NCBI GenBank assembly: GCA_008501635.1
Contig: QQUJ01000010.1
Span: 496,001-560,000 of the forward strand
From: Pseudomonadota bacterium
Lineage (GTDB): Bacteria > Pseudomonadota > Gammaproteobacteria > QQUJ01
DNA: 64,000 nucleotides
Direction: 5' to 3'
Part shown: positions 1 through 64,000 of the stretch, piece after piece
Layout: the number at the start of each line of letters is the position of its first letter
How positions within the stretch are numbered: the first letter of the stretch is position 1
Made by a program: the position numbers and the translations under genes
The notes under the pieces: model-generated
What the model saw: the letters and a program-made list of their open reading frames with translations, nothing else
What the model was told of the DNA's origin: nothing
The model's database searches: none

Positions 1-1
1 T

Positions 2-142
2 GCAGGAATCGCGGGTGGCTACGATCTTTCCCGCGACTACCCCGAGCTGGGTGATGCGCTGCTGGTGTGCGCCACCGAGCTGCGCACCGAGCAGGATATC
101 GAGCGCTTTGCACACGAGCTCACAGCGGTGTTGTCGGCATGA
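2..142 (+). CDS. gcvPA: Glycine dehydrogenase (decarboxylating) subunit 1, C-terminal end
   Basis: Only the last 46 residues are in the window; the frame is open from the left edge to a TGA at 140-142. The residues seen (AGIAGGYDLSRDYPELGDAL, then CATELRTEQDIERF) match the C-terminus of the alpha subunit of the two-subunit glycine decarboxylase (P protein), which releases CO2 from glycine and passes aminomethyl to GcvH lipoate. The call rests on this short match and on gcvPB lying downstream at 777. The thiol peroxidase gene at 259 sits between the two subunit genes. Confidence 0.85.
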   Translation, partial: AGIAGGYDLSRDYPELGDALLVCATELRTEQDIERFAHELTAVLSA

Positions 143-258
143 GCGGGTGCTGTGTGGATCGGTGGCAACGACGCTGGATACCGGTAACCAAGCGATTGGT
201 TTCACAGCGATCCCGAGGCTCGGAAGCTGCCTCCGGATCATTGGATGGGGTGTAAATC

Positions 259-762
259 ATGGCCACAGTGACCCGCCGGGGAGTACCCGTCAACACCAAT
301 GGCGAACTGCCGGCCGTCGGTACTACAGCGCCCGATTTTGTTCTGACGCGCGGCGATCTCAGCGACGTGTCGCTGGCTGATTTCGCCGGCAAAAAGAAGG
401 TGCTCAGTATCGTGCCCAGCCTGGACACGCCGACGTGCATCGCCTCGACACACAGATTCAACGAGAAAGCGGCGGGTCTCGACAACGCCGTGGTGCTGGT
501 GATCGCGGCTGATCTGCCCTTTGCCCAGACCCGCTTCTGCAGCGCCGAGGGAATCAATAACGTAGTGCCCCTGTCGCTGATGCGCTCGCGCAAATTTGCC
601 AAGGATTATGGTGTGCTGATGGTCGATGGACCGCTGCAGGGCATCACGGCGCGTGCCGTGGTGGTGCTCGATGAGAACAATAAGATCGTCTACACCGAAT
701 TGGTCCCTGAAATCACCCAGGAACCCGACTACGATGCAGTGCTGGCCGCTCTCGCTAATTGA
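259..762 (+). CDS. tpx: Thiol peroxidase (Tpx, atypical 2-Cys peroxiredoxin)
   Basis: A 167-residue protein, the usual Tpx length. It reduces hydrogen and alkyl peroxides with thioredoxin as electron donor; Tpx proteins are usually periplasmic or cytosolic, and no signal peptide is seen here. The peroxidatic Cys60 lies in the motif PSLDTPTC and the resolving Cys94 in TRFC, as in E. coli Tpx (Cys61 and Cys95). The N-terminal [10 protein letters not shown] segment is also typical. The gene lies 116 bp after gcvPA, and its stop is 14 bp before the preferred gcvPB ATG. It therefore interrupts the glycine cleavage genes and is probably co-transcribed with them. Confidence 0.95.
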
Positions 763-776
763 CGGAACAAGGACCT

Positions 777-2240
777 ATGCTGATCTACGAACAGTCGCAA
801 CCCGGTCGGAGCAGTCCGGCGCATACACCCCAAGGTGATTTCGATCTCTCCGCCATTCCGGCGGAACTGCGACGCACGCAGCGCGCAGCGCTGCCCGAGG
901 TCTCGGAGATGGATGCGGTCCGCCACTACACGCGGCTATCGCAGAAGAACTTCTCCATCGATACCCATTTCTATCCGCTGGGTTCGTGCACCATGAAGTA
1001 CAACCCCCGTGCCTCCAACAGCTTCGCCATGCTACCGGGATTTCTTGCGCGCCACCCGTTGGCGGCCGAGTCGTTGGGCCAGGGTTTGATGGCGTGCCTC
1101 CATGACCTGCAGGAGATACTCAAAGAGGTCACGGGCATGCGCGGCGTATCGCTCACCCCTGCGGCCGGTGCTCAGGGCGAATTTGCCGGTGTCGCGATGA
1201 TCCGCGCCTACCACCACTCGCGGGGCGACACCCGGCGTACCGAGATGCTGGTGCCCGACGCCGCCCACGGGACCAACCCGGCCACCGCCGTGATGTGCGG
1301 TTATACGGTGCGCGAGATCCCTACCGACACCGAGGGTGATGTGGATATCGAGGCGCTGAAGGCGGCGGTTGGACCGCAAACCGCGGGAATCATGCTCACC
1401 AATCCGTCGACCCTGGGCGTGTTCGAGCGGCGCATCGAGCAGATCGCCAAGATCGTCCACGGGGCGGGTGGCCTGTTGTACTACGACGGCGCCAACCTCA
1501 ACGCCATCCTCGGCAAGGTCCGCCCCGGCGATATGGGCTTCGATGTCATTCACCTGAATCTGCACAAGACCTTCTCCACGCCCCACGGCGGCGGTGGACC
1601 GGGCGCGGGCCCGGTGGGTGTGAGCGAGCGGCTGCTGCCGTATCTGCCGATCCCGATCGTCGCCAGAGAGGGTGATCGCTACCGCTGGTTGAGCAATGCG
1701 GACCGCCCGCAGAGCATTGGCCGCCTGTCGGCGTTCATGGGAAATGTGGGCGTGCAGATGCGCGCCTATATCTACGCCCTGCTGGTGGGTCGCGAGGGCA
1801 TGGAACGGGTGGCCGATTTCTCGACACTCAATGCCAACTACCTGATGGCGCGGTTGCGTGCGGCGGGATTTGATCTGGGCTTTCCGCGTCGCCGGGCGGC
1901 TCATGAGTTCATCGTCACCCTGAAAAGACCGGCCAAGGAGCTGGGCGCGACAGCCATGGATTTTGCCAAGCGCCTCCTCGACTACGGTCAGCATGCCCCG
2001 ACCACCTACTTCCCCCTGTTGGTGCCGGAATGTCTGCTGATCGAGCCCACTGAAACGGAATCGAAACAGACCTTGGATATCTTCGTCGACGCCATGGTGT
2101 CGATACTCGACGAGGCCCGTAACCAGCCCGAGATGATGAAATCAGCCCCCCACACCCAGCCGGTGCGCCGACTCGACGATGTGCGCGCCGCGCGTGAGCT
2201 GGATCTCGCCTGGCGCCCTGCGCAGAAGCAGAGCGCCTGA
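777..2240 (+). CDS. gcvPB: Glycine dehydrogenase (decarboxylating) subunit 2
   Basis: Beta subunit of the two-subunit glycine decarboxylase, about 487 residues. The PLP-binding lysine is K264 in [16 protein letters not shown], followed by the family glycine-rich stretch. The motif [16 protein letters not shown] near the N-terminus is characteristic. I chose ATG 777 ([11 protein letters not shown]) because members of this family start this way and AAGGA lies just upstream. An in-frame TTG at 759 that overlaps the tpx stop would add six residues. With gcvPA upstream it completes the P protein. dgkA starts 3 bp after the stop, suggesting one transcript. Confidence 0.95.
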
Positions 2241-2243
2241 ACG

Positions 2244-2606
2244 GTGGCCTCGCGGGGCAACACCGGCCTCAAGCGCATCTGGCTCGCAACCGGCTATTCC
2301 CTGGCCGGTCTGCGCGCTGCTATCGCCCACGAGGCGGCCTTTCGCCAGGAATTGCTGCTGGTGGTGCTGCTCGTACCACTTGCGCTGTGGCTTGGTGAGG
2401 GCGGGACCGAATGGGCGTTGATGCTCGGCAGTCTGATGCTGGTGCTGATCGTCGAAATTCTCAATTCCGGTATCGAAGCCGCCATCGATCGTTTTGGTGA
2501 GGAACACCATCCGATCTCGGGACGCGCCAAGGATCTGGGTTCGGCGGCGGTGATGCTCTCGCTGGCCAACGTCGGGGTGATTTGGGGATTGGTCCTGTTT
2601 TTCTGA
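2244..2606 (+). CDS. dgkA: Diacylglycerol kinase (prokaryotic DgkA type)
   Basis: A 120-residue integral membrane kinase that phosphorylates diacylglycerol to phosphatidic acid, recycling lipid left by periplasmic glucan and LPS modification. It aligns closely with E. coli DgkA: GYSLAGLRAAIAHEAAFRQE at the N-terminus, the signature VEILNSGIEAAIDR, and SGRAKDLGSAAV before the last membrane helix. Three hydrophobic helices are visible. The start is GTG, 3 bp after gcvPB, so translational coupling is likely. The catalytic Glu of the EAAFRQE and VEILNS motifs is intact. Confidence 0.95.
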   Translation: MASRGNTGLKRIWLATGYSLAGLRAAIAHEAAFRQELLLVVLLVPLALWLGEGGTEWALMLGSLMLVLIVEILNSGIEAAIDRFGEEHHPISGRAKDLGSAAVMLSLANVGVIWGLVLFF

Positions 2607-2690
2607 GGTGACGTACTGCCGATCACCCGCGACTCGGTGTCGTTCTGCGCCGAAACCGGCAACAGCCGGGCAGGGGCGCCCCCCCTTGAA

Positions 2691-2727
2691 TTAAAAAAGG
2701 GGCGAGGGCTCTGGCCATCGCCCCTTT
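2691..2727 (-). terminator. Rho-independent terminator of the zinc-ribbon gene
   Basis: A perfect 10-bp stem (AAAGGGGCGA at 2696-2705 pairing with TCGCCCCTTT at 2718-2727) encloses a 12-nt loop. Read on the minus strand it is followed by six T residues (2693-2698, partly in the stem) and then AATTC. It lies 34 bp beyond the stop of the minus-strand gene at 2761-2955 and may also stop readthrough from dgkA. Confidence 0.85.
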
Positions 2728-2760
2728 CCAGGGTGTGTCGTCAGGTACCGGGTGTAACGT

Positions 2761-2955
2761 TCAAACCGGGCAAGACATGTCCTGGCCGCAGCACATCGGC
2801 GATTTCACCTTGCCGTGACCATCGGGGCATTCGGAAATATGCACGGTTTTGCCATCGGCCGTGGCGAGTGTGCTGTGCCGGAGCTCTTTGCCGCATTTGC
2901 CGCATGTCATCGTGCCGATGCTCATACCGCATTTTTCGCAGGTGTAGGCTGCCAT
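2761..2955 (-). CDS. Small zinc-ribbon-like protein
   Basis: A 64-residue protein with two closely spaced CxxC knuckles near the N-terminus (CEKCGM and CGKCGK), a further Cys in SECPDG, and a CCGQDMSC tail. The cysteine pattern suggests one or two structural zinc sites; the exact role is unknown. I chose ATG 2955 (MAAYTCEKC) because GAGGAG lies just upstream on the minus strand; an upstream in-frame ATG at 3000 would add a 15-residue leader without cysteines. Its own terminator follows at 2691-2727. Similar short proteins are common in proteobacteria and usually annotated as hypothetical. Confidence 0.75.
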   Translation of the reverse strand: MAAYTCEKCGMSIGTMTCGKCGKELRHSTLATADGKTVHISECPDGHGKVKSPMCCGQDMSCPV

Positions 2956-3197
2956 GATGGTTTCTCCTCGCTGTGTTTTCATGATGAAAGTCAATTTCAT
3001 GAAAGTATAGATAACTAATTTTCAGTCTCCAACTTTATTGAGCCGTGTTGGTTTAAACCCGGTCTATGGAGCGGCACGTTTTGTTCGGCAGGCATCGCTA
3101 TCCGGCGCGGACCCTCCTAAAATGAAGTCACCGAAATATCGGGTTGGTTCGGGCGGGACCCTGGCAAAACGGGTAGAACATCGAGGGGAGGAACGGT

Positions 3198-3836
3198 ATG
3201 GCTGACCCCGCTACGCGCGATTACTGTCTACGGCACCCACGGCAGATCATCAGGATCTTCGGTTTGGGTGTCTATCTGCGGATGATGCTCGATTCGCGCA
3301 AGAGCCTGCTCGAGGCGGTCTCCGAGGCCCAGGCCCGGCATGGGATCGCACTGCCCGGGCAACCGGGCAATGCCTACCGTATCGCGTCGGTCATCGAGTT
3401 TCGCGTAGCGCGAATCTACGGATTGCTGGCGCAGCGTTTTACCGCTACACCAGCGCTCCATGAGTTCTACCGTGAATTGCAGGCCGAGGAGGAGGAGCAT
3501 GGACGGCTGATGCTGCTTTGTATGTACACGGCGACCAATGCACCCCTCCTCGGCTACATTCCGACGCTGCGCGATCACGATATCCGGCAGACGCTCCGCG
3601 AACTGCGCTCCATTCAGGCCAAAGCCCCGCAGTTGACGCTCGATGAGGCACTCGCGGTCACCGAGGAGTTGGAGATGAGCGAGATCAATACCATCTTCGA
3701 AAAGTTACTGGCCCAGACACAGCATCCGGCCACGTATTTCTTTCGTGAGCTCATGGGATCGGCGGAGGGGCACGCAGAAAGTGTGCCGCGGCGGATCCGG
3801 GAATTGCGGGCATCGTTGGGGCTCGCCGGCAATTAG
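3198..3836 (+). CDS. Ferritin-like (rubrerythrin-type) protein, function unknown
   Basis: A 212-residue soluble, mostly helical protein. The ligand pattern suggests a four-helix diiron bundle. VIEFRVARIYGLL offers the first Glu, EEEEHG an ExxH pair, EELEMSEIN a third-helix Glu, and AEGHAES a fourth-helix Glu/His, although the last is ExH rather than the usual ExxH. If the assignment is right it could bind two iron atoms for peroxide reduction or iron storage. The start ATG has GGGGAGGA upstream. It lies alone between the zinc-ribbon gene and the PfkB kinase. The family call is an inference from the motif pattern only. Confidence 0.6.
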   Translation: MADPATRDYCLRHPRQIIRIFGLGVYLRMMLDSRKSLLEAVSEAQARHGIALPGQPGNAYRIASVIEFRVARIYGLLAQRFTATPALHEFYRELQAEEEEHGRLMLLCMYTATNAPLLGYIPTLRDHDIRQTLRELRSIQAKAPQLTLDEALAVTEELEMSEINTIFEKLLAQTQHPATYFFRELMGSAEGHAESVPRRIRELRASLGLAGN

Positions 3837-3900
3837 ACTATCACCCTCCCTCCCGTTACCATGACCCCCCTTTGGTCTCCAGTTTGAAGAAGGGCGAACC

Positions 3901-4836
3901 ATGTCGGCGCTGATCTGCGGGTCTATCGCTTACGACACCATCATGGTGTTTCAGGATCAATTCAAGAACCATATCATTCCCGACAAGGTACACATCCTTA
4001 ACGTTTCGTTCCTGGTGCCCGAGATGCGCCGCGAGTTTGGCGGTTGTGCGGGCAATATCGCTTACAACTTGCAACTCCTGGGCGAGAGAGCGTTGCCCAT
4101 GGCGACTGTGGGGCGGGATTTCGGACCCTATGCCGAGTGGATGAACCAATGCGGCATCGCTACCGATCACATCAAAGTGATAGAGGGTGCCTACACCGCG
4201 CAGGCCTACATCACGACCGATCTCGATGCCAATCAGATCACCGCCTTCCATCCGGGTGCCATGCAGGAGTCGCATGCCAACCAAGTGGCTGTGGGGGGCG
4301 ACGTGACGATCGGGATGGTTTCACCCGATGGACGCCAGGGCATGCTGGATCACGCCGAGCAGTTTGCGGCGTCGGGCATTCCCTTTATTTTCGATCCCGG
4401 GCAGGGGATGCCGCTCTTCAGTGGCGAGGAGTTGTTGCGATTTGTCGATCTGGCCAGCTGGGTGGCGGTAAACGATTACGAGTGCGAATTGTTGCAGGAG
4501 CGCACCAATCATTCGCTGAAAGACCTCGCCAATCGTGTCGAGGCGATGATCGTGACCCGTGGGGGCGAAGGGTCCCAGATCAACGCCGCAGGCCGTCAGA
4601 TCGACATTCCCCCGGTGATGAGCGCCGCTGCCGTGGATCCGACCGGCTGTGGAGACGCCTATCGCGCGGGGCTGCTGTTTGGCCTGATGAACCAACTCGA
4701 TTGGGAGGCGACCGGACGCATCGCCTCGCTGTTGGGTACGATCAAGGTGGAACACCACGGCACCCAGAATCACCATTTCACTCGCGACGAATTTTTCGAT
4801 CGCTTCGAAAAAGCCTACGGATTTCGCCCGGCGTAG
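3901..4836 (+). CDS. PfkB-family carbohydrate/nucleoside kinase
   Basis: A 311-residue kinase of the ribokinase superfamily. The N-terminal ICGSIAYDTIM and FGGCAGNIAYNLQLLG form the sugar-binding side. The C-terminal anion-hole signature is DPTGCGDAYRAG (residues 246-257) with D252 as the catalytic base; Cys replaces the common Ala of GAGD, which is tolerated in adenosine-kinase-like members. The substrate cannot be read from sequence; adenosine or ribose are the best guesses. It ends 13 bp before the glycosyltransferase gene at 4850, so it may head the arabinose operon, where a ribose- or nucleoside-salvaging kinase could feed PRPP. That link is an inference. Confidence 0.8.
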   Translation: MSALICGSIAYDTIMVFQDQFKNHIIPDKVHILNVSFLVPEMRREFGGCAGNIAYNLQLLGERALPMATVGRDFGPYAEWMNQCGIATDHIKVIEGAYTAQAYITTDLDANQITAFHPGAMQESHANQVAVGGDVTIGMVSPDGRQGMLDHAEQFAASGIPFIFDPGQGMPLFSGEELLRFVDLASWVAVNDYECELLQERTNHSLKDLANRVEAMIVTRGGEGSQINAAGRQIDIPPVMSAAAVDPTGCGDAYRAGLLFGLMNQLDWEATGRIASLLGTIKVEHHGTQNHHFTRDEFFDRFEKAYGFRPA

Positions 4837-4849
4837 TAATCGGTCGCGC

Positions 4850-6358
4850 ATGATCAGCGAGCGAAATTTTCTCCGCTGCATTACCGTTACGGTCGTCGTC
4901 CGACTGATTCTCGCCTTCGCCTTGCCCGTGACGGGTGACGAGGCTTATTTTTTTCTTTGGGCCAGGCATCTCGATTACGGTTACTACGATCACCCACCGA
5001 TGGTGGCGTGGTGGCTCGCTGCGTTGCTCAAACTGAGCAGCGCGGAGTTTGTATTGCGCTTGCCCGCCGTTGTTGTCCCGCTGTTGCTGGGGTATGGGAT
5101 TTATCGTTTTCTCGAACCCTACAATAATGAACAGGCGCGATGGGTCACACTGCTGTTCCTGTTCACGCCGGTCTATCTGGTGCTGCCGATTACCACCACC
5201 GATACGCCGTTGCTGCTCTTCGTGTTCTTGTCGGTTTTTGCTTTGACACAAGCATGGGTGCACGAGCGTGGCTGGCGCTATTTGTTGTCGGGACTTCTGC
5301 TCGGGTTGGCATTTCTCGCCAAGTACTTTGCCGTGCTGTTGGGTATCGCTTATCTTGCCGCCTTCGTTCTCACAGCCGATGGGCGTCGTCGCTGGCGCGG
5401 TTTGGTGCTTTTGACCCTGGGTGTCCTTCCGGCCGCATTGCTCAATACGGTGTGGAACTATTTCAACTGCTGGGACAATATCCTTTTCAATCTCTTCAAT
5501 CGCAACACCGAAAGCGCGTTCTCGTGGGACAAGCCGGCGTTGTTCCTGCTGGTACAGCTGTATCTGTTGACACCGGTATTGCTCTACTACGCGGCTCGCA
5601 ACGCGCGGTGGTTGACGTGGCGCGCCGGCCAAGGGGAATTCGTGATACCTGCTTTTGCGGCGCTGGTGCCGCTGGGGCTGCTGTTTCTTGTCTCTCTGCG
5701 GCGTGAGGTGGGATTGCATTGGGTGCTTGCCTTCTACCCGTTTCTCTATCTGTTGCTCGGTGCCGGATTGAAGCGCAAGCAGCTGCAACGTGCCACCGCC
5801 TTTATGATCATATTTGGGTTGTTGCACGCGGTCGTGCTGGTTGCTTTGTCGGTGGTGCCGGTTACGGTTTGGCGTGCTGCCAAGGCGTACCCCGAGATCG
5901 TCTTTCTATTGCACACAGAGGAGGTGGCCCAGGCGCTCGATGCCATCGATGACAAGAGCGCACTCTTCACCACCAGTTACACGCCTGCGGCCATGTTGAC
6001 CCATCGGATCGATCGTCCTGTGGGTGTGTTCGGAGTTGGCTCTCGTTACGCGCGGCAGGATGATATGCTTACCGACTTTCGAAAGTTGAACGGAAAAGAT
6101 GCGATGATTCTGGCGTCGTCGCAGGATGCATTGACCCGGTACACGGTCTATTTCGACCGCGTTGAGAGGCGCACGATCGAGCTGCGCGGTGCGACGTTCG
6201 CCGTAATGGTGGGCCGCGGTTTCGATTATGCGCGCTATCGACAGGGCGTGTTGAGCGAGATTCGCGATCGCTACTACCAGATACCTGATTGGCTGCCCGT
6301 TGGCGGCTGTGGATTTCTCGAAGCCTATTTCCCCGAACACCGGGAGACGATGAACTGA
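4850..6358 (+). CDS. GT-C fold glycosyltransferase, family 39/83-like (ArnT/PMT type)
   Basis: A 502-residue polytopic membrane protein with about 11-12 hydrophobic helices. It has the first-loop acidic motif GDEAYFFLWARHLDYGYYDH (DE at residues 30-31) typical of dolichyl- or undecaprenyl-phosphate-sugar transferases. Such enzymes take a sugar from a polyprenyl phosphate carrier on the periplasmic side and attach it to protein or lipid. A soluble C-terminal part of roughly 120 residues follows the helices. It is followed 1 bp later by the DprE1-like gene. In this context the donor is likely to be the polyprenyl-phospho-arabinose made by the downstream genes; the acceptor is unknown. Confidence 0.85.
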   Translation: MISERNFLRCITVTVVVRLILAFALPVTGDEAYFFLWARHLDYGYYDHPPMVAWWLAALLKLSSAEFVLRLPAVVVPLLLGYGIYRFLEPYNNEQARWVTLLFLFTPVYLVLPITTTDTPLLLFVFLSVFALTQAWVHERGWRYLLSGLLLGLAFLAKYFAVLLGIAYLAAFVLTADGRRRWRGLVLLTLGVLPAALLNTVWNYFNCWDNILFNLFNRNTESAFSWDKPALFLLVQLYLLTPVLLYYAARNARWLTWRAGQGEFVIPAFAALVPLGLLFLVSLRREVGLHWVLAFYPFLYLLLGAGLKRKQLQRATAFMIIFGLLHAVVLVALSVVPVTVWRAAKAYPEIVFLLHTEEVAQALDAIDDKSALFTTSYTPAAMLTHRIDRPVGVFGVGSRYARQDDMLTDFRKLNGKDAMILASSQDALTRYTVYFDRVERRTIELRGATFAVMVGRGFDYARYRQGVLSEIRDRYYQIPDWLPVGGCGFLEAYFPEHRETMN

Positions 6359-6359
6359 G

Positions 6360-7715
6360 ATGGGTGTGCTGCGCAAATCGATTGCCGGATGGGGGCGCTA
6401 TCCGGTGCAGACCTGCGAACTGCAACGCCCCGAATCGCCTGCCGGTTTGCACAACGATGATGCGCCGCGAATCGCTCGCGGTCTGGGGCGCAGCTATGGT
6501 GACGCCGCGCTCAACGACGAGGGTCGCGTGCTGCTCACCGAGCGTCTCAATCGCCTGCTGAGTTTCGATGCAAACAAAGGATTATTGCGCGCTGAGTCCG
6601 GTACAACCCTGGCCGAGATCCTGCGTCTCTTCGTGCCGCGCGGATGGTTTCCCGTTGTAGTACCGGGGACACGGCACGTCACGCTCGGGGGTTGCGTGGC
6701 AGCCGATGTGCACGGGAAGAATCATCATCGGGATGGGGCTTTCTCACAACACCTCACCGATCTGCAGTTGGTCACGGCCGCGGGCAGGCGCCTGCGGTGC
6801 TCGCCTACCCGCGAGAAAGAGGCTTTCTGGGCGACGGTGGGAGGTATGGGATTGACCGGAGTCATTGCCGAGGTGGGTATCCGCATGCGACCGATCGACA
6901 GCGCCTATCTGGTGGCCGAGCACCAACCCACCGCTGACCTCGATCAGACCCTCGCCTACCTCGATGACAACAGCTTCGACGATGAGTACACCGTCGCCTG
7001 GCTCGATGGATTGGCCACCGGTGCTTCGCTGGGCCGTGGCGTCTTCATGCGCGGCCACCATGCCGCGGTGTCGGAGCTGCCGGCGCGGCTGCGCGATCAA
7101 CCGTTGGCGATATCAGATCGCGGGACGCGGCGGGTACCGATGAATCTTCCCAGCGGACTGCTTCATCCGGCCCTGTTGCGGATCTTCAACAGCATTTATT
7201 ACCAACGGCAGGGGGCGCGTCGACAGCCCTTCGTGGTCGATTACAGCCGATTTTTCCATCCGCTCGATGCGCTCGACGATTGGAACCGGCTCTACGGTAA
7301 ACGCGGCTTTCTTCAGTATCAGTGCGCGGTGCCGGCCGCTGGCGGTGTCGAGGTGTTGAGAGAGATCCTGCGGCGTCTGGCAGAGGCGGGGTACGGCTCG
7401 TTTCTGGCGGTGCTCAAGAAATTCGGCGCAGCGAGCAAAGGGATGCTCTCCTTTCCCGTGCCGGGCTACACGTTGGCAGTGGATATTCCGCGCCGCGGCG
7501 AGACGTTATTGGCGCTGCTCGACGAACTGGATGATCGGGTCGCGGGGTGTGGTGGCCGTGTTTACCTCGCCAAGGATGCGCGCCTCAGTCCCGTAGCGTT
7601 TCGCAGGATGTATCCGCGCTTTGCTGAATGGCACGCGATCAAGCAGCGCCTCGACCCGCATCAGCGTTTCAGTTCCAGTCTGTCGCGGCGGTTGCGCCTG
7701 GAGGCGGGGCCATGA
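6360..7715 (+). CDS. FAD-dependent oxidase, DprE1-like (decaprenylphosphoryl-ribose 2-epimerase subunit)
   Basis: A 451-residue FAD-linked oxidoreductase of the vanillyl-alcohol-oxidase superfamily. GRSYGD (43-48) and HGKNHH (118-123) match the FAD-binding motifs of mycobacterial DprE1, and the C-terminal VYLAKDARLSP and FRRMYPRFAEW segments match too. In mycobacteria DprE1 oxidises the 2'-OH of decaprenylphosphoryl-ribose; the ketone is then reduced by DprE2. The position equal to the benzothiazinone-reactive Cys387 of M. tuberculosis appears to be Ala373 (PGYTLAVDIP). The gene overlaps the DprE2-like gene at ATGA (7712-7715), which indicates translational coupling of the two half-reactions. 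Confidence 0.85.
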   Translation: MGVLRKSIAGWGRYPVQTCELQRPESPAGLHNDDAPRIARGLGRSYGDAALNDEGRVLLTERLNRLLSFDANKGLLRAESGTTLAEILRLFVPRGWFPVVVPGTRHVTLGGCVAADVHGKNHHRDGAFSQHLTDLQLVTAAGRRLRCSPTREKEAFWATVGGMGLTGVIAEVGIRMRPIDSAYLVAEHQPTADLDQTLAYLDDNSFDDEYTVAWLDGLATGASLGRGVFMRGHHAAVSELPARLRDQPLAISDRGTRRVPMNLPSGLLHPALLRIFNSIYYQRQGARRQPFVVDYSRFFHPLDALDDWNRLYGKRGFLQYQCAVPAAGGVEVLREILRRLAEAGYGSFLAVLKKFGAASKGMLSFPVPGYTLAVDIPRRGETLLALLDELDDRVAGCGGRVYLAKDARLSPVAFRRMYPRFAEWHAIKQRLDPHQRFSSSLSRRLRLEAGP

Positions 7716-8452
7716 GTGGCGCGGTGCTGGTGTTGGGTGCGACTTCGGCCATCGCGCGGGGTTGTGCCGCCGCTTTTGCCGCGCGCGGTCACGCGCTCTA
7801 TCTCGCCGGACGCAACGGTGAGGAGCTGAAGCGCCTGGCGGCCGATTTGCAGATCCGCTACGGGGTGCGCGTAGAAACCGGCCGGCTTGACGCGCTGGCC
7901 GTCAAAGCGCATGGGAAGTTTATTGATCAGGTGATCGCTGTGATGGGTGACCTGACGGGGGTTGTGTCGGCCCTGGGTGATTTGGGAGACCCGGACCACG
8001 ATGCACGCGATCCGCTCGCGGTCGTACACGCCATCGACGTTAATTTTACCGGTGTCGCGTCACTGCTTACGCATTGTTCGAACTATCTGGAGCAACAGGG
8101 TCGAGGTTTCATCATTGGCATTACCTCGGTTGCGGGTGATCGTGGACGCCAGAGCAATTATCCCTATGGTGCGGCCAAAGGCGGATTGAGTCTGTTCCTG
8201 CAGGGGTTGCGAAATCGTCTTTACGCCAGCGGCGTGCGCGTGGTCACCATTAAACCGGGGTTCGTGGATACAGCGATGACTTATGGAATGCCGGGGCTCT
8301 TCCTGGTGGCCGATCCGCAGGTGGTGGGGAGACGCATCGCGCGCGCAGTGGAGGGGCGCGCCGATGTGTTCTATGTGCCCTGGTTCTGGCGCTATATTCT
8401 GCTGATCATACGCGCCATTCCGGAAGCACTGTTCAAGCGCCTGAAGCTCTGA
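7712..8452 (+). CDS. Short-chain dehydrogenase, DprE2-like ketoreductase
   Basis: A 246-residue SDR. The nucleotide-binding motif is the GATSAIARG variant of TGxxxGxG at the N-terminus, and the catalytic YxxxK is in YPYGAAKGG with an upstream Ser in GITSVAGD. It ends with a hydrophobic segment near the C-terminus, as in DprE2-type SDRs. The expected reaction is NAD(P)H reduction of the 2-keto intermediate to polyprenylphosphoryl-arabinose. I chose ATG 7712 because it overlaps the preceding stop and matches the family start; a longer frame upstream lies inside the DprE1-like gene. Assignment as DprE2 rests on both homology and gene order. Confidence 0.85.
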   Translation: MSGAVLVLGATSAIARGCAAAFAARGHALYLAGRNGEELKRLAADLQIRYGVRVETGRLDALAVKAHGKFIDQVIAVMGDLTGVVSALGDLGDPDHDARDPLAVVHAIDVNFTGVASLLTHCSNYLEQQGRGFIIGITSVAGDRGRQSNYPYGAAKGGLSLFLQGLRNRLYASGVRVVTIKPGFVDTAMTYGMPGLFLVADPQVVGRRIARAVEGRADVFYVPWFWRYILLIIRAIPEALFKRLKL

Positions 8453-8454
8453 TC

Positions 8455-9090
8455 ATGACAGCACGCACGCGACCGATAGTGGCGGCCTTTGATTTTGATG
8501 GCACGGTAACGAGCAGTGATTCGCTGTTTCCGTTTCTTCGGTTTGCCGCCGGGCCGAGCCGCTTTCTGATCAAGATGACTGCATCGCTACCCGTGCTCGC
8601 TGGCTATGCCGTCGGTGCAACACCCAACGATATCGCCAAGGAGCGCGTTTTGCAGCGCTTTTTCGCCGGGGTGCCCATCGCGACGCTCAATATTATCGGC
8701 GTAAAATTTGCGCGCGAGCGGCTGCCTCAGCTGGTACGTCCGGAGGCGTTACGGCGGCTGCAATGGCATCGCGAACAGGGTCATCGCTGTATCCTGATCA
8801 GCGCATCATTGCAGCTCTACCTCCAGCCGTGGGCCAGTACTGTCGGATTCGACGACGTCATTGGCACTGAATTGGAACTGCGCGCAGGTCAGGTCGCTAC
8901 TGGATGTTTCGCGCAGGGTAATTGCCACGGTGCGGAAAAGGTGCGGCGTCTTGAGCAATTGCTGGGTTTGCGCGATGGCTATTATCTCTATGCCTATGGC
9001 GATAGTCGGGGGGATAGAGAACTTCTGGCAACGGCGGATACGGCCTACTATCGGACGATGCCTGCCCCCGGCGAGGGAGCGCCGAGTTGA
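8455..9090 (+). CDS. HAD-superfamily phosphatase (HAD-IB type)
   Basis: A 211-residue HAD phosphatase. Motif I is FDFDGTVTSSDS with the nucleophile and acid Asp pair, motif II is LISAS, and motif III/IV is YAYGDSRGDRELL with the metal-binding Asp residues. This is the subfamily of SerB-like enzymes. Within the operon the fitting substrate is polyprenylphosphoryl-5-phosphoribose, whose 5-phosphate must be removed before the DprE1/DprE2 step. A HAD gene occupies the same place in the Pseudomonas D-arabinofuranose operon as I recall it. It starts 2 bp after the SDR gene. Confidence 0.85.
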   Translation: MTARTRPIVAAFDFDGTVTSSDSLFPFLRFAAGPSRFLIKMTASLPVLAGYAVGATPNDIAKERVLQRFFAGVPIATLNIIGVKFARERLPQLVRPEALRRLQWHREQGHRCILISASLQLYLQPWASTVGFDDVIGTELELRAGQVATGCFAQGNCHGAEKVRRLEQLLGLRDGYYLYAYGDSRGDRELLATADTAYYRTMPAPGEGAPS

Positions 9091-9962
9091 TTGCACTCCG
9101 AGACCTGCTGTTGACGCTGCGCCCGCACCAGTGGGTCAAGAACGGCTTTGTGCTGATGGGCTTGTTGTTCGGTCATGCCTGGAACGATCCAACCAGTGTC
9201 CGTCACATCCTGGGCGCTTTCGCAGCATTCTGCCTGGTATCGAGTGCGGTCTATGTTTTCAATGACCTGATTGATCGCGATCGCGATCGCCGTCATCCGG
9301 AGAAACGCAATCGCCCGATAGCCGCCGGCCGCATTGCGATGCCGACAGCCCTCGGATTGGGCTGCCTGGTTGGGTTGACGGGATTGGCGCTGGCCGCATG
9401 GGCGGGTACCGGCGTGTTGATCATCGTCGTCAGTTACATGGTGATGAACGCGGTGTACAGCGTGCGGTTGAAGCATGTGGTGATACTCGATGTCTTCATC
9501 ATTTCGGCAGGGTTCATGTTGCGCATCCTGGCGGGTACGTGGGGCGTCGGCATTCCTCCCTCTCACTGGCTGCTCTTCTGCGGCATGATGGTTACGCTGT
9601 TTCTCGGTTTCGCCAAGCGTCGCGCCGAGATGGGTGCGGTGGGCGAAGGCGATCAAGCGTATCACCGTGCCGTGTTGGCGCAGTACACACCGCTGTTGCT
9701 GGACACCTTTATCGCTGTCACTGCCATGGGTGTGATCATCAGTTACAGCCTCTACACCATGAGCCCGGAGACCATCACCGTGCATGGTACCGATAACCTG
9801 ATTTTTACGGTGCCCTTCATCGTCTATGGCCTGTTTCGCTATGTCTTTCTGCTCCACGCTTCCGGCAGCGGTGGGGATCCCTCACGCGATCTGTTTCGGG
9901 ATCTACACCTGTTGGGGGCTGTTATTGGTTGGCTGGGCGTAACGCTATGGATGCTGGTCTAG
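9087..9962 (+). CDS. UbiA-family prenyltransferase, decaprenyl-phosphate phosphoribosyltransferase (DPPR synthase)-like
   Basis: A 291-residue polytopic membrane enzyme, about 8-9 helices. The first Asp-rich motif is NDLIDRDRD (59-67) followed by RRHPEKRNRPIAAG. The second region reads YSVRLKHVVILDVF then AGFMLRILAG. These details match DPPR synthases (Rv3806c type), which transfer 5-phosphoribose from PRPP to a polyprenyl phosphate, rather than ubiquinone or heme O UbiA enzymes. The start is TTG at 9087, overlapping the HAD stop. It makes the first committed intermediate of the arabinose pathway proposed for this operon. Confidence 0.85.
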   Translation: MIALRDLLLTLRPHQWVKNGFVLMGLLFGHAWNDPTSVRHILGAFAAFCLVSSAVYVFNDLIDRDRDRRHPEKRNRPIAAGRIAMPTALGLGCLVGLTGLALAAWAGTGVLIIVVSYMVMNAVYSVRLKHVVILDVFIISAGFMLRILAGTWGVGIPPSHWLLFCGMMVTLFLGFAKRRAEMGAVGEGDQAYHRAVLAQYTPLLLDTFIAVTAMGVIISYSLYTMSPETITVHGTDNLIFTVPFIVYGLFRYVFLLHASGSGGDPSRDLFRDLHLLGAVIGWLGVTLWMLV

Positions 9963-9980
9963 GGCCTGGGTACCCGCATC

Positions 9981-10937
9981 GTGTTCACAGACCCTAGAAT
10001 GCCGCTGATCAGTGGCTGGCAACGGCGGACGCTCACGATCTCCATTTTCCTCAGTATCGGGGGGTACGGGCTCTTCACCCTGTGGGGCGGTTGGGGCGAT
10101 GTCGCAGAGGCGTTGAAGCGCATCGACCTTCCCGATGTTGCAGTATTGCTCGGCCTCTCGCTGGTCAATTACGCGCTGCGTTTTCAACGCTGGCACGGGT
10201 ATCTGCAGCGCTTGCAGCACGCAGTACCCTGGGGTTTCAGCCTGCACGCCTATCTCACCGGTTTTGCACTGACAACGACACCGGGCAAAGCAGGGGAGGC
10301 GCTGCGCGGTGTGTTCCTCAAGCCACGCGGTGTTCCCTATACAGTCAGTGTCGGTGCTTTGTTTGCCGAGCGGTTCGCTGATCTGATTACCGTTGTTCTG
10401 CTCTGTCTTCCGGGGCTTTGGTTCTACCCTCCGGCGCAACCTCTGGTCATCGTTGCGTTGCTGGTGTTGCCGGCCGTGCTCTGGGTGCTGCAGCAGGAGC
10501 CGTGGCTGGACCGGTTCGAACAGCGCGTCGCGAGGCGGGAACCGGGGCGAGTGGTGACGCTGCTCCAACATTTCCTCCACACACTGCGTCATTCCAGCCG
10601 GCTCCTTGCATTAGGGCCTATGACGAGCGCTCTCTTGTTGGGTGCGGTCGCCTGGGGTGCCGAAGCGCTGGCGTTTCATTATCTACTCCAGCAGATGGGT
10701 TTACCGGTTCCCCTGCCGATCGCTTTCTTCATCTACGCTTTCTCCATGCTGGTGGGGGCATTGAGTTTTCTGCCGGGAGGGCTAGGCAGTGCCGAGGTCA
10801 CCATGGCGTTGCTGCTGGTTCTGAATGGTGCGACGCCAGCGGAGGCGGCCACCGCGACGTTGATCATCAGACTGGCGACGCTCTGGTTTGCGGTGGTGAT
10901 CGGGCTGGGGGCTCTGTTACGTCCGCCGCGGTATTGA
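9981..10937 (+). CDS. UPF0104 / LPG-synthase transmembrane-domain protein, candidate lipid-linked sugar flippase
   Basis: A 318-residue integral membrane protein with about 8 hydrophobic helices. The motif FALTTTPGKAGEALR is characteristic of the AglD/MprF-like transmembrane family, and LPGGLGSAEVTMALLL is its second conserved block. There is no catalytic GNAT domain, so it is not a full lysylphosphatidylglycerol synthase. In an operon that builds a polyprenyl-phospho-sugar and ends with a GT-C transferase, a role in moving the lipid-linked sugar across the inner membrane is plausible but unproven. The start may be GTG 9981 or ATG 9999. It is the last gene of the run. Confidence 0.7.
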   Translation: MFTDPRMPLISGWQRRTLTISIFLSIGGYGLFTLWGGWGDVAEALKRIDLPDVAVLLGLSLVNYALRFQRWHGYLQRLQHAVPWGFSLHAYLTGFALTTTPGKAGEALRGVFLKPRGVPYTVSVGALFAERFADLITVVLLCLPGLWFYPPAQPLVIVALLVLPAVLWVLQQEPWLDRFEQRVARREPGRVVTLLQHFLHTLRHSSRLLALGPMTSALLLGAVAWGAEALAFHYLLQQMGLPVPLPIAFFIYAFSMLVGALSFLPGGLGSAEVTMALLLVLNGATPAEAATATLIIRLATLWFAVVIGLGALLRPPRY

Positions 10938-11070
10938 CAGTGTTGTTTGGGGCAGTCGCAGCGTGCTCGGGGAAACGTTGCCTGTGCCGTTATCCCAGGC
11001 AGGCTGTGATAAAAAAACTCCGTGTGATGAATGCCGGACAGGTCCAGTGTGATCCATCGGAGGAGCAGTA

Positions 11071-11780
11071 ATGGGTTTTTGGCAACCGCGCGCTGGAGAC
11101 CGAAACCGCCCGGTTGCGGGATCGGAATCATCTGCTCAAGGAGGAAAACGAAGCGCTGGAAGATCAGGTGCGGGCCTTGCGCGAAGAACTTGAAAGGGTG
11201 ACCTTGGCCGGCGGGCGAGAACAGCAACCGAATGACCTGATGACTTTTCAGAATGAGAACGTCAAAGGAGGAATCGCGGATAGTCAGGCGAATCTCACCG
11301 AATCGGTGGGTGTTGCCAAAGCTGCTCTCAATACAGCCGGCTCGGCTACCGAAAAATTTAGAACCTACCTCAAAAAACCACGCGTGCTTTCAATCAGCAG
11401 TTGTCGGTGATGGCTGATCGGGTGTTTGTGAGTCTGGCAAAAATCGATCATGTCATGCGGAAAGTCGACACTTGTCTTTCAGTCAACAAGCGCACCCCGG
11501 TTTTCGATTTCGTGGATCATCATAACTGCCGTCTCGGACAGTGGTACCACGTAGGCGGGGGCCGGCAATTCCTCTCCAGCGCGCGCAGCCACTCTGCGTT
11601 GGAGGCCCCCACGCCGCGGTGCATACCGGCACCAGGAAAACGTCGAAGTTGGCGCAAAACCGGGATCCCGATTATATGGCGCTGCGTGCTGCGCTGGAGG
11701 TGATGGAAAAGGTCGGCCGCGATGTGTTTGATGTGCTCGATTGTGTGTTCATCGAAGTGCTGCAAGATGACCTGCGGTGA
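11071..11780 (+). pseudogene. Broken CZB (chemoreceptor zinc-binding) domain protein with three frameshifts
   Basis: ATG 11071 has a strong ribosome binding site (GGAGGAG at 11057-11063), but the frame leaves the coiled-coil reading frame after TTTTT (11076-11080). The expected start would read M-G-F-G-N-R-A-L-E. The coiled coil (NRALETETARLRDRNHLLKE, then an ENVKGGIADSQANL signalling-like segment) is open to 11410. The CZB start (FNQQLSVMADRVFVS) then appears in another frame after an A6 run near 11370. The His/Cys zinc motif VDHHNCRLGQWY continues until a C5 run near 11610, after which PHAAVHTG and the C-terminal helix continue in a third frame to the TGA at 11778-11780. All three breaks lie at homopolymers. 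It is a decayed gene or carries sequencing errors. Confidence 0.75.
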
Positions 11781-11906
11781 CGAGTCGGTTTCGCGCCGCA
11801 TTCCAGCCGTCCTTATAGCCGATTGATTCGTTCGGTTACTTCTGCGCCAGGCAACTTATCCCTGTTGGGGTAACGAGCTTGCCAATGAGTTGTGTTATAT
11901 AAAACG

Positions 11907-11929
11907 CTGTGGTGTGGCAAATCACACAG
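11907..11929. repeat. Inverted repeat upstream of the nosZ FNR box
   Basis: GTGTG (11912-11916) and CACAC (11923-11927) form an inverted repeat 8 bp before the FNR-type box. It could be a second regulator site, but nothing further supports this. Confidence 0.3.
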
Positions 11930-11934
11930 CCAGC

Positions 11935-11948
11935 TTGATTTGAATCAA
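11935..11948 (+). promoter_or_regulatory. FNR/Anr/Dnr-type binding site upstream of nosZ
   Basis: TTGAT-TTGA-ATCAA is a perfect match to the consensus TTGAT-N4-ATCAA bound by oxygen- and NO-sensing CRP/FNR-family activators. It is centred 92 bp before the nosZ ATG at 12034. If it acts from -41.5, the start of transcription would be near 11983. No clear -10 hexamer is seen there; TTTACC at 11975 is a weak candidate. Confidence 0.8.
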
Positions 11949-12033
11949 GGCGGGTTGTGACGTGTATTGGCACCTTTACCCTGACTTATCCTTTCCGGTA
12001 ACCGACCCGCTTTTCGCGAGAGGGGGAACAACA

Positions 12034-14328
12034 ATGAAACTGCAATTGAAACGGACGGCATCGCTGCTGGCCGGCCTCGGTATGGGGCTGGCTGTCGCAT
12101 CGACTGCCTGGGGGCAGTCTACGCTCGATCAGGTCATGAAAGAGCGCGGGCTGACTCAAAAGGACCTGCTGGCCGCTGCGAAGACCTATACGCCGACTGG
12201 CAAGCATGATGACTACATCGTATTCAGCTCGGGCGGCCAGAGCGGTCAGGTGATCGTCTACGGTATTCCCTCGATGCGTATTTTGAAGTATATCGGCGTC
12301 TTTACGCCCGAACCGTGGCAGGGTTATGGCTTTGATGAGGAGTCCAAGGCGGTACTGGCGCAGGGCAGAATGCTCGGTAAGGACATTGCCTTTGGTGATA
12401 CCCACCACCCTGCGCTCTCCGAGACCAATGGTGACTACAATGGCCGCTGGCTGTTCATCAACGACAAGGCCAATCCGCGCCTGGCCGTGATCGATCTTCA
12501 CGACTTCGAGACCAAGCAGATCGTCGTCAATCCGATCATGAAGTCCGAGCATGGTGGCGCGTTCGTTACCCCCAATACCGAATACGTCATTGAAGCCAGC
12601 CAGTACGCCGGCCCGCTGGCCGAGGAGTTCGTACCGCTGGAGCAGTTCAATGAGAAGTACCGCGGCGCGGTGACGTATTGGAAGTTCAACAACGAGAAGG
12701 GCCGTATCGAGCCCGAGAATTCATTCTCGGTCGAGTTGCCCCCCTACAGCCAGGATCTCTCCGATGCCGGCAAAGGGCCATCCGACGGATGGTCGTTCAC
12801 CAACTCCTTCTGTTCCGAGCGCTACGTGGGTGGTATCGAGCGCGGTCGTCCGCCGTTCGAGGCGGGCTGCTCCTCCAAGGACACCGACTTCCTGCACGTG
12901 ATCAACTGGAAGAAGGGTGTCGAGGTGGTTGCCGCCGGCAAGGCCAAGAAGATCAACGGTCACGATGTGATCCCGATCGACGTGGCGGTGAAGGAGGGCA
13001 TGCTCTACCTGGTGCCCGAGCCGAAGAGCCCGCACGGCGTCGACGTCAACCCCGATGGCACGCATATCATCGTCTCGGGCAAGCTCGATAGCCATGCCTG
13101 GGTCTACAGCTTCGAGAAGATCATGGCCGCCGCCAAGGCCGGCAAGTTCGAGGGTAAGGATCCCTACGGGATTCCGATCATTGCGATGAAGGATGCACTG
13201 CACACGCAGGTCGCTGTCGGTCTGGGCCCGCTGCATACCCAGTACGACTCCAAAAAGTGCGTGGTCTACACCTCGATCTACGTCGACTCCATGGTCACCA
13301 AGTGGGATTACTGCGAAGGCAAGGTGCTGGATCAACTGCCCATTCATTACAATATCGGCCACTTGATGACCATGGAAGGCGATTCTGTCTCACCGGACGG
13401 CAAATATCTGGTGGCACTGAATAAGCTGGCCATCGACCGCTTCGCCCCGGTGGGCCCGCTGCATCCGCAGAACCACCAGCTGATCGACATCAGCGGCGAC
13501 AAGATGCAGCTGCTCTACGATATGCCGCTGCCGCTGGGCGAACCTCACTACGCTGTGGCCATCAAGGCTGACAAGCTGAAGCCCGTCGTGCGTTACAAGT
13601 CTGGCTGGAACAGCCGTACCGATGCGCGCTCGCCCTACCGTACCCGTGCCGGTCGTGAGAAGACCGAGACCACGCCGGGCAAGGTCGAGGTGTTCGGTAC
13701 CGTCATTCGTTCGCATATCACGCCGGAGATCATCGAGGCGCGAGAGGGTGACGAGATCATCATTCACCTGACCAACCTCGAGCGTGCACAGGACGAGACG
13801 CACGGCTTTGCATTGCGCGGCCAGAATGTCCAGCTCTCGCTCGAGCCTGGCAAGACGGCCACCGCGCGCTTCATCGCGGACAAGCCCGGCGTATTCCCCT
13901 ACTACTGCACCGAGTTCTGCTCGGCACTCCACCTGGAGATGCAGGGCTACCTGCTGGTCGCCCCCAAGGGCTACAAGGCCGAGAAGGTGATGATGCAGGA
14001 AGGTACGTCCTACACCCAAGTTGACTACGACAAGCAGGTGAAGACCAATATCGAGACCCAGGCGGTCATCGACCAGGTGGTCGGCTTCATCACCAGCCAC
14101 AACTATCAGGACTTCCCGACGGCCGTCGCCTTGGTGGAAGATGCCACCGATCAGCTCGGCTTTGCCGAGGAGGCCAAGAAGAAATCCGAGGCCGCTGCTG
14201 CCCAGCAGGATTGGCAGAATGCTATGCTCTGGGCCAACCAATGGTGGCAGTATCAGGTCAAGACCGCAGATCTCGGTTTGCGTGCCAAGACCCATCTAGA
14301 ACAGAATGGCGCCAAGAAAGTGAAGTAA
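12034..14328 (+). CDS. nosZ: Nitrous oxide reductase, clade II (Sec-exported)
   Basis: A 764-residue periplasmic multicopper enzyme that reduces N2O to N2. The leader MKLQLKRTASLLAGLGMGLA ends at STAWGQ and is of Sec type, with no twin-arginine motif; this and GDTHHPALSE (not DxHHxH) mark clade II. Seven candidate CuZ histidines are visible in DTHHP (two), SEHGG, SPHGVDV, GPLHTQYD, NIGHL and GEPHYA. The CuA site is CTEFCSALHLEM (C625, C629, H633, M636) with the upstream DETHGF His. About 100 residues follow CuA, including AAQQDWQNAMLWANQWW; this helical tail has no heme motif. ATG 12034 follows GAGAGGGGG. It heads the nos cluster. Confidence 0.97.
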   Translation: MKLQLKRTASLLAGLGMGLAVASTAWGQSTLDQVMKERGLTQKDLLAAAKTYTPTGKHDDYIVFSSGGQSGQVIVYGIPSMRILKYIGVFTPEPWQGYGFDEESKAVLAQGRMLGKDIAFGDTHHPALSETNGDYNGRWLFINDKANPRLAVIDLHDFETKQIVVNPIMKSEHGGAFVTPNTEYVIEASQYAGPLAEEFVPLEQFNEKYRGAVTYWKFNNEKGRIEPENSFSVELPPYSQDLSDAGKGPSDGWSFTNSFCSERYVGGIERGRPPFEAGCSSKDTDFLHVINWKKGVEVVAAGKAKKINGHDVIPIDVAVKEGMLYLVPEPKSPHGVDVNPDGTHIIVSGKLDSHAWVYSFEKIMAAAKAGKFEGKDPYGIPIIAMKDALHTQVAVGLGPLHTQYDSKKCVVYTSIYVDSMVTKWDYCEGKVLDQLPIHYNIGHLMTMEGDSVSPDGKYLVALNKLAIDRFAPVGPLHPQNHQLIDISGDKMQLLYDMPLPLGEPHYAVAIKADKLKPVVRYKSGWNSRTDARSPYRTRAGREKTETTPGKVEVFGTVIRSHITPEIIEAREGDEIIIHLTNLERAQDETHGFALRGQNVQLSLEPGKTATARFIADKPGVFPYYCTEFCSALHLEMQGYLLVAPKGYKAEKVMMQEGTSYTQVDYDKQVKTNIETQAVIDQVVGFITSHNYQDFPTAVALVEDATDQLGFAEEAKKKSEAAAAQQDWQNAMLWANQWWQYQVKTADLGLRAKTHLEQNGAKKVK

Positions 14329-14353
14329 ACTGTTGGTGTAACGCTCGTAACCA

Positions 14354-14384
14354 GGGGGGGAGCGCTTTCGGCCCCCCCTTTTCT
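14354..14384 (+). terminator. Hairpin with T-run between nosZ and the first cytochrome gene
   Basis: G7 (14354-14360) pairs with C7 (14372-14378) around an 11-nt loop and is followed by TTTTCTATCT. It lies 26 bp after nosZ. It probably ends or attenuates transcription so that nosZ mRNA exceeds downstream message, or protects the nosZ 3' end. Confidence 0.6.
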
Positions 14385-14405
14385 ATCTACAAGAGAGGAG
14401 TTGAC

Positions 14406-14729
14406 ATGCGAAATTTCACTATCAAGGCCGTGGCCGCAGGCATGATCGCGGGCGCTTTGATGGCCAGCGGCAGCGCGATGGCCGATGGCGCCGCGTTGTA
14501 TAAGTCCAAGACCTGTATCGCCTGCCATGGCGCTGACGGCAAGGCGCCGATTCTGCCTATCTATCCCAAAATTTCGGGCCAGAACGAGCAGTATCTTGTC
14601 GCGCAGATGAAGGATATCAAGAGCGGTGCGCGTGCCAACGGTCAGTCCGCGGCCATGAAAGGTGTCATGCACCTGGTCAACGATGCCGAGATTGCCGAGA
14701 TTGCCAAATGGTTGGCCGGCGTGAAGTGA
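14406..14729 (+). CDS. nosC1: Periplasmic monoheme cytochrome c, NosC1-like
   Basis: A 107-residue exported c-type cytochrome. The signal peptide (MRNFTIKAVAAGMIAGALMA, cleavage after SAMA) precedes a single CIACH heme motif close to the mature N-terminus; Met residues in AAMKGVMH are candidate sixth ligands. Its size and place after nosZ match the small cytochromes of clade II nos clusters, which carry electrons to NosZ. ATG 14406 has GAGAGGAG upstream. An in-frame region upstream lies inside nosZ and was rejected. Confidence 0.85.
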   Translation: MRNFTIKAVAAGMIAGALMASGSAMADGAALYKSKTCIACHGADGKAPILPIYPKISGQNEQYLVAQMKDIKSGARANGQSAAMKGVMHLVNDAEIAEIAKWLAGVK

Positions 14730-14739
14730 TCTAGCTGAA

Positions 14740-14793
14740 AAAGGCGGGGTGGCTGAGCCTTGATGGGAATCAAGGTTCGGTCACCCCGCCTTT
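14740..14793 (+). terminator. Stem-loop containing an FNR box
   Basis: AAAGGCGGGGTG (14740-14751) pairs perfectly with CACCCCGCCTTT (14782-14793). Inside it a second stem, CCTTGAT pairing with ATCAAGG, has a GGGA loop. It lies 11 bp after nosC1 and could terminate transcription, although only TTTGTC follows. The inner stem is at the same time a perfect FNR-type palindrome (14760-14773). Confidence 0.65.
14760..14773 (+). promoter_or_regulatory. FNR/Anr/Dnr-type site within the nosC1-nosC2 terminator stem
   Basis: TTGAT-GGGA-ATCAA is a perfect consensus match. It is centred about 78 bp before the transcription start predicted from the promoter at 14810-14838, further than the usual -41.5 position. 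It may still activate from upstream, or be part of the hairpin only. Confidence 0.55.
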
Positions 14794-14809
14794 GTCATTA
14801 TAGGGCACA

Positions 14810-14838
14810 TTGATTCGTATATTATTAAGTACTAATAT
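14810..14838 (+). promoter_or_regulatory. Near-consensus sigma-70 promoter before nosC2
   Basis: TTGATT (14810-14815), exactly 17 nt, then TAATAT (14833-14838). The spacer is AT-rich in a GC-rich neighbourhood. The start of transcription would be about 14845, giving a leader of about 64 nt before ATG 14909. It suggests that the second cytochrome and downstream nos genes have their own promoter. Confidence 0.6.
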
Positions 14839-14908
14839 AACAGCCATTGATAGTGGGGACTTTGGTGGGCCGGAGAGGGCCTTTTTTGATTTGATGGAGG
14901 TTGCTGAG

Positions 14909-15625
14909 ATGTTGAAACGTGATTGGGTCATGACCGTGCTGGTCGCCGGCGGGCTGGCTTTGTCGGGTGCGAGTTGGGCGGCTTGGAACGAGGGTGGTGG
15001 CGAACAGGACGAAGCGCTGCACCTGCAAGCTGATATCGAAAACGGACTCGATGTCTACGAGGTCTGTTCCGCGTGCCACCTGCCCGAAGGCTGGGGTACC
15101 GAAGACGGCACTTTCCCACAGCTGGCGGGCCAGCACCGCGGCGTGCTGATCAAGCAGATGGCCGATATCCGCGCCGGTAATCGCGACAACCCGACCATGT
15201 ATCCTTTCGCGCTGCCCGAATCCATCGGCGATGCGCAGGCGCTGGCCGACGTGACCGAGTACATCCAGAAACTGAAGATGAACCCGGAAAACGGTAAAGG
15301 TCCGTGGAAGCCGGGTACGCCCGAGCATGCCAAGGGCGAGCAGCTCTACAAGGACAACTGCACCCGTTGCCACGGTGACAGGGGTGAAGGCATACCGGAC
15401 AAGTTCTATCCGCGCATCGAGGGTCAGCACTACAAGTACATGGTGCGCCAGTTCGAGTGGATCCGTGACGGCAAACGCCGCAATGCCAATCCGGACATGG
15501 TGAAGCAGATCAGTGAGTTCAGCGATGACGACATGAAGCAGGTGATCAACTATGTTTCCTGGATCCAGGTGCCCAAGGAAGATCTGGCGCCGTCGGCCAA
15601 CTGGAGAAATCCTGATTTCGACTAG
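14909..15625 (+). CDS. nosC2: Periplasmic diheme cytochrome c, NosC2-like
   Basis: A 238-residue exported protein with heme motifs CSACH and CTRCH, separated by about 100 residues, i.e. two class I cytochrome domains. The N-terminal MLKRDWVMTVLVAGGLALSG is the signal peptide or anchor. It is likely to pass electrons from the quinol side (NosG/NosH, or a bc1 complex) to NosZ or to NosC1. I chose ATG 14909 because GGAGG lies 8 nt upstream; a longer frame to 14810 would place the start inside the predicted promoter. A strong hairpin (15649-15682) separates it from nosB. Confidence 0.85.
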   Translation: MLKRDWVMTVLVAGGLALSGASWAAWNEGGGEQDEALHLQADIENGLDVYEVCSACHLPEGWGTEDGTFPQLAGQHRGVLIKQMADIRAGNRDNPTMYPFALPESIGDAQALADVTEYIQKLKMNPENGKGPWKPGTPEHAKGEQLYKDNCTRCHGDRGEGIPDKFYPRIEGQHYKYMVRQFEWIRDGKRRNANPDMVKQISEFSDDDMKQVINYVSWIQVPKEDLAPSANWRNPDFD

Positions 15626-15648
15626 AGCTTCACGTTACACATAGCGCT

Positions 15649-15682
15649 GGTACTGCGGGGCGGAGCGGCGCCCCGCAGTACC
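15649..15682. repeat. Strong 13-bp hairpin between nosC2 and nosB
   Basis: GGTACTGCGGGGC (15649-15661) pairs perfectly with GCCCCGCAGTACC (15670-15682) across an 8-nt loop. No T-run follows. It could mark an mRNA processing or stabilising site or a Rho-assisted end. Confidence 0.5.
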
Positions 15683-15750
15683 CTGCACCGCATGGCAATT
15701 CCGACCGATTTCTGGGTCGACCATAATCGTCGGGCAAGGCATCACTACCC

Positions 15751-16923
15751 ATGAACAGAGCCAACAACAGTAGCAAGAACATTCTCATCGCCGCCTTGTG
15801 CGGGGTCGCGGTGCTGCTGCTCATGGTCATCTACTTCTCGCCGGTGTGGTGGGTTTCGCTGAAGGCACCCAACTACCCAGCGGAGGCGTTCCCGGATGGC
15901 ATACGCATCCACTTTCACATGAACGGTGTCTTTAACGGCTGCAAGAAGCAGGAGGGGCGTCAGATCCAGGAGGATGTCGCGCTGGATTGTGTCCATGAGA
16001 TGGACACCATCAACCATTACGTGGGGATGTACCCGATTGCGGCGGGCGCGCCGATCGAGCGTGCGTTTTCACCCTATCTGGTTTCGTTGCTCGGGGTGAT
16101 GGTGATCGGTTTTGCGGTGCGCAAGCGTACGATGCGGGTGGCGACGTTGGCGGTCGGCTCGGTTGTGATCGCGGGTTGGATGTTTCTTACCTTTCACACC
16201 GAAGATGGCTTGAAGTACCAGAGCGAAGGTTATCTGAAGGCCATGGTCACCGCGCTCGATCAGGACGCAGGAGATTCGGACAGCGGCCCTGACCAACTCT
16301 CTTCATCGGAGGCGGTCATCGAGCGGTTGCGTGAATCACTGAGGGCGAGCGGGGTGGAGGGCGAGGCGCCGAGCCAGAGCCCCCAGGCCCGTGGCAAACA
16401 GGCCTACATCGAGCATCTGAGAATCACCTTCGAGAAAGACCAGGAACGCCGCGGGCGCGATGTCACCTGGGATGGCAGCGGATCGCAACTGGTGGTCTGG
16501 CATTACGAGAAGACCCTGGGCCGTTACTTCAACAACCCCGAAGAGATCGCGCCAATGGTCGCCACCTTGAAGGCGGTCTCCTCGGTGGTGTTCTGGAGCC
16601 TGATCACAGCGATGGTGGCGCTGGTGGTGGGTACCTGGATGTGGCGTCCTTTCAGCTGGTTGCTGGTGCTGGTGCCGATGGCGTTACCGGTCTTTTTTCT
16701 CATCGACTACGCCGGATGGTTATGGTGGTTTGGGCATAATCTCAATGAAATGGGTGCCTTTACCGTGAAGGCGTTCATGCCCACCGTATTCGGCCAGGGC
16801 AAGGTGGCGCAGTTTTCCACTCACTCCTATCCGCACTACGGATTCGGCGTCATGTTACTGCTCTCATTGGTAACAGGGTTGGCCGCGCTGTTGCGTCGCA
16901 AGCAGCCTGAAGGGGCAAGCTGA
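15751..16923 (+). CDS. nosB: NosB-like integral membrane protein of the nos cluster
   Basis: A 390-residue protein with an N-terminal membrane helix, the conserved segment FSPVWWVSLKAPNYPAEAFP, a short periplasmic loop with a Cys (FNGCKKQEG), two middle helices, a hydrophilic region of about 110 residues, and three or four C-terminal helices ending in RRKQPEG. This layout and its place between cytochrome genes and nosD match NosB of clade II clusters, a membrane protein needed for N2O respiration whose role is not settled. No cofactor motif is visible. nosD starts 8 bp later. Confidence 0.75.
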   Translation: MNRANNSSKNILIAALCGVAVLLLMVIYFSPVWWVSLKAPNYPAEAFPDGIRIHFHMNGVFNGCKKQEGRQIQEDVALDCVHEMDTINHYVGMYPIAAGAPIERAFSPYLVSLLGVMVIGFAVRKRTMRVATLAVGSVVIAGWMFLTFHTEDGLKYQSEGYLKAMVTALDQDAGDSDSGPDQLSSSEAVIERLRESLRASGVEGEAPSQSPQARGKQAYIEHLRITFEKDQERRGRDVTWDGSGSQLVVWHYEKTLGRYFNNPEEIAPMVATLKAVSSVVFWSLITAMVALVVGTWMWRPFSWLLVLVPMALPVFFLIDYAGWLWWFGHNLNEMGAFTVKAFMPTVFGQGKVAQFSTHSYPHYGFGVMLLLSLVTGLAALLRRKQPEGAS

Positions 16924-16931
16924 GTCGCGTC

Positions 16932-18194
16932 ATGGTCGTGCGGCCCCCGCGGGAAGTCAGGCGAGCGGTGTGCCGGAGCTTGGTAGCGGTGATTGGCACC
17001 ACAGGTTGGCTTTTAGCGGGGAATGCCTTCGCGGCGTTACCCTCGTTTCAGATCCTGGTGGATAACGCTGACCCCGCCCTGCCCCTTGTTCCGGAGCCAG
17101 GCGTTTACGCAGGTCCAGTCCATATTCAAAAGCCTCTCACCATCGATGGGCGCGGGCAGGTGACGATCGACGCCGGAGGCAAAGGATCGGTCATCGTCCT
17201 TGACACCGACGGTGCCACCCTCAAGGGCTTGCGTCTCACCAATTCGGGTGAATCCCATAACGATCTCGATGCCGGGGTACAGGTGCGTGGGCGTTTTAAC
17301 GTCATCAAGGACTCGGTTATCGACAACACCTTGTTTGGAATCGATCTGCAGCAATCGGAAAACAACATCGTGCGGCGCAATCGCATCAGTTCCAAACCCA
17401 CCGAGGTGGGGCTGCGTGGTGATGCGATACGCCTCTGGTACAGTTTCAACAACAAGATCACCGACAACATCATCGAGAGTTCACGCGATATGGTGGTCTG
17501 GTATTCCGCGGATAACGTGATAGCCCGCAACGAATCCTCCGGCGGGCGCTACTCGTTGCACTTCATGTACTCCAACCGCAATGAAGTGCTCGATAACAAG
17601 TTCATCGGCAATCAGGTGGGCATCTTCGTCATGTACAGCAACGGCATGGTGTTCAGGAATAACTTCATTGCCCATGCGGCGGGTCCTACCGGCGTGGGAA
17701 TCGGATTCAAGGAGAGCTCCAATCTTCTGCTGGAGGGTAATCAGGTTCTTTACTGCGGGACGGGGTTCTATCTCGACGTCTCGCCCTACGAACCGGATAC
17801 CACCAATATCTTTCGCAATAATCTGGTGGGTTTCAACGGTGTAGGTGTGCGCTTTCTCAGCGACTGGCCCGGCAACGTCTTCGAATCCAATACCTTCAAG
17901 GGTAATCTCACACAGGTGGCGGCCGGCAGCGGCGGCAGTGCCGCGCGTAATATCTGGCAGGGCAATTACTGGGAGGACTACGAGGGTTTTGATCGTGATC
18001 GCAATGGCGTAGGCGATACACCCTACGAGCTCTATGCCTATGCCGATCGCATGTGGATGGATGTGCCGGCCACGCAGTTTTTCAAAGGCGCCCCGATGCT
18101 GGAGATGATTGATTTTCTGGAGCGCCTGGCGCCTTTCAGCGCGCCACGTCTGATGCTGCGCGATACCGCACCGCGCATGACCACCATCAATTGA
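16932..18194 (+). CDS. nosD: NosD, copper-site (CuZ) maturation protein
   Basis: A 420-residue periplasmic protein with a signal peptide (VAVIGTTGWLLAGNAFAA) and a right-handed beta-helix made of repeated NxxxNxI coils (for example SENNIVRRNRISS, FNNKITDNIIESS, NRNEVLDNKFIGN). The motifs SLHFMYSN and GIFVMYSN are conserved in NosD. It works with the NosF/NosY ABC transporter to supply sulfide or copper for the CuZ cluster of NosZ. The gene encodes a complete protein of normal length. It starts at ATG 16932 with no strong ribosome binding site, so coupling to nosB is likely. Confidence 0.93.
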   Translation: MVVRPPREVRRAVCRSLVAVIGTTGWLLAGNAFAALPSFQILVDNADPALPLVPEPGVYAGPVHIQKPLTIDGRGQVTIDAGGKGSVIVLDTDGATLKGLRLTNSGESHNDLDAGVQVRGRFNVIKDSVIDNTLFGIDLQQSENNIVRRNRISSKPTEVGLRGDAIRLWYSFNNKITDNIIESSRDMVVWYSADNVIARNESSGGRYSLHFMYSNRNEVLDNKFIGNQVGIFVMYSNGMVFRNNFIAHAAGPTGVGIGFKESSNLLLEGNQVLYCGTGFYLDVSPYEPDTTNIFRNNLVGFNGVGVRFLSDWPGNVFESNTFKGNLTQVAAGSGGSAARNIWQGNYWEDYEGFDRDRNGVGDTPYELYAYADRMWMDVPATQFFKGAPMLEMIDFLERLAPFSAPRLMLRDTAPRMTTIN

Positions 18195-18226
18195 GTCTCG
18201 TTGTCACTTATCGTTGAGCTTGAAGT

Positions 18227-19057
18227 ATGAGCAAGAAGGACAAACCCACAGAGATGCTGCCTGTCTCCAGGAAGCGCGCCCAACAGGCGCGGCGGCGTTT
18301 CCTGCGTTCCGTCGCGCTGACGGTGGGCGTTGTGGGGATGGCGGCGCTGGGCTACATGCCCGTGGCCCGCGGCTGGAAACCACGCCTGCGTCCACCGGGC
18401 GCATTGTTGGAGCAGGAGTTTCTCGCTGCCTGCATCAAGTGCGGTCAGTGCGTGCAGGTCTGTCCGGTGGAGGCGATCTTTCTCGATGACCTCGATCAGG
18501 GTTTTGGTGTTGGTGCCCCCTATATTCACGCTCGCGACCAGGCTTGTGATTTCTCCTGCGATGGACTGCAGTGCGTGCTCGCCTGCCCGACCGGCGCACT
18601 GACCCACGAGATCTCGTATCCCCACGAGGTGGATATCGGCATCGCACGCCTTGATCGACCGGATAAGTGCCTGGCGCTCCTCGGCAAAGGCTTCAAGGGC
18701 AAGGTGCGCGGGCCGGAGTTCACCGGCAAGTTTCGCTACATCGAAGTCGATCGCTGGAATCCGGTGGCGGTGCGCAGTCAGGATTTCGACAGGGAGGTCT
18801 GCGACCTTTGCGTGGTCCACTGCCCCATCGAGATCCGTGCCGATCAGTGTGAGGCGGGGAAACCCCCGTCGGGCGATCCCAATCAGTGCCCGCCCAAACG
18901 GGCCATCGGGTTGGAGCCGGTTGACAGTGGCGACGGCATGGCCCGCTTCATGCCAGTGGTCTACGACGGTTGTGTGGGTTGCGGGGCCTGCGAAATGGTC
19001 TGTCCGACCGAACCCGCCGCCATCGTCATCGACATGGCCAGCGTGCTCAAGAGCTGA
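18227..19057 (+). CDS. nosG: NosG, ferredoxin-type quinol dehydrogenase subunit
   Basis: A 276-residue protein. An N-terminal RRRFLRSVALTVGVVGMAAL segment resembles a twin-arginine signal/anchor. Four Cys clusters for [4Fe-4S] centres follow: CIKCGQCVQVCP, CDFSCDGLQCVLACP, CDLCVVHCPI and CVGCGACEMVCP. It is NapG-like and should pair with the membrane NosH to take electrons from (mena)quinol and hand them to periplasmic cytochromes for NosZ. nosH starts 14 bp later. The four Cys clusters are intact. Confidence 0.92.
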   Translation: MSKKDKPTEMLPVSRKRAQQARRRFLRSVALTVGVVGMAALGYMPVARGWKPRLRPPGALLEQEFLAACIKCGQCVQVCPVEAIFLDDLDQGFGVGAPYIHARDQACDFSCDGLQCVLACPTGALTHEISYPHEVDIGIARLDRPDKCLALLGKGFKGKVRGPEFTGKFRYIEVDRWNPVAVRSQDFDREVCDLCVVHCPIEIRADQCEAGKPPSGDPNQCPPKRAIGLEPVDSGDGMARFMPVVYDGCVGCGACEMVCPTEPAAIVIDMASVLKS

Positions 19058-19071
19058 CCTGGGGACCTGTC

Positions 19072-20058
19072 ATGTGCTACATCGGGCAACATCTCGCTGA
19101 ACTGCTGGGCCGCGAGCCCCGGAAACCGGACAATGAGGAGATCGCGCCCCAGGCCCAGGAGATCCATTTCTATAAAAAAGGCCAGGTTTTCGATGCCAAG
19201 GCCGCGGCCGAGGAGCATCAACGCCTCAAGTCCAACAAATGGCGCAATATCCGCTGGGCCACGCTGCTGGCGGTGAATCTGCTCTTCGTGCTCTCGTACT
19301 CGCTGGATATTCAGTTGCTCGAGGGAGCGTTGACCGCCTCACGCTTTGCCGGATTCCACATGGCCGATCTCAACTCGGCGCTGCAGGTGATGCTCGCCTT
19401 CAAGGAGGTGCTGATCAATCTGCTGATCGGCACGGTGACCGTCTTCATCCTCTGGTTTTTCCTCGGTGGCCGTACCTTCTGCTCCTGGGTCTGTCCCTAC
19501 CATCTGGTGGCCGAGTTGGCGGAAAAGCTGCATCTCAAGCTGGTGGAGAAGAAGATCATCAAGGGCATCGATTTTCACCGCGGTACCCGCACCGCCTTTT
19601 ACGTGATCTTTGCGGTGCTGACCCTGGCGTCGGGTTATACCGTGTTCGAGTCGGTGTCGCCGACCGGCATACTCAGTCGCGCCATTATCTACGGTCCGGG
19701 ATTGGCATTGATCTGGGTCGGCGTGCTTTTGCTGTTCGAGGTTGTCGCCTCGCGCCGTGCCTGGTGCCGTTACGTCTGCCCGATCGGTATGACCTACGGT
19801 TTCGTCGGTGCGGCCTCCCCACTGCGGATCCGTTATAACCTCGTCAACTGCCAGCATGAGGGTGAATGCCGTAAGGTGTGCCTGGTACCGCACGTGCTGG
19901 ACACCGTGATCAAAGGGCGGGCACGTGACGTGGAGGTGCCGATCGGCGCCGACTGTACGCGCTGTGGTCTGTGCGTCGATGTCTGCCCCAGTGGGTCGTT
20001 ACGGTATGAGTTCAAGTTTGGTGGCGGCGCCAGGGTGACTGCCACCGAGCAGCCCTGA
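19072..20058 (+). CDS. nosH: NosH, membrane ferredoxin quinol oxidase subunit
   Basis: A 328-residue NapH-like membrane protein with four to five helices. It has the CxxxCP motifs CSWVCPYHL and CRYVCPIGMTYG, and two C-terminal cytoplasmic Fe-S clusters (CQHEGECRKVC and CTRCGLCVDVCP). It oxidises quinol and passes electrons to NosG. I chose ATG 19072 (MCYIGQHLAELLG) because the residues before it are out of character and overlap nosG. Its presence instead of NosR fits a clade II cluster. Confidence 0.92.
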   Translation: MCYIGQHLAELLGREPRKPDNEEIAPQAQEIHFYKKGQVFDAKAAAEEHQRLKSNKWRNIRWATLLAVNLLFVLSYSLDIQLLEGALTASRFAGFHMADLNSALQVMLAFKEVLINLLIGTVTVFILWFFLGGRTFCSWVCPYHLVAELAEKLHLKLVEKKIIKGIDFHRGTRTAFYVIFAVLTLASGYTVFESVSPTGILSRAIIYGPGLALIWVGVLLLFEVVASRRAWCRYVCPIGMTYGFVGAASPLRIRYNLVNCQHEGECRKVCLVPHVLDTVIKGRARDVEVPIGADCTRCGLCVDVCPSGSLRYEFKFGGGARVTATEQP

Positions 20059-20173
20059 GTCCAGTAGCTGCCGCGACGGACGCCTTCGCGATGGAATCCC
20101 GGGCTCAATGCGGCGACAATGCCGCGGGTATTTTGGTGGCGATGCACGCCCCGGGGACTAGCCGGTCAAGATC

Positions 20174-21070
20174 ATGATTCGCTTTCAGAACATTACCAAG
20201 ACCTTTCGCCGCCATGCGGTGCTGAAAAGCGTCAACCTGGTGATCAAGGCGGGGGATCGCGTTGCGCTGGTCGGTTCCAACGGCGCGGGCAAGACCACCC
20301 TGATCCGCTGCCTGCTGGGCGAATACACCTGTCAGGGCGAGGTCTTGGTCGATGGGCTCGACCCGCGCAGCGAGCGCGAGAAGGTGCTGTCGCGCGTGGG
20401 ATTCGTGCCACAACTGCCGCCACCGTTGAAGATGCCGGTGGGACAGCTGATACGCTTTGCTGCCAGCGTCTGCAAAGTCGATGAGCAGCCAATTCACATC
20501 GTCGCGCAGCGACTCGGGCTCGACACCGGGCAGGTGAAGCGTCAGTCGTTTGTGAAACTTTCCGGCGGCCAGAAACAGAAGCTGCTGATTGCCATCGCCC
20601 TGGGCCGCGAAACCGACCTGCTGGTGATGGATGAACCCGCTGCCAATCTCGATCCCGAGGCGCGGGCGATCTTCTTTGAACTGCTGGCGGAGAAGCAGGA
20701 TCACGTCGTAATGCTGATCTCCAGCCATCGGCTCGACGAGGTGGCCTCGCTGGTCAATCGCGTCATCGAACTCGATCAGGGCGCGGTGGTACTCGATGAT
20801 CGGGTTGCCGATGAAATCGATCTCACCAGCCGGCTGTGGTGCCGTATCACCCTGGTGCGTGCTGAAGCGGCGTTCGCCAAGGCGATCACCCCCTGGGGTT
20901 TTCGTCTGGCCGACGAGGGGCGGGTATGGGAGGGCGAGGTGGCCGGTCCCGATCGCCTGCGTTTTCTCGGTGTGCTGTCGCGCTATGCGGGACTGCTCGC
21001 CGGCATCCAGATGAATGAGCAGGGCACCGTGGCAGATCGTGATGCGCTGGCCTGTGGCGAGGAGGTCTGA
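20174..21070 (+). CDS. nosF: NosF, ABC transporter ATP-binding protein
   Basis: A 298-residue ABC ATPase. Walker A is GSNGAGKTT, the signature LSGGQKQK, Walker B LLVMDEPAANLD, and the switch His is in SSHRLDEV. It powers the NosY permease that, with NosD, delivers a sulfur species or other component for CuZ assembly. A C-terminal extension of about 85 residues follows the ATPase core, as in other NosF proteins. The 115-bp gap from nosH is the longest between nosB and nosY. It overlaps nosL by one base (TGATG). Confidence 0.93.
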   Translation: MIRFQNITKTFRRHAVLKSVNLVIKAGDRVALVGSNGAGKTTLIRCLLGEYTCQGEVLVDGLDPRSEREKVLSRVGFVPQLPPPLKMPVGQLIRFAASVCKVDEQPIHIVAQRLGLDTGQVKRQSFVKLSGGQKQKLLIAIALGRETDLLVMDEPAANLDPEARAIFFELLAEKQDHVVMLISSHRLDEVASLVNRVIELDQGAVVLDDRVADEIDLTSRLWCRITLVRAEAAFAKAITPWGFRLADEGRVWEGEVAGPDRLRFLGVLSRYAGLLAGIQMNEQGTVADRDALACGEEV

Positions 21071-21600
21071 TGCGGCGTCGCGCACTGTTGCAGGCGACAC
21101 TGCTGGCAGCGTTCATCGCTCCTCTGGCCGGTTGCGGGGGTGATCCGGGAGCAGGTCCGGTCGAGGTGAAATGGGATCGCGATGCCTGCGAGCGCTGCCG
21201 CATGGTGCTGAGTGACCGACGCCACGCGGCGCAGGTGCGGTTCACCGATCCCGGTGGGCGATCGCGGGTGATGCGGTTTGACGATCTGGGCTGCGCCGTC
21301 ATCTGGCTGGAGGACAAGCCCTGGAAAGAGGCTGCATCCACGGAAGTCTGGGTTAACGACCACCGCGACGGACGTTGGATCGATGCGCACACGGCCTATT
21401 TCCTTGGTGGTCAGCTGACCCCCATGGAATACGGGCTGGGCGCCCAGGACACCCCGCTCGAAGGGGCGATGCGTTATACCGATGCACGGACCCATGTCCT
21501 GGCCATCGAGGAGCGGTTCAACAGGCATGGCGCCGATGTCCGTGCCGATGCACGCGCGCGCGAACCCGGCACCACCGCCCCCCCCGGCCACAACCACTGA
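21070..21600 (+). CDS. nosL: NosL, periplasmic copper-binding lipoprotein
   Basis: A 176-residue lipoprotein: RRRALLQATLLAAFIAPLAG then the lipobox Cys. The metal motif ACERCRMVLSD is the NosL CxxCxM signature for Cu(I). It acts as copper chaperone for the CuZ site of NosZ. The C-terminal tail is Pro/His-rich (TTAPPGHNH) and might bind metal. It begins in the nosF stop codon and is followed 13 bp later by nosY; nosL lies between nosF and nosY here, rather than at the end of the cluster. Confidence 0.9.
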   Translation: MRRRALLQATLLAAFIAPLAGCGGDPGAGPVEVKWDRDACERCRMVLSDRRHAAQVRFTDPGGRSRVMRFDDLGCAVIWLEDKPWKEAASTEVWVNDHRDGRWIDAHTAYFLGGQLTPMEYGLGAQDTPLEGAMRYTDARTHVLAIEERFNRHGADVRADARAREPGTTAPPGHNH

Positions 21601-21613
21601 GTATCATCTCGCC

Positions 21614-22441
21614 ATGCACTATCTCTGGCTAACCGCTTGGTCCGATATCGTTGAATCGCTGCGTGCCCGGTGGTTCTTCGTCTACTCGCTGGTTTTCGGC
21701 GGTATCGTGGTGGTGCTGTTTCTGCTGGGACTGACCGAGTCGCGGGTGATGGGGTTTACCGGGCTGTCGCGGCTGTTGCTGACCTATATTCAGCTGTGCA
21801 TGGCGGTATTGCCTATATTTGTGCTGATTACGACAGTGCGTTCGGTGGCGGGGGATCGTGAAGCGGGGGTGTTCGAGTATCTGCTATCGCTGCCGACCCC
21901 ACTTGCGGCCTGGTTTTGGGGCAAGCTGCTGGGCCGGTTTTTCGTGGTTTTTCTTCCGGTGTTTCTCGCCATGCTCGGCGCGGTGGTGTGGGGCATGCTC
22001 AAGGGAACGGAGATGCCCTGGACCCCGTTTCTCTTCTACACCGGGCTGTTGCTGGCATTGGCCTGGTGTTTTCTCGGACTGGGGATGCTGATCTCGACCG
22101 TGGCACGTTCGGCCGATGTGGCGCAGGGGGCGGCCTTCGTGGTGTGGCTGACCCTGATTCTGTTCCTCGATCTCATCCTGCTCGGGGTGATGATCCGCGA
22201 GCAGCTGCCCGCGGAGACGGCGGTGGCACTGGCGTTGGCGAATCCCCTGCAGGTGTTTCGCACGGCCGCGATGATGCTCTTCGATCAGCAGCTGGTGCTG
22301 CTCGGGCCGACCGCCTACGTAATCCTCGATCACTTCGGTAAGACCGGTTACATGGTCTGGGCCATGGGCTACCCGGTGGCGGTCGGGACCCTCTGCGCGG
22401 CTGTCGGTTACTGGCTCTTTCGCCGATCCGACCTACCCTGA
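21614..22441 (+). CDS. nosY: NosY, ABC-2 type permease
   Basis: A 275-residue membrane protein with six predicted helices: two N-terminal (WFFVYSLVFGGIVVVLF onward), then paired helices around residues 90-200 and a final one. The EAGVFEYLLSLPTP segment is the conserved ABC-2 permease coupling region. It partners NosF. I chose ATG 21614 (MHYLWLTAWSDI), since the upstream part of the frame overlaps nosL and has no membrane character. Confidence 0.9.
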   Translation: MHYLWLTAWSDIVESLRARWFFVYSLVFGGIVVVLFLLGLTESRVMGFTGLSRLLLTYIQLCMAVLPIFVLITTVRSVAGDREAGVFEYLLSLPTPLAAWFWGKLLGRFFVVFLPVFLAMLGAVVWGMLKGTEMPWTPFLFYTGLLLALAWCFLGLGMLISTVARSADVAQGAAFVVWLTLILFLDLILLGVMIREQLPAETAVALALANPLQVFRTAAMMLFDQQLVLLGPTAYVILDHFGKTGYMVWAMGYPVAVGTLCAAVGYWLFRRSDLP

Positions 22442-22538
22442 GCCGGTCTGCTGAAAAGTGGGTCATATGCCGCACCCGTGGGGTATTTGACGGGTACTCT
22501 GCAAGCCTCGGATTGTGAGATCCTGACCCCACGTAGTC

Positions 22539-23051
22539 TTGGCTCCGGTCGTCAATTCATCCAGCGCTGTCTTCGAAGTGAACAAAATCTCGCGATCGTA
22601 TCTCGTCGTTATCGCCCTGCTCGTGCTGGGTTTGCTGGCCGTCGTCGGTTACAAGCTATGGCCGGTGCTCAATCCCACGGTGATCGAGACCGCGCAAGAC
22701 AATCCCGACTGCGATCTCCATCAGGGACCCTGCACGCTGGCCTTCGGTGATGGTGCGACGGTCACGTTCACAATCACACCGCGTCCGGTGGAGATGATGG
22801 AACCGATCGCGCTGCACGTGCAGACGCAAGGCATCGAACCATGGTCGGTCGCTGTTGATATCCAGGGTGTCAGCATGAACATGGGCTACAACCGGCCCGA
22901 GCTGGTGGAGGAGGCGCCGGGAAGTTTTACCGGCAGCACGATCTTGCCGATCTGCGTCCGTGAACGCATGGACTGGACAATTCAAGTGCTGGTGCGTAGC
23001 GCCGAAGGCATCCGCGCCGCCCCTTACCAGCTGGTGACCTGGAACCGCTGA
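22539..23051 (+). CDS. Membrane-anchored periplasmic protein next to SCO1, possibly FixH/YtkA-like
   Basis: About 170 residues: a short cytoplasmic start, one N-terminal helix (SYLVVIALLVLGLLAVVGYK) and a beta-rich periplasmic domain. Notable are a CxxxxxxC pair (DCDLHQGPC) and the segment GVSMNMGYNRPEL, in which an MxM pair resembles the metal-facing motif of FixH/YtkA-type domains. The start is unclear: TTG 22539 or GTG 22578, neither with a good ribosome binding site. Its stop overlaps the SCO1 start (ATGA), so it belongs to the copper-delivery genes after nosY. Its function is inferred only from context. Confidence 0.6.
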   Translation: MAPVVNSSSAVFEVNKISRSYLVVIALLVLGLLAVVGYKLWPVLNPTVIETAQDNPDCDLHQGPCTLAFGDGATVTFTITPRPVEMMEPIALHVQTQGIEPWSVAVDIQGVSMNMGYNRPELVEEAPGSFTGSTILPICVRERMDWTIQVLVRSAEGIRAAPYQLVTWNR

Positions 23052-23701
23052 TGAGCGCAGCGAAAGGTCTCCACATCGGTTTGATGGCGCTGATTGCACT
23101 GCTGGCGGGTGCTTTGCTGTGGGCTGCGTTCTTCTGGCAGCCACAGCCGCCTCAGCCCTCCGCAGCGCCCGATCAGGATCTGCCCCCCGGGACGCTCGAT
23201 CTGCGTCTCGCCGCCATGGGTGGTCCCTTTACGCTTGATTCCGCCGACGGCGCTGTGACTCTGGATGACCTGCGCGGCAAGGTGGTGCTGATCTACTTCG
23301 GCTACACCTTCTGCCCGGATGCCTGCCCGACCAATCTCGCCATCATGGCCGCCGGTTTCAGTCAGATGAGCGAGGAGGAGCTGGCACAGGTGCAAGGGGT
23401 ATTCGTCAGTGTCGATCCTGACCGCGACACGCTGGAGCGCTTGAAGCAATACACCGGCTACTTTCACCCACGAATCATGGGCGTCACGGGAACCGCCGAA
23501 CAGCTTGCCGGCGTGGCGCGGCGTTACGGCGCTTCCTATCAAATCGGTGTGGCAAAAACCGCTGGCGGGTACCTGGTGGATCACTCCTCGTATATCCATG
23601 TGGTAGACCAGCAGGGAAATCTGCTGTTTGCGCTGCCCCACGCCGTGGCACCGGAACTGATGGTCGAGACGATACGAACGCTACTGAACACTGACCGATG
23701 A
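23051..23701 (+). CDS. SCO1/SenC/PrrC family copper chaperone
   Basis: A 216-residue membrane-anchored thioredoxin-fold protein. After the N-terminal helix, the Cu-binding CxxxC is in TFCPDACPTN and the conserved His in SSYIHVVD. SCO proteins insert copper into CuA sites or keep their cysteines reduced. Next to nos genes, the likely client is the CuA site of NosZ rather than only cytochrome oxidase. It overlaps the upstream membrane protein gene and is followed by PCuAC. Confidence 0.92.
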   Translation: MSAAKGLHIGLMALIALLAGALLWAAFFWQPQPPQPSAAPDQDLPPGTLDLRLAAMGGPFTLDSADGAVTLDDLRGKVVLIYFGYTFCPDACPTNLAIMAAGFSQMSEEELAQVQGVFVSVDPDRDTLERLKQYTGYFHPRIMGVTGTAEQLAGVARRYGASYQIGVAKTAGGYLVDHSSYIHVVDQQGNLLFALPHAVAPELMVETIRTLLNTDR

Positions 23702-23735
23702 ACTGTTCTCTGAAACCTCGTGAAAGGAGTTGTCT

Positions 23736-24233
23736 GTGAATACAAAGTGGAATGCATTGGTACTGGGTGCCGCGATGGTCGGCCAATTTGGTGCAGCGGC
23801 ATGGGCGGGAAACGCAGCACAGGAGGTTCGTGTCGAGGCTCCCTATGTGCGCGCGGTTCCGCCGGGAACCCCCAATACGGGCGGTTTTATGGTGCTGAAG
23901 AACAGCGGCTCTTCGGCGCACGCAGTTGTTTCCGGGCGCAGCAGCGCGAGCCAGCATGTCGAACTGCACACCCACCGCATGGAAGGCGGCATGATGAAGA
24001 TGCGCCCTATCGAAAAGATCGAAATACCCGCCGGTGGCGAGACGGTACTGAAACCCGGGGATCTGCACGTGATGTTCATCAACCTCGTCAGCGAGCTCAA
24101 GGAAGGGCAGGAGGTAGGCTTTACACTGGTCTTTGAGGATGGCAGCGAGACCATGGTGATGGCGCCGGTGAAAAAGGTGATGGAGGGAATGAAGATGGGT
24201 GAGGGGATGGGGCACGGCAAAAAGATGCACTGA
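23736..24233 (+). CDS. PCuAC-type periplasmic copper chaperone
   Basis: About 165 residues with a signal peptide (LVLGAAMVGQFGAAAWAG). The PCuAC core is present: HVELHTHRMEGG then MMKMRPIE and LKPGDLHVMF, supplying the His/Met Cu(I) ligands. The C-terminal tail is rich in Met and His (MEGMKMGEGMGHGKKMH), likely a further Cu site. I chose GTG 23736 because AAAGGAG lies 6 nt upstream; a TTG at 23730 lies too close to that site. It probably hands copper to SCO1 or directly to CuA. A terminator follows at 24256. Confidence 0.92.
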   Translation: MNTKWNALVLGAAMVGQFGAAAWAGNAAQEVRVEAPYVRAVPPGTPNTGGFMVLKNSGSSAHAVVSGRSSASQHVELHTHRMEGGMMKMRPIEKIEIPAGGETVLKPGDLHVMFINLVSELKEGQEVGFTLVFEDGSETMVMAPVKKVMEGMKMGEGMGHGKKMH

Positions 24234-24255
24234 GCCCCAATCCTGGGCCCAGCAA

Positions 24256-24288
24256 AGGCACCGCGGTGACGCGGTGCCTTTTTTTTGC
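24256..24288 (+). terminator. Rho-independent terminator ending the nos/copper gene run
   Basis: AGGCACCGCG (24256-24265) pairs perfectly with CGCGGTGCCT (24270-24279) around GTGA and is followed by eight T residues. It lies 23 bp after the PCuAC gene. It may also act on the convergent cytochrome gene, with a shorter T-run in that direction. Confidence 0.92.
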
Positions 24289-24294
24289 GGCTAA

Positions 24295-24990
24295 TCAGTC
24301 GTCGACGGTGGACAGGTAGGCAAGCACATCGCTCAACTCCTGGGGCGTGAACAGGGAGAGAAACTTCTCCTCCGGTGCGTGCTCATCGTGAATGCGAATC
24401 TTTTCGATGTACTTCTTGATGCTGCGCTCAAGGTAGGTCGTGTACTGTCCTGCCAGCATCGGAACCGCTTGACTCTCTTTCCCTTCGCCATCCTTGCCAT
24501 GGCACGATTTGCACTCTTTGTTGTAGATCTTGCGTCCGGATTCATGATCGCCTTCGACGCGGGCGATATTCAGAAAGCGTTTGGTGAGCTGCAGCCGTTC
24601 GTGGGCATCGAACTCCTCGCCCTCCTTGAGAGGTGGTAGCTGGGAGAGCAGCTGGATATTTGCCAGGAACGCGGAGATGTCGCGGATGTCGTTGTCGGGC
24701 ATCTGACGATGGTCAACGTGCTCCGCCATCGGCATGTTTGGACGCGAGCGGTCACGAAAGCGCAACATCTCCTTGGCGATGTAAGCTGCCGGCAATCCGG
24801 CCAAGCGCGGATACGTGCCCTCCTTGCCTCCCTCGCCCAGGGCCCCGTGGCAACCCGCACAGACCTCGTTGATCTCCTCACCGTTGAGCATGTCGGCGTT
24901 GGTGAAATCCATGGTGGGGGCGGCGTGGAGCGGAAACGGAACCAGCAGCGAGAAGAGTAGCGGTAAGGATGCGATGTAACGGCTATTCAC
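24295..24990 (-). CDS. Periplasmic diheme cytochrome c (c4/c553-like)
   Basis: A 231-residue exported cytochrome with two heme motifs, CAGCH and CKSCH, each followed by the G-x-G/P-R-L or M-L-AGQ elements of small class I domains (TYPRLAGLPAAYI; VPMLAGQYTTYL). The N-terminal NSRYIASLPLLFSLLVPFPL is a signal peptide. I chose GTG 24990 because it places the signal peptide at the N-terminus; the frame is open further upstream but without secretion features. It is convergent with the copper genes and could be an electron donor to NosZ or an oxidase. Confidence 0.8.
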   Translation of the reverse strand: MNSRYIASLPLLFSLLVPFPLHAAPTMDFTNADMLNGEEINEVCAGCHGALGEGGKEGTYPRLAGLPAAYIAKEMLRFRDRSRPNMPMAEHVDHRQMPDNDIRDISAFLANIQLLSQLPPLKEGEEFDAHERLQLTKRFLNIARVEGDHESGRKIYNKECKSCHGKDGEGKESQAVPMLAGQYTTYLERSIKKYIEKIRIHDEHAPEEKFLSLFTPQELSDVLAYLSTVDD

Positions 24991-25296
24991 GGCGACAATC
25001 CATCTCTGAGAAATGTTTGAAAAAATGGCTCGTGATTGTAGACGTTTGTGGTGTTGGTTAAAACGCCCCGTTCTGAGGGGGTACAGCCCCAGAAAGCTGA
25101 GGCCGGATCTACGGTTGGCTGAGCGAGAAGTGGCGCAGGTTGTGCCATGGGGCCCCGTATCCCAGGTCTGGGGACAGTTCCCACCGATGCGCTGCGTTGG
25201 TAGATGAGCGCGGTGGTTGAAAGGGGACGCAGAGGGGCGGCGCCTGTTGTTACACTCGCCCGCCACATCGTCGTAGGATAGTTACCGTGGGGCACG
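24991..25296. other. Divergent intergenic region between the cytochrome gene and dinB
   Basis: About 306 bp between divergent genes. No FNR-type palindrome, terminator or RNA gene was recognised. A LexA site for dinB was looked for (CTG-N10-CAG) and not found. Confidence 0.5.
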
Positions 25297-26529
25297 GTGC
25301 CTTTCTCAAAGTGCTGGTTTGCAGTGACTGACAGCAACCCGAATGTGGATCACGCGGCCTGGCCTGGGCGTGCCATCCTGCACGTGGATATGGATGCGTT
25401 CTATGCATCCGTGGAGGTGCTCGACGATCCCAGCCTCGCCGGCATGCCGGTGGTGGTCGGCGGCCGACCCGAGGCGCGCGGGGTCGTGGCGGCGGCGAGC
25501 TATGTCGCGCGCCGGTATGGAGTGCGCTCCGCGATGCCCATGTCGCGGGCGGTGCGCCTGTGCCCGGCAGCGGTGATCCTGCCGCCGCGCATGAGCCGCT
25601 ACGAAGAGATGTCGGCACAGATACGCGACATCTTCGAGCGCTTTACGCCGCTGGTGGAACCCCTCTCTCTGGACGAAGCGTTTCTCGACGTGACGGGCAG
25701 TCAAACGCTGTTCGGCCCGGCGCCTGGCATCGGGGTCCGGCTCAAAAAGGAGATCCGCGCCGAGACTGGCCTGGTCGCCTCGGTGGGAGTGGCGCCCAAC
25801 AAGTTTCTCGCCAAGATCGCCAGCGATATCGACAAACCCGACGGCTTGCGCATCATCAAAGCCGAAGAGGTCACCGATTTCCTCGATCCGCTGCCGGTTT
25901 CGCGCCTGTGGGGAGTGGGTCCGGCGATGCAGCGTGAGCTGGAGCGTCACGCCATCTGCACCATCGCTCAACTGCGCCGCCTGTCATTGGATGCCGTAGA
26001 GCACCTGTTTGGCCGCCATGGGCGCCATCTGGGATTGCTTGCCCGCGGTCAGGACGACCGGCCGGTGGTGCCGGAGAGCGAGGCCAAGTCGATCTCCAAC
26101 GAAACCACCTTCAACGAAGACCTCACCGACGACACCGTGCTCCATACCTGGCTGCAGCAACTCGCCGAGCAGGTGGGGTGGCGGCTGCGCCGCGCCGGGC
26201 TCGCTGGGCGTACGATTCAGATCAAGGTCCGCTTCGCCGATTTTACGACGTTGACCCGCACCCATACGCTTGCGCAACCGACCGACATCAGCCGCGAGAT
26301 CATTGCCGCCGCGGGCACCCTGTTTCGCACGCGTCTCCCGGTACCGCGCCCGCCGGTGCGACTCCTCGGTGTCGGCGTCAGCGGATTCGATGCAAGTGAC
26401 CTGCAGCAGGCCGACCTGTTCGCTGAGGAGCAGCGCCGGCGCGACAGTCAACTCGACGGCGTGGTGGATGCCATCCGCGGCAGATTCGGCAAGGGCGCGG
26501 CGCGGCGCGGCCGCGACCCCAAGGCATGA
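25297..26529 (+). CDS. dinB: DNA polymerase IV (Y-family, DinB)
   Basis: A 410-residue translesion polymerase. The catalytic acidic motifs are ILHVDMDAFYASVE near the N-terminus and LSLDEAFLDVTG; SVGVAPNKFLAKIASDIDKP is the finger/palm signature, and LWGVGP marks the helix-hairpin-helix. The C-terminal little-finger domain is present; the tail LQQADLFAEE resembles a beta-clamp-binding motif (QxxDLF). The start is GTG 25297 or GTG 25324, the second 9 codons shorter; neither has a clear ribosome binding site. Confidence 0.95.
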   Translation: MPFSKCWFAVTDSNPNVDHAAWPGRAILHVDMDAFYASVEVLDDPSLAGMPVVVGGRPEARGVVAAASYVARRYGVRSAMPMSRAVRLCPAAVILPPRMSRYEEMSAQIRDIFERFTPLVEPLSLDEAFLDVTGSQTLFGPAPGIGVRLKKEIRAETGLVASVGVAPNKFLAKIASDIDKPDGLRIIKAEEVTDFLDPLPVSRLWGVGPAMQRELERHAICTIAQLRRLSLDAVEHLFGRHGRHLGLLARGQDDRPVVPESEAKSISNETTFNEDLTDDTVLHTWLQQLAEQVGWRLRRAGLAGRTIQIKVRFADFTTLTRTHTLAQPTDISREIIAAAGTLFRTRLPVPRPPVRLLGVGVSGFDASDLQQADLFAEEQRRRDSQLDGVVDAIRGRFGKGAARRGRDPKA

Positions 26530-26615
26530 AGGGGATGGCGAAGTGCCGCAATCTACGGATATCCTTGAGATTGGGGGGAGACCCAAACGAGCACGGGCAG
26601 AGGCAAGGGGAGGCG

Positions 26616-27929
26616 ATGGAGAAGCTGGCAGAAACACTTCCCGACGATGCCCACTATGTGCGTCAGGTCACCGCTCTGGGCGACCGGCGAACAGTGATGG
26701 CCAGCGAGCATATCGAGAATGCTGACGGCATGCGGCTGGTGCGGGCCGGCGCGTCGATCAACCGTGAACTCTATGACAAGCTGGTACGCCACAAGCTGCT
26801 CAAGCCGCTGGACAGTTCGCTGAATGTCGATAATCCGGTAACCGTCACGACACTGCTGCACGAGGCCAAGTCACTGTTGGATCGCGAACCCTGCCTGGCG
26901 CAGATCATAGAAATGACGCCGCATCAGGAGCCAATGCGGGTGCTGGGCGCGGTGGCGCTCAACGAGGCGCTCTCGTTCAAACTCACCGTCTGCCACGAAC
27001 GGGCGCCGGAAAAGTTCAAACATCTGTTGCGCGTGGCATTGGCCAGCGTGTTTCTCGGGGATCATCTGGGCCTGGGCGACGGCGAACTGGTGGAGCTTGC
27101 CAGCGCAGGGCTGTTCCACGATCTTGGCGAGCTGCACATCGATCCGCAGCTGTTTGCCGCCCCCCGTCCGCTCTCGCAGGCCGAGCGCCGGCAAATCTAT
27201 ACTCATCCCTACGTCGCGTATTTGATTCTCAAGTCTTTTTCTCAATACCATCCCCGCATCAGTTCGGCGGTGCTGGATCATCATGAGCGGCTCGATGGCA
27301 GCGGCTACCCTCGCGGCCTGCGCGGTGCAGCGGTTAACTCCATGGGATTGATGTTGGCGGTGACCGAACTGGTGGTGGTCATGCTCGAGCGCACCCGCTC
27401 GCGCCCCGATCCGCAACGCATGGCGGCAATGCTCAAACTCAATATGGAACGCTTCGGACAGGAGCGGGTAACGCCCTTTATCGAGGTGATCTTGCGTCAG
27501 GGGTGCGGTCAATCCGACGGCGAGAGTGCCGATCATGCCATCACCGCCGATGCTCTGCGGTCGCATCTTGCCACGTTGGGTGGCGTACTTCAGCTGCCGG
27601 CAAACTGGCCGAGCACGCCGACTGCCAATTTCGTCGCCGAACAGCTTGATGCGCTGCGCCAACTGGCCAGCCGCATCGGGTTGAGTTCCGAGTCCACTGT
27701 CGATACGGTCGCTCTTTTAGGCGACGATGCAGCGGGACTGGCGGAGATGGAACACCTGGTCGGCGAGCTCAGCTACCAAGTGAGTGCCGTCGTCCACGAG
27801 GTCGAACGCCGCTGGCCGCAAATGGAGGTTGATGATGCGATTCGCGGTTGGCTGCAGGCAGCCAGTGCCCTGGACCGCGCGCCCGCGGCCATACCTACCG
27901 CCGATACTATGACGGCAGACAGTGATTAG
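26616..27929 (+). CDS. HD-GYP domain protein, probable cyclic-di-GMP phosphodiesterase
   Basis: A 437-residue soluble protein. The C-terminal half carries the HD pair in AGLFHDLGELHID and the GYP signature in DHHERLDGSGYPRG, with the following conserved LMLAVTELV helix. This fold hydrolyses c-di-GMP to pGpG or GMP. The first 100 residues have no recognised domain. I chose ATG 26616 (MEKLAETLPDD) for its GGGGAGG upstream site; an earlier start at 26526 would overlap dinB. It converges with the GGDEF gene at 27973, so synthesis and breakdown genes are adjacent. Confidence 0.9.
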   Translation: MEKLAETLPDDAHYVRQVTALGDRRTVMASEHIENADGMRLVRAGASINRELYDKLVRHKLLKPLDSSLNVDNPVTVTTLLHEAKSLLDREPCLAQIIEMTPHQEPMRVLGAVALNEALSFKLTVCHERAPEKFKHLLRVALASVFLGDHLGLGDGELVELASAGLFHDLGELHIDPQLFAAPRPLSQAERRQIYTHPYVAYLILKSFSQYHPRISSAVLDHHERLDGSGYPRGLRGAAVNSMGLMLAVTELVVVMLERTRSRPDPQRMAAMLKLNMERFGQERVTPFIEVILRQGCGQSDGESADHAITADALRSHLATLGGVLQLPANWPSTPTANFVAEQLDALRQLASRIGLSSESTVDTVALLGDDAAGLAEMEHLVGELSYQVSAVVHEVERRWPQMEVDDAIRGWLQAASALDRAPAAIPTADTMTADSD

Positions 27930-27972
27930 GCGTATTCAGCGCGGGGTGGATGGGTGTGACAGCGTGCTGGGA

Positions 27973-29010
27973 TTACGCGTTTCCAAGGGCCGCAGCACTG
28001 GTATTGTCTGACGGGAGATTCATAGTCACCCGGTTGCGCCCGCTCTCTTTGGCGCGGTACAAGGCTTGGTCGGCGCGACTCAGCCAGCCAGCCGCAGTAT
28101 CGTCCAGCCGCAATTCGGATATCCCGGCGGAGAACGTGTGACCTGTCAGTTCGGCTAGGGGGGTCGAGGGCATGCCGGTGCGCAGGTCCTCCGCCAGTTC
28201 GTATGCGCCCGCGGCACTTGTCGCGGGCGCAAGTATCAAAAACTCTTCGCCGCCCATGCGGAACACAAGGTCTGAATCCCGTACCCGGTTTTCGACCATG
28301 TGCGCGAAATCGATCAGAAAGCGATCGCCCATCGCATGGCCGTGGGTATCGTTGATCGCCTTGAAGTGGTCCAGATCGATACTGACCAGCGACGCGGTGT
28401 AGCCGTAACGCCGCGCCTTGGCGAGTTCGCTCTGCAACGCCTTTTCCAACGAACGGCGATTGCCCACACCGGTTAGAGGATCAATCTGAGTCAGCCGCTG
28501 AAGTTCGTGCTGCTTCTGATGGACGCGCATCGAAAAGATATACACAAAGGTGCTGAGCAATATGAAGCTGGCGCCAAAACGAACGAGTTCGCCCGTCTCC
28601 GCCGAGGTGGAGACCGTGGCGAGCATTGCGAGACCCAGCGTGCTGTTGAAGATAAGACCGACCCGGGGTCCAAGTACGAAACCATTCCCACCCGTCGCGG
28701 CGAAGCACCAATAGATGCCTCCGCCAGGCACTTGTATCGCGGCGATGACCGTTGAGATGTTCGCGAGGGCGACTCCGGCCAGGAGGGTGTTCGGCGCGAT
28801 CCGTCCCGCGGGCTTCCAGACCTGCCAGGCGACGACAATCAAGACCAACGTGAACCCGCCGGTACTGGCGAGCAGCAGCCATTCACCCCGTAAGCCATGG
28901 ATGATGGCAAATGGTGCGACTATTACCAGGCCGGTCAGGCTGATCCAACGCAGGGCGCGGATATCGATGCCATCACTAGTCCAATGAAACATGCGCTTCG
29001 CCCAAACCAT
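27973..29010 (-). CDS. Membrane-bound diguanylate cyclase (GGDEF)
   Basis: A 345-residue protein with six N-terminal membrane helices (residues about 20-165) followed by a GGDEF domain. The key motifs are DPLTGVGNRRSLE, SIDLDHFKAINDTHGHAMGD and MGGEEFLIL, i.e. an active GGEEF site. No RxxD inhibitory site is seen just upstream of the GGEEF (the residues there read ENRVRDSDLVFR; VRDSD is not at the standard spacing). It makes c-di-GMP. An alternative start is ATG 28992. Confidence 0.92.
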   Translation of the reverse strand: MVWAKRMFHWTSDGIDIRALRWISLTGLVIVAPFAIIHGLRGEWLLLASTGGFTLVLIVVAWQVWKPAGRIAPNTLLAGVALANISTVIAAIQVPGGGIYWCFAATGGNGFVLGPRVGLIFNSTLGLAMLATVSTSAETGELVRFGASFILLSTFVYIFSMRVHQKQHELQRLTQIDPLTGVGNRRSLEKALQSELAKARRYGYTASLVSIDLDHFKAINDTHGHAMGDRFLIDFAHMVENRVRDSDLVFRMGGEEFLILAPATSAAGAYELAEDLRTGMPSTPLAELTGHTFSAGISELRLDDTAAGWLSRADQALYRAKESGRNRVTMNLPSDNTSAAALGNA

Positions 29011-29179
29011 GCTCGATGAAGCCGTAGGCTTGATTGCAGGGGTACGATCACCTCTGCGTTGAAACGTGACACATTAGAACAGCAACAGCGATGATAAACC
29101 ATATGAGTCTAAAGTGAATGGTGAAGAACGCAGTTCATCCCAAGGTTCTACGTGATTGCCCAGCCGATGCTACTGATGC

Positions 29180-31243
29180 CTACCCGAGCAGTCTGGCGAA
29201 CTCCTCCAGATCGCCCACGGGGGCCGAGCATTGTGTTCCGTTGCAGACATAGGCGGTGATTGGTTCGAAGACGCGGCGATAGTGCTGCAGGGCGGGTGGC
29301 ACCTCCGCCGCGGCCCCGGACAGGGTGAACACCATGCGGTGGGGTTGGTAGCCGGCGGTACAGTGCTTCAACCAGTCACCGAGCGTCTCCTCGTCACCCA
29401 CCAGGATCACCAACTGCGGTGGCACCAGCTCCTCGGCAAGGGCGCGCAACAAAGCGTTGTGCCAAGAGGGCGCCTGCTCCATGGCCTGAGCGGCGGCCTT
29501 GAGGGTGCGCTCGGCGGCGGCGATGTAGCGCGGGTCACCCAGCAGGTGTCCGAGACGCTGCAGCGCATGGGCAGCGATGCCGTTGCCCGCCGGCGTGGCG
29601 TCGTCGCCATAAGGTTTGGGGCGGTAGAGCAGCGCTTCGTGGTCGTCAGCAGTGAAGAAGAATCCGCCTTGTTCGGGGTCTTCGAAGTGCGCCAACAGCG
29701 CGTCGGCGAGCTGGACGGCGAATTCGAGATCCTCGCTGCGCCAGCGTGCCTGCAGCAGTTCGAGGATCCCATCGAGGAGGAAGGCGTAGTCGTCGAGGTA
29801 GGCGGGGAGGGAAGCACGGCCATCCTTGCAACCGGCCAGCAGTCTTGCCTCGTGCCACAAGTGCTCGCGGATGAAGGCCAGCGCTCGATTCGCAGCGTCG
29901 ACAAGGTGCGGCTCGCCGAGACGCCGCCCGGCGCTTGCCAGGCCCTTGATCATCAGCCCGTTCCAACCGGTGAGGATCTTCTCGTCGCGGTGCGGACGCA
30001 CCCGCGTTTCGCGGGCCTGGAAGAGGCGGTCACGCGCGGCGGCCAGCCGCTGGACGATCGTCTCCTCGGGTAACGCAAACCTGGCGGCCAGCTCCGCAGG
30101 AGACGCCGCGACGAAGAGGTGCCAGCGCCCTTCGAAGTTGGCCTTCTGGTCCAGCCCCCAGGCGGTGATGGCGAGTGCGTAGTGATCGTCGTCGAGAATG
30201 TCGCGCAGCGCCTCGTGGGTCCAGACGTAGAAGAGCCCTTCGTGGCTCTCGGAGTCGGCATCCAGCGTGGCGTAGAAGGCCCCCTCCGGCGAGCGCATCT
30301 CGCGCAGCGCCCATGCGCCGATGCCGTGCGCGGTGTCCGCGAACAGGGGATCGCCCGTAGCTTGCGCGGCGCAGGCGTAGAGGTGCAGCAGCGGGCCGTT
30401 GTCGTAGAGCATCTTTTCGAAGTGCGGGATCATCCAGCGCTCGTCCACTGAGTAGCGGTAGAAGCCGCCGCCCAGTTGATCCTGCAGTCCGCCGAGTGCC
30501 ATGCGAGTGAGGGTGTGGGTGACCATGGCGAGGGCGTGCAGGTCGGGCTGGCCGCTGGTGCGTGACTCGGCCCAGTGCTCCAGCAGGCGCTCCAGCGCCG
30601 TGGGCTGCGGGAACTTGGGGGCGCCGCCGAAGCCGCCCTGCACCTCGTCGTAACTCTGCTCCAACTCGCTGCGCGTCTGCGTCAGTGGTGCGGCATCGAT
30701 CACTTGCGCGGGGGTGTGCTGGCGGTGCAGGCTGGTCAGCACCTGGCGCACCGAGGCGTTCTGTTTCTCGACCTCGTCGCGGTGTTCGCGATAGAAGCCC
30801 GCCACGCCATGGATCACTTCGGGGAAGCTTGCCATGCCGTAGCGCGGTGTTTTCGGGAGGTAGGTGCCGGCGTAGAAGGGGGTGTGGTCGGTGGGGCTCA
30901 TGAAGATAGTGAGCGGCCAGCCGCCGGGGCGCTGGGTGAGCAGTTGATGCGCAAGCTGGTAGATCTTGTCCAGATCGGGGCGCTCTTCGCGATCGACCTT
31001 GATATTGACGAAGTGCTCGTTCATCAGCTCTGCGATCTCGGGGTCCTCGAAGGATTCGTGGGCCATCACGTGGCACCAGTGGCAGGCCGAGTAGCCGACC
31101 GACAGCAGGATCGGTTTGTCCTCGTCACGGGCCTTCTGCAACGCCTCGTCGTTCCAGGCGTACCAATCGACCGGGTTATCGGCATGTTGCAGCAGGTAGG
31201 GGCTGGTCTCCCGAGCGAGGCGGTTGGGGCTATGCGTGGTCAT
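29180..31243 (-). CDS. YyaL/SPATA20-type thioredoxin-domain protein (DUF255)
   Basis: A 687-residue protein. The N-terminal DUF255 thioredoxin-like domain begins [20 protein letters not shown] and contains the CHWCHVM motif, then [11 protein letters not shown]. The rest is an alpha/alpha-barrel resembling N-acylglucosamine epimerase-type or glycosidase folds. The family is widespread, without a firmly proven role in bacteria; redox or sugar-related roles are suggested. Length and motifs are complete. It stands alone, with 255 bp to the divergent methyltransferase frame. Confidence 0.9.
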
Positions 31244-31517
31244 AAGGGCATCGATAAAGTTGAGTGTTTAACTAGGTTAACAGCTTAGGCGTTGATGAGG
31301 GGAGTTCAAGCCGCCTGAATTGCGCTGAGTCTCGCGTCAAGACGCAAAGATCGCCAAAGCAACCAGTATGTAGAGTGTGTCATGCCTCTGGAAGAGGTCT
31401 GCAAGTGACGCGGCCCGCTCTGTGCCGCCCTGCGTTCTGGCGCGATAAGGGTTCAATCCTTGCCTTTCCCCCTTGAACCCGTAAGCTGTGCGCCGACGAC
31501 CTGCCCGGACCCACCCC

Positions 31518-32741
31518 ATGACCGCCAAGAAACCGAAATCCGCTGCCCTGCCTACCCTGAGTCTCAAGCGCGGCGAAGAGCGCCGCCTGCGCGCGGGACA
31601 TTGCTGGGTGTTCAGCAACGAGGTGGATATCGAGAAAACGCCGCTGAAGGGGTTTCAGCCCGGCGACCCGGTGCTCATAGAGGCAGCCAACGGCAAGCCG
31701 GTGGGAAGCGGTTATGTGAATCCTCACTCACTGATCAGCGCTCGCTTGATAAGTCGCGATCCGCAACGGACACTGGATACCGTGCTGATCGCCGAGCGGC
31801 TGGAGACCGCCTTGGCGCTGCGTCAGCGCTACTACCCGGAGCCTTTCCACCGCCTGGTGTTCGGCGAATCAGACGGCCTGCCGGGGCTGGTGGTGGATCG
31901 CTTTGGCGACCATCTGGTGGCGCAGATCACCACCGCAGGCATGGAGCGTGCGCGCGACGCCGTGGTCGAGGCGCTGACCCAGGTGATCAAACCCACCGCC
32001 CTTTTATGGCGCAACGACAGCGCCATCCGCGAACTGGAAGGGCTGGATCGTTATGTACAGACAGCACTGGGGGATTTCCCGGCGCAGGTGGAGGTGCAGG
32101 AGAACGGGTGCCGCTTTCAAACCGATCCCGGTACCGGCCAGAAGACCGGCTGGTTCTTTGACCATCGCGAGAACCGGGCGCGCCTGGCGCGTCATGCGCA
32201 AGGGGCGCGGGTGCTGGATCTGTTCAGTTATGCGGGCGGGTGGGGCATCCAGGCAGCGGTGGCCGGCGCCCGACAGGTGATTTGCGTCGATGCCTCGCAG
32301 GCGGCACTGGAACTGGCCGGCGACAACGCCGAGCGCAACGGTGTGGTGGAGCGCTGCGAGTTCCTCAAGGGCGACGCCTTCGATGTGCTCGCGCACCTGC
32401 GTCACGAACAGCAGCGCTTCGATATCGTCGTGCTCGATCCGCCGGCGTTCATCAAACGCCGCAAGGATCAGAAGGCGGGGGAGGAGGCCTACCGGCGCCT
32501 CAACCAGGCGGCTCTGCAGTTGATCGAGCCTGGCGGACTGCTGTTCTCGGCCTCCTGCTCCTACCATCTGGAACGCGACAAACTGGTCGAGTTGATGCTG
32601 CGCGGCGCGCGGCATCTCGATCGCGGCCTGCAGGTGCTGGAACACGGTTATCAGGCGCCCGATCACCCCATCCACCCGGCGATTCGCGAGACCGCCTATC
32701 TCAAGGCAGTGCTCGCCCGCGTGCTGCCGGGCGCGTGGTGA
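31518..32741 (+). CDS. rlmI: RlmI-like rRNA large subunit (cytosine-5)-methyltransferase
   Basis: About 407 residues. An N-terminal PUA domain (LSLKRGEERRLRAGHCWVFS) is followed by a linker with FGESDGLPGLVVDRFGD and a Rossmann methyltransferase domain (VLDLFSYAGGWGIQA for SAM, VLDPPAFIKRRKDQ for catalysis). This is the YccW/RlmI arrangement, which methylates C1962 of 23S rRNA in E. coli. I chose ATG 31518 (MTAKKPKSA); an upstream in-frame start at 31488 lacks support. Confidence 0.9.
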   Translation: MTAKKPKSAALPTLSLKRGEERRLRAGHCWVFSNEVDIEKTPLKGFQPGDPVLIEAANGKPVGSGYVNPHSLISARLISRDPQRTLDTVLIAERLETALALRQRYYPEPFHRLVFGESDGLPGLVVDRFGDHLVAQITTAGMERARDAVVEALTQVIKPTALLWRNDSAIRELEGLDRYVQTALGDFPAQVEVQENGCRFQTDPGTGQKTGWFFDHRENRARLARHAQGARVLDLFSYAGGWGIQAAVAGARQVICVDASQAALELAGDNAERNGVVERCEFLKGDAFDVLAHLRHEQQRFDIVVLDPPAFIKRRKDQKAGEEAYRRLNQAALQLIEPGGLLFSASCSYHLERDKLVELMLRGARHLDRGLQVLEHGYQAPDHPIHPAIRETAYLKAVLARVLPGAW

Positions 32742-32751
32742 GGAACTGCTA

Positions 32752-32821
32752 GTAGGAGCGGTTTCAACCGCGAATGCCGTGGGCGAATCGGGCTGCAGAT
32801 CGCGAATAAATTCGCTCCTAC
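32752..32821. repeat. REP-like inverted repeat (GTAGGAGCG type)
   Basis: Arms GTAGGAGCG (32752-32760) and CGCTCCTAC (32813-32821) are inverted. The full arms read GTAGGAGCGGTTTCAACCGC and CGAATAAATTCGCTCCTAC, each with its own internal hairpin. Intergenic repeats with a GTAGGAGCG core are common in gammaproteobacteria. It sits between rlmI and lgt. Confidence 0.7.
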
Positions 32822-32830
32822 AGGTACACT

Positions 32831-33631
32831 ATGGCACCCATGTACTACCACGATCTCGATCCCGTTCTGATTCAACTCGGTCCGCTCAAGGTGCACTGGT
32901 ACGGCGTGATGTACCTGGTGGCCTTCGCCCTGGGGTGGTGGCTGGGCCGAGTGCGGGCAGCCAAGCCCGGATCGGGGTGGAAACCCGAGCAGATCGGCGA
33001 TCTGGTCTTCTACTTTGCACTCGGCGCGGTGTTGGGCGGGCGCCTGGGTTACACCCTCTTCTACAATCTCGCCGCGTTTCTCGATAATCCGCTGGAGATC
33101 TTCTACATCTGGCGCGGCGGCATGTCCTTTCACGGCGGCTTGATCGGCGCACTGATTGCGGCCTGGCTCTATGGGCGTCGGCATCGGAAAGGTTTCTGGC
33201 AGGTCGTGGATTTCATCGCTCCGCTGGTGCCGCTGGGATTGGGAGCGGGGCGGCTGGGCAATTTCATTAACGGCGAGCTGTGGGGCGGACCCACCGGTGG
33301 CGGTTGGGGCGTGGTCTTTCCCCACGATGCGTTGGGTGTGCCACGTCATCCGTCGCAGCTCTACGAAGCGGCGTTGGAGGGCCTGGTGCTGTTCGCCGTC
33401 GTCTGGCTCTTCACCACCAAACCGCGCCCGACCATGGCGGCCTCGGGATTGTTCGCGTTGGGCTACGGCGTGTTTCGCTTTGCCGTCGAGTTCGTGCGCG
33501 AGCCCGACGCGCACCTCGGCTACCTCGCGTTCGGCTGGGTGACCATGGGGCAGTTGCTGTCGCTGCCGCTGATCCTGGTTGGCGTGGTGTTGCTGGCGCT
33601 GGCCTATCGGCGGGAGCGGGCCGTGGTGTGA
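32831..33631 (+). CDS. lgt: Prolipoprotein diacylglyceryl transferase
   Basis: A 266-residue inner membrane enzyme with seven predicted helices. It moves diacylglyceryl from phosphatidylglycerol to the lipobox Cys of prelipoproteins. The signature GGMSFHGGLIGAL and the active-site region GRLGNFINGELWG are present. Starts at 32831 or three codons later at 32840 are both possible. It is 86 bp upstream of thyA, as in many proteobacteria. Confidence 0.96.
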   Translation: MAPMYYHDLDPVLIQLGPLKVHWYGVMYLVAFALGWWLGRVRAAKPGSGWKPEQIGDLVFYFALGAVLGGRLGYTLFYNLAAFLDNPLEIFYIWRGGMSFHGGLIGALIAAWLYGRRHRKGFWQVVDFIAPLVPLGLGAGRLGNFINGELWGGPTGGGWGVVFPHDALGVPRHPSQLYEAALEGLVLFAVVWLFTTKPRPTMAASGLFALGYGVFRFAVEFVREPDAHLGYLAFGWVTMGQLLSLPLILVGVVLLALAYRRERAVV

Positions 33632-33635
33632 GATC

Positions 33636-33699
33636 ACAAATACAAAGTCCAACGCCTACGCGTCTTTGCGTCTCCGCGTTGGATGTTTAGGTTATTTGT
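33636..33699. repeat. Imperfect inverted repeat upstream of thyA
   Basis: ACAAATA (33636-33642) is inverted to TATTTGT (33693-33699) and CCAACGC (33649-33655) to GCGTTGG (33676-33682); between them is a TTTGCGTCTCCGCG phrase seen in decayed form near 38585. It is probably a dispersed intergenic repeat that places the lgt-thyA gap in a cruciform. Confidence 0.4.
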
Positions 33700-33717
33700 A
33701 CCGGAAGGCACTGAATC

Positions 33718-34551
33718 ATGCAGCAATACCTCGATCTCATGCGCCGCATCATGGAGACCGGCGTGCAGAAGGGCGACCGCACGGGCACCGGCACCCTGAG
33801 CGTGTTCGGCCATCAGATGCGCTTCGATCTGGCGCAGGGTTTCCCGCTGGTGACCACCAAGAAACTGCACCTGCGCTCCATCCTCCACGAACTGCTGTGG
33901 TTCCTGCAGGGTGATACCAATATCGCTTACCTCAAAGAGAACGGCGTCAGCATCTGGGACGAGTGGGCCGACGAGCAGGGTGGTTTGGGCCCGCTATACG
34001 GTTACCAGTGGCGCTCGTGGCCGGCGCCCGACGGCCGCCACATCGACCAGATCAGCGAAGTGGTGGAGACCCTGAAGACCAATCCCAACAGCCGCCGCAT
34101 CATCGTCTCGGCGTGGAACGTGGCGGATCTGCCCGACGAGTCGGTGAGCCCGCAGGAGAACGTGCGCAACGGGCGCATGGCGCTGGCCGCGTGTCACAGC
34201 TTTTTCCAGTTCTACGTCGCCGAGGGCCGGCTCTCCTGCCAGCTCTACCAGCGCAGCGCCGATACCTTTCTCGGTGTGCCGTTCAACATCGCCAGCTACG
34301 CGCTGCTGACGCTGATGATGGCGCAGGTCACCGGACTCCAGCCGGGCGAGTTCATCCATACCTTCGGCGATGCCCATCTCTACAACAACCACTTGGAACA
34401 GGCCCGCGAACAGTTGGGTCGCACGCCCTATCCGCTGCCCACCATGAAGCTCAATCCGGCGATCACCTCGCTGTTCGACTTCACCTACGACGATTTCGAG
34501 CTGGTGGGTTATCAGAGCCATCCCCACATCAAGGCGGCGGTGGCAGTATGA
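33718..34551 (+). CDS. thyA: Thymidylate synthase
   Basis: A 277-residue enzyme making dTMP from dUMP with methylene-tetrahydrofolate. Motifs: [53 protein letters not shown]. The nucleophile is Cys159 in [12 protein letters not shown]. The residue before it is Ala, whereas most ThyA proteins have Pro (E. coli LAPCHAFFQFYV). The gene overlaps folA by four bases (ATGA). Everything else looks intact. Confidence 0.96.
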
Positions 34552-35045
34552 CGACACTGTCGCTCATCGCGGCGATGAGCCGGGGACGGGTCATCGGTCA
34601 CGACAATCAACTGCCGTGGCATCTGCCCGCCGATCTGCAGCACTTCAAGACAATAACGATGGGCAAACCGATACTCATGGGGCGCCTCACCTACGAATCC
34701 ATCGGCAAGCCATTGCCGGGTCGACGCAACATCGTCATCACCCGCGACGCCGGTTACACCGCACCCGGCTGCGAAGTGGTGCACTCCATCGAGTCCGCGC
34801 TCGCGGCTGTTGCCGATGTCGAGGAGGCGATGGTGATCGGCGGTGCCAGTTTCTATGCGCAACTGTTGCCACAAGCGGATCGTTTATACCTCACCTTCAT
34901 CGATGCCGAGTTCCAGGGTGATGCATGGTTTCCCCAATGGAGCGCCAGCGAGTGGCGCGAGGTCGAACGCGACGACCACGCGCCGGACGAACGCAATCCC
35001 TGCCCCTATGCCTTTGTGGTGCTGGAGCGCATCGCAGCAAGTTAA
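34548..35045 (+). CDS. folA: Dihydrofolate reductase
   Basis: A 165-residue enzyme that reduces dihydrofolate produced by ThyA back to tetrahydrofolate. N-terminal [20 protein letters not shown], then [11 protein letters not shown] with the catalytic acidic residue, and [14 protein letters not shown] are typical. The start overlaps the thyA stop, so the pair is translationally coupled. No notable change is seen in the active-site segments. Confidence 0.95.
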
Positions 35046-35150
35046 GGCGTAGCAACGCGAGCACGAGTAATGGAGGTAAATTCAAGTTCGAAGCGCAACG
35101 GTCGGGCTGTGGCAGGTTTTCCACTCGACAGCTGTTGGTTGACCGCTATA

Positions 35151-35609
35151 CTACGGACCAGTGCGAGTGATGCGGAGTCGATTTTTACCTCTTTCATTAA
35201 ACGCACGAACGTAAAAAAGCTGCTGCTTGCCAATTGCCTGAGACAGGTAGCGGACAACCTCGTGACCGTAGCTTTTCGCCACGAGGTTACTGCCTTGCAT
35301 CTCCAGATCGATGCCCCGAAAACCCCGTTCGGTATAGAACTCCAGATAGGCCGGTTCGTTATTGTTTAGCGGGCGATCCACCCAGGCGCATTCACCCGGG
35401 GCAGGTTGACGGGCGCCAGCCCCCTGCCGTGCCTTGGCGAAGCGGATGCGAAACGCCTGTTCCCCTCCACGCCAAATTGTGTAACTCGTCGTCATTGCGC
35501 CGCCACCGCGACAGACCAATGGATAGGATTCCGCGGCGATGGCCTTGGAAGCCCCCGGAGGGAAGACCAATCCGGTGACCAGTACCATCATGAATGCCAT
35601 TCGCTTCAT
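35151..35609 (-). CDS. Secreted hypothetical protein
   Basis: A 152-residue protein with a signal peptide (MKRMAFMMVLVTGLVFPPGA, cleavage near SKAIAA). The mature part has two Cys (YPLVCRGG and PGECAWVD) that may form a disulfide, and resembles small periplasmic or extracellular proteins with a beta-rich fold; I do not recognise the family. AGGAGGAG upstream of the ATG supports the start. Confidence 0.65.
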   Translation of the reverse strand: MKRMAFMMVLVTGLVFPPGASKAIAAESYPLVCRGGGAMTTSYTIWRGGEQAFRIRFAKARQGAGARQPAPGECAWVDRPLNNNEPAYLEFYTERGFRGIDLEMQGSNLVAKSYGHEVVRYLSQAIGKQQLFYVRAFNERGKNRLRITRTGP

Positions 35610-36150
35610 CGACTCCTCCTTCTCTGTTTGCGCGCGATAAACCAGTAATCAACTAGTCGTGGACAGGGATGCGCGGGTTCAACTATCTCCGCCGGCAACC
35701 TGGCCATGCCGAGAAAATTGCACAGGCCCGACCTCTGAAACCAGGGCAACAATCACGACCGAGGTGTTCATCTGAGCGAATATCAAGGAACCTCTGATCA
35801 AGTCGTGTTCAGTGATTCTGTTGCCCGGAAGCGACGATTTCGGTGTTGGAAAGCTTGGCAATAGCGGGCTATTACCTGCACTTTTCGCCTTGAGCTCGGT
35901 GCTTCTGAACAACACTCTCATCCAAACAGACTTAATCAGAAGTTCCTTAAAAAGGATAGACGCTCCCAATCCCGGAATCCAAGAGCATTCAAGAACGCAG
36001 GGCGAACCTAAAGGGCCCGCATCCTGTGTTTTGAATTGAGCTGACTACGGGCGCTTTCGATGGCGATGCGGATTACGCGAGCAGTGAATCGATGGGTGAG
36101 GACGGGCGAAGAGCCCCGTTCTACGGGGCCCTTTGCGATGGACAGCAGGC
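35610..36150. other. Gene-free stretch containing a MITE-like element
   Basis: About 540 bp without a supportable gene. It holds the terminal inverted repeats at 35785-35948 and a short hairpin (GCCCCGT/ACGGGGC, 36113-36129) that may end the broken gene at 36151. Confidence 0.6.
35785..35948. mobile_element. MITE-like element with 20-bp terminal inverted repeats
   Basis: AAGGAACCTCTGATCAAGTC (35785-35804) is inverted to GACTTAATCAGAAGTTCCTT (35929-35948), 18 of 20 positions matching. The 164-bp unit has no transposase; its centre has the palindrome AATAGC-GG-GCTATT. The TCAA/TTAA flanks (overlapping the repeat ends) are only imperfect duplications, so the exact ends are uncertain. The termini have the look of insertion sequence ends, and the unit is probably an internally deleted derivative. 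Confidence 0.6.
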
Positions 36151-36390
36151 TTACGGTTTGGGACCGCCGGTATAGTGCAGCTCTGATATCTCGTTGGCTC
36201 CCTGCTCGGGGTTAACCGGTTCGGGCTGGATGCGCCCCACCATGAAACCGAGCGAGACCGAAGTTTTGACGTATTTGGTTTCGCCGGCTTCGAGGATAAA
36301 GGAGAGTTCCTTCTCCACTTCGGTGGAGGTCTTGACGACGCACTTGCCCGGCGCTTCATCGGCATAGAAGATGCTGCCGCGCTCGGCGGC
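36151..36390 (-). pseudogene. C-terminal remnant of a DUF2846-like lipoprotein
   Basis: The frame is open on the minus strand from a stop at 36391-36393 to TAA at 36151, with no suitable start codon. It encodes about 79 residues: RGSIFYADEAPGKCVVK, then LSFILEAGETKYVKTSVSLG and MVGRIQPEPV. This resembles the C-terminal half of DUF2846-type lipoproteins, in which a host-bound lipid-anchored beta domain ends with an Ile/Val-rich segment. The N-terminus with lipobox has been lost; the two lipoprotein genes at 36463 and 36964 lie just upstream on the same strand. Confidence 0.6.
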
Positions 36391-36462
36391 TCAAGATATG
36401 AGGCTAGATCCCAGTTGAAGTAAATACATCCGACAATTGGGATCGTGTGCGTTGCGTAGAAT

Positions 36463-36939
36463 CTACTTGGTAGCATTTCTTATGAATATAGCTTCCCGAA
36501 TTTTCGCGAAAGCATTTTCATATATTTTAGCATCGTCTATTGCAGAGTCCTCTCCGTGTTGCTGCCCATACGCACCAGATGCAGTTCTGGACTCAACGAA
36601 ATTTAATCTGATACGTGAATTCATATCGCCATGCGACTCTATGAACGCTGTTGCTTTAGTAAATGTGCGTGTTGGCCCAACAAAAAGCATAAAACCAGAT
36701 TTTGTCGGACTTTTGGCAGTTATAAATCCAGTATCCTTATCCGCCGATTCGACAATGTACCCTAGATCTTGAAATACCGTCAGGACAGATGCGAATGCGG
36801 TTGCTTTGTCGGCGTCGAATGATTTTGACTGTATAGCTTGAAGTTCTAGTCCGCTTTTTGTAGGAGCTACAGTTGCGCATCCTAGCAACAGAGTCATAAG
36901 CCCTATATGCAAACCAACTAAAATCTGTGTTTTGAACAT
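36463..36939 (-). CDS. Small lipoprotein, function unknown
   Basis: A 158-residue protein with a lipoprotein signal (LIGLMTLLLGC type: HIGLMTLLLGCATVAP). The mature part (FDADKATAFASVLTVFQDLG, then YIVESADKDTGFITAKSP) resembles small beta/alpha lipoproteins that occur beside DUF2846 genes in proteobacteria. GGAGGGG precedes the ATG. Its composition is clearly AT-richer than neighbours, suggesting transfer. Its function is unknown. Confidence 0.75.
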   Translation of the reverse strand: MFKTQILVGLHIGLMTLLLGCATVAPTKSGLELQAIQSKSFDADKATAFASVLTVFQDLGYIVESADKDTGFITAKSPTKSGFMLFVGPTRTFTKATAFIESHGDMNSRIRLNFVESRTASGAYGQQHGEDSAIDDAKIYENAFAKIREAIFIRNATK

Positions 36940-36963
36940 TTCTTACCCCTCCTTGAGCCTAAA

Positions 36964-37371
36964 TTAGAATGACGAGTACATGCTCTTGAAATCTGACACC
37001 ATCTTGTTGGCGTCAAACTTGATGATCAGCGTCATAGTTTTTTGCGATTGTTCGAATCCAGAAGAACGGCTTGAACCTCCAAAGAGAATTATTGTGGCGT
37101 AGGTGCTTGATGAGTTCGATTGGGCTACAGTTGCGTGTCGTTGGTAGGTCCATACTTCTTGCCCAGCGGAATCGTGAGTAACAATGTTTGGAGCGCCAAA
37201 TTTTTCCAAAACTTCTTGCTGTGTGGTTACACCTTTTTTCAGTGTTAGTTGTACATTTCCATGAGTCAGTGGGGAGTTTGCTTCTGTCGTAGGAACTGCT
37301 TGTGGAACAACGCAGCCGTTGCCAATTGTCAAAACAGACAGTGCGAACAATATCTTAACTATTGTCGACAT
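36964..37371 (-). CDS. Small lipoprotein with a BamE/OmlA-like domain
   Basis: A 135-residue lipoprotein: signal VKILFALSVLTIGNGC with the Cys. The segment LKKGVTTQQEVLEKFGAPNI, then VWTYQRHATV, follows the SmpA/OmlA (BamE) fold. A true BamE would lie elsewhere; this is a paralogue of unknown role. AAAGGAGGG upstream supports the ATG. AT-rich, like the gene at 36463, with which it probably forms an operon (24-bp gap). Confidence 0.75.
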   Translation of the reverse strand: MSTIVKILFALSVLTIGNGCVVPQAVPTTEANSPLTHGNVQLTLKKGVTTQQEVLEKFGAPNIVTHDSAGQEVWTYQRHATVAQSNSSSTYATIILFGGSSRSSGFEQSQKTMTLIIKFDANKMVSDFKSMYSSF

Positions 37372-37625
37372 TTAACAGATCCCTCCTTTATTGGTGTTCC
37401 TATTATGAAACTCGAGTGCATTTTGCAGGTTGCTTTAACGATTCGCCCACAAGAAATTTCATGTTTCCAAACGGTTTGGCTCATAAAAGAACTGGAAAGG
37501 TTCTATTTATCGGCAACCAAGTATCTGTATTCCTCACGGTGCATTATACAAACCGCTTCTACTGTAGTTTATGTGCAAAAAATGGATGCCCAGCAGGGGT
37601 AATTGTAATTCCAAGAAAAACACCT

Positions 37626-38462
37626 CTATGGTGTACCCGGCCTGCAGCCTTGCGCGCAATCGATGCTATGCCGTTCCAAGTCATCGCTGTCGATGCGCAG
37701 CGCGGTGAGCTGCCCCCCCCAGATACATCCTGTATCCAGGCTGTGCGCGTCGCGCTCGTTATGGAAACCCAGCGTCGACCAGTGGCCGAAGACGATGCGC
37801 TGTTCCTCGCTGGCGCGCTCCGGTACGGCGAACCACGGCATCGTCTTCGGTGACTGGGTACCGGGGGGGCCTTTGGCGTCGAGTGCCAGCCGGCCCTTGC
37901 GATCGCAGTAGCGCAAGCGTGTCAGGCAGTTGGTGATAAAGCGCAGACGCTTCACCCCTTTGAGTTTCTCATCCCACACTGCTGGGCCGTCGCCATACAT
38001 GTGGGTGAAGAAGTCCCGGTGTTTGGCCCCGCGCAGCACGCTCTCCAGTTCGGCTGCGCAGGCGGCGGCCTTTTTCAGGCTCCATTGCGGTGGGAGCCCG
38101 GCGTGGATCATCGCCCAGCCCAAGGCTTGATCCCAATGCAGCAGCGGGCGATTGCGCAGCCAGATGAGCAGTTCCGTGCGGTCGTCGGCGTGAAGAATTG
38201 CCTCGAAGGTGTCCTTCTTGCGCGGTGGCCGCGTGCCGCTGGCGATCGCCAGCAGGTGCAGGTCGTGGTTGCCGAGTACGGTTACCGCACTGTCGCCGAG
38301 CCCGCGCACGAAGCGCAGTACCTCCAGAGAGTTCGGGCCGCGATTGACCAGATCGCCGGTGAACCACAGGGTGTCGGCGCCCGGATCGAAGTGGATGTGG
38401 TCGAGCAGGTGCAGCAGCTCGTCGTAACAGCCCTGGACATCGCCGATGGCATAGATGGCCAT
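37626..38462 (-). CDS. apaH: Symmetrical bis(5'-nucleosyl)-tetraphosphatase
   Basis: A 278-residue metallophosphoesterase that splits Ap4A to two ADP. The motifs are IGDVQGCYDELLHLL, FTGDLVNRGPNSLE, VLGNHDLHLLAI, and MIHAGLPPQW, then IVFGHWSTLG. In many gammaproteobacteria apaH follows rsmA and apaG; here rsmA is 14 kb away and no apaG is beside apaH. The family length is about 280, so it is complete. It faces no obvious partner and may be a single-gene unit. Confidence 0.95.
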   Translation of the reverse strand: MAIYAIGDVQGCYDELLHLLDHIHFDPGADTLWFTGDLVNRGPNSLEVLRFVRGLGDSAVTVLGNHDLHLLAIASGTRPPRKKDTFEAILHADDRTELLIWLRNRPLLHWDQALGWAMIHAGLPPQWSLKKAAACAAELESVLRGAKHRDFFTHMYGDGPAVWDEKLKGVKRLRFITNCLTRLRYCDRKGRLALDAKGPPGTQSPKTMPWFAVPERASEEQRIVFGHWSTLGFHNERDAHSLDTGCIWGGQLTALRIDSDDLERHSIDCAQGCRPGTP

Positions 38463-38670
38463 GGTTACTCTCAGTCCCCGTTGAAAGCCGGGGAGTATAA
38501 CGGTCGTTCACCGGGGTGTCCGGTACTTGGGTCGATCAATCTATGGGTCATCGCTGCTAAAAGACGGGTTTTCCATTGCGCTCCGTGCGTCTCTGCGAGA
38601 AAACAATGGGTTCCTGGGAATCGGGAAAAAACAGTTTCAGCGGGTTCGCAACCTGATGAGGCGTCGAGGG

Positions 38671-39648
38671 TTACCGACCGGCTTGGCCCGCGGCGCAGAA
38701 GGCCGCGCCGAGCAGACCGATTCGCGGCGTGGTGATGAGGTAGATCGGAATGGTTTCCATGAGTTGGCTCAACCGACCCTTATCGAGAAAGCCGCGTACG
38801 AAGGCGTGGCGAAACGAGCCTTTGAGCACTTGCGCGGCGATACCCCCGGCCAGATAGAGTCCGCCTCGCGGTAGCGTTGTCAGAGCGAGGTTGCCCGCCT
38901 GCGCCCCATAAAGCCGACACATGCGTGTCAGCGCATCGACCGCGACAAGATCGGCGTTGTCCAGGGCGGCGCTGCTGACGGCACCCGGGTCTTTCAATGT
39001 CGGGGTTGTACCTTGCTGCATACACAACCAGCGATAGACGAAGAGCAAGCCCGGTCCGGAGACCGCGCGCTCCCAGGAGGCGTGGCCAAACTGTTTCCAC
39101 AGTGCCTCGAGCAACGGAAGATCGAGCGCCTCGCCCGGCCCGAAATCGACATGCCCACCTTCCGAGGGCAATACGTGCCAATGCTTGTCGTGGGGGATCG
39201 CCAGCACGGTGCCGAGCCCGGTGCCCGCACCCAGTACCGCACGCGGACCCTTGCGGTCGGGGTGCCCGGCCTGGATCGTCTCGTAGGCGTCGTCCGCCAA
39301 TGCACGCACGCCCCAGCCTATGGCTTCGAAATCGTTGATGAGCCGGGTGGGGGTGGCGCCCAGCTGCAGGGCGATGTCGTCGGCGACGATCTCCCACGGG
39401 CAGTTGGTGAGCCGGGCGACGGTGCCGCCGTTCTCGTGGCGGATCGGTCCGGCGACCGCCAGGCAGGCACGTTGCAGGGGTAAGTGGACGCCGGTCTCTT
39501 TCAGAAAGGTGTCGAGAAGGTTGCCGAAGTTTTCGAACGCCTCGTTGCTGTAGTAGCGCTCTTCGGCCGTTTGCAGCGATTTGTCGTGCCACCCGCCCAA
39601 CCAGAGACGTGAGGTTGTGCCGCCGATGTCCCCAGCGAGAAAATTCAT
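38671..39648 (-). CDS. glk: Glucokinase
   Basis: A 325-residue ROK/bacterial glucokinase. The N-terminal FLAGDIGGTTSRLWLGGW binds phosphate; VAGPIRHENGGTVARLTNCP, LINDFEAIGWG, LGAGTGLGTV and the SEGGHVDFGP motif complete the glucose site. It phosphorylates glucose to glucose-6-phosphate with ATP. The frame is complete. It lies between apaH and the ComFB gene, all on the minus strand but with gaps of 98 and more bp. Confidence 0.95.
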   Translation of the reverse strand: MNFLAGDIGGTTSRLWLGGWHDKSLQTAEERYYSNEAFENFGNLLDTFLKETGVHLPLQRACLAVAGPIRHENGGTVARLTNCPWEIVADDIALQLGATPTRLINDFEAIGWGVRALADDAYETIQAGHPDRKGPRAVLGAGTGLGTVLAIPHDKHWHVLPSEGGHVDFGPGEALDLPLLEALWKQFGHASWERAVSGPGLLFVYRWLCMQQGTTPTLKDPGAVSSAALDNADLVAVDALTRMCRLYGAQAGNLALTTLPRGGLYLAGGIAAQVLKGSFRHAFVRGFLDKGRLSQLMETIPIYLITTPRIGLLGAAFCAAGQAGR

Positions 39649-39746
39649 GAGCGCTCGATAAGGTCAGTGTGAATGGGTGTCAAGGGTAGCAGATCAAAGC
39701 CGGGAAATGACCGGCACCACCGATTAGAGATATGCGCCGCGGTCGC

Positions 39747-40046
39747 TCAGGAAGCGGATTCGGCATCGGCATGCGGGCCTAGCGGATGGCCGCGAACGGT
39801 CTCTACGGCGTGTTGGACGGCGTCATTGACCAGGATCTCCATGCGTTCCAGTTCGCCTTCGCTGAGAAAGAATCCGGTATCCACATCTTCGCGCACATAG
39901 CGGGCTGGCAGCTGGTTGAGGGCGACACAGGCAACATCCTCGAGAAATTGCGGGTCGTGGCGTTTGCCGCTATCCATCAACGTCTCATGAATGTGCTCGT
40001 AGACGAGGTGTTCGTAGTAGTTGTGACACGCTTCGAACAGGGCCAT
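39747..40046 (-). CDS. ComFB-like (late competence development) protein
   Basis: A 99-residue small protein. YYEHLVYEHIHETL, DVACVALNQLPARYVREDVD and ELERMEILVNDAVQHAV follow the ComFB family, which includes c-di-AMP- or c-di-GMP-binding regulators in some bacteria. Starting at ATG 40046, it is preceded by AGGAGG with a 5-nt gap. It stands 76 bp downstream of the UspA gene, which is probably its operon mate. Confidence 0.8.
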   Translation of the reverse strand: MALFEACHNYYEHLVYEHIHETLMDSGKRHDPQFLEDVACVALNQLPARYVREDVDTGFFLSEGELERMEILVNDAVQHAVETVRGHPLGPHADAESAS

Positions 40047-40122
40047 GGCGGCCTCCTTCTGCAAACCGTCCCACGGTGCGCTGGCGACAGTGCGGGTGGA
40101 TCCCTAAAGGCTCTATCGGCGG

Positions 40123-40581
40123 TCAGTCGTTGCCCTGTACCCCCTCGGTGGGTACACGAATCGCCAGCACATCGCACTTGGCGCCGTGCAGCACGGCGTT
40201 GGCGGTGGAGCCCATGAGCAGCGCCAAGCCGTGCCGACCGTGACTGCCGACCACGATCAGGTCGGCGGCCGCCTCTTCAGCGACTCGCAGGATCTCGTTC
40301 TTGGTGGCGCCCAGCTCCACCCGCTGTTCAGCGGCGGCCAGGCCCAGGGTGTCGGCGAGTTCGGCCAATTTGCCACGGGCATCTTCGATCAGCTCACTGT
40401 CGATATCGACGGGCTGAGCCAGGATCAGATCGTTCGAGAGGTCGAGCGGCACGTGCTCCACGACGTGGATCAGTACGACGCTCGCGCCGCACTGATCGGC
40501 CAGCTGTTTGGCGCGCTGACCGATGTAGGCGCTCTCTGGCGAAAAATCGAGTGCCAGCAGGAGGTGCTTGTAGATGCTCAT
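40123..40581 (-). CDS. Universal stress protein (UspA family)
   Basis: A 152-residue UspA-fold protein. N-terminal YKHLLLALDFSPES and the C-terminal VVGSHGRHGLALLMGSTANA contain the ATP-binding GxxG-x9-GS/T pattern. It probably binds ATP and responds to stress or redox. I chose ATG 40581 (MSIYKHLLLALD) with GGAGAAG upstream. The ComFB gene follows. Confidence 0.92.
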   Translation of the reverse strand: MSIYKHLLLALDFSPESAYIGQRAKQLADQCGASVVLIHVVEHVPLDLSNDLILAQPVDIDSELIEDARGKLAELADTLGLAAAEQRVELGATKNEILRVAEEAAADLIVVGSHGRHGLALLMGSTANAVLHGAKCDVLAIRVPTEGVQGND

Positions 40582-40838
40582 GACTGCTTCTCCGCGTTCC
40601 AAGAGTGACCTGAATGGTTTATTAGATCAGGCATATATGTTGTAATCACGCACCCATTGAGGGTGACTTTAACGCAGTTGGAACTCTTGTGTCACCGGTC
40701 ACCGAATTGCCCCCGTCGAGGACCAGTGGTGTAGCGCTACGCCGCGAGGTTGCCATCGTCCGCTGCCGGCCTTTTCCGCGCCGTCGACGCACCTGCAGCA
40801 CCCCAATGAACGAACTCTGATCAGCCAGTGGAATAGCG

Positions 40839-41777
40839 ATGACCGATAAGATGCGAGTCGGTGTGGTAGGAGTGGGTTATCTCGGCAAGATCCATGCGCG
40901 AATCTACGCTCGCATGCCGAACGTGGAATTGATCGGCGTGGTGGACACCGATCCCGCTGCCGCCGAGGCGGTGGCCAGGGAGTGCGGGTGCAAAGCCTAC
41001 ACCGAAACCGCGGCGCTGCTCGATGGCATCGACGCGGTAAGCATCGTGGTGCCTACGGTCTACCATCTGGAGGTTGCACGCCCGTTTCTCGAACGCGGCA
41101 TCCACATGCTGCTGGAAAAGCCGATCGCCTCGACTCTGGAACAGGGAGCGGAGATCATCCGGCTCGCCGAACAGGGAGGCGCGGTGCTGCAGATCGGTCA
41201 TCTGGAGCGTTACAACGCCGGTGTCATGAAGCTGGCGTCGCGCATCAAGAATCCGCGCTTCATCGAGGCGCACCGCATCGGCGAATTTGTGGCACGCGCC
41301 ACCGATGTGGATGTGGTCACCGATCTGATGATCCACGATATCGATATCATCCTCTCGCTGGTGGGCGCGCCGCTGCGTCATATCTCCGCGACCGGGCTGC
41401 CGGTACTCACCAATCACGTCGATATCGCCAATGCACGCCTGGAGTTTGAAAACGGCTGCGTGGCCAATGTCACCGCCAGCCGGGTATCGCACAAGCGGTT
41501 GCGACGTATTCGAATATTCGAGGAGAACAATTACGAAGCGCTCAATTTCATCGATCAGCAGATCGATTCGGTGAAAACCCTGCGTTCCGATGCCGATCAG
41601 GAGTGGCCGGAGATCGTGCGCGAGAAGGTCGAGATCGAACCTTGCCAGCCGCTCGACGCCGAACTGGCTGATTTTGTGCAAACCATTCGCAAAGGCGGTA
41701 AACCACTGGTCGATGGCGCGACCGGTCTCGAGGCCCTGCGTGTCGCAATGGAAGTGAAGGAGAAGATCGAGCAATGA
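40839..41777 (+). CDS. Gfo/Idh/MocA-family oxidoreductase, possible GnnA (UDP-GlcNAc 3-dehydrogenase)
   Basis: A 312-residue NAD(P)-binding oxidoreductase. The Rossmann motif is VGVVGVGYLGKIHARIYARM, the catalytic EKPIAS, and the C-terminal substrate domain has IGHLERYNAGV, DVDVVTDLMIHDIDIILSLV and VDIANARLEF. This subgroup, including LMIHDIDI, is the type found beside lpxA in several bacteria. With the DegT partner starting inside its stop region, it may form the GnnA-GnnB pair that makes UDP-GlcNAc3N for lipid A with amide-linked acyl chains. lpxA itself is not in the window, so this is an inference. Confidence 0.75.
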   Translation: MTDKMRVGVVGVGYLGKIHARIYARMPNVELIGVVDTDPAAAEAVARECGCKAYTETAALLDGIDAVSIVVPTVYHLEVARPFLERGIHMLLEKPIASTLEQGAEIIRLAEQGGAVLQIGHLERYNAGVMKLASRIKNPRFIEAHRIGEFVARATDVDVVTDLMIHDIDIILSLVGAPLRHISATGLPVLTNHVDIANARLEFENGCVANVTASRVSHKRLRRIRIFEENNYEALNFIDQQIDSVKTLRSDADQEWPEIVREKVEIEPCQPLDAELADFVQTIRKGGKPLVDGATGLEALRVAMEVKEKIEQ

Positions 41778-42892
41778 GCACCCAACCCGTTCCCTACCTG
41801 GATCTCAGTGGCGAATTCGCCGGTCTGAAGGAGGAGTGGTTCAACCTCATTGCCGAGACCGGTGGCACGGGACGCTGGATTCTGGGGCCCAATGTCAGTG
41901 CCCTGGAGGAAGAGATTGCAGCCTACGTAGGCGTGCGGCACGCGATCGCGGTTGCCAATGGCACCGACGCCCTGATCCTGTCGCTGCGTGCGCTCGGCGT
42001 CGGTCCCGGCGACGAAGTGATCACGTCGCCCTTTACCTTCTTTGCCAGCGCCGAGGCGATTTCGATGGTTGGAGCGACGCCGGTTTTTGCCGATATCGAT
42101 CCGGTCAGTTTCAACATTCACCCCGCCAGCATCGAAGCGAAGATCACGCCCCGCACCAAGGGTGTCTTACCCGTGCATATCTTCGGTCACCCCTGCGATA
42201 TGACGGGGGTCAAGGCATTGGCCGAGCAGCACAATCTGGTGGTGGTGGAAGATCTGGCCCAGGCCTTCGGCGCCGAACACACCGGCAACAAGGTGGGCAG
42301 CATCGGGGACACCGGCGGCACCAGTTTCTACCCGACCAAGGTTTTGGGTGGCTACGGCGATGGCGGGATGATCTTTACTGACCGCGTGGAGGTGCGCGAG
42401 GCGTTGTTGAAGCTGCGCAATCACGGTGCGAGCGCGCCGTTCATGCACGATGAGTTGGGCTACAACAGCCGGCTCGATGAGGTCCAGGCAGCGTTGCTGC
42501 GCATCAAGCTGCGCACTATCGAGCAGGCGGTCGCGCGCCGTAATGCAGTGGCGGCCGCCTACACGGAACGCCTCGGCGCACTCGATCTGATGGTGCCGCA
42601 GATACCGGCCAACGGTCGTCACGCTTTCAATCTCTATACTCTGCGCGTGCCGGGCGGTCGCCGCGATGCACTGCGCAGGCACCTGGGAGACAACGGGGTT
42701 CCCACCGCGCAGTGCTACCCGTTGCCGATGCACCAGCAGGCGGTCTACGCTCATTTGGGTGGTAAGGCGGGTGATCTGCCGGTGGTCGAGCAGATCTGCA
42801 CCGAGACGCTGTCGCTGCCGATCTTTCCCGATTTGCAGATCGGGCAGATCGATCGGGTTTGTGAAGTGGTCACGGCGTTCTTCAGCGCGTAA
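41774..42892 (+). CDS. DegT/DnrJ/EryC1/StrS aminotransferase, possible GnnB
   Basis: A 372-residue PLP-dependent sugar aminotransferase. NGTDALILSLRALGVGPGDE, VVVEDLAQAFGAEH and the PLP-lysine motif SFYPTKVLGGYGDGG are present; NYNSRLDEVQA appears as YNSRLDEVQAALL. The start overlaps the end of the Gfo/Idh gene (ATGA), so the two act together. It would aminate the 3-keto sugar nucleotide formed by the partner. Other nucleotide-sugar pathways remain possible. Confidence 0.85.
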   Translation: MSTQPVPYLDLSGEFAGLKEEWFNLIAETGGTGRWILGPNVSALEEEIAAYVGVRHAIAVANGTDALILSLRALGVGPGDEVITSPFTFFASAEAISMVGATPVFADIDPVSFNIHPASIEAKITPRTKGVLPVHIFGHPCDMTGVKALAEQHNLVVVEDLAQAFGAEHTGNKVGSIGDTGGTSFYPTKVLGGYGDGGMIFTDRVEVREALLKLRNHGASAPFMHDELGYNSRLDEVQAALLRIKLRTIEQAVARRNAVAAAYTERLGALDLMVPQIPANGRHAFNLYTLRVPGGRRDALRRHLGDNGVPTAQCYPLPMHQQAVYAHLGGKAGDLPVVEQICTETLSLPIFPDLQIGQIDRVCEVVTAFFSA

Positions 42893-43047
42893 CTGTATTG
42901 CCACAGATGCCGGGTGACGCAGCAAAGCGTGAGTCCGGCAGGCGACCAGGCGGTTGCCGCAGAACAGAGGTCTGACGATGGACGATCAGGCCCTGCGTTC
43001 AGGGGAGAGGCGGTCAACGGGCCGTCGATGACGAGGTTAATCAACCC

Positions 43048-43737
43048 ATGAAATTGGCTCAGTATTTCCATCGCCTGATGGTCACGCTCTATACGACCTT
43101 CAATGCGGTGATGATCTACCTGTTTCTGCTCAATCTACCTTTCGGTTACGAGCCCTTCGCCGCCACGCTGATCCATTGGGATGAGATAGAGGGGATCGGA
43201 AGCGTGGCGGCCACCGCCGTGATCGCCGCCGTTGCAGGCATGCTGCTGGTGGTGCGGTTGGGTGCCGAGTGGAAAAATGCGCTGAGCTATTTCAGTGTGA
43301 AACTCGGGCACCCGGCGTGCACGGTGTTTATGACCACACGCCGTCAGCCGTTCGATTCCGCGGCGGTGCTCAAGGCCTATCCCGCAGTCAAAGAGTCCGC
43401 GTTCGCGCCGGATGTACAGTTTCAGGTCTGGGAATCGGTTTACCGCAAGCATGCCGGCAATACGTTGATCATGAGCACGCGTGCCTACTGGCATCTGCTG
43501 CGCGACCTCTACTTTTTGAGCGTCTTTTATCTGGGGATCTTTCTGGTTGTCTGGGCGCTGAAGTGGGGTGTGCCCTTCGTCATCTCCAGCCCCTACGTCT
43601 TCGTCTTTGGTGCGCAGGCGCTGTTTCTGCTGCTCTCGGTGCGCAAGGTGGGGTATCGCTTTGTGGACAACGTGCTGGCCACCGACATCGGCCTCAAGCC
43701 TGGCGAGACCGCCGAGCCGAAGAAAACGCGGCGCTGA
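43048..43737 (+). CDS. Integral membrane protein, function unknown
   Basis: A 229-residue protein with four predicted helices: two near the N-terminus (YTTFNAVMIYLFLLNLPFG and the AATAVIAAVAGMLLVVRLG region) and two near the C-terminus (YFLSVFYLGIFLVVWALKWG, YVFVFGAQALFLLLSV). The soluble middle part contains FSVKLGHPACTVFMTTRRQP. I do not recognise the family. It lies 155 bp downstream of the aminotransferase and converges with the exonuclease gene (11-bp gap). Confidence 0.6.
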   Translation: MKLAQYFHRLMVTLYTTFNAVMIYLFLLNLPFGYEPFAATLIHWDEIEGIGSVAATAVIAAVAGMLLVVRLGAEWKNALSYFSVKLGHPACTVFMTTRRQPFDSAAVLKAYPAVKESAFAPDVQFQVWESVYRKHAGNTLIMSTRAYWHLLRDLYFLSVFYLGIFLVVWALKWGVPFVISSPYVFVFGAQALFLLLSVRKVGYRFVDNVLATDIGLKPGETAEPKKTRR

Positions 43738-43748
43738 TACCCGACGCG

Positions 43749-44444
43749 TCAATTGGCGAGCAGTCGCTTCAGAGGGAACGGCTTGCCTTCGGATCGATAG
43801 GCCGCTTGCGCCAGGAACAGTTCTCCGGCCGCGATGGCGTCGATGAGGGCATTGTGGGCGGGGTAGCGGGGCAGACCGTAGCGCTCGCGCAGCGCCGCCA
43901 GGCGCAACTCGCCCTGTTTGGGGATCCGGCCGGTCTGGCGCAGTATTCGTGCATCCAGTTCCAATGTGTCCACCACCGGCCCGATCAGTGGAAAACCATA
44001 GATCCGCTGGCACGCTTCGCTGAGGAAACCGGTTTCGATCACCGCGTAGTGTGCCACCATCACCTTGCCCGCCAGGGCGCGCAGCATGTGTGGCAAGGCC
44101 TCCTCCAGTGAGGCTGCGCCTGAGGCCTCATCGTCCATGATGCCGTGAACAACGGCGGACGACTCGGGGATGTCCCGTGACGGGCGGGTCAGGTAGTGGG
44201 CCGACTCAGACAGACAGAGGCGTTGGCCGTGGATGGCTGCGTAACCGACGCTGAGAATCTCCTCTTTCTTCGGATTCAAGCCAGTGGTTTCGAGGTCGAT
44301 GGGCAGATAGCTGACGTGCCGCCAGTCGCTGTCGGGATCGGGGAAGGGGATCTCGTAGTAGTTGCGCAAAGGCCCTTTGGGCACCTTGCGCAATAGACGC
44401 CGCCGCCGTTTGTCGAGGCCGAAGAGGGATTTCCAGAGTCCCAT
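43749..44444 (-). CDS. DnaQ-like 3'-5' exonuclease (DEDDh)
   Basis: A 231-residue protein with an exonuclease domain starting at about residue 45: PIDLETTGLNPKKEEILSVG (motif I, DxE), AVVHGIMDDEAS, MVAHYAVIETGFL (motif II region), and YPAHNALIDAIAAGELFL (motif III, HxxxxxD). It removes nucleotides from a 3' end; its partner may be a nucleic acid or the DUF294 protein. It ends the minus-strand run of symporter, DUF294 and exonuclease genes, which is the usual cluster in many proteobacteria. Confidence 0.88.
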   Translation of the reverse strand: MGLWKSLFGLDKRRRRLLRKVPKGPLRNYYEIPFPDPDSDWRHVSYLPIDLETTGLNPKKEEILSVGYAAIHGQRLCLSESAHYLTRPSRDIPESSAVVHGIMDDEASGAASLEEALPHMLRALAGKVMVAHYAVIETGFLSEACQRIYGFPLIGPVVDTLELDARILRQTGRIPKQGELRLAALRERYGLPRYPAHNALIDAIAAGELFLAQAAYRSEGKPFPLKRLLAN

Positions 44445-44453
44445 ACAGGCGTA

Positions 44454-46322
44454 TCAGAACCGCCCAACCTGGTAACGCTGGGCGAGCACGCTCTGCATGG
44501 TTCGAACGATCGAGAAGGCATCCTTGAGGTGATTGCGCTCGAAGTTCGAGAGATCGTCCGGTGACATGTAGTTGTTGGCCGGTTTGCCGGCCTTCAGCCG
44601 CCGCGCCTGGTGCTGGATGCGCAGTGAACTGATGAACTCCAGCGCATCGCGCAGATCGCGCGCCCCCTCTTCACTGACTTCGCCGCTGCTGGCCGATATA
44701 GTGAGTCGTTCCTGGGTATTGACCGCATTGTGGCCCGCCGCCAGGGCGTAGACCCGCGCCAGGTCGACGATGGGCGCGATGCCGGTGTGTTTGAGATCGA
44801 AGGTGTTGTTGTGCTCACCACCGCGGATCAGCACGAAGTTGCGGAAGAAACCCAGTGGTGGTTGATGGGTGAGGGCGTTGCCCACCATGTACGCAAGGAA
44901 GATGGTGTTGTTGCGGGTACGCTCCAGCACAAATTGGCGCAGGTCCTTGAGCAGTTGATCGTCACCGTAGATATAGCGCAGATCGAAAAAGACGCAGGTC
45001 AGCATCAGCGCCTGGGGATTGGGCTCGTTGATCCACTTGGAGAAGTACTCCTTCCAGCCTTTTAACGGCTGGCGCCACTGGTCGGTCATTGCCATTATCT
45101 CTCCCGGGCAGTAGACATACCCGCACGCATCGAGACCATCGCAGACAAACTTTGTGAACTCGCGAAAGTACTCACCATGTTCTTCGGGGTCGTAGCTGTT
45201 GTCCAGGATCATGCAGTTGTCCTGGTCGGAGTGGGCGGTCTGCTCGTTGCGGGCCTGAGAGCCGGCGGCAACCCAGGTGAAGTCCACCGGTGGCGGGCCG
45301 AACTTGATCTCGGCGAGCTGCAGCAGGCGTGTGGTGACCGCATCGCCCACTGCCGTGATGATGTGCCCGGAGCTGTGCGCCGTGGCGTCGGCGGCAGCGA
45401 GATTCTGTAACAGCTGCGGGATCTTTGCGCTGACTTCACGCAAGCCCTCGATGGTGTGCTGCTTGTAGATATCGCCCGCCAGATAGACCGCCGAGGTGGT
45501 GTGGCGTTCAGTGAGATCGGTGGCGGTGATCATGCCGACCACCTCGTGCTCGTTCATCACCGGCAGGTGATGCAGATTGTGCCGCGCCATCAGCAGCAGG
45601 GCGTCGAAGGCAAAGCTGTCGATGGAGAGCGTCAGCGGCGCTACCGTGGCGATCTCCATGATGGGCAGATTGAAATCCAGCCCTTCGGCGACGACACGGG
45701 TGCGCAGGTCGCGGTCGGTGACGATGCCGAACAGATGTTCCTGCTCGACAATCAGAATCGAGGAGATGCGCTTTTCGCTCATGATGCTTGCGGCTTCGCG
45801 GATCGATGTCTCCGGCGAAACCGCGATGGGCGCGCGCTTGCCAATCAGCTCGCTCACCGGCGTGCTCATCAGATTGAGTTGCGTATCGGTCTCCTGTCCT
45901 GCCTGAGCGATAGCGCCACGCAGGCGTTTACCGCCGACCGGGCTGAAAAAATAGGCGAACTGCGCGTAGGCGTTGCAGAGCTGATCCACCTCTTCGGGGG
46001 CGAGTTGATAGAGCAGGCTGTCCTCCATGGCGATGCCGCGGTAGCGGCTGTCCTCCTCCTGCTGGGAGACGCGATAACCGAACAGGTCGCCCTCGCCAAG
46101 GTGCGCCAGGAGCTCATCGTCGGGGCTACGCAATTCGATGGCGCCGGTGCGGATGATGGACAGGTTGTTCCATAATGAACCGGTGTCGGGAACGGGGGAT
46201 TCGCGGCGGAAGTAGCGCACTTCCAGTTTAGGCGGCAGTTCGGATAGCGCAGCGTCCGGCAGCTGATCGAAGGGGTGGTGGGATGCGAGGAAATCCCGGA
46301 TCTCGAGCAGTTCAACTTCCAT
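44454..46322 (-). CDS. DUF294/CBS signal-transduction protein with nucleotidyltransferase-like domain
   Basis: A 622-residue multidomain protein. N-terminal cyclic-nucleotide-binding domain (residues about 10-130, LLAHLGEGDLFGYRVS), then two CBS motifs (about 160-290, MSEKRISSILIVEQEHLFGI and ATVAPLTLSIDSFAFDALLL), then the DUF294 nucleotidyltransferase-like domain with GSQARNEQTAHSDQDN (G-S and DxD pattern), then a helical C-terminal part. It probably senses nucleotides and controls the acetate/symporter function or acetyl-CoA synthesis. The exonuclease gene follows after 9 bp. Confidence 0.92.
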   Translation of the reverse strand: MEVELLEIRDFLASHHPFDQLPDAALSELPPKLEVRYFRRESPVPDTGSLWNNLSIIRTGAIELRSPDDELLAHLGEGDLFGYRVSQQEEDSRYRGIAMEDSLLYQLAPEEVDQLCNAYAQFAYFFSPVGGKRLRGAIAQAGQETDTQLNLMSTPVSELIGKRAPIAVSPETSIREAASIMSEKRISSILIVEQEHLFGIVTDRDLRTRVVAEGLDFNLPIMEIATVAPLTLSIDSFAFDALLLMARHNLHHLPVMNEHEVVGMITATDLTERHTTSAVYLAGDIYKQHTIEGLREVSAKIPQLLQNLAAADATAHSSGHIITAVGDAVTTRLLQLAEIKFGPPPVDFTWVAAGSQARNEQTAHSDQDNCMILDNSYDPEEHGEYFREFTKFVCDGLDACGYVYCPGEIMAMTDQWRQPLKGWKEYFSKWINEPNPQALMLTCVFFDLRYIYGDDQLLKDLRQFVLERTRNNTIFLAYMVGNALTHQPPLGFFRNFVLIRGGEHNNTFDLKHTGIAPIVDLARVYALAAGHNAVNTQERLTISASSGEVSEEGARDLRDALEFISSLRIQHQARRLKAGKPANNYMSPDDLSNFERNHLKDAFSIVRTMQSVLAQRYQVGRF

Positions 46323-46393
46323 TACGCTCTCCGTTGTGTTTCGCCTTTTTCTACCGCGTTCGCGTTAGAGTTATCTTGAGGCAGGTCAAAAAA

Positions 46394-46419
46394 AAGGACC
46401 CCGCCTGGGCGGGGTCCTT
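46394..46419 (-). terminator. Rho-independent terminator downstream of the symporter
   Basis: AAGGACCCCGCC pairs with GGCGGGGTCCTT, 12 bp with almost no loop, and on the minus strand is followed by eight T residues (within 46388-46395). It lies 29 bp after the symporter stop and upstream of the DUF294 gene, so the two are probably separate transcripts. Confidence 0.9.
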
Positions 46420-46447
46420 AGTCTAGCTCACATCAATTGCGATGTGT

Positions 46448-48172
46448 TCAGTGGTCGACAGCACCACCCGCACCTTTCGGCACGCGGATGTCTTCCACCA
46501 GATGCTGGATGTGCTCCGGTGGCGCAGTGGTGACCCTGGAGACGATACCGCTGACCGCGAAGTTGATCATCGCGCCCACGGCACCGAAGGCCTCCGGAGA
46601 GATCCCCAGGAACCAGTTGTCGGCGACGTTCTTCGCCATTTCGGTGCCCGGGATAAAGAACCAGCCCTTGAACCAGAAAATATAGATCAGGGTGGATCCC
46701 AGACCGGCCAACATGCCCATTACGGCGCCGGTGTTGTTGGCGCGCTTGTTGAAGATACCCATCATCAGCGCGGGGAAGATGGAAGAGGCCGCCAGACCAA
46801 AGGCCAAGGCCACCACCTGTGCCGCGAATCCCGGTGGATGCAGGCCGAAGTAGCCGGCCACACCGATCGAGCCCGCCATGGCGATACGTGCCGCCAACAG
46901 CTCACCCTTCTCCGAGATGGTCGGGTTGAAGACGCCCTTCAGCAGATCGTGCGAGATGGACGATGCGATCGCCAGGAGCAGACCCGCCGCAGTGGAGAGC
47001 GCGGCCGCCAGACCACCGGCAGCCACCAGGGCGATCACCCAGTTGGGCAGTTTGGCGATCTCGGGGTTGGCCAGCACCATGATGTCGCGGTCGACCTGGA
47101 GCTCGTTGTCGGCGCCCTTGCTGTACTGGACGCGACCGTCGCTGTTCTTGTCCTCGAACTTCAGCAGACCGGTCTTCTCCCAGTTCTTGAACCACTGGGG
47201 ACGGGCTTCGTACTGCATGGAGTTCTCCGCACCCTTGCTCGGCTGCACGGTGTTGGCCAGGTTGTAGAAGGCCATCGCGCCCACGGCCGGAGCAGTGGTG
47301 TAGAGGATGCCGATGAACACCAGCGCCCAACCGGCTGAAGCACGTGCATCACGCACCTTCGGCACCGTGAAGAAGCGGATGATGACGTGCGGCAGACCCG
47401 CGGTACCGATCATGAGCGAGAAGGTGTAGAGCGTCATGTTCAGCATGCTGGTCTTGCGTGCCGTGTACTCGGCGAAGCCCAGGTCCGTTACGATGCTGTT
47501 CAGCTTGCCGAGCAGCGGTGTGCCGTCCGAGAGGCTGCTGAACAGGCCCATCTGCGGGATCGGGTTGCCGGTCAGCTGCAGCGAGATGAAGATTGCGGGG
47601 ATGGTGTAGGCCATGATCAGCACGCAGTACTGGGCGATCTGGGTGTAGGTAATTCCCTTCATGCCACCGACGACGGCGTAAATGAACACGATGGCCATAC
47701 CGGTGAAGAGGCCGGTCGCGAAATCCACTTCCAGGAAGCGCGAGAATGCCACACCGATACCCTTCATCTGACCGATTACGTAGGTCAGTGAGGCGACGAT
47801 CAGGCAGATGACGGCCACGATGCGCGCGGTCTGCGAGTAGTAGCGGTCGCCGATGAACTCCGGAACCGTGAACTTGCCGAACTTGCGCAGGTAGGGCGCG
47901 AGCAGCATCGCCAGCAGCACGTAACCGCCGGTCCAGCCCATCAGGAACAGGGAGGCATCGTAGCCGAGGAAGGCGATCAGGCCGGCCATGGAGATGAAAG
48001 AGGCTGCGGACATCCAGTCAGCCGCGGTGGCCATGCCGTTGGCGACCGGGTGAATGCCCCGGCCGGCGGCGTAGAACTCACCTGTGGTGGCCGCCTTGGC
48101 CCAGATAGCGATACCGATGTACAGCGCAAAAGTGGCGCCGACAACGATAAAAGTCAGTGTTTGCAGATCCAT
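46448..48172 (-). CDS. Sodium:solute symporter, VC_2705/ActP-like (acetate-type)
   Basis: A 574-residue transporter with about 13 membrane helices. GMATAADWMSAASFISMAGL, GWTGGYVLLAMLLAPYLRKF and FTVPEFIGDRYYS follow the SSS family of ActP/VC_2705 type. A large extra hydrophilic loop (residues about 310-360, with DKNSDGRVQYSKGADNEL, an EF-hand-like DxNxDG stretch) is a feature of the VC_2705 group. It imports acetate or another short organic acid with Na+. The small subunit gene is 14 bp upstream. The frame is intact. Confidence 0.9.
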   Translation of the reverse strand: MDLQTLTFIVVGATFALYIGIAIWAKAATTGEFYAAGRGIHPVANGMATAADWMSAASFISMAGLIAFLGYDASLFLMGWTGGYVLLAMLLAPYLRKFGKFTVPEFIGDRYYSQTARIVAVICLIVASLTYVIGQMKGIGVAFSRFLEVDFATGLFTGMAIVFIYAVVGGMKGITYTQIAQYCVLIMAYTIPAIFISLQLTGNPIPQMGLFSSLSDGTPLLGKLNSIVTDLGFAEYTARKTSMLNMTLYTFSLMIGTAGLPHVIIRFFTVPKVRDARASAGWALVFIGILYTTAPAVGAMAFYNLANTVQPSKGAENSMQYEARPQWFKNWEKTGLLKFEDKNSDGRVQYSKGADNELQVDRDIMVLANPEIAKLPNWVIALVAAGGLAAALSTAAGLLLAIASSISHDLLKGVFNPTISEKGELLAARIAMAGSIGVAGYFGLHPPGFAAQVVALAFGLAASSIFPALMMGIFNKRANNTGAVMGMLAGLGSTLIYIFWFKGWFFIPGTEMAKNVADNWFLGISPEAFGAVGAMINFAVSGIVSRVTTAPPEHIQHLVEDIRVPKGAGGAVDH

Positions 48173-48186
48173 TTATCCGATCCCCC

Positions 48187-48450
48187 TCAGTCTTCGTGAA
48201 CGTCGTGCAGACGGTCGAGTTTGTTCATCTGCGCGGCGTAGATGAAGATCTGCGCAATGAAGACGAACATGGACCCCTGCTGGGCGAACCAGAAGCCGAG
48301 ATCGGTGCCGCCGATCGGGATTCCGGACAGGACTGGACGCAGGATGATCCCGAATCCGTAAGAAACTAATGCCCAGACGATCAAATGAATCGTCACGAGC
48401 CGGATGTTGGCCTTCCAATAGGCCGCACCCGAGGTTGATGATGCACTCAT
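48187..48450 (-). CDS. Sodium:substrate symporter small subunit (DUF4212)
   Basis: An 87-residue membrane protein with two helices. YWKANIRLVTIHLIVWALVS, then GGTDLGFWFAQQGSMFVF and MNKLDRLHDVHED follow the TIGR03647/DUF4212 small subunit that always precedes the VC_2705 symporter. It is expected to stabilise or assist the large subunit. The operator-like palindromes at 48689-48739 lie upstream of it. Confidence 0.92.
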   Translation of the reverse strand: MSASSTSGAAYWKANIRLVTIHLIVWALVSYGFGIILRPVLSGIPIGGTDLGFWFAQQGSMFVFIAQIFIYAAQMNKLDRLHDVHED

Positions 48451-48688
48451 TTAGAGCCCTCCGTAGATGTCAGTTGATGGTTACCGATGCCCAGGCCTGG
48501 TTGTATCGCCTCTCTCTTCCCCAGCCGATGCTTGAGTTCCTGGAGGCTGAGGTTCCCTCCGTAGTGGAAGGGCTACCCGGTTCATCAACGAATCTACGCG
48601 CACGAATTGGGCCAATTCATGCAAGCCCTTGATAGCAGGGGATTACTGCCTGAGTGACCAATGCGTCGGGGTTGTCAGTGGGGTTATT

Positions 48689-48739
48689 TGTTACCGCAAG
48701 TAACATTGACGCGCCGCACCAGTAACGGTGAAGTGTTAC
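48689..48739 (-). promoter_or_regulatory. Pair of GTTAC/GTAAC palindromes upstream of the symporter operon
   Basis: TGTTAC-CGCAA-GTAACA (48689-48705) and GTAAC-GGTGAAGT-GTTAC (48722-48739) repeat the same half-sites. They lie 239 and 272 bp upstream of the DUF4212 start and are likely operators or binding sites of an unknown regulator. Confidence 0.45.
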
Positions 48740-48800
48740 CGATAGGAACATACACAAAAAATATCGCAGATTTTTCATTAAGTTAGCAGACTGGTACTGG

Positions 48801-48883
48801 ATTGGCAGGGCCTTGCGCAGGGTTTTGCGGCGCATGGAGAAGGCTTTGGTCACGACCTGGGCGAAGGTGGGCAGGTGCACCAC
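48801..48883 (-). pseudogene. Fragment of rsmA (ksgA), C-terminal part
   Basis: On the minus strand this reads FAQVVTKAFSMRRKTLRKAL, matching the intact rsmA product at 52103-52897 (LLSKVVNQAFSMRRKTLRNAL). Upstream and downstream residues do not continue the match. Nucleotide differences show that it is not a fresh copy of the local gene. It is an orphan piece beside a repeat pair, which suggests an insertion or recombination event. Confidence 0.65.
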
Positions 48884-48891
48884 GGTGAAAA

Positions 48892-48932
48892 AGTGAAAAA
48901 GGGGTCAAAAGTGAAGTGAAAAAGGGGTCAAA
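48892..48932. repeat. 18-bp direct repeat, period 23
   Basis: AGTGAAAAAGGGGTCAAA occurs at 48892-48909 and again at 48915-48932, followed by GCCTAATTCTGC. A-rich GGGGTC phrases of this kind often flank REP-associated transposase genes; here no transposase is seen, so it may be a relic. Confidence 0.5.
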
Positions 48933-49151
48933 GCCTAATTCTGCTGTATAGGTTGCGGCCTTCCTGTTTGACAGTAGCGACATCCTCAGATGAAAAGGGC
49001 TTTTGCCCGTTTACTCTTTCCTACCCCTGCCACGTTACTGACCAGTAGCGATCCGCCCGCACGACGGCGGATCGCGGATGGAACTGATGGGGGATCCAGT
49101 CAGAAACGTACTGTGGGCATGGCTCCCTCCAGCCTGTGGGCTTCGGCCGAT

Positions 49152-50612
49152 TCAATCGATGCCGGAGCACGGGCCGGGGCAGATGTCCCTCACCATCACG
49201 GTACCGGACTCCGTACCGTCTGTCCTCCAGGGTTCGTTGCCGTTGACACCATCGTCGGCATCGAACAGCAATAGGCCATCGAGCAGCCTGAAATTGGAGG
49301 CGTACGAGTTCACGCTGACGGTCAGATTGATGTTCTTCACCATCACCGTGCCTGCCGTGGTGCCGTCGGTTTTCCAGAGTTCATCACCGTTTATGCCGTC
49401 ACTGCCGCGGAAATAGAGCTCGTTGTTGAAGATCGCGAAACCACCGTCTTCGAGGTCGTAGATATAGGGAGTGACATATCTCACCGCCACGGTGCCTGCC
49501 TCTGTGCCATCGCTCTTCCAGAGCGCCACGCCACTGCCGCTGCCATCATTGGCCTGAAAATAGAGTTCGCCGTTGAATCGCGCGAGGCCGATGGCGCCGG
49601 AGCCTGCATTGGGGTTGGGATTAATGTCTCTGACCATCACGGTGCCAGGTTCGGTACCGTCGGTCTGCCAGAGCTCGCGGCCCCCCAAACCGTCGTCTGC
49701 CAGGAAGTAAAGCGCACCATTCAGGACAGTGAGGCGCCTGGGTCCCGAACCCGCTCCGACACCGCCGACGATATTGATGTCCTTCACCAGCACGGTACCT
49801 GCCTCGGTGCCGTTGGTTTTCCAGAGTTCGGTGCCGCTGGAGCCGTCGTCGGCGCTGAAATAGAGCTCGCTGTTGAATTCCGTGAAGCCGGAGGGAAAGG
49901 CGGATCCCGTGAAGTTGATGTACCTGACGATATGGGTGCCGGCCACGGTGCCGTCGCTCTTCCAGAGCTGGTGGCCCACGATGCCGTTGTCCGCGCTGAA
50001 ATAGAGTTCGCCGTTGAACACCGCGAAGTTTTGCGGGTAGGAACCATCCGCAGTGTTGATGTCCATCACCATCACGGTGCCATGGGTAGTGCCATCGGTC
50101 TTCCAGAGCTCGTAGCCACTCACCCCGTCGTCGGCGATGAAAAAGAGCTCGCCATTGAGAATCGTAAAGTTCTGAGGCGAGGAACCCCAGGGGCCGGTGG
50201 CGTTGATGTCCAGCACCATCTGGGTGCCGCCGACGGTGCCGTCGGTCTTCCAGAGCTCCTCGCCGAAAACGCCATCGTCTGCGCTGAAGTAGACTTCGCC
50301 ATTGAAGATAGTGAAGTCATCGGGCCCCGAACTCGCGGAAGCATTGATATCCCTCACCATATAGGTGCCGGCCGCAGTGCCGTCGGTTCTCCACAGCTCG
50401 TAGCCACTCACGTCATCGTCAGCCTCAAAATAGTACACATCCGCCCCGCCACCGCTGCTGCCGACTGTGATGGTGGGCGGCGACGTTCCACCATTGCACG
50501 CTGCCAGGAACAGACCGGCAGCCAGTGCCAGCATCCGGTGGAAAGCCAGGATCAGAAGGAGTACGGGGTTAAAGCCCACTCCCGGTAGCGGATTCAATTG
50601 GGGTCTGTTCAT
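49152..50612 (-). CDS. Lipoprotein with nine ELWKTDGTxxGT repeats
   Basis: A 486-residue protein. The signal MLALAAGLFLAACNGG has a lipobox Cys. Nine repeats of about 48 residues then follow, each with an YFSADDG-type strand and an ELWKTDGTxxGT turn (ELWRTDGTAAGT, ELWKTDGTVGGT, ELWKTDGTTHGT, QLWKSDGTVAGT, ELWKTNGTEAGT, ELWQTDGTEPGT, ALWKSDGTEAGT, ELWKTDGTTAGT, EPWRTDGTESGT). It probably folds as a beta-propeller-like surface protein. ATG 50612 has GAGGAG upstream. The repeats may change number by recombination. Confidence 0.75.
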   Translation of the reverse strand: MNRPQLNPLPGVGFNPVLLLILAFHRMLALAAGLFLAACNGGTSPPTITVGSSGGGADVYYFEADDDVSGYELWRTDGTAAGTYMVRDINASASSGPDDFTIFNGEVYFSADDGVFGEELWKTDGTVGGTQMVLDINATGPWGSSPQNFTILNGELFFIADDGVSGYELWKTDGTTHGTVMVMDINTADGSYPQNFAVFNGELYFSADNGIVGHQLWKSDGTVAGTHIVRYINFTGSAFPSGFTEFNSELYFSADDGSSGTELWKTNGTEAGTVLVKDINIVGGVGAGSGPRRLTVLNGALYFLADDGLGGRELWQTDGTEPGTVMVRDINPNPNAGSGAIGLARFNGELYFQANDGSGSGVALWKSDGTEAGTVAVRYVTPYIYDLEDGGFAIFNNELYFRGSDGINGDELWKTDGTTAGTVMVKNINLTVSVNSYASNFRLLDGLLLFDADDGVNGNEPWRTDGTESGTVMVRDICPGPCSGID

Positions 50613-50778
50613 ACACTTCTCCTCGCAAGCCTCCACGCCTGCTCTCCAACTTGCCTTGTTTTTTTCAGGGCCTGTCGCGCTATGCGGCGGGCCCGCCTTT
50701 TCCACGTGATTGCACTCTCTAAACCATTCGTTTTCCGGTTCGGGAGGTATGCCTCCTTCGGTTCGTTACGGAGTTGAT

Positions 50779-51042
50779 TCAAGGACGCAAATCCAGTGCC
50801 TCAACAATCCGCTGGTAGGGGATGTTGGCCTCCTGGTTGACGGCGGCGACGTCTTCGGATCGGTTGGCTTCGAACAGGCACATGCACCGATGTTCCTTGG
50901 GGACGAAGGTGCTGTGCAGGTAACGCACCGACCTTCCCGCCTGGGTGAACCGCTCGGCGGTCTGGATCGCGGAGCGTTGCGCCGCGCCCAGCTGTTCCAT
51001 CGAAATGCCCGGCAGATCGCGTTCGACCATATAAACTGACAT
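50779..51042 (-). CDS. DUF4242 domain protein (possible nickel-binding, SCO4226-like)
   Basis: An 87-residue small protein. VERDLPGISMEQLGAAQRSA, STFVPKEHRCMCLFEA and IPYQRIVEALDL follow the DUF4242 family, one of whose members (Streptomyces SCO4226) was described as nickel-binding. AGAGGAG precedes the ATG. It is divergent from a LysR gene 153 bp away, so the regulator may control it. Confidence 0.85.
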   Translation of the reverse strand: MSVYMVERDLPGISMEQLGAAQRSAIQTAERFTQAGRSVRYLHSTFVPKEHRCMCLFEANRSEDVAAVNQEANIPYQRIVEALDLRP

Positions 51043-51195
51043 GGCAGGCTCCTCTCGCTTGTGATGGTGAGACGAGTCTGTTCCGCAGTGGTCCGAGCAA
51101 CAAGGAGGGTTCGGTTATTGTTTGATAGCTAACGTTTATGAATTCTGGCGCGGTTTTCCGGCGGGTATCCGCCGCACTTTTTTGGGGGGGTGTTT

Positions 51196-52071
51196 ATGGA
51201 AATCCATCAGGTTCGCTACTTTCTGAGCGTTTGTAGAAATCGCAGCTTTACCAAGGCCGCCGAGGAGTGCGGTGTCTCGCAGCCGGCGTTGACGACAGCC
51301 ATCAAGAAGCTGGAAGCGGAATTGGGAGATCCGTTGTTTCACCGCGAGGGCCGCCGAATAAACCTCAGTCCTCTTGGTGAACTGATGCAGCCGCGGTTCG
51401 AGAGCCTCATGGGCGAGATGGAGTCGGCGCAGGAGGCGGCCAAGGGTTACCGCTTGCTGGAGCGGGCGCCGTTGAAGGTGGGAATCATGTCGACCATCGG
51501 TCCCAGCCGGATCGGCAACTGCCTCGCCACCTACCAATACAAAAATCCGGGCGTCGATCTTGAAGTCCACGAGGGTTCGCTGGAGCAGCTGGACCGCAAA
51601 CTGCGCGACGATGAGCTGGATATCGCGATCCTCTCGTCACCGCAGGGTTTTGACGAGCGTTACCGCACGCAGTTGATCTACGCGGAGCGCTACCTGGTAG
51701 TCTTCCCGCCCCACCACCGGTTCAAGAATCAGACTGCGGTCGCGCTGGCGGACGTCTCTGACGAACACTATGTCGACCGGTTGGCCTGCGAACTGCGGGA
51801 GATTGTCATGGGCGTCTGCGGCCAGCGCAACATCAAGCTCTATGCGAACTTTCGCAGCGAACGCGAGGATTGGATCCAGGCGATGGTGGCGGCGGGGATG
51901 GGATTTGCCTTCATGCCGGAATGCTCCATCACACACCATGGCGTCCTTGCAAGGCCGCTGATCGATCCCGAAGTCATGCGCGAGATCCGCCTGGTGCGGA
52001 TGCCGGGGCGAAAACTGACACCGGCCGCAAGCGCCTTCATGCGCGAGGTGTCGGCGTTCAACTGGCAGTAG
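51196..52071 (+). CDS. LysR-family transcriptional regulator
   Basis: A 291-residue regulator. The N-terminal winged helix-turn-helix is IHQVRYFLSVCRNRSFTKAA then CGVSQPALTTAIKKLEAELG, and the effector domain follows from about residue 90 (LKVGIMSTIGPSRIGNCLAT). The ligand is unknown. ATG 51196 (MEIHQVRYF) fits the family start; a G7 tract before it may serve as a ribosome binding site. It faces the DUF4242 gene divergently, the usual layout of a LysR and its target. Confidence 0.92.
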   Translation: MEIHQVRYFLSVCRNRSFTKAAEECGVSQPALTTAIKKLEAELGDPLFHREGRRINLSPLGELMQPRFESLMGEMESAQEAAKGYRLLERAPLKVGIMSTIGPSRIGNCLATYQYKNPGVDLEVHEGSLEQLDRKLRDDELDIAILSSPQGFDERYRTQLIYAERYLVVFPPHHRFKNQTAVALADVSDEHYVDRLACELREIVMGVCGQRNIKLYANFRSEREDWIQAMVAAGMGFAFMPECSITHHGVLARPLIDPEVMREIRLVRMPGRKLTPAASAFMREVSAFNWQ

Positions 52072-52102
52072 CTGCGACGTCAGTGGGCGGTGTGTGAAGC
52101 GA

Positions 52103-52897
52103 TCAGGCGTTGCTTGATCGCGGGTCGCGTACGCAGTTGGTGATCACAGCGAACTCCGCCAACGACAGAGTTTCGGGACGGCGCCGGGAATCAATCGCCA
52201 GCGCCGTCCACTGCTCCGGCGATACCCATCCCTTGAGAGCGTTGCGCAGCGTCTTGCGGCGCATGGAGAAGGCTTGATTGACGACTTTGGAAAGCAGCGC
52301 CGGTTCGGTGACCGTTACCGGCGGCGTGGCGTAGGGAGTCAGCCGCACGATCATGGAATCGACCTTCGGCGGCGGGTGAAAGGCGCCGGGGCGCACCACG
52401 AACAGTGGCGTAACGGCGCAGCGGTACTGGATCATCACGCTGAGCCGCCCCCAGTCCCCTCCGCCGGGTTGGGCGGCCATGCGCTCCACCACCTCTTTCT
52501 GCAGCATGAAGTGCATGTCCTCGATCACCGCTGCCTGATCGAGCAGATGAAACAGCAGCGGTGTGGAGATGTTGTAGGGCAGGTTGCCCACCACGCGCAG
52601 CCTGCCTTCACGGACCAGCTGCCCAAAGTCGAAGCGCAGGGCGTCGGCCTGGTATACCGTGAGTCGTGCGTTGGCGTTGTCGAGTAACCGCAACGGTTCG
52701 ATGAGGTCGCGATCGAGTTCGATTACCTCCAGGGCGCCAGCGCGTTCCAGCAGTGGCCGCGTGAGCGCACCCTGACCGGGTCCGATTTCGACGAGGTGTT
52801 GTCCGGGGCGCGGATCGATGGCATCGACAATGCGCTGGATGACACTCTGGTCGTGCAGAAAGTTCTGGCCGAAACGTTTACGCGGACGGTGTTTCAT
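52103..52897 (-). CDS. rsmA: 16S rRNA (adenine1518-N6/adenine1519-N6)-dimethyltransferase
   Basis: A 264-residue methyltransferase that dimethylates two adjacent adenines near the 3' end of 16S rRNA. KRFGQNFLHDQSVIQRIVDA, LVEIGPGQGALTRPLLE (SAM site), NLPYNISTPLLFHLL (catalytic) and FSMRRKTLRNAL are all present. The start overlaps the pdxA stop by four bases. It is the last gene of the lptD-surA-pdxA-rsmA set; no apaG/apaH follows. Confidence 0.96.
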   Translation of the reverse strand: MKHRPRKRFGQNFLHDQSVIQRIVDAIDPRPGQHLVEIGPGQGALTRPLLERAGALEVIELDRDLIEPLRLLDNANARLTVYQADALRFDFGQLVREGRLRVVGNLPYNISTPLLFHLLDQAAVIEDMHFMLQKEVVERMAAQPGGGDWGRLSVMIQYRCAVTPLFVVRPGAFHPPPKVDSMIVRLTPYATPPVTVTEPALLSKVVNQAFSMRRKTLRNALKGWVSPEQWTALAIDSRRRPETLSLAEFAVITNCVRDPRSSNA

Positions 52898-53877
52898 CGG
52901 GCGCTGACGCGCGCCAGTTCAAATGCGGTGTCGATGGCGGCGAACAGGCTGCCTGAATCCGCATTGCCGCTGCCGGCCAAGTCCAGTGCGGTGCCGTGAT
53001 CGACCGAGGTGCGGATGATGGGCAGCCCCAATGTGATGTTGACGCTGCGCCCGAACCCCAGATGCTTGAGTACTGGCAGACCTTGATCGTGGTACATGGC
53101 CAATACCACGTCGGTACGCGCCAGACAGGGGGGTGTGAAGACGGTATCGGCCGGTACCGGACCTTGCAGAACCATCCCTTCGGCGGTGAGGCGCTGCAGA
53201 ACGGGCCCGATCACCTCGACCTCCTCGCGTCCCAGATGGCCGCCTTCGCCGGCGTGCGGATTGAGCCCGCACACCACGATCCGCGGCCGGGCGATGCCGA
53301 AGCGCTGGCGCAGATCGCGATCGAGGATGCGGATGACGGTTTCCAGGGTCGTTGGCGTGATGGCGGCGGCGACGGCATGCAGGGACAGATGCGTGGTCGC
53401 GAGGGCGACCCGCAATCCGGGGCAGGCGAGCATCATTACCGGGTGACCGCCGACGCGTTCGGCCAGAAACTCGGTATGACCGCTGAACGCGATCCCCGCT
53501 TCGTTGATGATCCCTTTGTGCACCGGACCGGTCACCAGTGCCGCGTAGCGCCCCGTCTGGCAGCCGGCAGCGGCGAGGCGCAATGCGTCAAGCACATACC
53601 CGCTGTTGCGCGTGTCGAGCTTCCCGGGGGTGGAGGCAACGGCGAGAGCGACCGCTTCGACGCGCAGACCGTTGGCGGGGACGGCAGTGGCCGGGGTGTC
53701 AGCCGCGACCGGTTCGACTGCCCGGCCCAGGGCGCGGGTGCGTTCACGTATCAGTTCGGGGTCGGCGATGGCGACCAGGTGCGGGCGCAACGGATGATCG
53801 AGCAGATGCGCGCAGAGATCCGGACCGATCCCGGCGGGTTCGCCGGGCGTGAAGGCAATGGAGGCTACCGGGGGCAT
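52894..53877 (-). CDS. pdxA: 4-hydroxythreonine-4-phosphate dehydrogenase
   Basis: A 327-residue metal- and NAD-dependent dehydrogenase of vitamin B6 synthesis. ASIAFTPGEPAGIGPDLCAH, VTGPVHKGIINEAG, SGHTEFLAE, LNPHAGEGGHLGREE and YHDQGLPVLKHLGFG are the family motifs with the metal and substrate histidines. It is between surA and rsmA in the standard order. Length is normal. Confidence 0.96.
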   Translation of the reverse strand: MPPVASIAFTPGEPAGIGPDLCAHLLDHPLRPHLVAIADPELIRERTRALGRAVEPVAADTPATAVPANGLRVEAVALAVASTPGKLDTRNSGYVLDALRLAAAGCQTGRYAALVTGPVHKGIINEAGIAFSGHTEFLAERVGGHPVMMLACPGLRVALATTHLSLHAVAAAITPTTLETVIRILDRDLRQRFGIARPRIVVCGLNPHAGEGGHLGREEVEVIGPVLQRLTAEGMVLQGPVPADTVFTPPCLARTDVVLAMYHDQGLPVLKHLGFGRSVNITLGLPIIRTSVDHGTALDLAGSGNADSGSLFAAIDTAFELARVSAR

Positions 53878-53890
53878 AGCCGGGAAGCGG

Positions 53891-55210
53891 TCACTCCTCG
53901 GGCCGCAGCTCGACGTAAGCCTCGTCGCGCAGCCGCCGTAACCAGAGCTCGAGCTCTTCCTCGGTCTTGTGTTTGCGGATCTCGTTGATTACCTGTGCGC
54001 GCTGATACTCCGCCGTGTCGTCGTGTTTGCGTCGCCCCAATACCTCCACCAGGTGCCAGCCATAACGGGTGCGGAACGGCTCGCTCAGGGTATTGAGCGG
54101 CAGGCTGTCGATCATCTGCTCGAACTGGGGCACCATCCGTCCCGGACCAAACCAGCCCAGATCGCCGCCGGCGACCGCCGAGCCGGGATCCTGGGAATTG
54201 GCGCGCGCCAGTTCGGCAAAGTCGGCTCCGGCCAGGATACGACTGCGCAGCAGGGCGAGCCGCTGCTGCGCCTGCTGATCGCTGGTGATGGCATCGGTGC
54301 GGATCAGGATGTGTCGCGCGTGGGTCTGGGTTACCACCACGGCCTCTTCGCCGCGTGTCTCGAGAAGTTTGATGATGTGAAATCCGCTGGCGCTGCGTAT
54401 CGGATCGCTGATATCGCCGGTCTGCAACTGACGCAGCGCCTCGGCAAACAACGAAGGAACCTCGCTTGCCTTGCGCCAGCCGAGATCACCGCCCTGCAGC
54501 GCCTGCTGACCGGCTGAAACCGCGAGAGCCATCTGCGCGAAATCGGCGCCGTTGCGTAACTCGGTCGCGGTACGCGCGGCCTGCTCACGGGCCTCGCTGA
54601 TCTGATCAGAGGTGGCCGCCTCGGGTAGGGCGATCAGGATATGGCCCAGGCGGAACTCGCGATTGTTCTGGCCCGGTGCGCCGTGACGTTCGATGAACTC
54701 CTCGATCTCCCGATCGCTGACATTGATGCGATTGACAACCTCGCGCCGGCGCAGCTGAGAGATGGTCATCTCCTCGCGAATCTCCTCGCGGAACGCGGCG
54801 TAATCGAAGCCGTCGCGTTCCAGTACCTGGCGAAACTGGTCGAGGGTCAGCTTGTTGCGCTGCGCGAGCTCACGCATGGCGTTATTGAGACTGGGATCGT
54901 CAACGGTGATGCCGCTGCGCGCCGCCAATTGCAGCTGGATACGGTTGAGGATCTCGCGTTCCAGCAACTGACGACGCAGCACATCCTCGGGTGGCAGCCG
55001 GGTCGCCTGCTGCGTCAGGCGTTTGCTGAGCTCCTGGATCTTTCCCTCCAACTCGCTGGCAACGATCACATCGTCGTTGACCACCGCGACGATCCGGTCG
55101 AGAGTAGTGACTTCCGAACGCTGGGTCGCGGCAAGTGCCGCGGAGGTGTTGAGCGCGAGTAGCATCGGCAGCAGGGACCACGCAAAGACTAACGGAGTAA
55201 GCAATTTCAT
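53891..55210 (-). CDS. surA: Periplasmic chaperone / peptidyl-prolyl isomerase SurA
   Basis: A 439-residue periplasmic protein with a signal peptide (VFAWSLLPMLLALNTSAALA). The N-terminal helical domain has LDRIVAVVNDDVIVASELEG. Two parvulin domains follow, starting near EFRLGHILIALPEAA and QTHARHILIRTDAI. It escorts outer membrane proteins such as LptD. It is 13 bp upstream of pdxA and 15 bp after lptD. Confidence 0.95.
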   Translation of the reverse strand: MKLLTPLVFAWSLLPMLLALNTSAALAATQRSEVTTLDRIVAVVNDDVIVASELEGKIQELSKRLTQQATRLPPEDVLRRQLLEREILNRIQLQLAARSGITVDDPSLNNAMRELAQRNKLTLDQFRQVLERDGFDYAAFREEIREEMTISQLRRREVVNRINVSDREIEEFIERHGAPGQNNREFRLGHILIALPEAATSDQISEAREQAARTATELRNGADFAQMALAVSAGQQALQGGDLGWRKASEVPSLFAEALRQLQTGDISDPIRSASGFHIIKLLETRGEEAVVVTQTHARHILIRTDAITSDQQAQQRLALLRSRILAGADFAELARANSQDPGSAVAGGDLGWFGPGRMVPQFEQMIDSLPLNTLSEPFRTRYGWHLVEVLGRRKHDDTAEYQRAQVINEIRKHKTEEELELWLRRLRDEAYVELRPEE

Positions 55211-55225
55211 TGGTGTTCGGGGTGT

Positions 55226-57466
55226 CTAGTCGGGATGGTAATCAAGGATACCACGTTCCAAAACGCTCTCGACGCTGCCACCAAACTTGGCCAGCCCCTT
55301 GAGCACCAGCTGCAGCATGACGCTGCTGTTATAAGTCCCGTCGTCGTCGTTCAGGAAGCGGCGGCCAACGAGGCGCAGCGCCCAACAGCAACTCTCGTAT
55401 TCGACACCGATAAAGGTCTCCAGATCCCTGCTGTTCAGCAGCGAATAGTTCCAGCGCGCGACGCCGTGCCAGCGCGGGTTGAAGGGCCACCGTAGCGAGA
55501 GGTCGGTCTGTTCGAGCTCGTTTTCCTGGAAGCGATAGCCGAAATTGAAGATGCGCTCGTTCGAAGGCCGGTACTGGAGGCGCAGACTGTTTTTTGTACC
55601 GCGATCAATATCGGGATCCCACTGCAACGTTGCAGCGGCGTTCCAGTGGTGCGGGAGTTGCACCGCGAGTTCGGCAATGATGTCGGATTTCTCGCGTGTC
55701 GCCGCCGCAGTGCCGGGAAGTTGCACCAGGCGGTCACGAAAATAGTGAATCTGACCGATACTGGCACGCAGCTGCTCGCGCCCGCTGGCATCGTCGAGCA
55801 GCCGGCTGGTCAGAGCGAGGGTCAGCTGGTCGGCGTCGCCGACACGATCGGCGCCGCTGAAGCGGTTTTCACGGAACAGGCTGGCGAAGCTGAAATCGGG
55901 CTCGGTGGTATCGAACACCGGCAGGTCGTCCTGGTTTTCGTAGGGCACCCGCAGGTAGAACAGGCGCGGCTCCAGCGTCTGGGTGTAGGAATGACCGCGC
56001 AGGGCGACAGTACGTTCAAAGGTGAGACCACCATCGACACTGAAGAGATAGAGGTTGCGCTCGGGTTGGGGAGGTGCCCCCGGAGCGCGGTTCGAGAGCT
56101 CATAGCCGGTATGCCGGGCACTCAATCTGGGTGTCAGATAACCCCAGGCGCGGCTCATGGGATAGCTGATGCTCGGCAGCAGATCGAAGCGTGCGCCATG
56201 TTCATTGAGGCTGTGATCGAAACTGACCCATTCACTGTCAAGATCGAGTTCCCAACCCCCCAGCGCCGCGGGCCGACGCAGACCGAGTGTCAGTTGCGGC
56301 ACCCGCCGGTAGGGTTTGTCGCTCTCGGCGATCGCTCGGTCTATGGTCTGGTAGCCCTGGGCGCGAACGCGGAAATCCCACAGCGCTCCCAGATAGTTGA
56401 GGTCGGCGCGATTCTCCAGATGGGTGGTGCTGGAGATGCTCAGCGTATCGCCAAAATCTTCCAGGTAGTCCTGGTCGGTGACGTATTCCAGCGCGATCTC
56501 GGACTGCCAGCCGCTGCGCCATCGGCTGGTGTGGTCGTAGGCCAGCAGTCCGCGATCCTCGTTGTTGTAGTCATCGTCGCTCGGCAGCCAGTCGAGCGCG
56601 GCGGTGCCGTTGCTGTTGGTGGTGAGATAGCGAAACTGGGTGCCGAGCAGCAGCCCGCGTTTTGACATCAGCCGCGGTGTGAGGGTCATGTCGTAATTGG
56701 GCGCGAGATTGATGTAGTAAGGCGCCCGGATTTCAGTGCCGGTTTTGCTGGAACTGCTGACGGCGGGCAGCAGAAATCCGGTGATGCGTCGATCGGTGAT
56801 GGGGAACTTGATGTAGGGGAGATAGAGAACCGGCACATTACCCAGTTCGATCCGGGTGTGATAAGCGGTGCCGAACCCTGCGGCCTCGTCGAGTACGATT
56901 TCACTGCCACGCAGCCGCCAGGCCTCCGCGTCAGCGTCGCAGGTGGTATAGGTGAAATCGTGGAGCCGGGTACGATCCGGCCCCTCCAGAGTCATGCGTG
57001 CCGCGCCGGCGCGGGCGTGGTCTTCGCGTCCCGCCAATTCGACCTGTTCCAGCTCGCCGGTTTCGGTGTCGAGGTTGAGCGTGGCCTTGCCGGCCGACAA
57101 CGCAAAGCCGCCCGCCTGATAATGCAAGCCGGTGCTGGTTTGCACTTCGGAGGTCTCAGCGTCATAGCGCAGCTCATCGGCGCTGACCCGTTGGTCGGCG
57201 CGCTGCAACTGCACCTGGCCGCGGAGCAGGGATCTCTGTTCGGTGGTCTCGGCCTCATCGGCCGATAGCACCATGGGGGCACTGTTGCGCAATGGATCGA
57301 CGCGATTGCCTTCCGGTACCAGAGTACCCGAAAGCTGGAATGGACCGCATAACCGCCAGGGATCGTCGGACGCACGCTCTCCCTCTTCGGCAGCGGTGAT
57401 CGATACCGCCCCGCAAAGCAGGATGGCAAACACTACCCAGCGGCAGGGAGGAGCTGGCGTGGACAC
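55226..57466 (-). CDS. lptD: LPS-assembly protein LptD
   Basis: About 746 residues. A signal peptide (WVVFAILLCGAVSITAAEEG) is followed by the N-terminal jelly-roll domain (OstA; VLSADEAETTEQRSLLRGQV, LRYDAETSEVQTSTGLHYQA) and the beta-barrel. Cysteines that form the interdomain disulfides are seen at CGPFQ, TTCDAD and ESCCWAL (four Cys, as in E. coli). It inserts LPS in the outer leaflet together with LptE. I chose GTG 57466; the same frame stays open to 58555 but that part is antisense to amgK and lacks LptD-like residues. Confidence 0.93.
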   Translation of the reverse strand: MSTPAPPCRWVVFAILLCGAVSITAAEEGERASDDPWRLCGPFQLSGTLVPEGNRVDPLRNSAPMVLSADEAETTEQRSLLRGQVQLQRADQRVSADELRYDAETSEVQTSTGLHYQAGGFALSAGKATLNLDTETGELEQVELAGREDHARAGAARMTLEGPDRTRLHDFTYTTCDADAEAWRLRGSEIVLDEAAGFGTAYHTRIELGNVPVLYLPYIKFPITDRRITGFLLPAVSSSSKTGTEIRAPYYINLAPNYDMTLTPRLMSKRGLLLGTQFRYLTTNSNGTAALDWLPSDDDYNNEDRGLLAYDHTSRWRSGWQSEIALEYVTDQDYLEDFGDTLSISSTTHLENRADLNYLGALWDFRVRAQGYQTIDRAIAESDKPYRRVPQLTLGLRRPAALGGWELDLDSEWVSFDHSLNEHGARFDLLPSISYPMSRAWGYLTPRLSARHTGYELSNRAPGAPPQPERNLYLFSVDGGLTFERTVALRGHSYTQTLEPRLFYLRVPYENQDDLPVFDTTEPDFSFASLFRENRFSGADRVGDADQLTLALTSRLLDDASGREQLRASIGQIHYFRDRLVQLPGTAAATREKSDIIAELAVQLPHHWNAAATLQWDPDIDRGTKNSLRLQYRPSNERIFNFGYRFQENELEQTDLSLRWPFNPRWHGVARWNYSLLNSRDLETFIGVEYESCCWALRLVGRRFLNDDDGTYNSSVMLQLVLKGLAKFGGSVESVLERGILDYHPD

Positions 57467-57604
57467 GATGATCGTTGGTCTTCGCAAGGTGGTGGTACAA
57501 AGCTCAATAGCATACTGATTTCGTCCTCCCTTGCCGAGGTAAACGGCTGGCCCGCGCTCTTCGGAGTGGTTAAGCTGTGCGCGCTTGGCGAGGTGATAGA
57601 CAGC

Positions 57605-58591
57605 ATGGGCGCGAGACTCGAACAACTGAAGCAGTGGCTTGGCGGTGCCGTGGGATTGCCGCCGTTCGCCCTGGAACCAGCATCGGGGGATGCCAGTTTC
57701 AGGCGCTATTTTCGCGTTACCTATGACGGGCAGAGCGTCATCGCCGTCGACGCGCCGCCCGCGCAGGAAGACAATCGGCCCTTCGTGCGCGTGGCACGGC
57801 AACTCCGCGGATGGGGATTGAACGCCCCGGAGATCCTTGCCGAGGAACCCGAGCTGGGTTTCCTGCTGGTGAGTGATCTTGGCACCGAGCTCTATCGGGA
57901 GCATCTCGACGAGACCCGGGTCGAGCGGCTGTACGGCGATGCCCTGAGTGCGTTGCTGGTGATGCAGCTGCGTGGCGCCGAGGTCAGGGAGACGCTGCCG
58001 CCCTACGACGAGGCGTTGCTGCTGCAGGAGATGGCGCTGTTTCGCGACTGGTATCTGGGGCGCCATCTGCAACTCGAGCTTACCGGATCGCAGCACGAGG
58101 TCATCGAGGCCGCGTACCGGCTGCTGGTGGCGAATGCGCTCTCTCAGCCACAGGTGTTCGTGCATCGCGATTACCATTCGCGCAATCTGCTGCACACGCC
58201 GGTCAACAATCCAGGAATACTCGATTTCCAGGATGCGGTGTGGGGTCCGGTAACCTACGATCTGGTCTCGCTGCTGCGCGATTGCTACATCGCCTGGCCG
58301 CGCGAGCGGGTCGAGGAGTGGGCGCTCGGTTACCAGAACCTTGCTCACCAGTCGGGGGTGTTGCGCCAATTCGACGAGCTGCGCTTCCTGCGCTGGTTCG
58401 ATCTCATGGGTGTTCAGCGCCACCTCAAGGCCAGCGGAATTTTCGCGCGCCTCAACTACCGCGATGGCAAACCCAATTACCTGCAGGACATTCCGCGTAC
58501 CCTGGGTTACGTGGCGGACGTCGCGTCGCGTTATCCTGAACTGTGCGCTCTCCATGAACTACTGAGCACGCTCGGGGCACTGCCCGAGTAA
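57605..58591 (+). CDS. amgK: N-acetylmuramate/N-acetylglucosamine kinase (AmgK)
   Basis: A 328-residue aminoglycoside phosphotransferase-fold kinase. The N-lobe has SGDASFRRYFRVTYDG; the catalytic HRD is in VFVHRDYHSRNLLHTP and the metal Asp in GILDFQDAVWGPVTYDLVSL. It phosphorylates the anomeric carbon of MurNAc/GlcNAc recovered from peptidoglycan turnover, and MurU then makes UDP-MurNAc. I chose ATG 57605 (MGARLEQLKQWL). It is divergent from lptD, as in Pseudomonas. Confidence 0.92.
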   Translation: MGARLEQLKQWLGGAVGLPPFALEPASGDASFRRYFRVTYDGQSVIAVDAPPAQEDNRPFVRVARQLRGWGLNAPEILAEEPELGFLLVSDLGTELYREHLDETRVERLYGDALSALLVMQLRGAEVRETLPPYDEALLLQEMALFRDWYLGRHLQLELTGSQHEVIEAAYRLLVANALSQPQVFVHRDYHSRNLLHTPVNNPGILDFQDAVWGPVTYDLVSLLRDCYIAWPRERVEEWALGYQNLAHQSGVLRQFDELRFLRWFDLMGVQRHLKASGIFARLNYRDGKPNYLQDIPRTLGYVADVASRYPELCALHELLSTLGALPE

Positions 58592-58627
58592 GCTGCGCAC
58601 TTGTCAGGCCAACCATCCACCCGGTAA

Positions 58628-59332
<705 letters not shown>

Positions 59333-59340
59333 GGTGATCT

Positions 59341-60759
59341 ATGGGGCAAGAGATAAGCAGCAGCCACTTTAGCGAAAGCGATTTCGCCGAATTCGACGCG
59401 CATCTGCGTGCGGAGACCGAACTGCTGGAGCACTGGTTTCAGGAGGGGCGGCTCGCCGATCACACTGGCGTGGGCGGTTTCGAGCTGGAATCCTGGTTGG
59501 TGGACAGCGAGATGCAGCCTGCGCCGGTCAACGCCGCCGTTATCGAGCGGGTGGGGGGTGATCTGGTGGTCCCCGAGCTGGCCAGCTTCAATCTTGAGCT
59601 CAATGCGCCACCGCAGGAACTCGAGGGTGTGGCCCTGGGCACGATGCGCGACGATCTGCAGACGACCTGGGACGCCTGCAACCGCTGCGCTGCGGAACTG
59701 GGTGCAGAGTTGGTGATGATCGGCACGTTGCCGACCGCCTGCGAGTCGGAATTCAACCTTGACAACATGTCGTCCATGAAGCGCTACCAGGCACTCAACG
59801 AGCAGGTGTTGAGACTGCGGGGTGGCAAACCGCTCGCATTGCGTATCGATGGACGGTCTCGTCTGCGCACCGAGCATGCCAATCTCATGCTGGAGGCAGC
59901 CACAACCTCGTTTCAGATCCATCTGCAGGTGGCACCCCACGAGGCCGCCCGTTTCTACAATGCGTCGAAAATCCTTTCCGCGCCCATGGTGGCGGTCGCG
60001 GCCAACTCGCCCTACCTGTTTGGCCACGATCTGTGGGATGAGACGCGCATACCGCTGTTTGAGCAGGCCGTCTCGGTGGAGGGACCGCAGAGTCCCAATC
60101 GGGTCACTTTCGGATTCGACTACCTGCGTGACTCGCTGTTCGAGTGTTTCTCCCAGAATCGCGATGCCTTTCCCATTCTCCTGCCCAAAGCGGGGTCGGA
60201 TGCCACGGGAGAATTGAGTCACCTGCGGTTGCATAACGGCACCATATGGCGTTGGAATCGGCCACTGATCGGTTTCGACACCGCGGGTGTGCCGCATCTG
60301 CGTATCGAGCATCGCGTCGTGCCCGCGGGTCCCACCGTCACCGATTGCATCGCCAACGCCGCGCTGTTTTTTGGTGCGGTCACGCAGCTCGGGCGCAGCG
60401 CGGATCCGCCGGAGCGGGGCCTGGCTTTCACCACGGCGCGCGAAAACTTCTACCGCGCGGCACGCTTTGGTCTGGAGGCGACGATCGTCTGGTTGGATGG
60501 CCGCGAGGTGCCGATCCGCGATGTGCTGGCGCAGTACCTGCTTCCTCTGGCGCGGGAGGGTCTCGCGGGTTTCGGACTGAACCCGGGGGAGATCGAAGAG
60601 TTCCTGGGCGTTATCGAGGGGCGGGTTCGTTCCGGTCGCAATGGCGCAGCCTGGCAGCGTGCCTATGTGGAACGGCATGGCCCCGATATGCAGGCGTTGA
60701 CCTACGCCTATCTCCAGCGACAGCGCTCTGGTCGACCGGTACACGAGTGGGGGTTTTGA
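59341..60759 (+). CDS. GCS2-family glutamate-cysteine ligase-like (YbdK type)
   Basis: A 472-residue carboxylate-amine ligase. The segments GVGGFELESWLVDSEMQPAP, SFNLELNAPPQELEG, RTEHANLMLEAATTSFQIHL and VVAANSPYLFGH (as VAVAANSPYLFGHDLW) match the GCS2 ATP-dependent ligases, which form gamma-glutamyl amides. True substrates vary in this family. It is followed immediately (1 bp) by the aspartoacylase-like gene. The start lies 8 bp after murU. Confidence 0.85.
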   Translation: MGQEISSSHFSESDFAEFDAHLRAETELLEHWFQEGRLADHTGVGGFELESWLVDSEMQPAPVNAAVIERVGGDLVVPELASFNLELNAPPQELEGVALGTMRDDLQTTWDACNRCAAELGAELVMIGTLPTACESEFNLDNMSSMKRYQALNEQVLRLRGGKPLALRIDGRSRLRTEHANLMLEAATTSFQIHLQVAPHEAARFYNASKILSAPMVAVAANSPYLFGHDLWDETRIPLFEQAVSVEGPQSPNRVTFGFDYLRDSLFECFSQNRDAFPILLPKAGSDATGELSHLRLHNGTIWRWNRPLIGFDTAGVPHLRIEHRVVPAGPTVTDCIANAALFFGAVTQLGRSADPPERGLAFTTARENFYRAARFGLEATIVWLDGREVPIRDVLAQYLLPLAREGLAGFGLNPGEIEEFLGVIEGRVRSGRNGAAWQRAYVERHGPDMQALTYAYLQRQRSGRPVHEWGF

Positions 60760-60760
60760 G

Positions 60761-61801
60761 GTGTTGACGGTTTTGGAACGATTACCGCCGGGTTTTTTTG
60801 ATGCCCAGGCCTGCGAACTGCCTGACATCCTGACAGGGCCGACCTTGATCCATCTGGCGGGGCGGCGCGAGTCGACGCTCTTCGTCTCCATCCTGCTGCA
60901 CGGCAACGAAGATACCGGGTTGCTGGCAATGCAACGCGTGTTGCGCCGCTATCTGGAACCGGACGGCGAAGGTCTGCTGCCACGCACACTGGCGCTGTTT
61001 ATCGGTAATGTGGCTGCCGCGGGCAAAGGTTTGCGACGCCTGGACGGCCAACCCGACTTCAACCGCATCTGGCCGGGCACCGCCGAGCCCGAGGGACCCG
61101 AGGTGGCGATGATGCGGCGTGTGCGCGATATCATGCGCGAGCGCGATCTGTTCGCCAGCGTGGATATCCATAACAACACCGGTGTGAATCCCCACTACGC
61201 CTGCATCAACCGATTGGGGGACCCTTTCTATCATCTGGCCACGCTGTTCGGCCGTACCGTGGTCTATTTCATCCGCCCCACCGGCGTGCAGTCGGCCGCC
61301 TTCGCCGAACTCTGCCCTGCGGTGACCCTGGAGTGCGGCAAGGTGGGAGATCGCTCCGGAGTGGATCACGCAGCGCAGTATGTCGACGCCTGCCTGCATC
61401 TGGCGCAGATACCCGATCATCCGGTGGCGGCGCACGACATCGATCTCTTTCACACCGTGGGAATCGTAAAGATCCCCGACGAAGTGCGCTTTGGTTTTGC
61501 CGGGGAAGCGCTGGATGTGCGCCTGGCGCCCGATCTCGATCATCTCAATTTCCGCGAACTACCCGAAGGCACGGCACTGGGTTGGGTGAGCGAAGAGTGC
61601 GAGCGCTGTATCGAGGTTCGCGACGAGTTTGGACAGATGGTCGGTTCGCAGTACTTCGAGGTGGTGGATGGCGAGTTGCGCACCAGAGTGCCGTTAATGC
61701 CCTCCATGTTCACCCGCGATGAGCGGGTAATACGCGAGGATTGTCTGGGCTATCTGATGGAGCGTTATCCCCTGTCCGGTTCTCTCCCGCCTGGGTCCTG
61801 A
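60761..61801 (+). CDS. Succinylglutamate desuccinylase/aspartoacylase-family M14-like hydrolase
   Basis: A 346-residue zinc carboxypeptidase-fold hydrolase. The Zn ligands are in LLHGNEDTGL (HxxE) and DIHNNTGVNPHY (His), and ECGKVGDRSG supplies the catalytic Glu. The family hydrolyses N-acyl amino acids or amides. It starts with GTG 60761, one base after the ligase stop, so ligase and hydrolase act as a unit. An inverted repeat GGGCCGGC-N5-GCCGGCCC (61810-61830) follows, between convergent genes. Confidence 0.85.
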   Translation: MLTVLERLPPGFFDAQACELPDILTGPTLIHLAGRRESTLFVSILLHGNEDTGLLAMQRVLRRYLEPDGEGLLPRTLALFIGNVAAAGKGLRRLDGQPDFNRIWPGTAEPEGPEVAMMRRVRDIMRERDLFASVDIHNNTGVNPHYACINRLGDPFYHLATLFGRTVVYFIRPTGVQSAAFAELCPAVTLECGKVGDRSGVDHAAQYVDACLHLAQIPDHPVAAHDIDLFHTVGIVKIPDEVRFGFAGEALDVRLAPDLDHLNFRELPEGTALGWVSEECERCIEVRDEFGQMVGSQYFEVVDGELRTRVPLMPSMFTRDERVIREDCLGYLMERYPLSGSLPPGS

Positions 61802-61809
61802 ACGGAGCA

Positions 61810-61830
61810 GGGCCGGCATGACGCCGGCCC
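61810..61830. terminator. GC-rich hairpin between convergent genes
   Basis: GGGCCGGC (61810-61817) and GCCGGCCC (61823-61830) form an 8-bp stem with a 5-nt loop. No T-run follows on either strand, so termination would need help. Confidence 0.4.
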
Positions 61831-61861
61831 CGCGATTCCGGGTCCCTGCCGGGCAGGAGAC

Positions 61862-62590
61862 TCATTCGATCATGAACACGCCCATTTTGGTGCCGGCGAT
61901 CTCCACCGTATCACCGTCTTTCAACAAACGGGCCTGAGGGCCTATCGGGTCACCGTTGACCTTGGGATAGACGTTGTTCTTGCTCTCGACGTGCACCAGG
62001 TAGTAACCCTGTTGGCGACGGCTGATAGCGGCCACCTGCACACCCGGTTTGCCCAAGGTGGTCAATGCCTTGGTGAGCTCCAGCTCGCGCCCGGCATTGG
62101 CGCCGTTGAGCACCTGCAGCCGAGCCAGGGGCAGCCCGGCGGCGGCCTGCGTGGCCGTGGGTGTGGCTTCGGCAACGGCTTTTTCCGCGGCTTCAGCCAT
62201 CGCGGCATCCTCTTTCGAACTTGGCTGCGAAGCGAGCGACTCGGTGTTCGCCGCCGAGGGCCGCATGATGAGCGTTTGCTCGAAATCGGGGCTGGAGGTC
62301 GCCGCTTCGTTAATGTACTTGAGCTCGTGCTTGCCGATTCCGATCACATCGCCGTGTTTCAGCGCGTACTTCTTGATCGGCTTCTTGTTGACGAATGTTC
62401 CGTTGGTGCTGTCCAGATCTTCGAGGAAGGAGTCGTTGAGGATGGTAAGCACCAGGGCGTGATGGCCGCTCACGGCGAGGTTATCGACGTGGATGTCGTT
62501 ATCCTGCAGGCGCCCGATCGTGATGCGTTCCCGGTTGAGCGGGAACTCACCCAGAATTTTGCCTTGTATGCTCAGAACGAGTTTTCCCAT
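61862..62590 (-). CDS. Twin FHA-domain protein
   Basis: A 242-residue protein with two FHA domains: N-terminal one (IGRLQDNDIHVDNLAVSGHH, DSTNGTFVNKKPIKKYALKH) at residues 20-95 with all phosphothreonine-binding residues, and a C-terminal one (from about residue 155, TLGKPGVQVAAISRRQQGYY, VNGDPIGPQARLLKDGD) lacking the N-terminal Arg-Ser-His set. The linker is Ala/Glu-rich. It probably binds phosphothreonine of proteins acted on by the kinase upstream. The last gene of the kinase-phosphatase-FHA run. Confidence 0.9.
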   Translation of the reverse strand: MGKLVLSIQGKILGEFPLNRERITIGRLQDNDIHVDNLAVSGHHALVLTILNDSFLEDLDSTNGTFVNKKPIKKYALKHGDVIGIGKHELKYINEAATSSPDFEQTLIMRPSAANTESLASQPSSKEDAAMAEAAEKAVAEATPTATQAAAGLPLARLQVLNGANAGRELELTKALTTLGKPGVQVAAISRRQQGYYLVHVESKNNVYPKVNGDPIGPQARLLKDGDTVEIAGTKMGVFMIE

Positions 62591-62652
62591 AATCCTGTCC
62601 TGTTATGCGCGTTACAGTCGCAGCCGATTCGCTGGGTGACGCCGGCCCTCAA

Positions 62653-63477
62653 TCAGTCGAACCAGGCTACGATCTTGCTCAACCAGCCTTTTATGGCTGA
62701 ACGGCTGATCTTGGGGCGCACCAGAATCACTGAAACGTTGTCGCGCCCCCCCGCGGCGTTGGCTTGACGAATCAATTCTTCGCCTATTTTGTCAAGATTA
62801 CCACCAAACATCCTGAGTGTAGTAAGAATTTTTTCGTCCGAGATCATGTCGTTCAAGCCATCTGAGCACAGGAGGTAGAGATCGCCGGGGAGAATGATCT
62901 CCTCCTGCAGGTCGACCTGAACCGTCGCTTCGGTGCCCAGCGCCCGCGTGATTACGTTGCGATTGAGTGAGGCCTCGGCCTCTTCCTTGGTGTAGAAACC
63001 GCGGTCGACCAACTCCTGCAGCAACGTATGGTCGGTGGTGACCTGCTCGAGCTGATTGCTCCGCACACGGTAAAGGCGCGAGTCGCCCACATTGGCGACA
63101 GTGACGCGATCCTCGTAATAGAGTGCGGCCACCAGGGTTGTACCCATGCCCTGGCAGTGCGGCTGGTCGTTGGCGGCTTCATGGATCTCCCGGTTTGCCT
63201 TCTGGATGGCGTCATGGATCAGCAGTGTGCCGTGGGAGTACCCGGACTCCTCATCGATGGTGGCGGTATGGGTGTGAGGGATGCTGTTGCGCAGCGCATC
63301 GACGATGCTGGAAACGGCCATTTCACTGGCGATTTCACCGGCGTTATGTCCACCCATGCCATCGGCCAGAATCACCAGGCCGATATCTGCGGCGCTGCCG
63401 ATCGCGTCTTCGTTATGGTCCCGGACGATGCCTGCATCAGTGAGTCCCGAGATTTCCAGTGTCAGCTTTTTATCCAT
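62653..63477 (-). CDS. PP2C-family protein Ser/Thr phosphatase
   Basis: A 274-residue metal-dependent phosphatase. SGLTDAGIVRDHNEDAIGSA, ILADGMGGHNAGEIASEMA, NVGDSRLYRVRSNQLEQVT, LLCSDGLNDMISDEKIL and AGGRDNVSVILVRP contain the metal-binding Asp residues. A C-terminal hydrophobic tail (IKGWLSKIVAWF) may associate with a membrane or partner. I chose ATG 63477 (MDKKLTLEIS). It would reverse phosphorylation by the kinase gene at 63541, with which it forms an operon. Confidence 0.93.
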   Translation of the reverse strand: MDKKLTLEISGLTDAGIVRDHNEDAIGSAADIGLVILADGMGGHNAGEIASEMAVSSIVDALRNSIPHTHTATIDEESGYSHGTLLIHDAIQKANREIHEAANDQPHCQGMGTTLVAALYYEDRVTVANVGDSRLYRVRSNQLEQVTTDHTLLQELVDRGFYTKEEAEASLNRNVITRALGTEATVQVDLQEEIILPGDLYLLCSDGLNDMISDEKILTTLRMFGGNLDKIGEELIRQANAAGGRDNVSVILVRPKISRSAIKGWLSKIVAWFD

Positions 63478-63540
63478 TTTTGACCCTAGTACTGGAATAC
63501 GCTGGGCGCATGGCTGCATCCAAGCGCTGTGCAGCTACCG

Positions 63541-64000
63541 TCAACCATTGGCATCGCGCTCGGCCTTACGCGTGGATTGCGCCATGACGCGACGGGCGCA
63601 GGCACGCAGGTCGCGCGCCATTTCGGCGCCACTCTGATAGCGCCACTTGATCTCTTTGGAGAGCGCCTTATCGAGAATGGCATCGATACAGGGCTCCAGT
63701 TCGGTGTTGTGCGAGATTGCGGGTAGATGGGCCTCGTTGGTGATCTTGAACATCAGGCTGGCCATGGATTCTGCCTGAAACGGCAACTGGCCGGTCACCA
63801 GCTGATAGAACATGACCCCCAGCGAGAAGATGTCCGAGCGCCCGTCCAGGTGTTTGCCGGCGAGCTGCTCCGGCGACATATAGGCGGGTGTGCCCAGCAC
63901 GGTACCGGTACGGGTCTTACTTGAGTCGGTGATTCGGGCGATGCCGAAATCGGTGATCTTCACGTCCCCGCTCTTGGGTTCGAAGATGATGTTGCCGGGT
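63541..64000 (-). CDS. Serine/threonine protein kinase, C-terminal part
   Basis: The frame enters at the right edge and stops at 63541 (about 153 residues seen). PGNIIFEPKSGDVKITDFGI is the catalytic-loop Asn to the DFG motif; LGTPAYMSPEQLAGKHLDGR then DIFSLGVMFYQLVTGQLPF is the activation loop and APE region (SPEQ). The C-lobe ends at residue about 150 with a short basic tail and no membrane helix. The HRD motif and N-lobe lie beyond the window. It precedes PP2C and FHA genes. Confidence 0.93.
   Translation of the reverse strand, partial: PGNIIFEPKSGDVKITDFGIARITDSSKTRTGTVLGTPAYMSPEQLAGKHLDGRSDIFSLGVMFYQLVTGQLPFQAESMASLMFKITNEAHLPAISHNTELEPCIDAILDKALSKEIKWRYQSGAEMARDLRACARRVMAQSTRKAERDANG

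Follow-up and report, generated by a model that had tools for sequence, protein, structure and literature searches.

A predicted class II FNR-type promoter of nosC2 that overlaps a probable gene-end hairpin in a clade II nos cluster

In Escherichia coli, 19 of the 23 directly activated FNR promoters with a known transcription start carry the regulator's site at -41.5 ± 4, according to the section of PMC3688515 that deals with them. For clade II nitrous-oxide reductase (nos) clusters, a description is available for Nitrosophilus labii, where Crp/Fnr sites have been predicted upstream of nosZ and nosB; the sites reported lie 48-49 bases upstream of the napA, norE and nosB starts, whereas the one at nosZ coincides in part with the predicted start (PMC11539149). 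The N. labii cluster resembles the one considered here in being of clade II and in its predicted division into separate units with Crp/Fnr-type sites of their own (TTGA-N6-TCAA), whereas its gene order differs and the passages of the description concerned with these sites mention no terminator overlap (PMC11539149). Narrow phrase searches of the open-access literature yielded no paper, and no title among those listed, on an FNR site overlapping a terminator or hairpin.

The locus analysed here belongs to an organism which we take to be of a different phylum from N. labii. It lies in a stretch of 64,000 nucleotides, referred to below as the window (G000:C10:496001-560000), within a 3.93-Mb assembly, and all coordinates without a prefix are positions in the window. 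We propose, with a probability of roughly 0.68, that positions 14740-14808 hold two overlapping elements, namely a class II FNR/DNR promoter for nosC2 and a hairpin that closes the nosZ-nosC1 message.

A profile search with NCBIfam models revealed a clade II nos cluster on the forward strand, beginning with nosZ, nosC1 and nosC2 and continuing with further nos genes. The first gene, nosZ (12034-14328), encodes a clade II (Sec-dependent) nitrous-oxide reductase (TIGR04246, 888.8 bits). It is followed by the monohaem cytochrome c gene nosC1 (14406-14729), a name taken from the original prediction, and by the dihaem cytochrome c gene that opens the downstream unit (14909-15625), for which we coined the name nosC2 by analogy. 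GGAGG at 14896-14900 precedes the nosC2 start codon at 14909, where the alignments of several relatives also begin. The other genes of the cluster encode NosD, NapG- and NapH-like ferredoxin proteins and an ABC ATPase, and one gene, membrane-protein-like by eye, matches no NCBIfam model.

Between nosC1 and nosC2 there is a perfect FNR box, TTGAT-GGGA-ATCAA, at 14760-14773 on the forward strand with its centre at 14766.5. Both the palindrome and its role as an FNR-type site for the downstream genes, lying within a hairpin that follows nosC1, had been proposed earlier; the palindrome is present as described and the promoter role receives strong backing from the comparative data given below. Perfect boxes number 15 in the 3.93-Mb assembly, where a pattern search for the reversed motif found none. 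One of them (G000:C10:456314-456327) is flanked on one side by the gene of a Crp/Fnr-family regulator and on the other by a divergent gene, and this regulator may join the circuit because the box adjoins its gene. A profile search gave 13 HTH_Crp_2 matches above cut-off in the genome, three of which were examined further. One of the proteins (L118) passes the curated Fnr cut-off of 228 bits with 271.8 bits and another (L119) falls narrowly under it with 216.1 bits; both show the motifs CxxC...C and ETxSR, and the third is a Crp/Fnr-family protein lacking N-terminal cysteines. Judged by these matches, the genome encodes FNR proteins.

The regions upstream of nosC2 were compared among the best 80 of at least 580 nosC2 relatives, which are mostly gammaproteobacterial, each region running from the closest cytochrome gene upstream as far as nosC2. 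In the genome collection, the taxonomic order of the window's organism is represented by this genome alone, and the relatives compared are not close. This first set comprised 81 loci with the window included, of which four lacked an upstream cytochrome gene on the contig and eight had gaps shorter than 60 nt or otherwise unusable, leaving 69. Of 19 loci added later, four were repeats, two had no upstream cytochrome gene and one had no usable gap, which brings the enlarged set to 80 relatives. An FNR box with at most one mismatch occurs in 54 of the 69 regions, window included, against a mean of 0.8 and a maximum of 3 in 200 shuffles, and with at most two mismatches in 61 of the 69, against a mean of 8.9 and a maximum of 16. 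In the enlarged set the corresponding numbers are 61/80 and 70/80 relatives, to be read as counts of loci and not of independent events since clusters of similar species are included. No box within two mismatches was found in the other ten of the 80 (L034, L037, L048, L056, L072, L078, L079, L082, L097 and L103).

The spacing between the box and a -10 element is also conserved. A hexamer with A at its second and T at its sixth position lies 22 nt past the box in 57 of the 70 boxed relatives, the next best offset reaching 15/70, and thinning of similar sequences leaves this result at 39/51; TG precedes the hexamer, as in an extended -10 element, in 43 of the 70. In the window, the same spacing leads to TGT-CATTAT (14793-14801, forward strand), the hexamer occupying 14796-14801. 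When scored with a -10 matrix trained on 44 thinned relatives, the window being excluded, this is the top 9-mer of the nosC1-nosC2 intergenic region at 7.7 bits, a value reached by one in 2000 random 9-mers. The 22-nt gap places the centre of the box at -41.5 and predicts a start at about 14808, in disagreement with the start near 14845 that had originally been put forward. An FNR-type dyad, a -10 element at the spacing expected for -41.5 and a suitable regulator in the genome are thus all present, and the box with its -10 element can be assigned, on comparative sequence evidence, to the class II FNR/DNR-type promoters as a candidate for nosC2 that is ordinary in kind and well supported. An FNR-type promoter upstream of nosC2 appears to be strongly conserved in most of the relatives sampled.

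Nine of the relatives (L029, L030, L038, L043, L050, L055, L069, L077 and L081) carry boxes of the form TTGAT-N4-CTCAAGTG upstream of nosC2, several of them preceded by CAC, and share a TGTTANNAT -10 block at the 22-nt offset. The palindrome of these boxes is extended by their flanks, perhaps because the regulator recognises a longer site.

A second perfect FNR box lies upstream of nosZ (11935-11948, forward strand), with TGG-CACCTT at the identical 22-nt spacing, the hexamer CACCTT being weak. By raw counts, a box with at most one mismatch is present upstream of nosZ in 30 of the 45 relatives with enough upstream sequence, and 25 of these 30 have a -10 element at 22 nt, the next offset reaching 6. 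The window's nosZ box is preceded by TGTGGCAAATCACACA at 11913-11928, which resembles what we assume to be the CRP site motif. Since a second FNR-type promoter seems to stand before nosC2 in most sampled relatives, nosZ would appear to belong to one anaerobic unit and the accessory genes to another, and for the window the best reading is likewise that nosZ-nosC1 and nosC2 onward form two such units.

The box of the nosC1-nosC2 region is at the same time the apex of a long hairpin (14740-14793, forward strand), which begins 10 nt past the nosC1 stop codon. Its arms, 14740-14764 and 14769-14793, form 25 contiguous pairs, and the 4-base spacer of the box makes up the loop. The stem was originally described as a 12-bp stem enclosing the box, correctly as to the enclosure and too short as to the length. 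From the outside inwards it consists of 12 Watson-Crick pairs, eight pairs of which three are G-U, and the five pairs of the box. No inverted repeat in the window is longer among those whose arms lie within 60 nt of each other, the runner-up among contiguous stems with a 4-base loop having 12 pairs, and the segment 14730-14806 folds at -52.9 kcal/mol, with a z-score of -9.7 against 200 shuffles. The DNA departs from a perfect palindrome at three positions, and each time the result is a G-U that remains paired in the RNA of the forward strand. This placement is a hint of selection on the RNA and not a proof, three positions being few. It had also been stated that the bases of the hairpin are those used by a bound FNR dimer; the letters are indeed shared, but the two need not compete directly, since FNR acts on the DNA duplex and the hairpin at the level of RNA. 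No known RNA family was found in the window at gathering score. The outer arm was considered as a repeat element and rejected, since beyond the two arms it recurs only as four matches with one mismatch.

As regards termination, the hairpin includes a stable GC-rich RNA stem of the kind found in intrinsic terminators (14743-14790), which folds at -44.1 kcal/mol on the forward strand versus -29.9 kcal/mol on the reverse strand. With TTTGTCATT following it, this GC stem reaches a terminator score of d = 28.8; if AAA and UUU are paired, little T-tract is left and d falls to -14.5. The formula used for d is the one we presume to be standard. The T-tract, TTTGTCATTA at 14791-14800 on the forward strand, is weak and overlaps the -10 element. 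The terminator call is uncertain because of this weakness, and we regard the hairpin as the probable transcript end of nosZ-nosC1. Of the 71 boxed intergenics, 12 have a terminator-like hairpin upstream of the box, several of these 12 coming from related species, compared with one to three per shuffle in five shuffles; in many cases the upstream message therefore seems to end ahead of the nosC2 promoter.

We infer from these features that FNR binding, a transcription start and termination probably all take place within 14740-14808. An FNR/DNR-type regulator bound at -41.5 would activate nosC2 and the genes that follow it from the extended -10 element, with no need for a good -35 element and with a start at about 14808. 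The 25-pair hairpin would end or protect the nosZ-nosC1 message, and the DNA of its 3' arm would supply most of the stretch from the box to the -10 element. Without oxygen, the FNR promoters before nosZ and before nosC2 would both fire, and the hairpin would stop polymerases arriving from nosZ-nosC1 from overrunning the nosC2 promoter, yielding an insulated pair of anaerobic units.

The strongest alternative, which we nevertheless consider rather improbable, retains the promoter half of this explanation and interprets the hairpin as a stabilising or processing structure, at which readthrough RNA is trimmed such that the ratio of nosZ-nosC1 to nosC2 is set, the FNR promoter providing a second start. 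The weak T-tract and the very great length of the stem agree with such a structure, as do the hairpins behind nosZ (14354-14378) and between nosC2 and the next gene (15649-15682), the latter a perfect 14-pair hairpin without a T-tract, but the GC stem followed by TTTGTCATT scores as a terminator and readthrough would have to cross a conserved promoter. The 15649-15682 hairpin implies that gene-end hairpins here need not all terminate, and with one such hairpin behind nosZ, one behind nosC1 and one behind nosC2, they may set the ratios of these three genes. A small terminator-like hairpin with a T-run is also present in the predicted nosC2 leader, just 5' of the ribosome site (14867-14888); matches of this type often arise by chance.

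The terminator-promoter arrangement that we prefer raises the question of whether the fusion of box and hairpin recurs elsewhere. Among the 71 boxed intergenics, the window alone has more than 13 contiguous enclosing pairs, and flank shuffles never reached 20. Enclosing stems of at least 11 pairs occur in 9 of the 71 against 4.2 expected, a mild excess at most, and a terminator-like enclosure of the box was seen in 4/71 against two to three in shuffles. Enclosure of the box as a general feature was rejected, since at least eight pairs are present in 43 of 61 loci, while 20 shuffles of the flanks gave 38 on average and 49 at most. In the window's own genome, the 14 remaining perfect boxes have stems of about ten centred pairs at most.

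A wider search in 369 gammaproteobacterial genomes with the pattern CCTTGAT-N4-ATCAAGG gave 39 sites in 35 genomes, all of which were examined. Two of the 39 sites have centred stems of 25 pairs, those of the window and of a locus in genome G316, and the remainder have at most 13. In the G316 locus (L146:1483-1536), a perfect FNR box is the apex of a hairpin of 25 pairs, itself perfect, between a gene for 158 amino acids and a co-directional multihaem cytochrome gene. Its three sister loci (L179-L181) carry TTGGT-N4-ATCAA with short, imperfect stems, and two further members of the G316 genus (L182 and L190) have no box within one mismatch. L146 was not counted as a second independent fusion, because neither the box nor the stem is conserved in the sister loci. 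A covariance model was trained on the window together with L146 in both orientations, sequences which therefore match it by construction; run with stricter filters at E ≤ 0.001 on the 369 genomes it found these two genomes (G000 and G316) and a weak match in G116, and nothing else, and in 60 of the 80 nosC2 loci of the first set it gave nothing below E 0.014. Both the demand of the pattern for CC...GG and the stricter filters of the model run favour hairpins like that of the window, and other fusions may be missed.

The G116 match (L150:1487-1532) is an extended palindrome around an FNR box with divergent genes on either side, and it was rejected as a gene-end fusion for that reason. The gene pair downstream of it looks like what we take to be norC-norB. 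Upstream of nosC2 in a Chromatiaceae MAG (L014), a perfect box is enclosed by an outer stem of 11 pairs, followed after five bases by T8; it falls short of the terminator criteria applied to the boxed intergenics and has a poor -10 element, and is possibly a weaker parallel. Independent, conserved instances of a terminator with an FNR box as its apex did not emerge from these searches, and the fusion of a gene-end hairpin with the nosC2 promoter is, as far as the compared sequences indicate, unusual and without comparative support.

These comparisons bear on a further explanation, which we consider unlikely, namely that the palindrome is a mutational accident in which template switching completed an FNR palindrome or quasi-palindrome, with no function beyond that of the promoter. 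The limit of 13 contiguous enclosing pairs in the other boxed intergenics would fit an accident, and the shorter, imperfect stems at the equivalent place in the three sister loci of L146 are what palindrome completion would give. The window's stem could share the origin of that of L146, which shows how fast such a palindrome can be perfected, perhaps through template switching. The hint of RNA selection in the three deviations, all of them G-U on the transcribed strand, speaks against an accident, and a position 10 nt past the stop codon suits a gene-end hairpin.

Within the preferred arrangement, the originally suggested coupling of transcript end and restart is possible, and a more far-reaching proposal can be made. 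It has been shown in single-molecule work that RNA polymerase can remain on the DNA after termination and restart at nearby promoters (PMC6978380, in its report of that result). A polymerase stopping in the release zone (14791-14800) would cover the next promoter, because the zone overlaps the -10 element at 14796-14801. The polymerase finishing nosZ-nosC1 might then stay on the nosC2 promoter beside bound FNR and restart there, and an FNR roadblock may aid termination in spite of the poor T-tract. We regard this hand-over as a speculation of low probability, suggested by the geometry; if true, the output of nosC2 would track the traffic through nosZ-nosC1.

The original prediction had assigned a strong promoter to TTGATT-N17-TAATAT (14810-14838, forward strand). 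The letters are there, matching 8 of 12 sigma-70 positions, and an equal match occurs in 74% of shuffles; the real intergenic region has four matches of this level against a shuffle mean of 1.4. Neither this site nor TGT-CATTAT was listed by a sigma-70 scan with a threshold of 9/12. The hexamer TAATAT is, at 6.0 bits, the second-best -10 candidate in the nosC1-nosC2 gap, and a minor start from it is possible, the site as a whole probably not being the main promoter. That the FNR box binds nothing and is a mere terminator apex, with TTGATT-N17-TAATAT driving nosC2 from a start near 14845, is very improbable, for despite the letters present, the rank of TAATAT and the AT-richness of the region, the hexamer pair is within chance and the box and its spacing are conserved in relatives without the long hairpin.

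Set beside known systems, the hairpin resembles intrinsic terminators in having a GC-rich stem just past a stop codon, with an A-tract before it and some T after it. It differs from them in its weak T-tract and in having an activator site as its apex, and its 25-pair stem is twice as long as that of the next hairpin with a 4-base loop in the window. Polymerase recycling, in the part of PMC6978380 that describes it, offers a route by which a polymerase that has ended one message may restart nearby, and in the window it is the geometry alone that suggests this. The fusion, compact and of natural origin, may serve as a template for two questions, namely whether polymerases restart at a promoter underlying the terminator immediately after termination there, and whether a bound activator aids termination. 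With the class II FNR promoters of E. coli, such as those of narGHJI, dmsABC, nirBDC and nrfABCDEFG, as PMC3688515 presents them, the predicted nosC2 promoter shares the TTGAT-N4-ATCAA site, a position at -41.5 judged by spacing and an anaerobic respiratory target; unlike in those promoters as presented there, the window's box is also the apex, and its spacer to the -10 element also the 3' arm, of a gene-end hairpin of 25 pairs.
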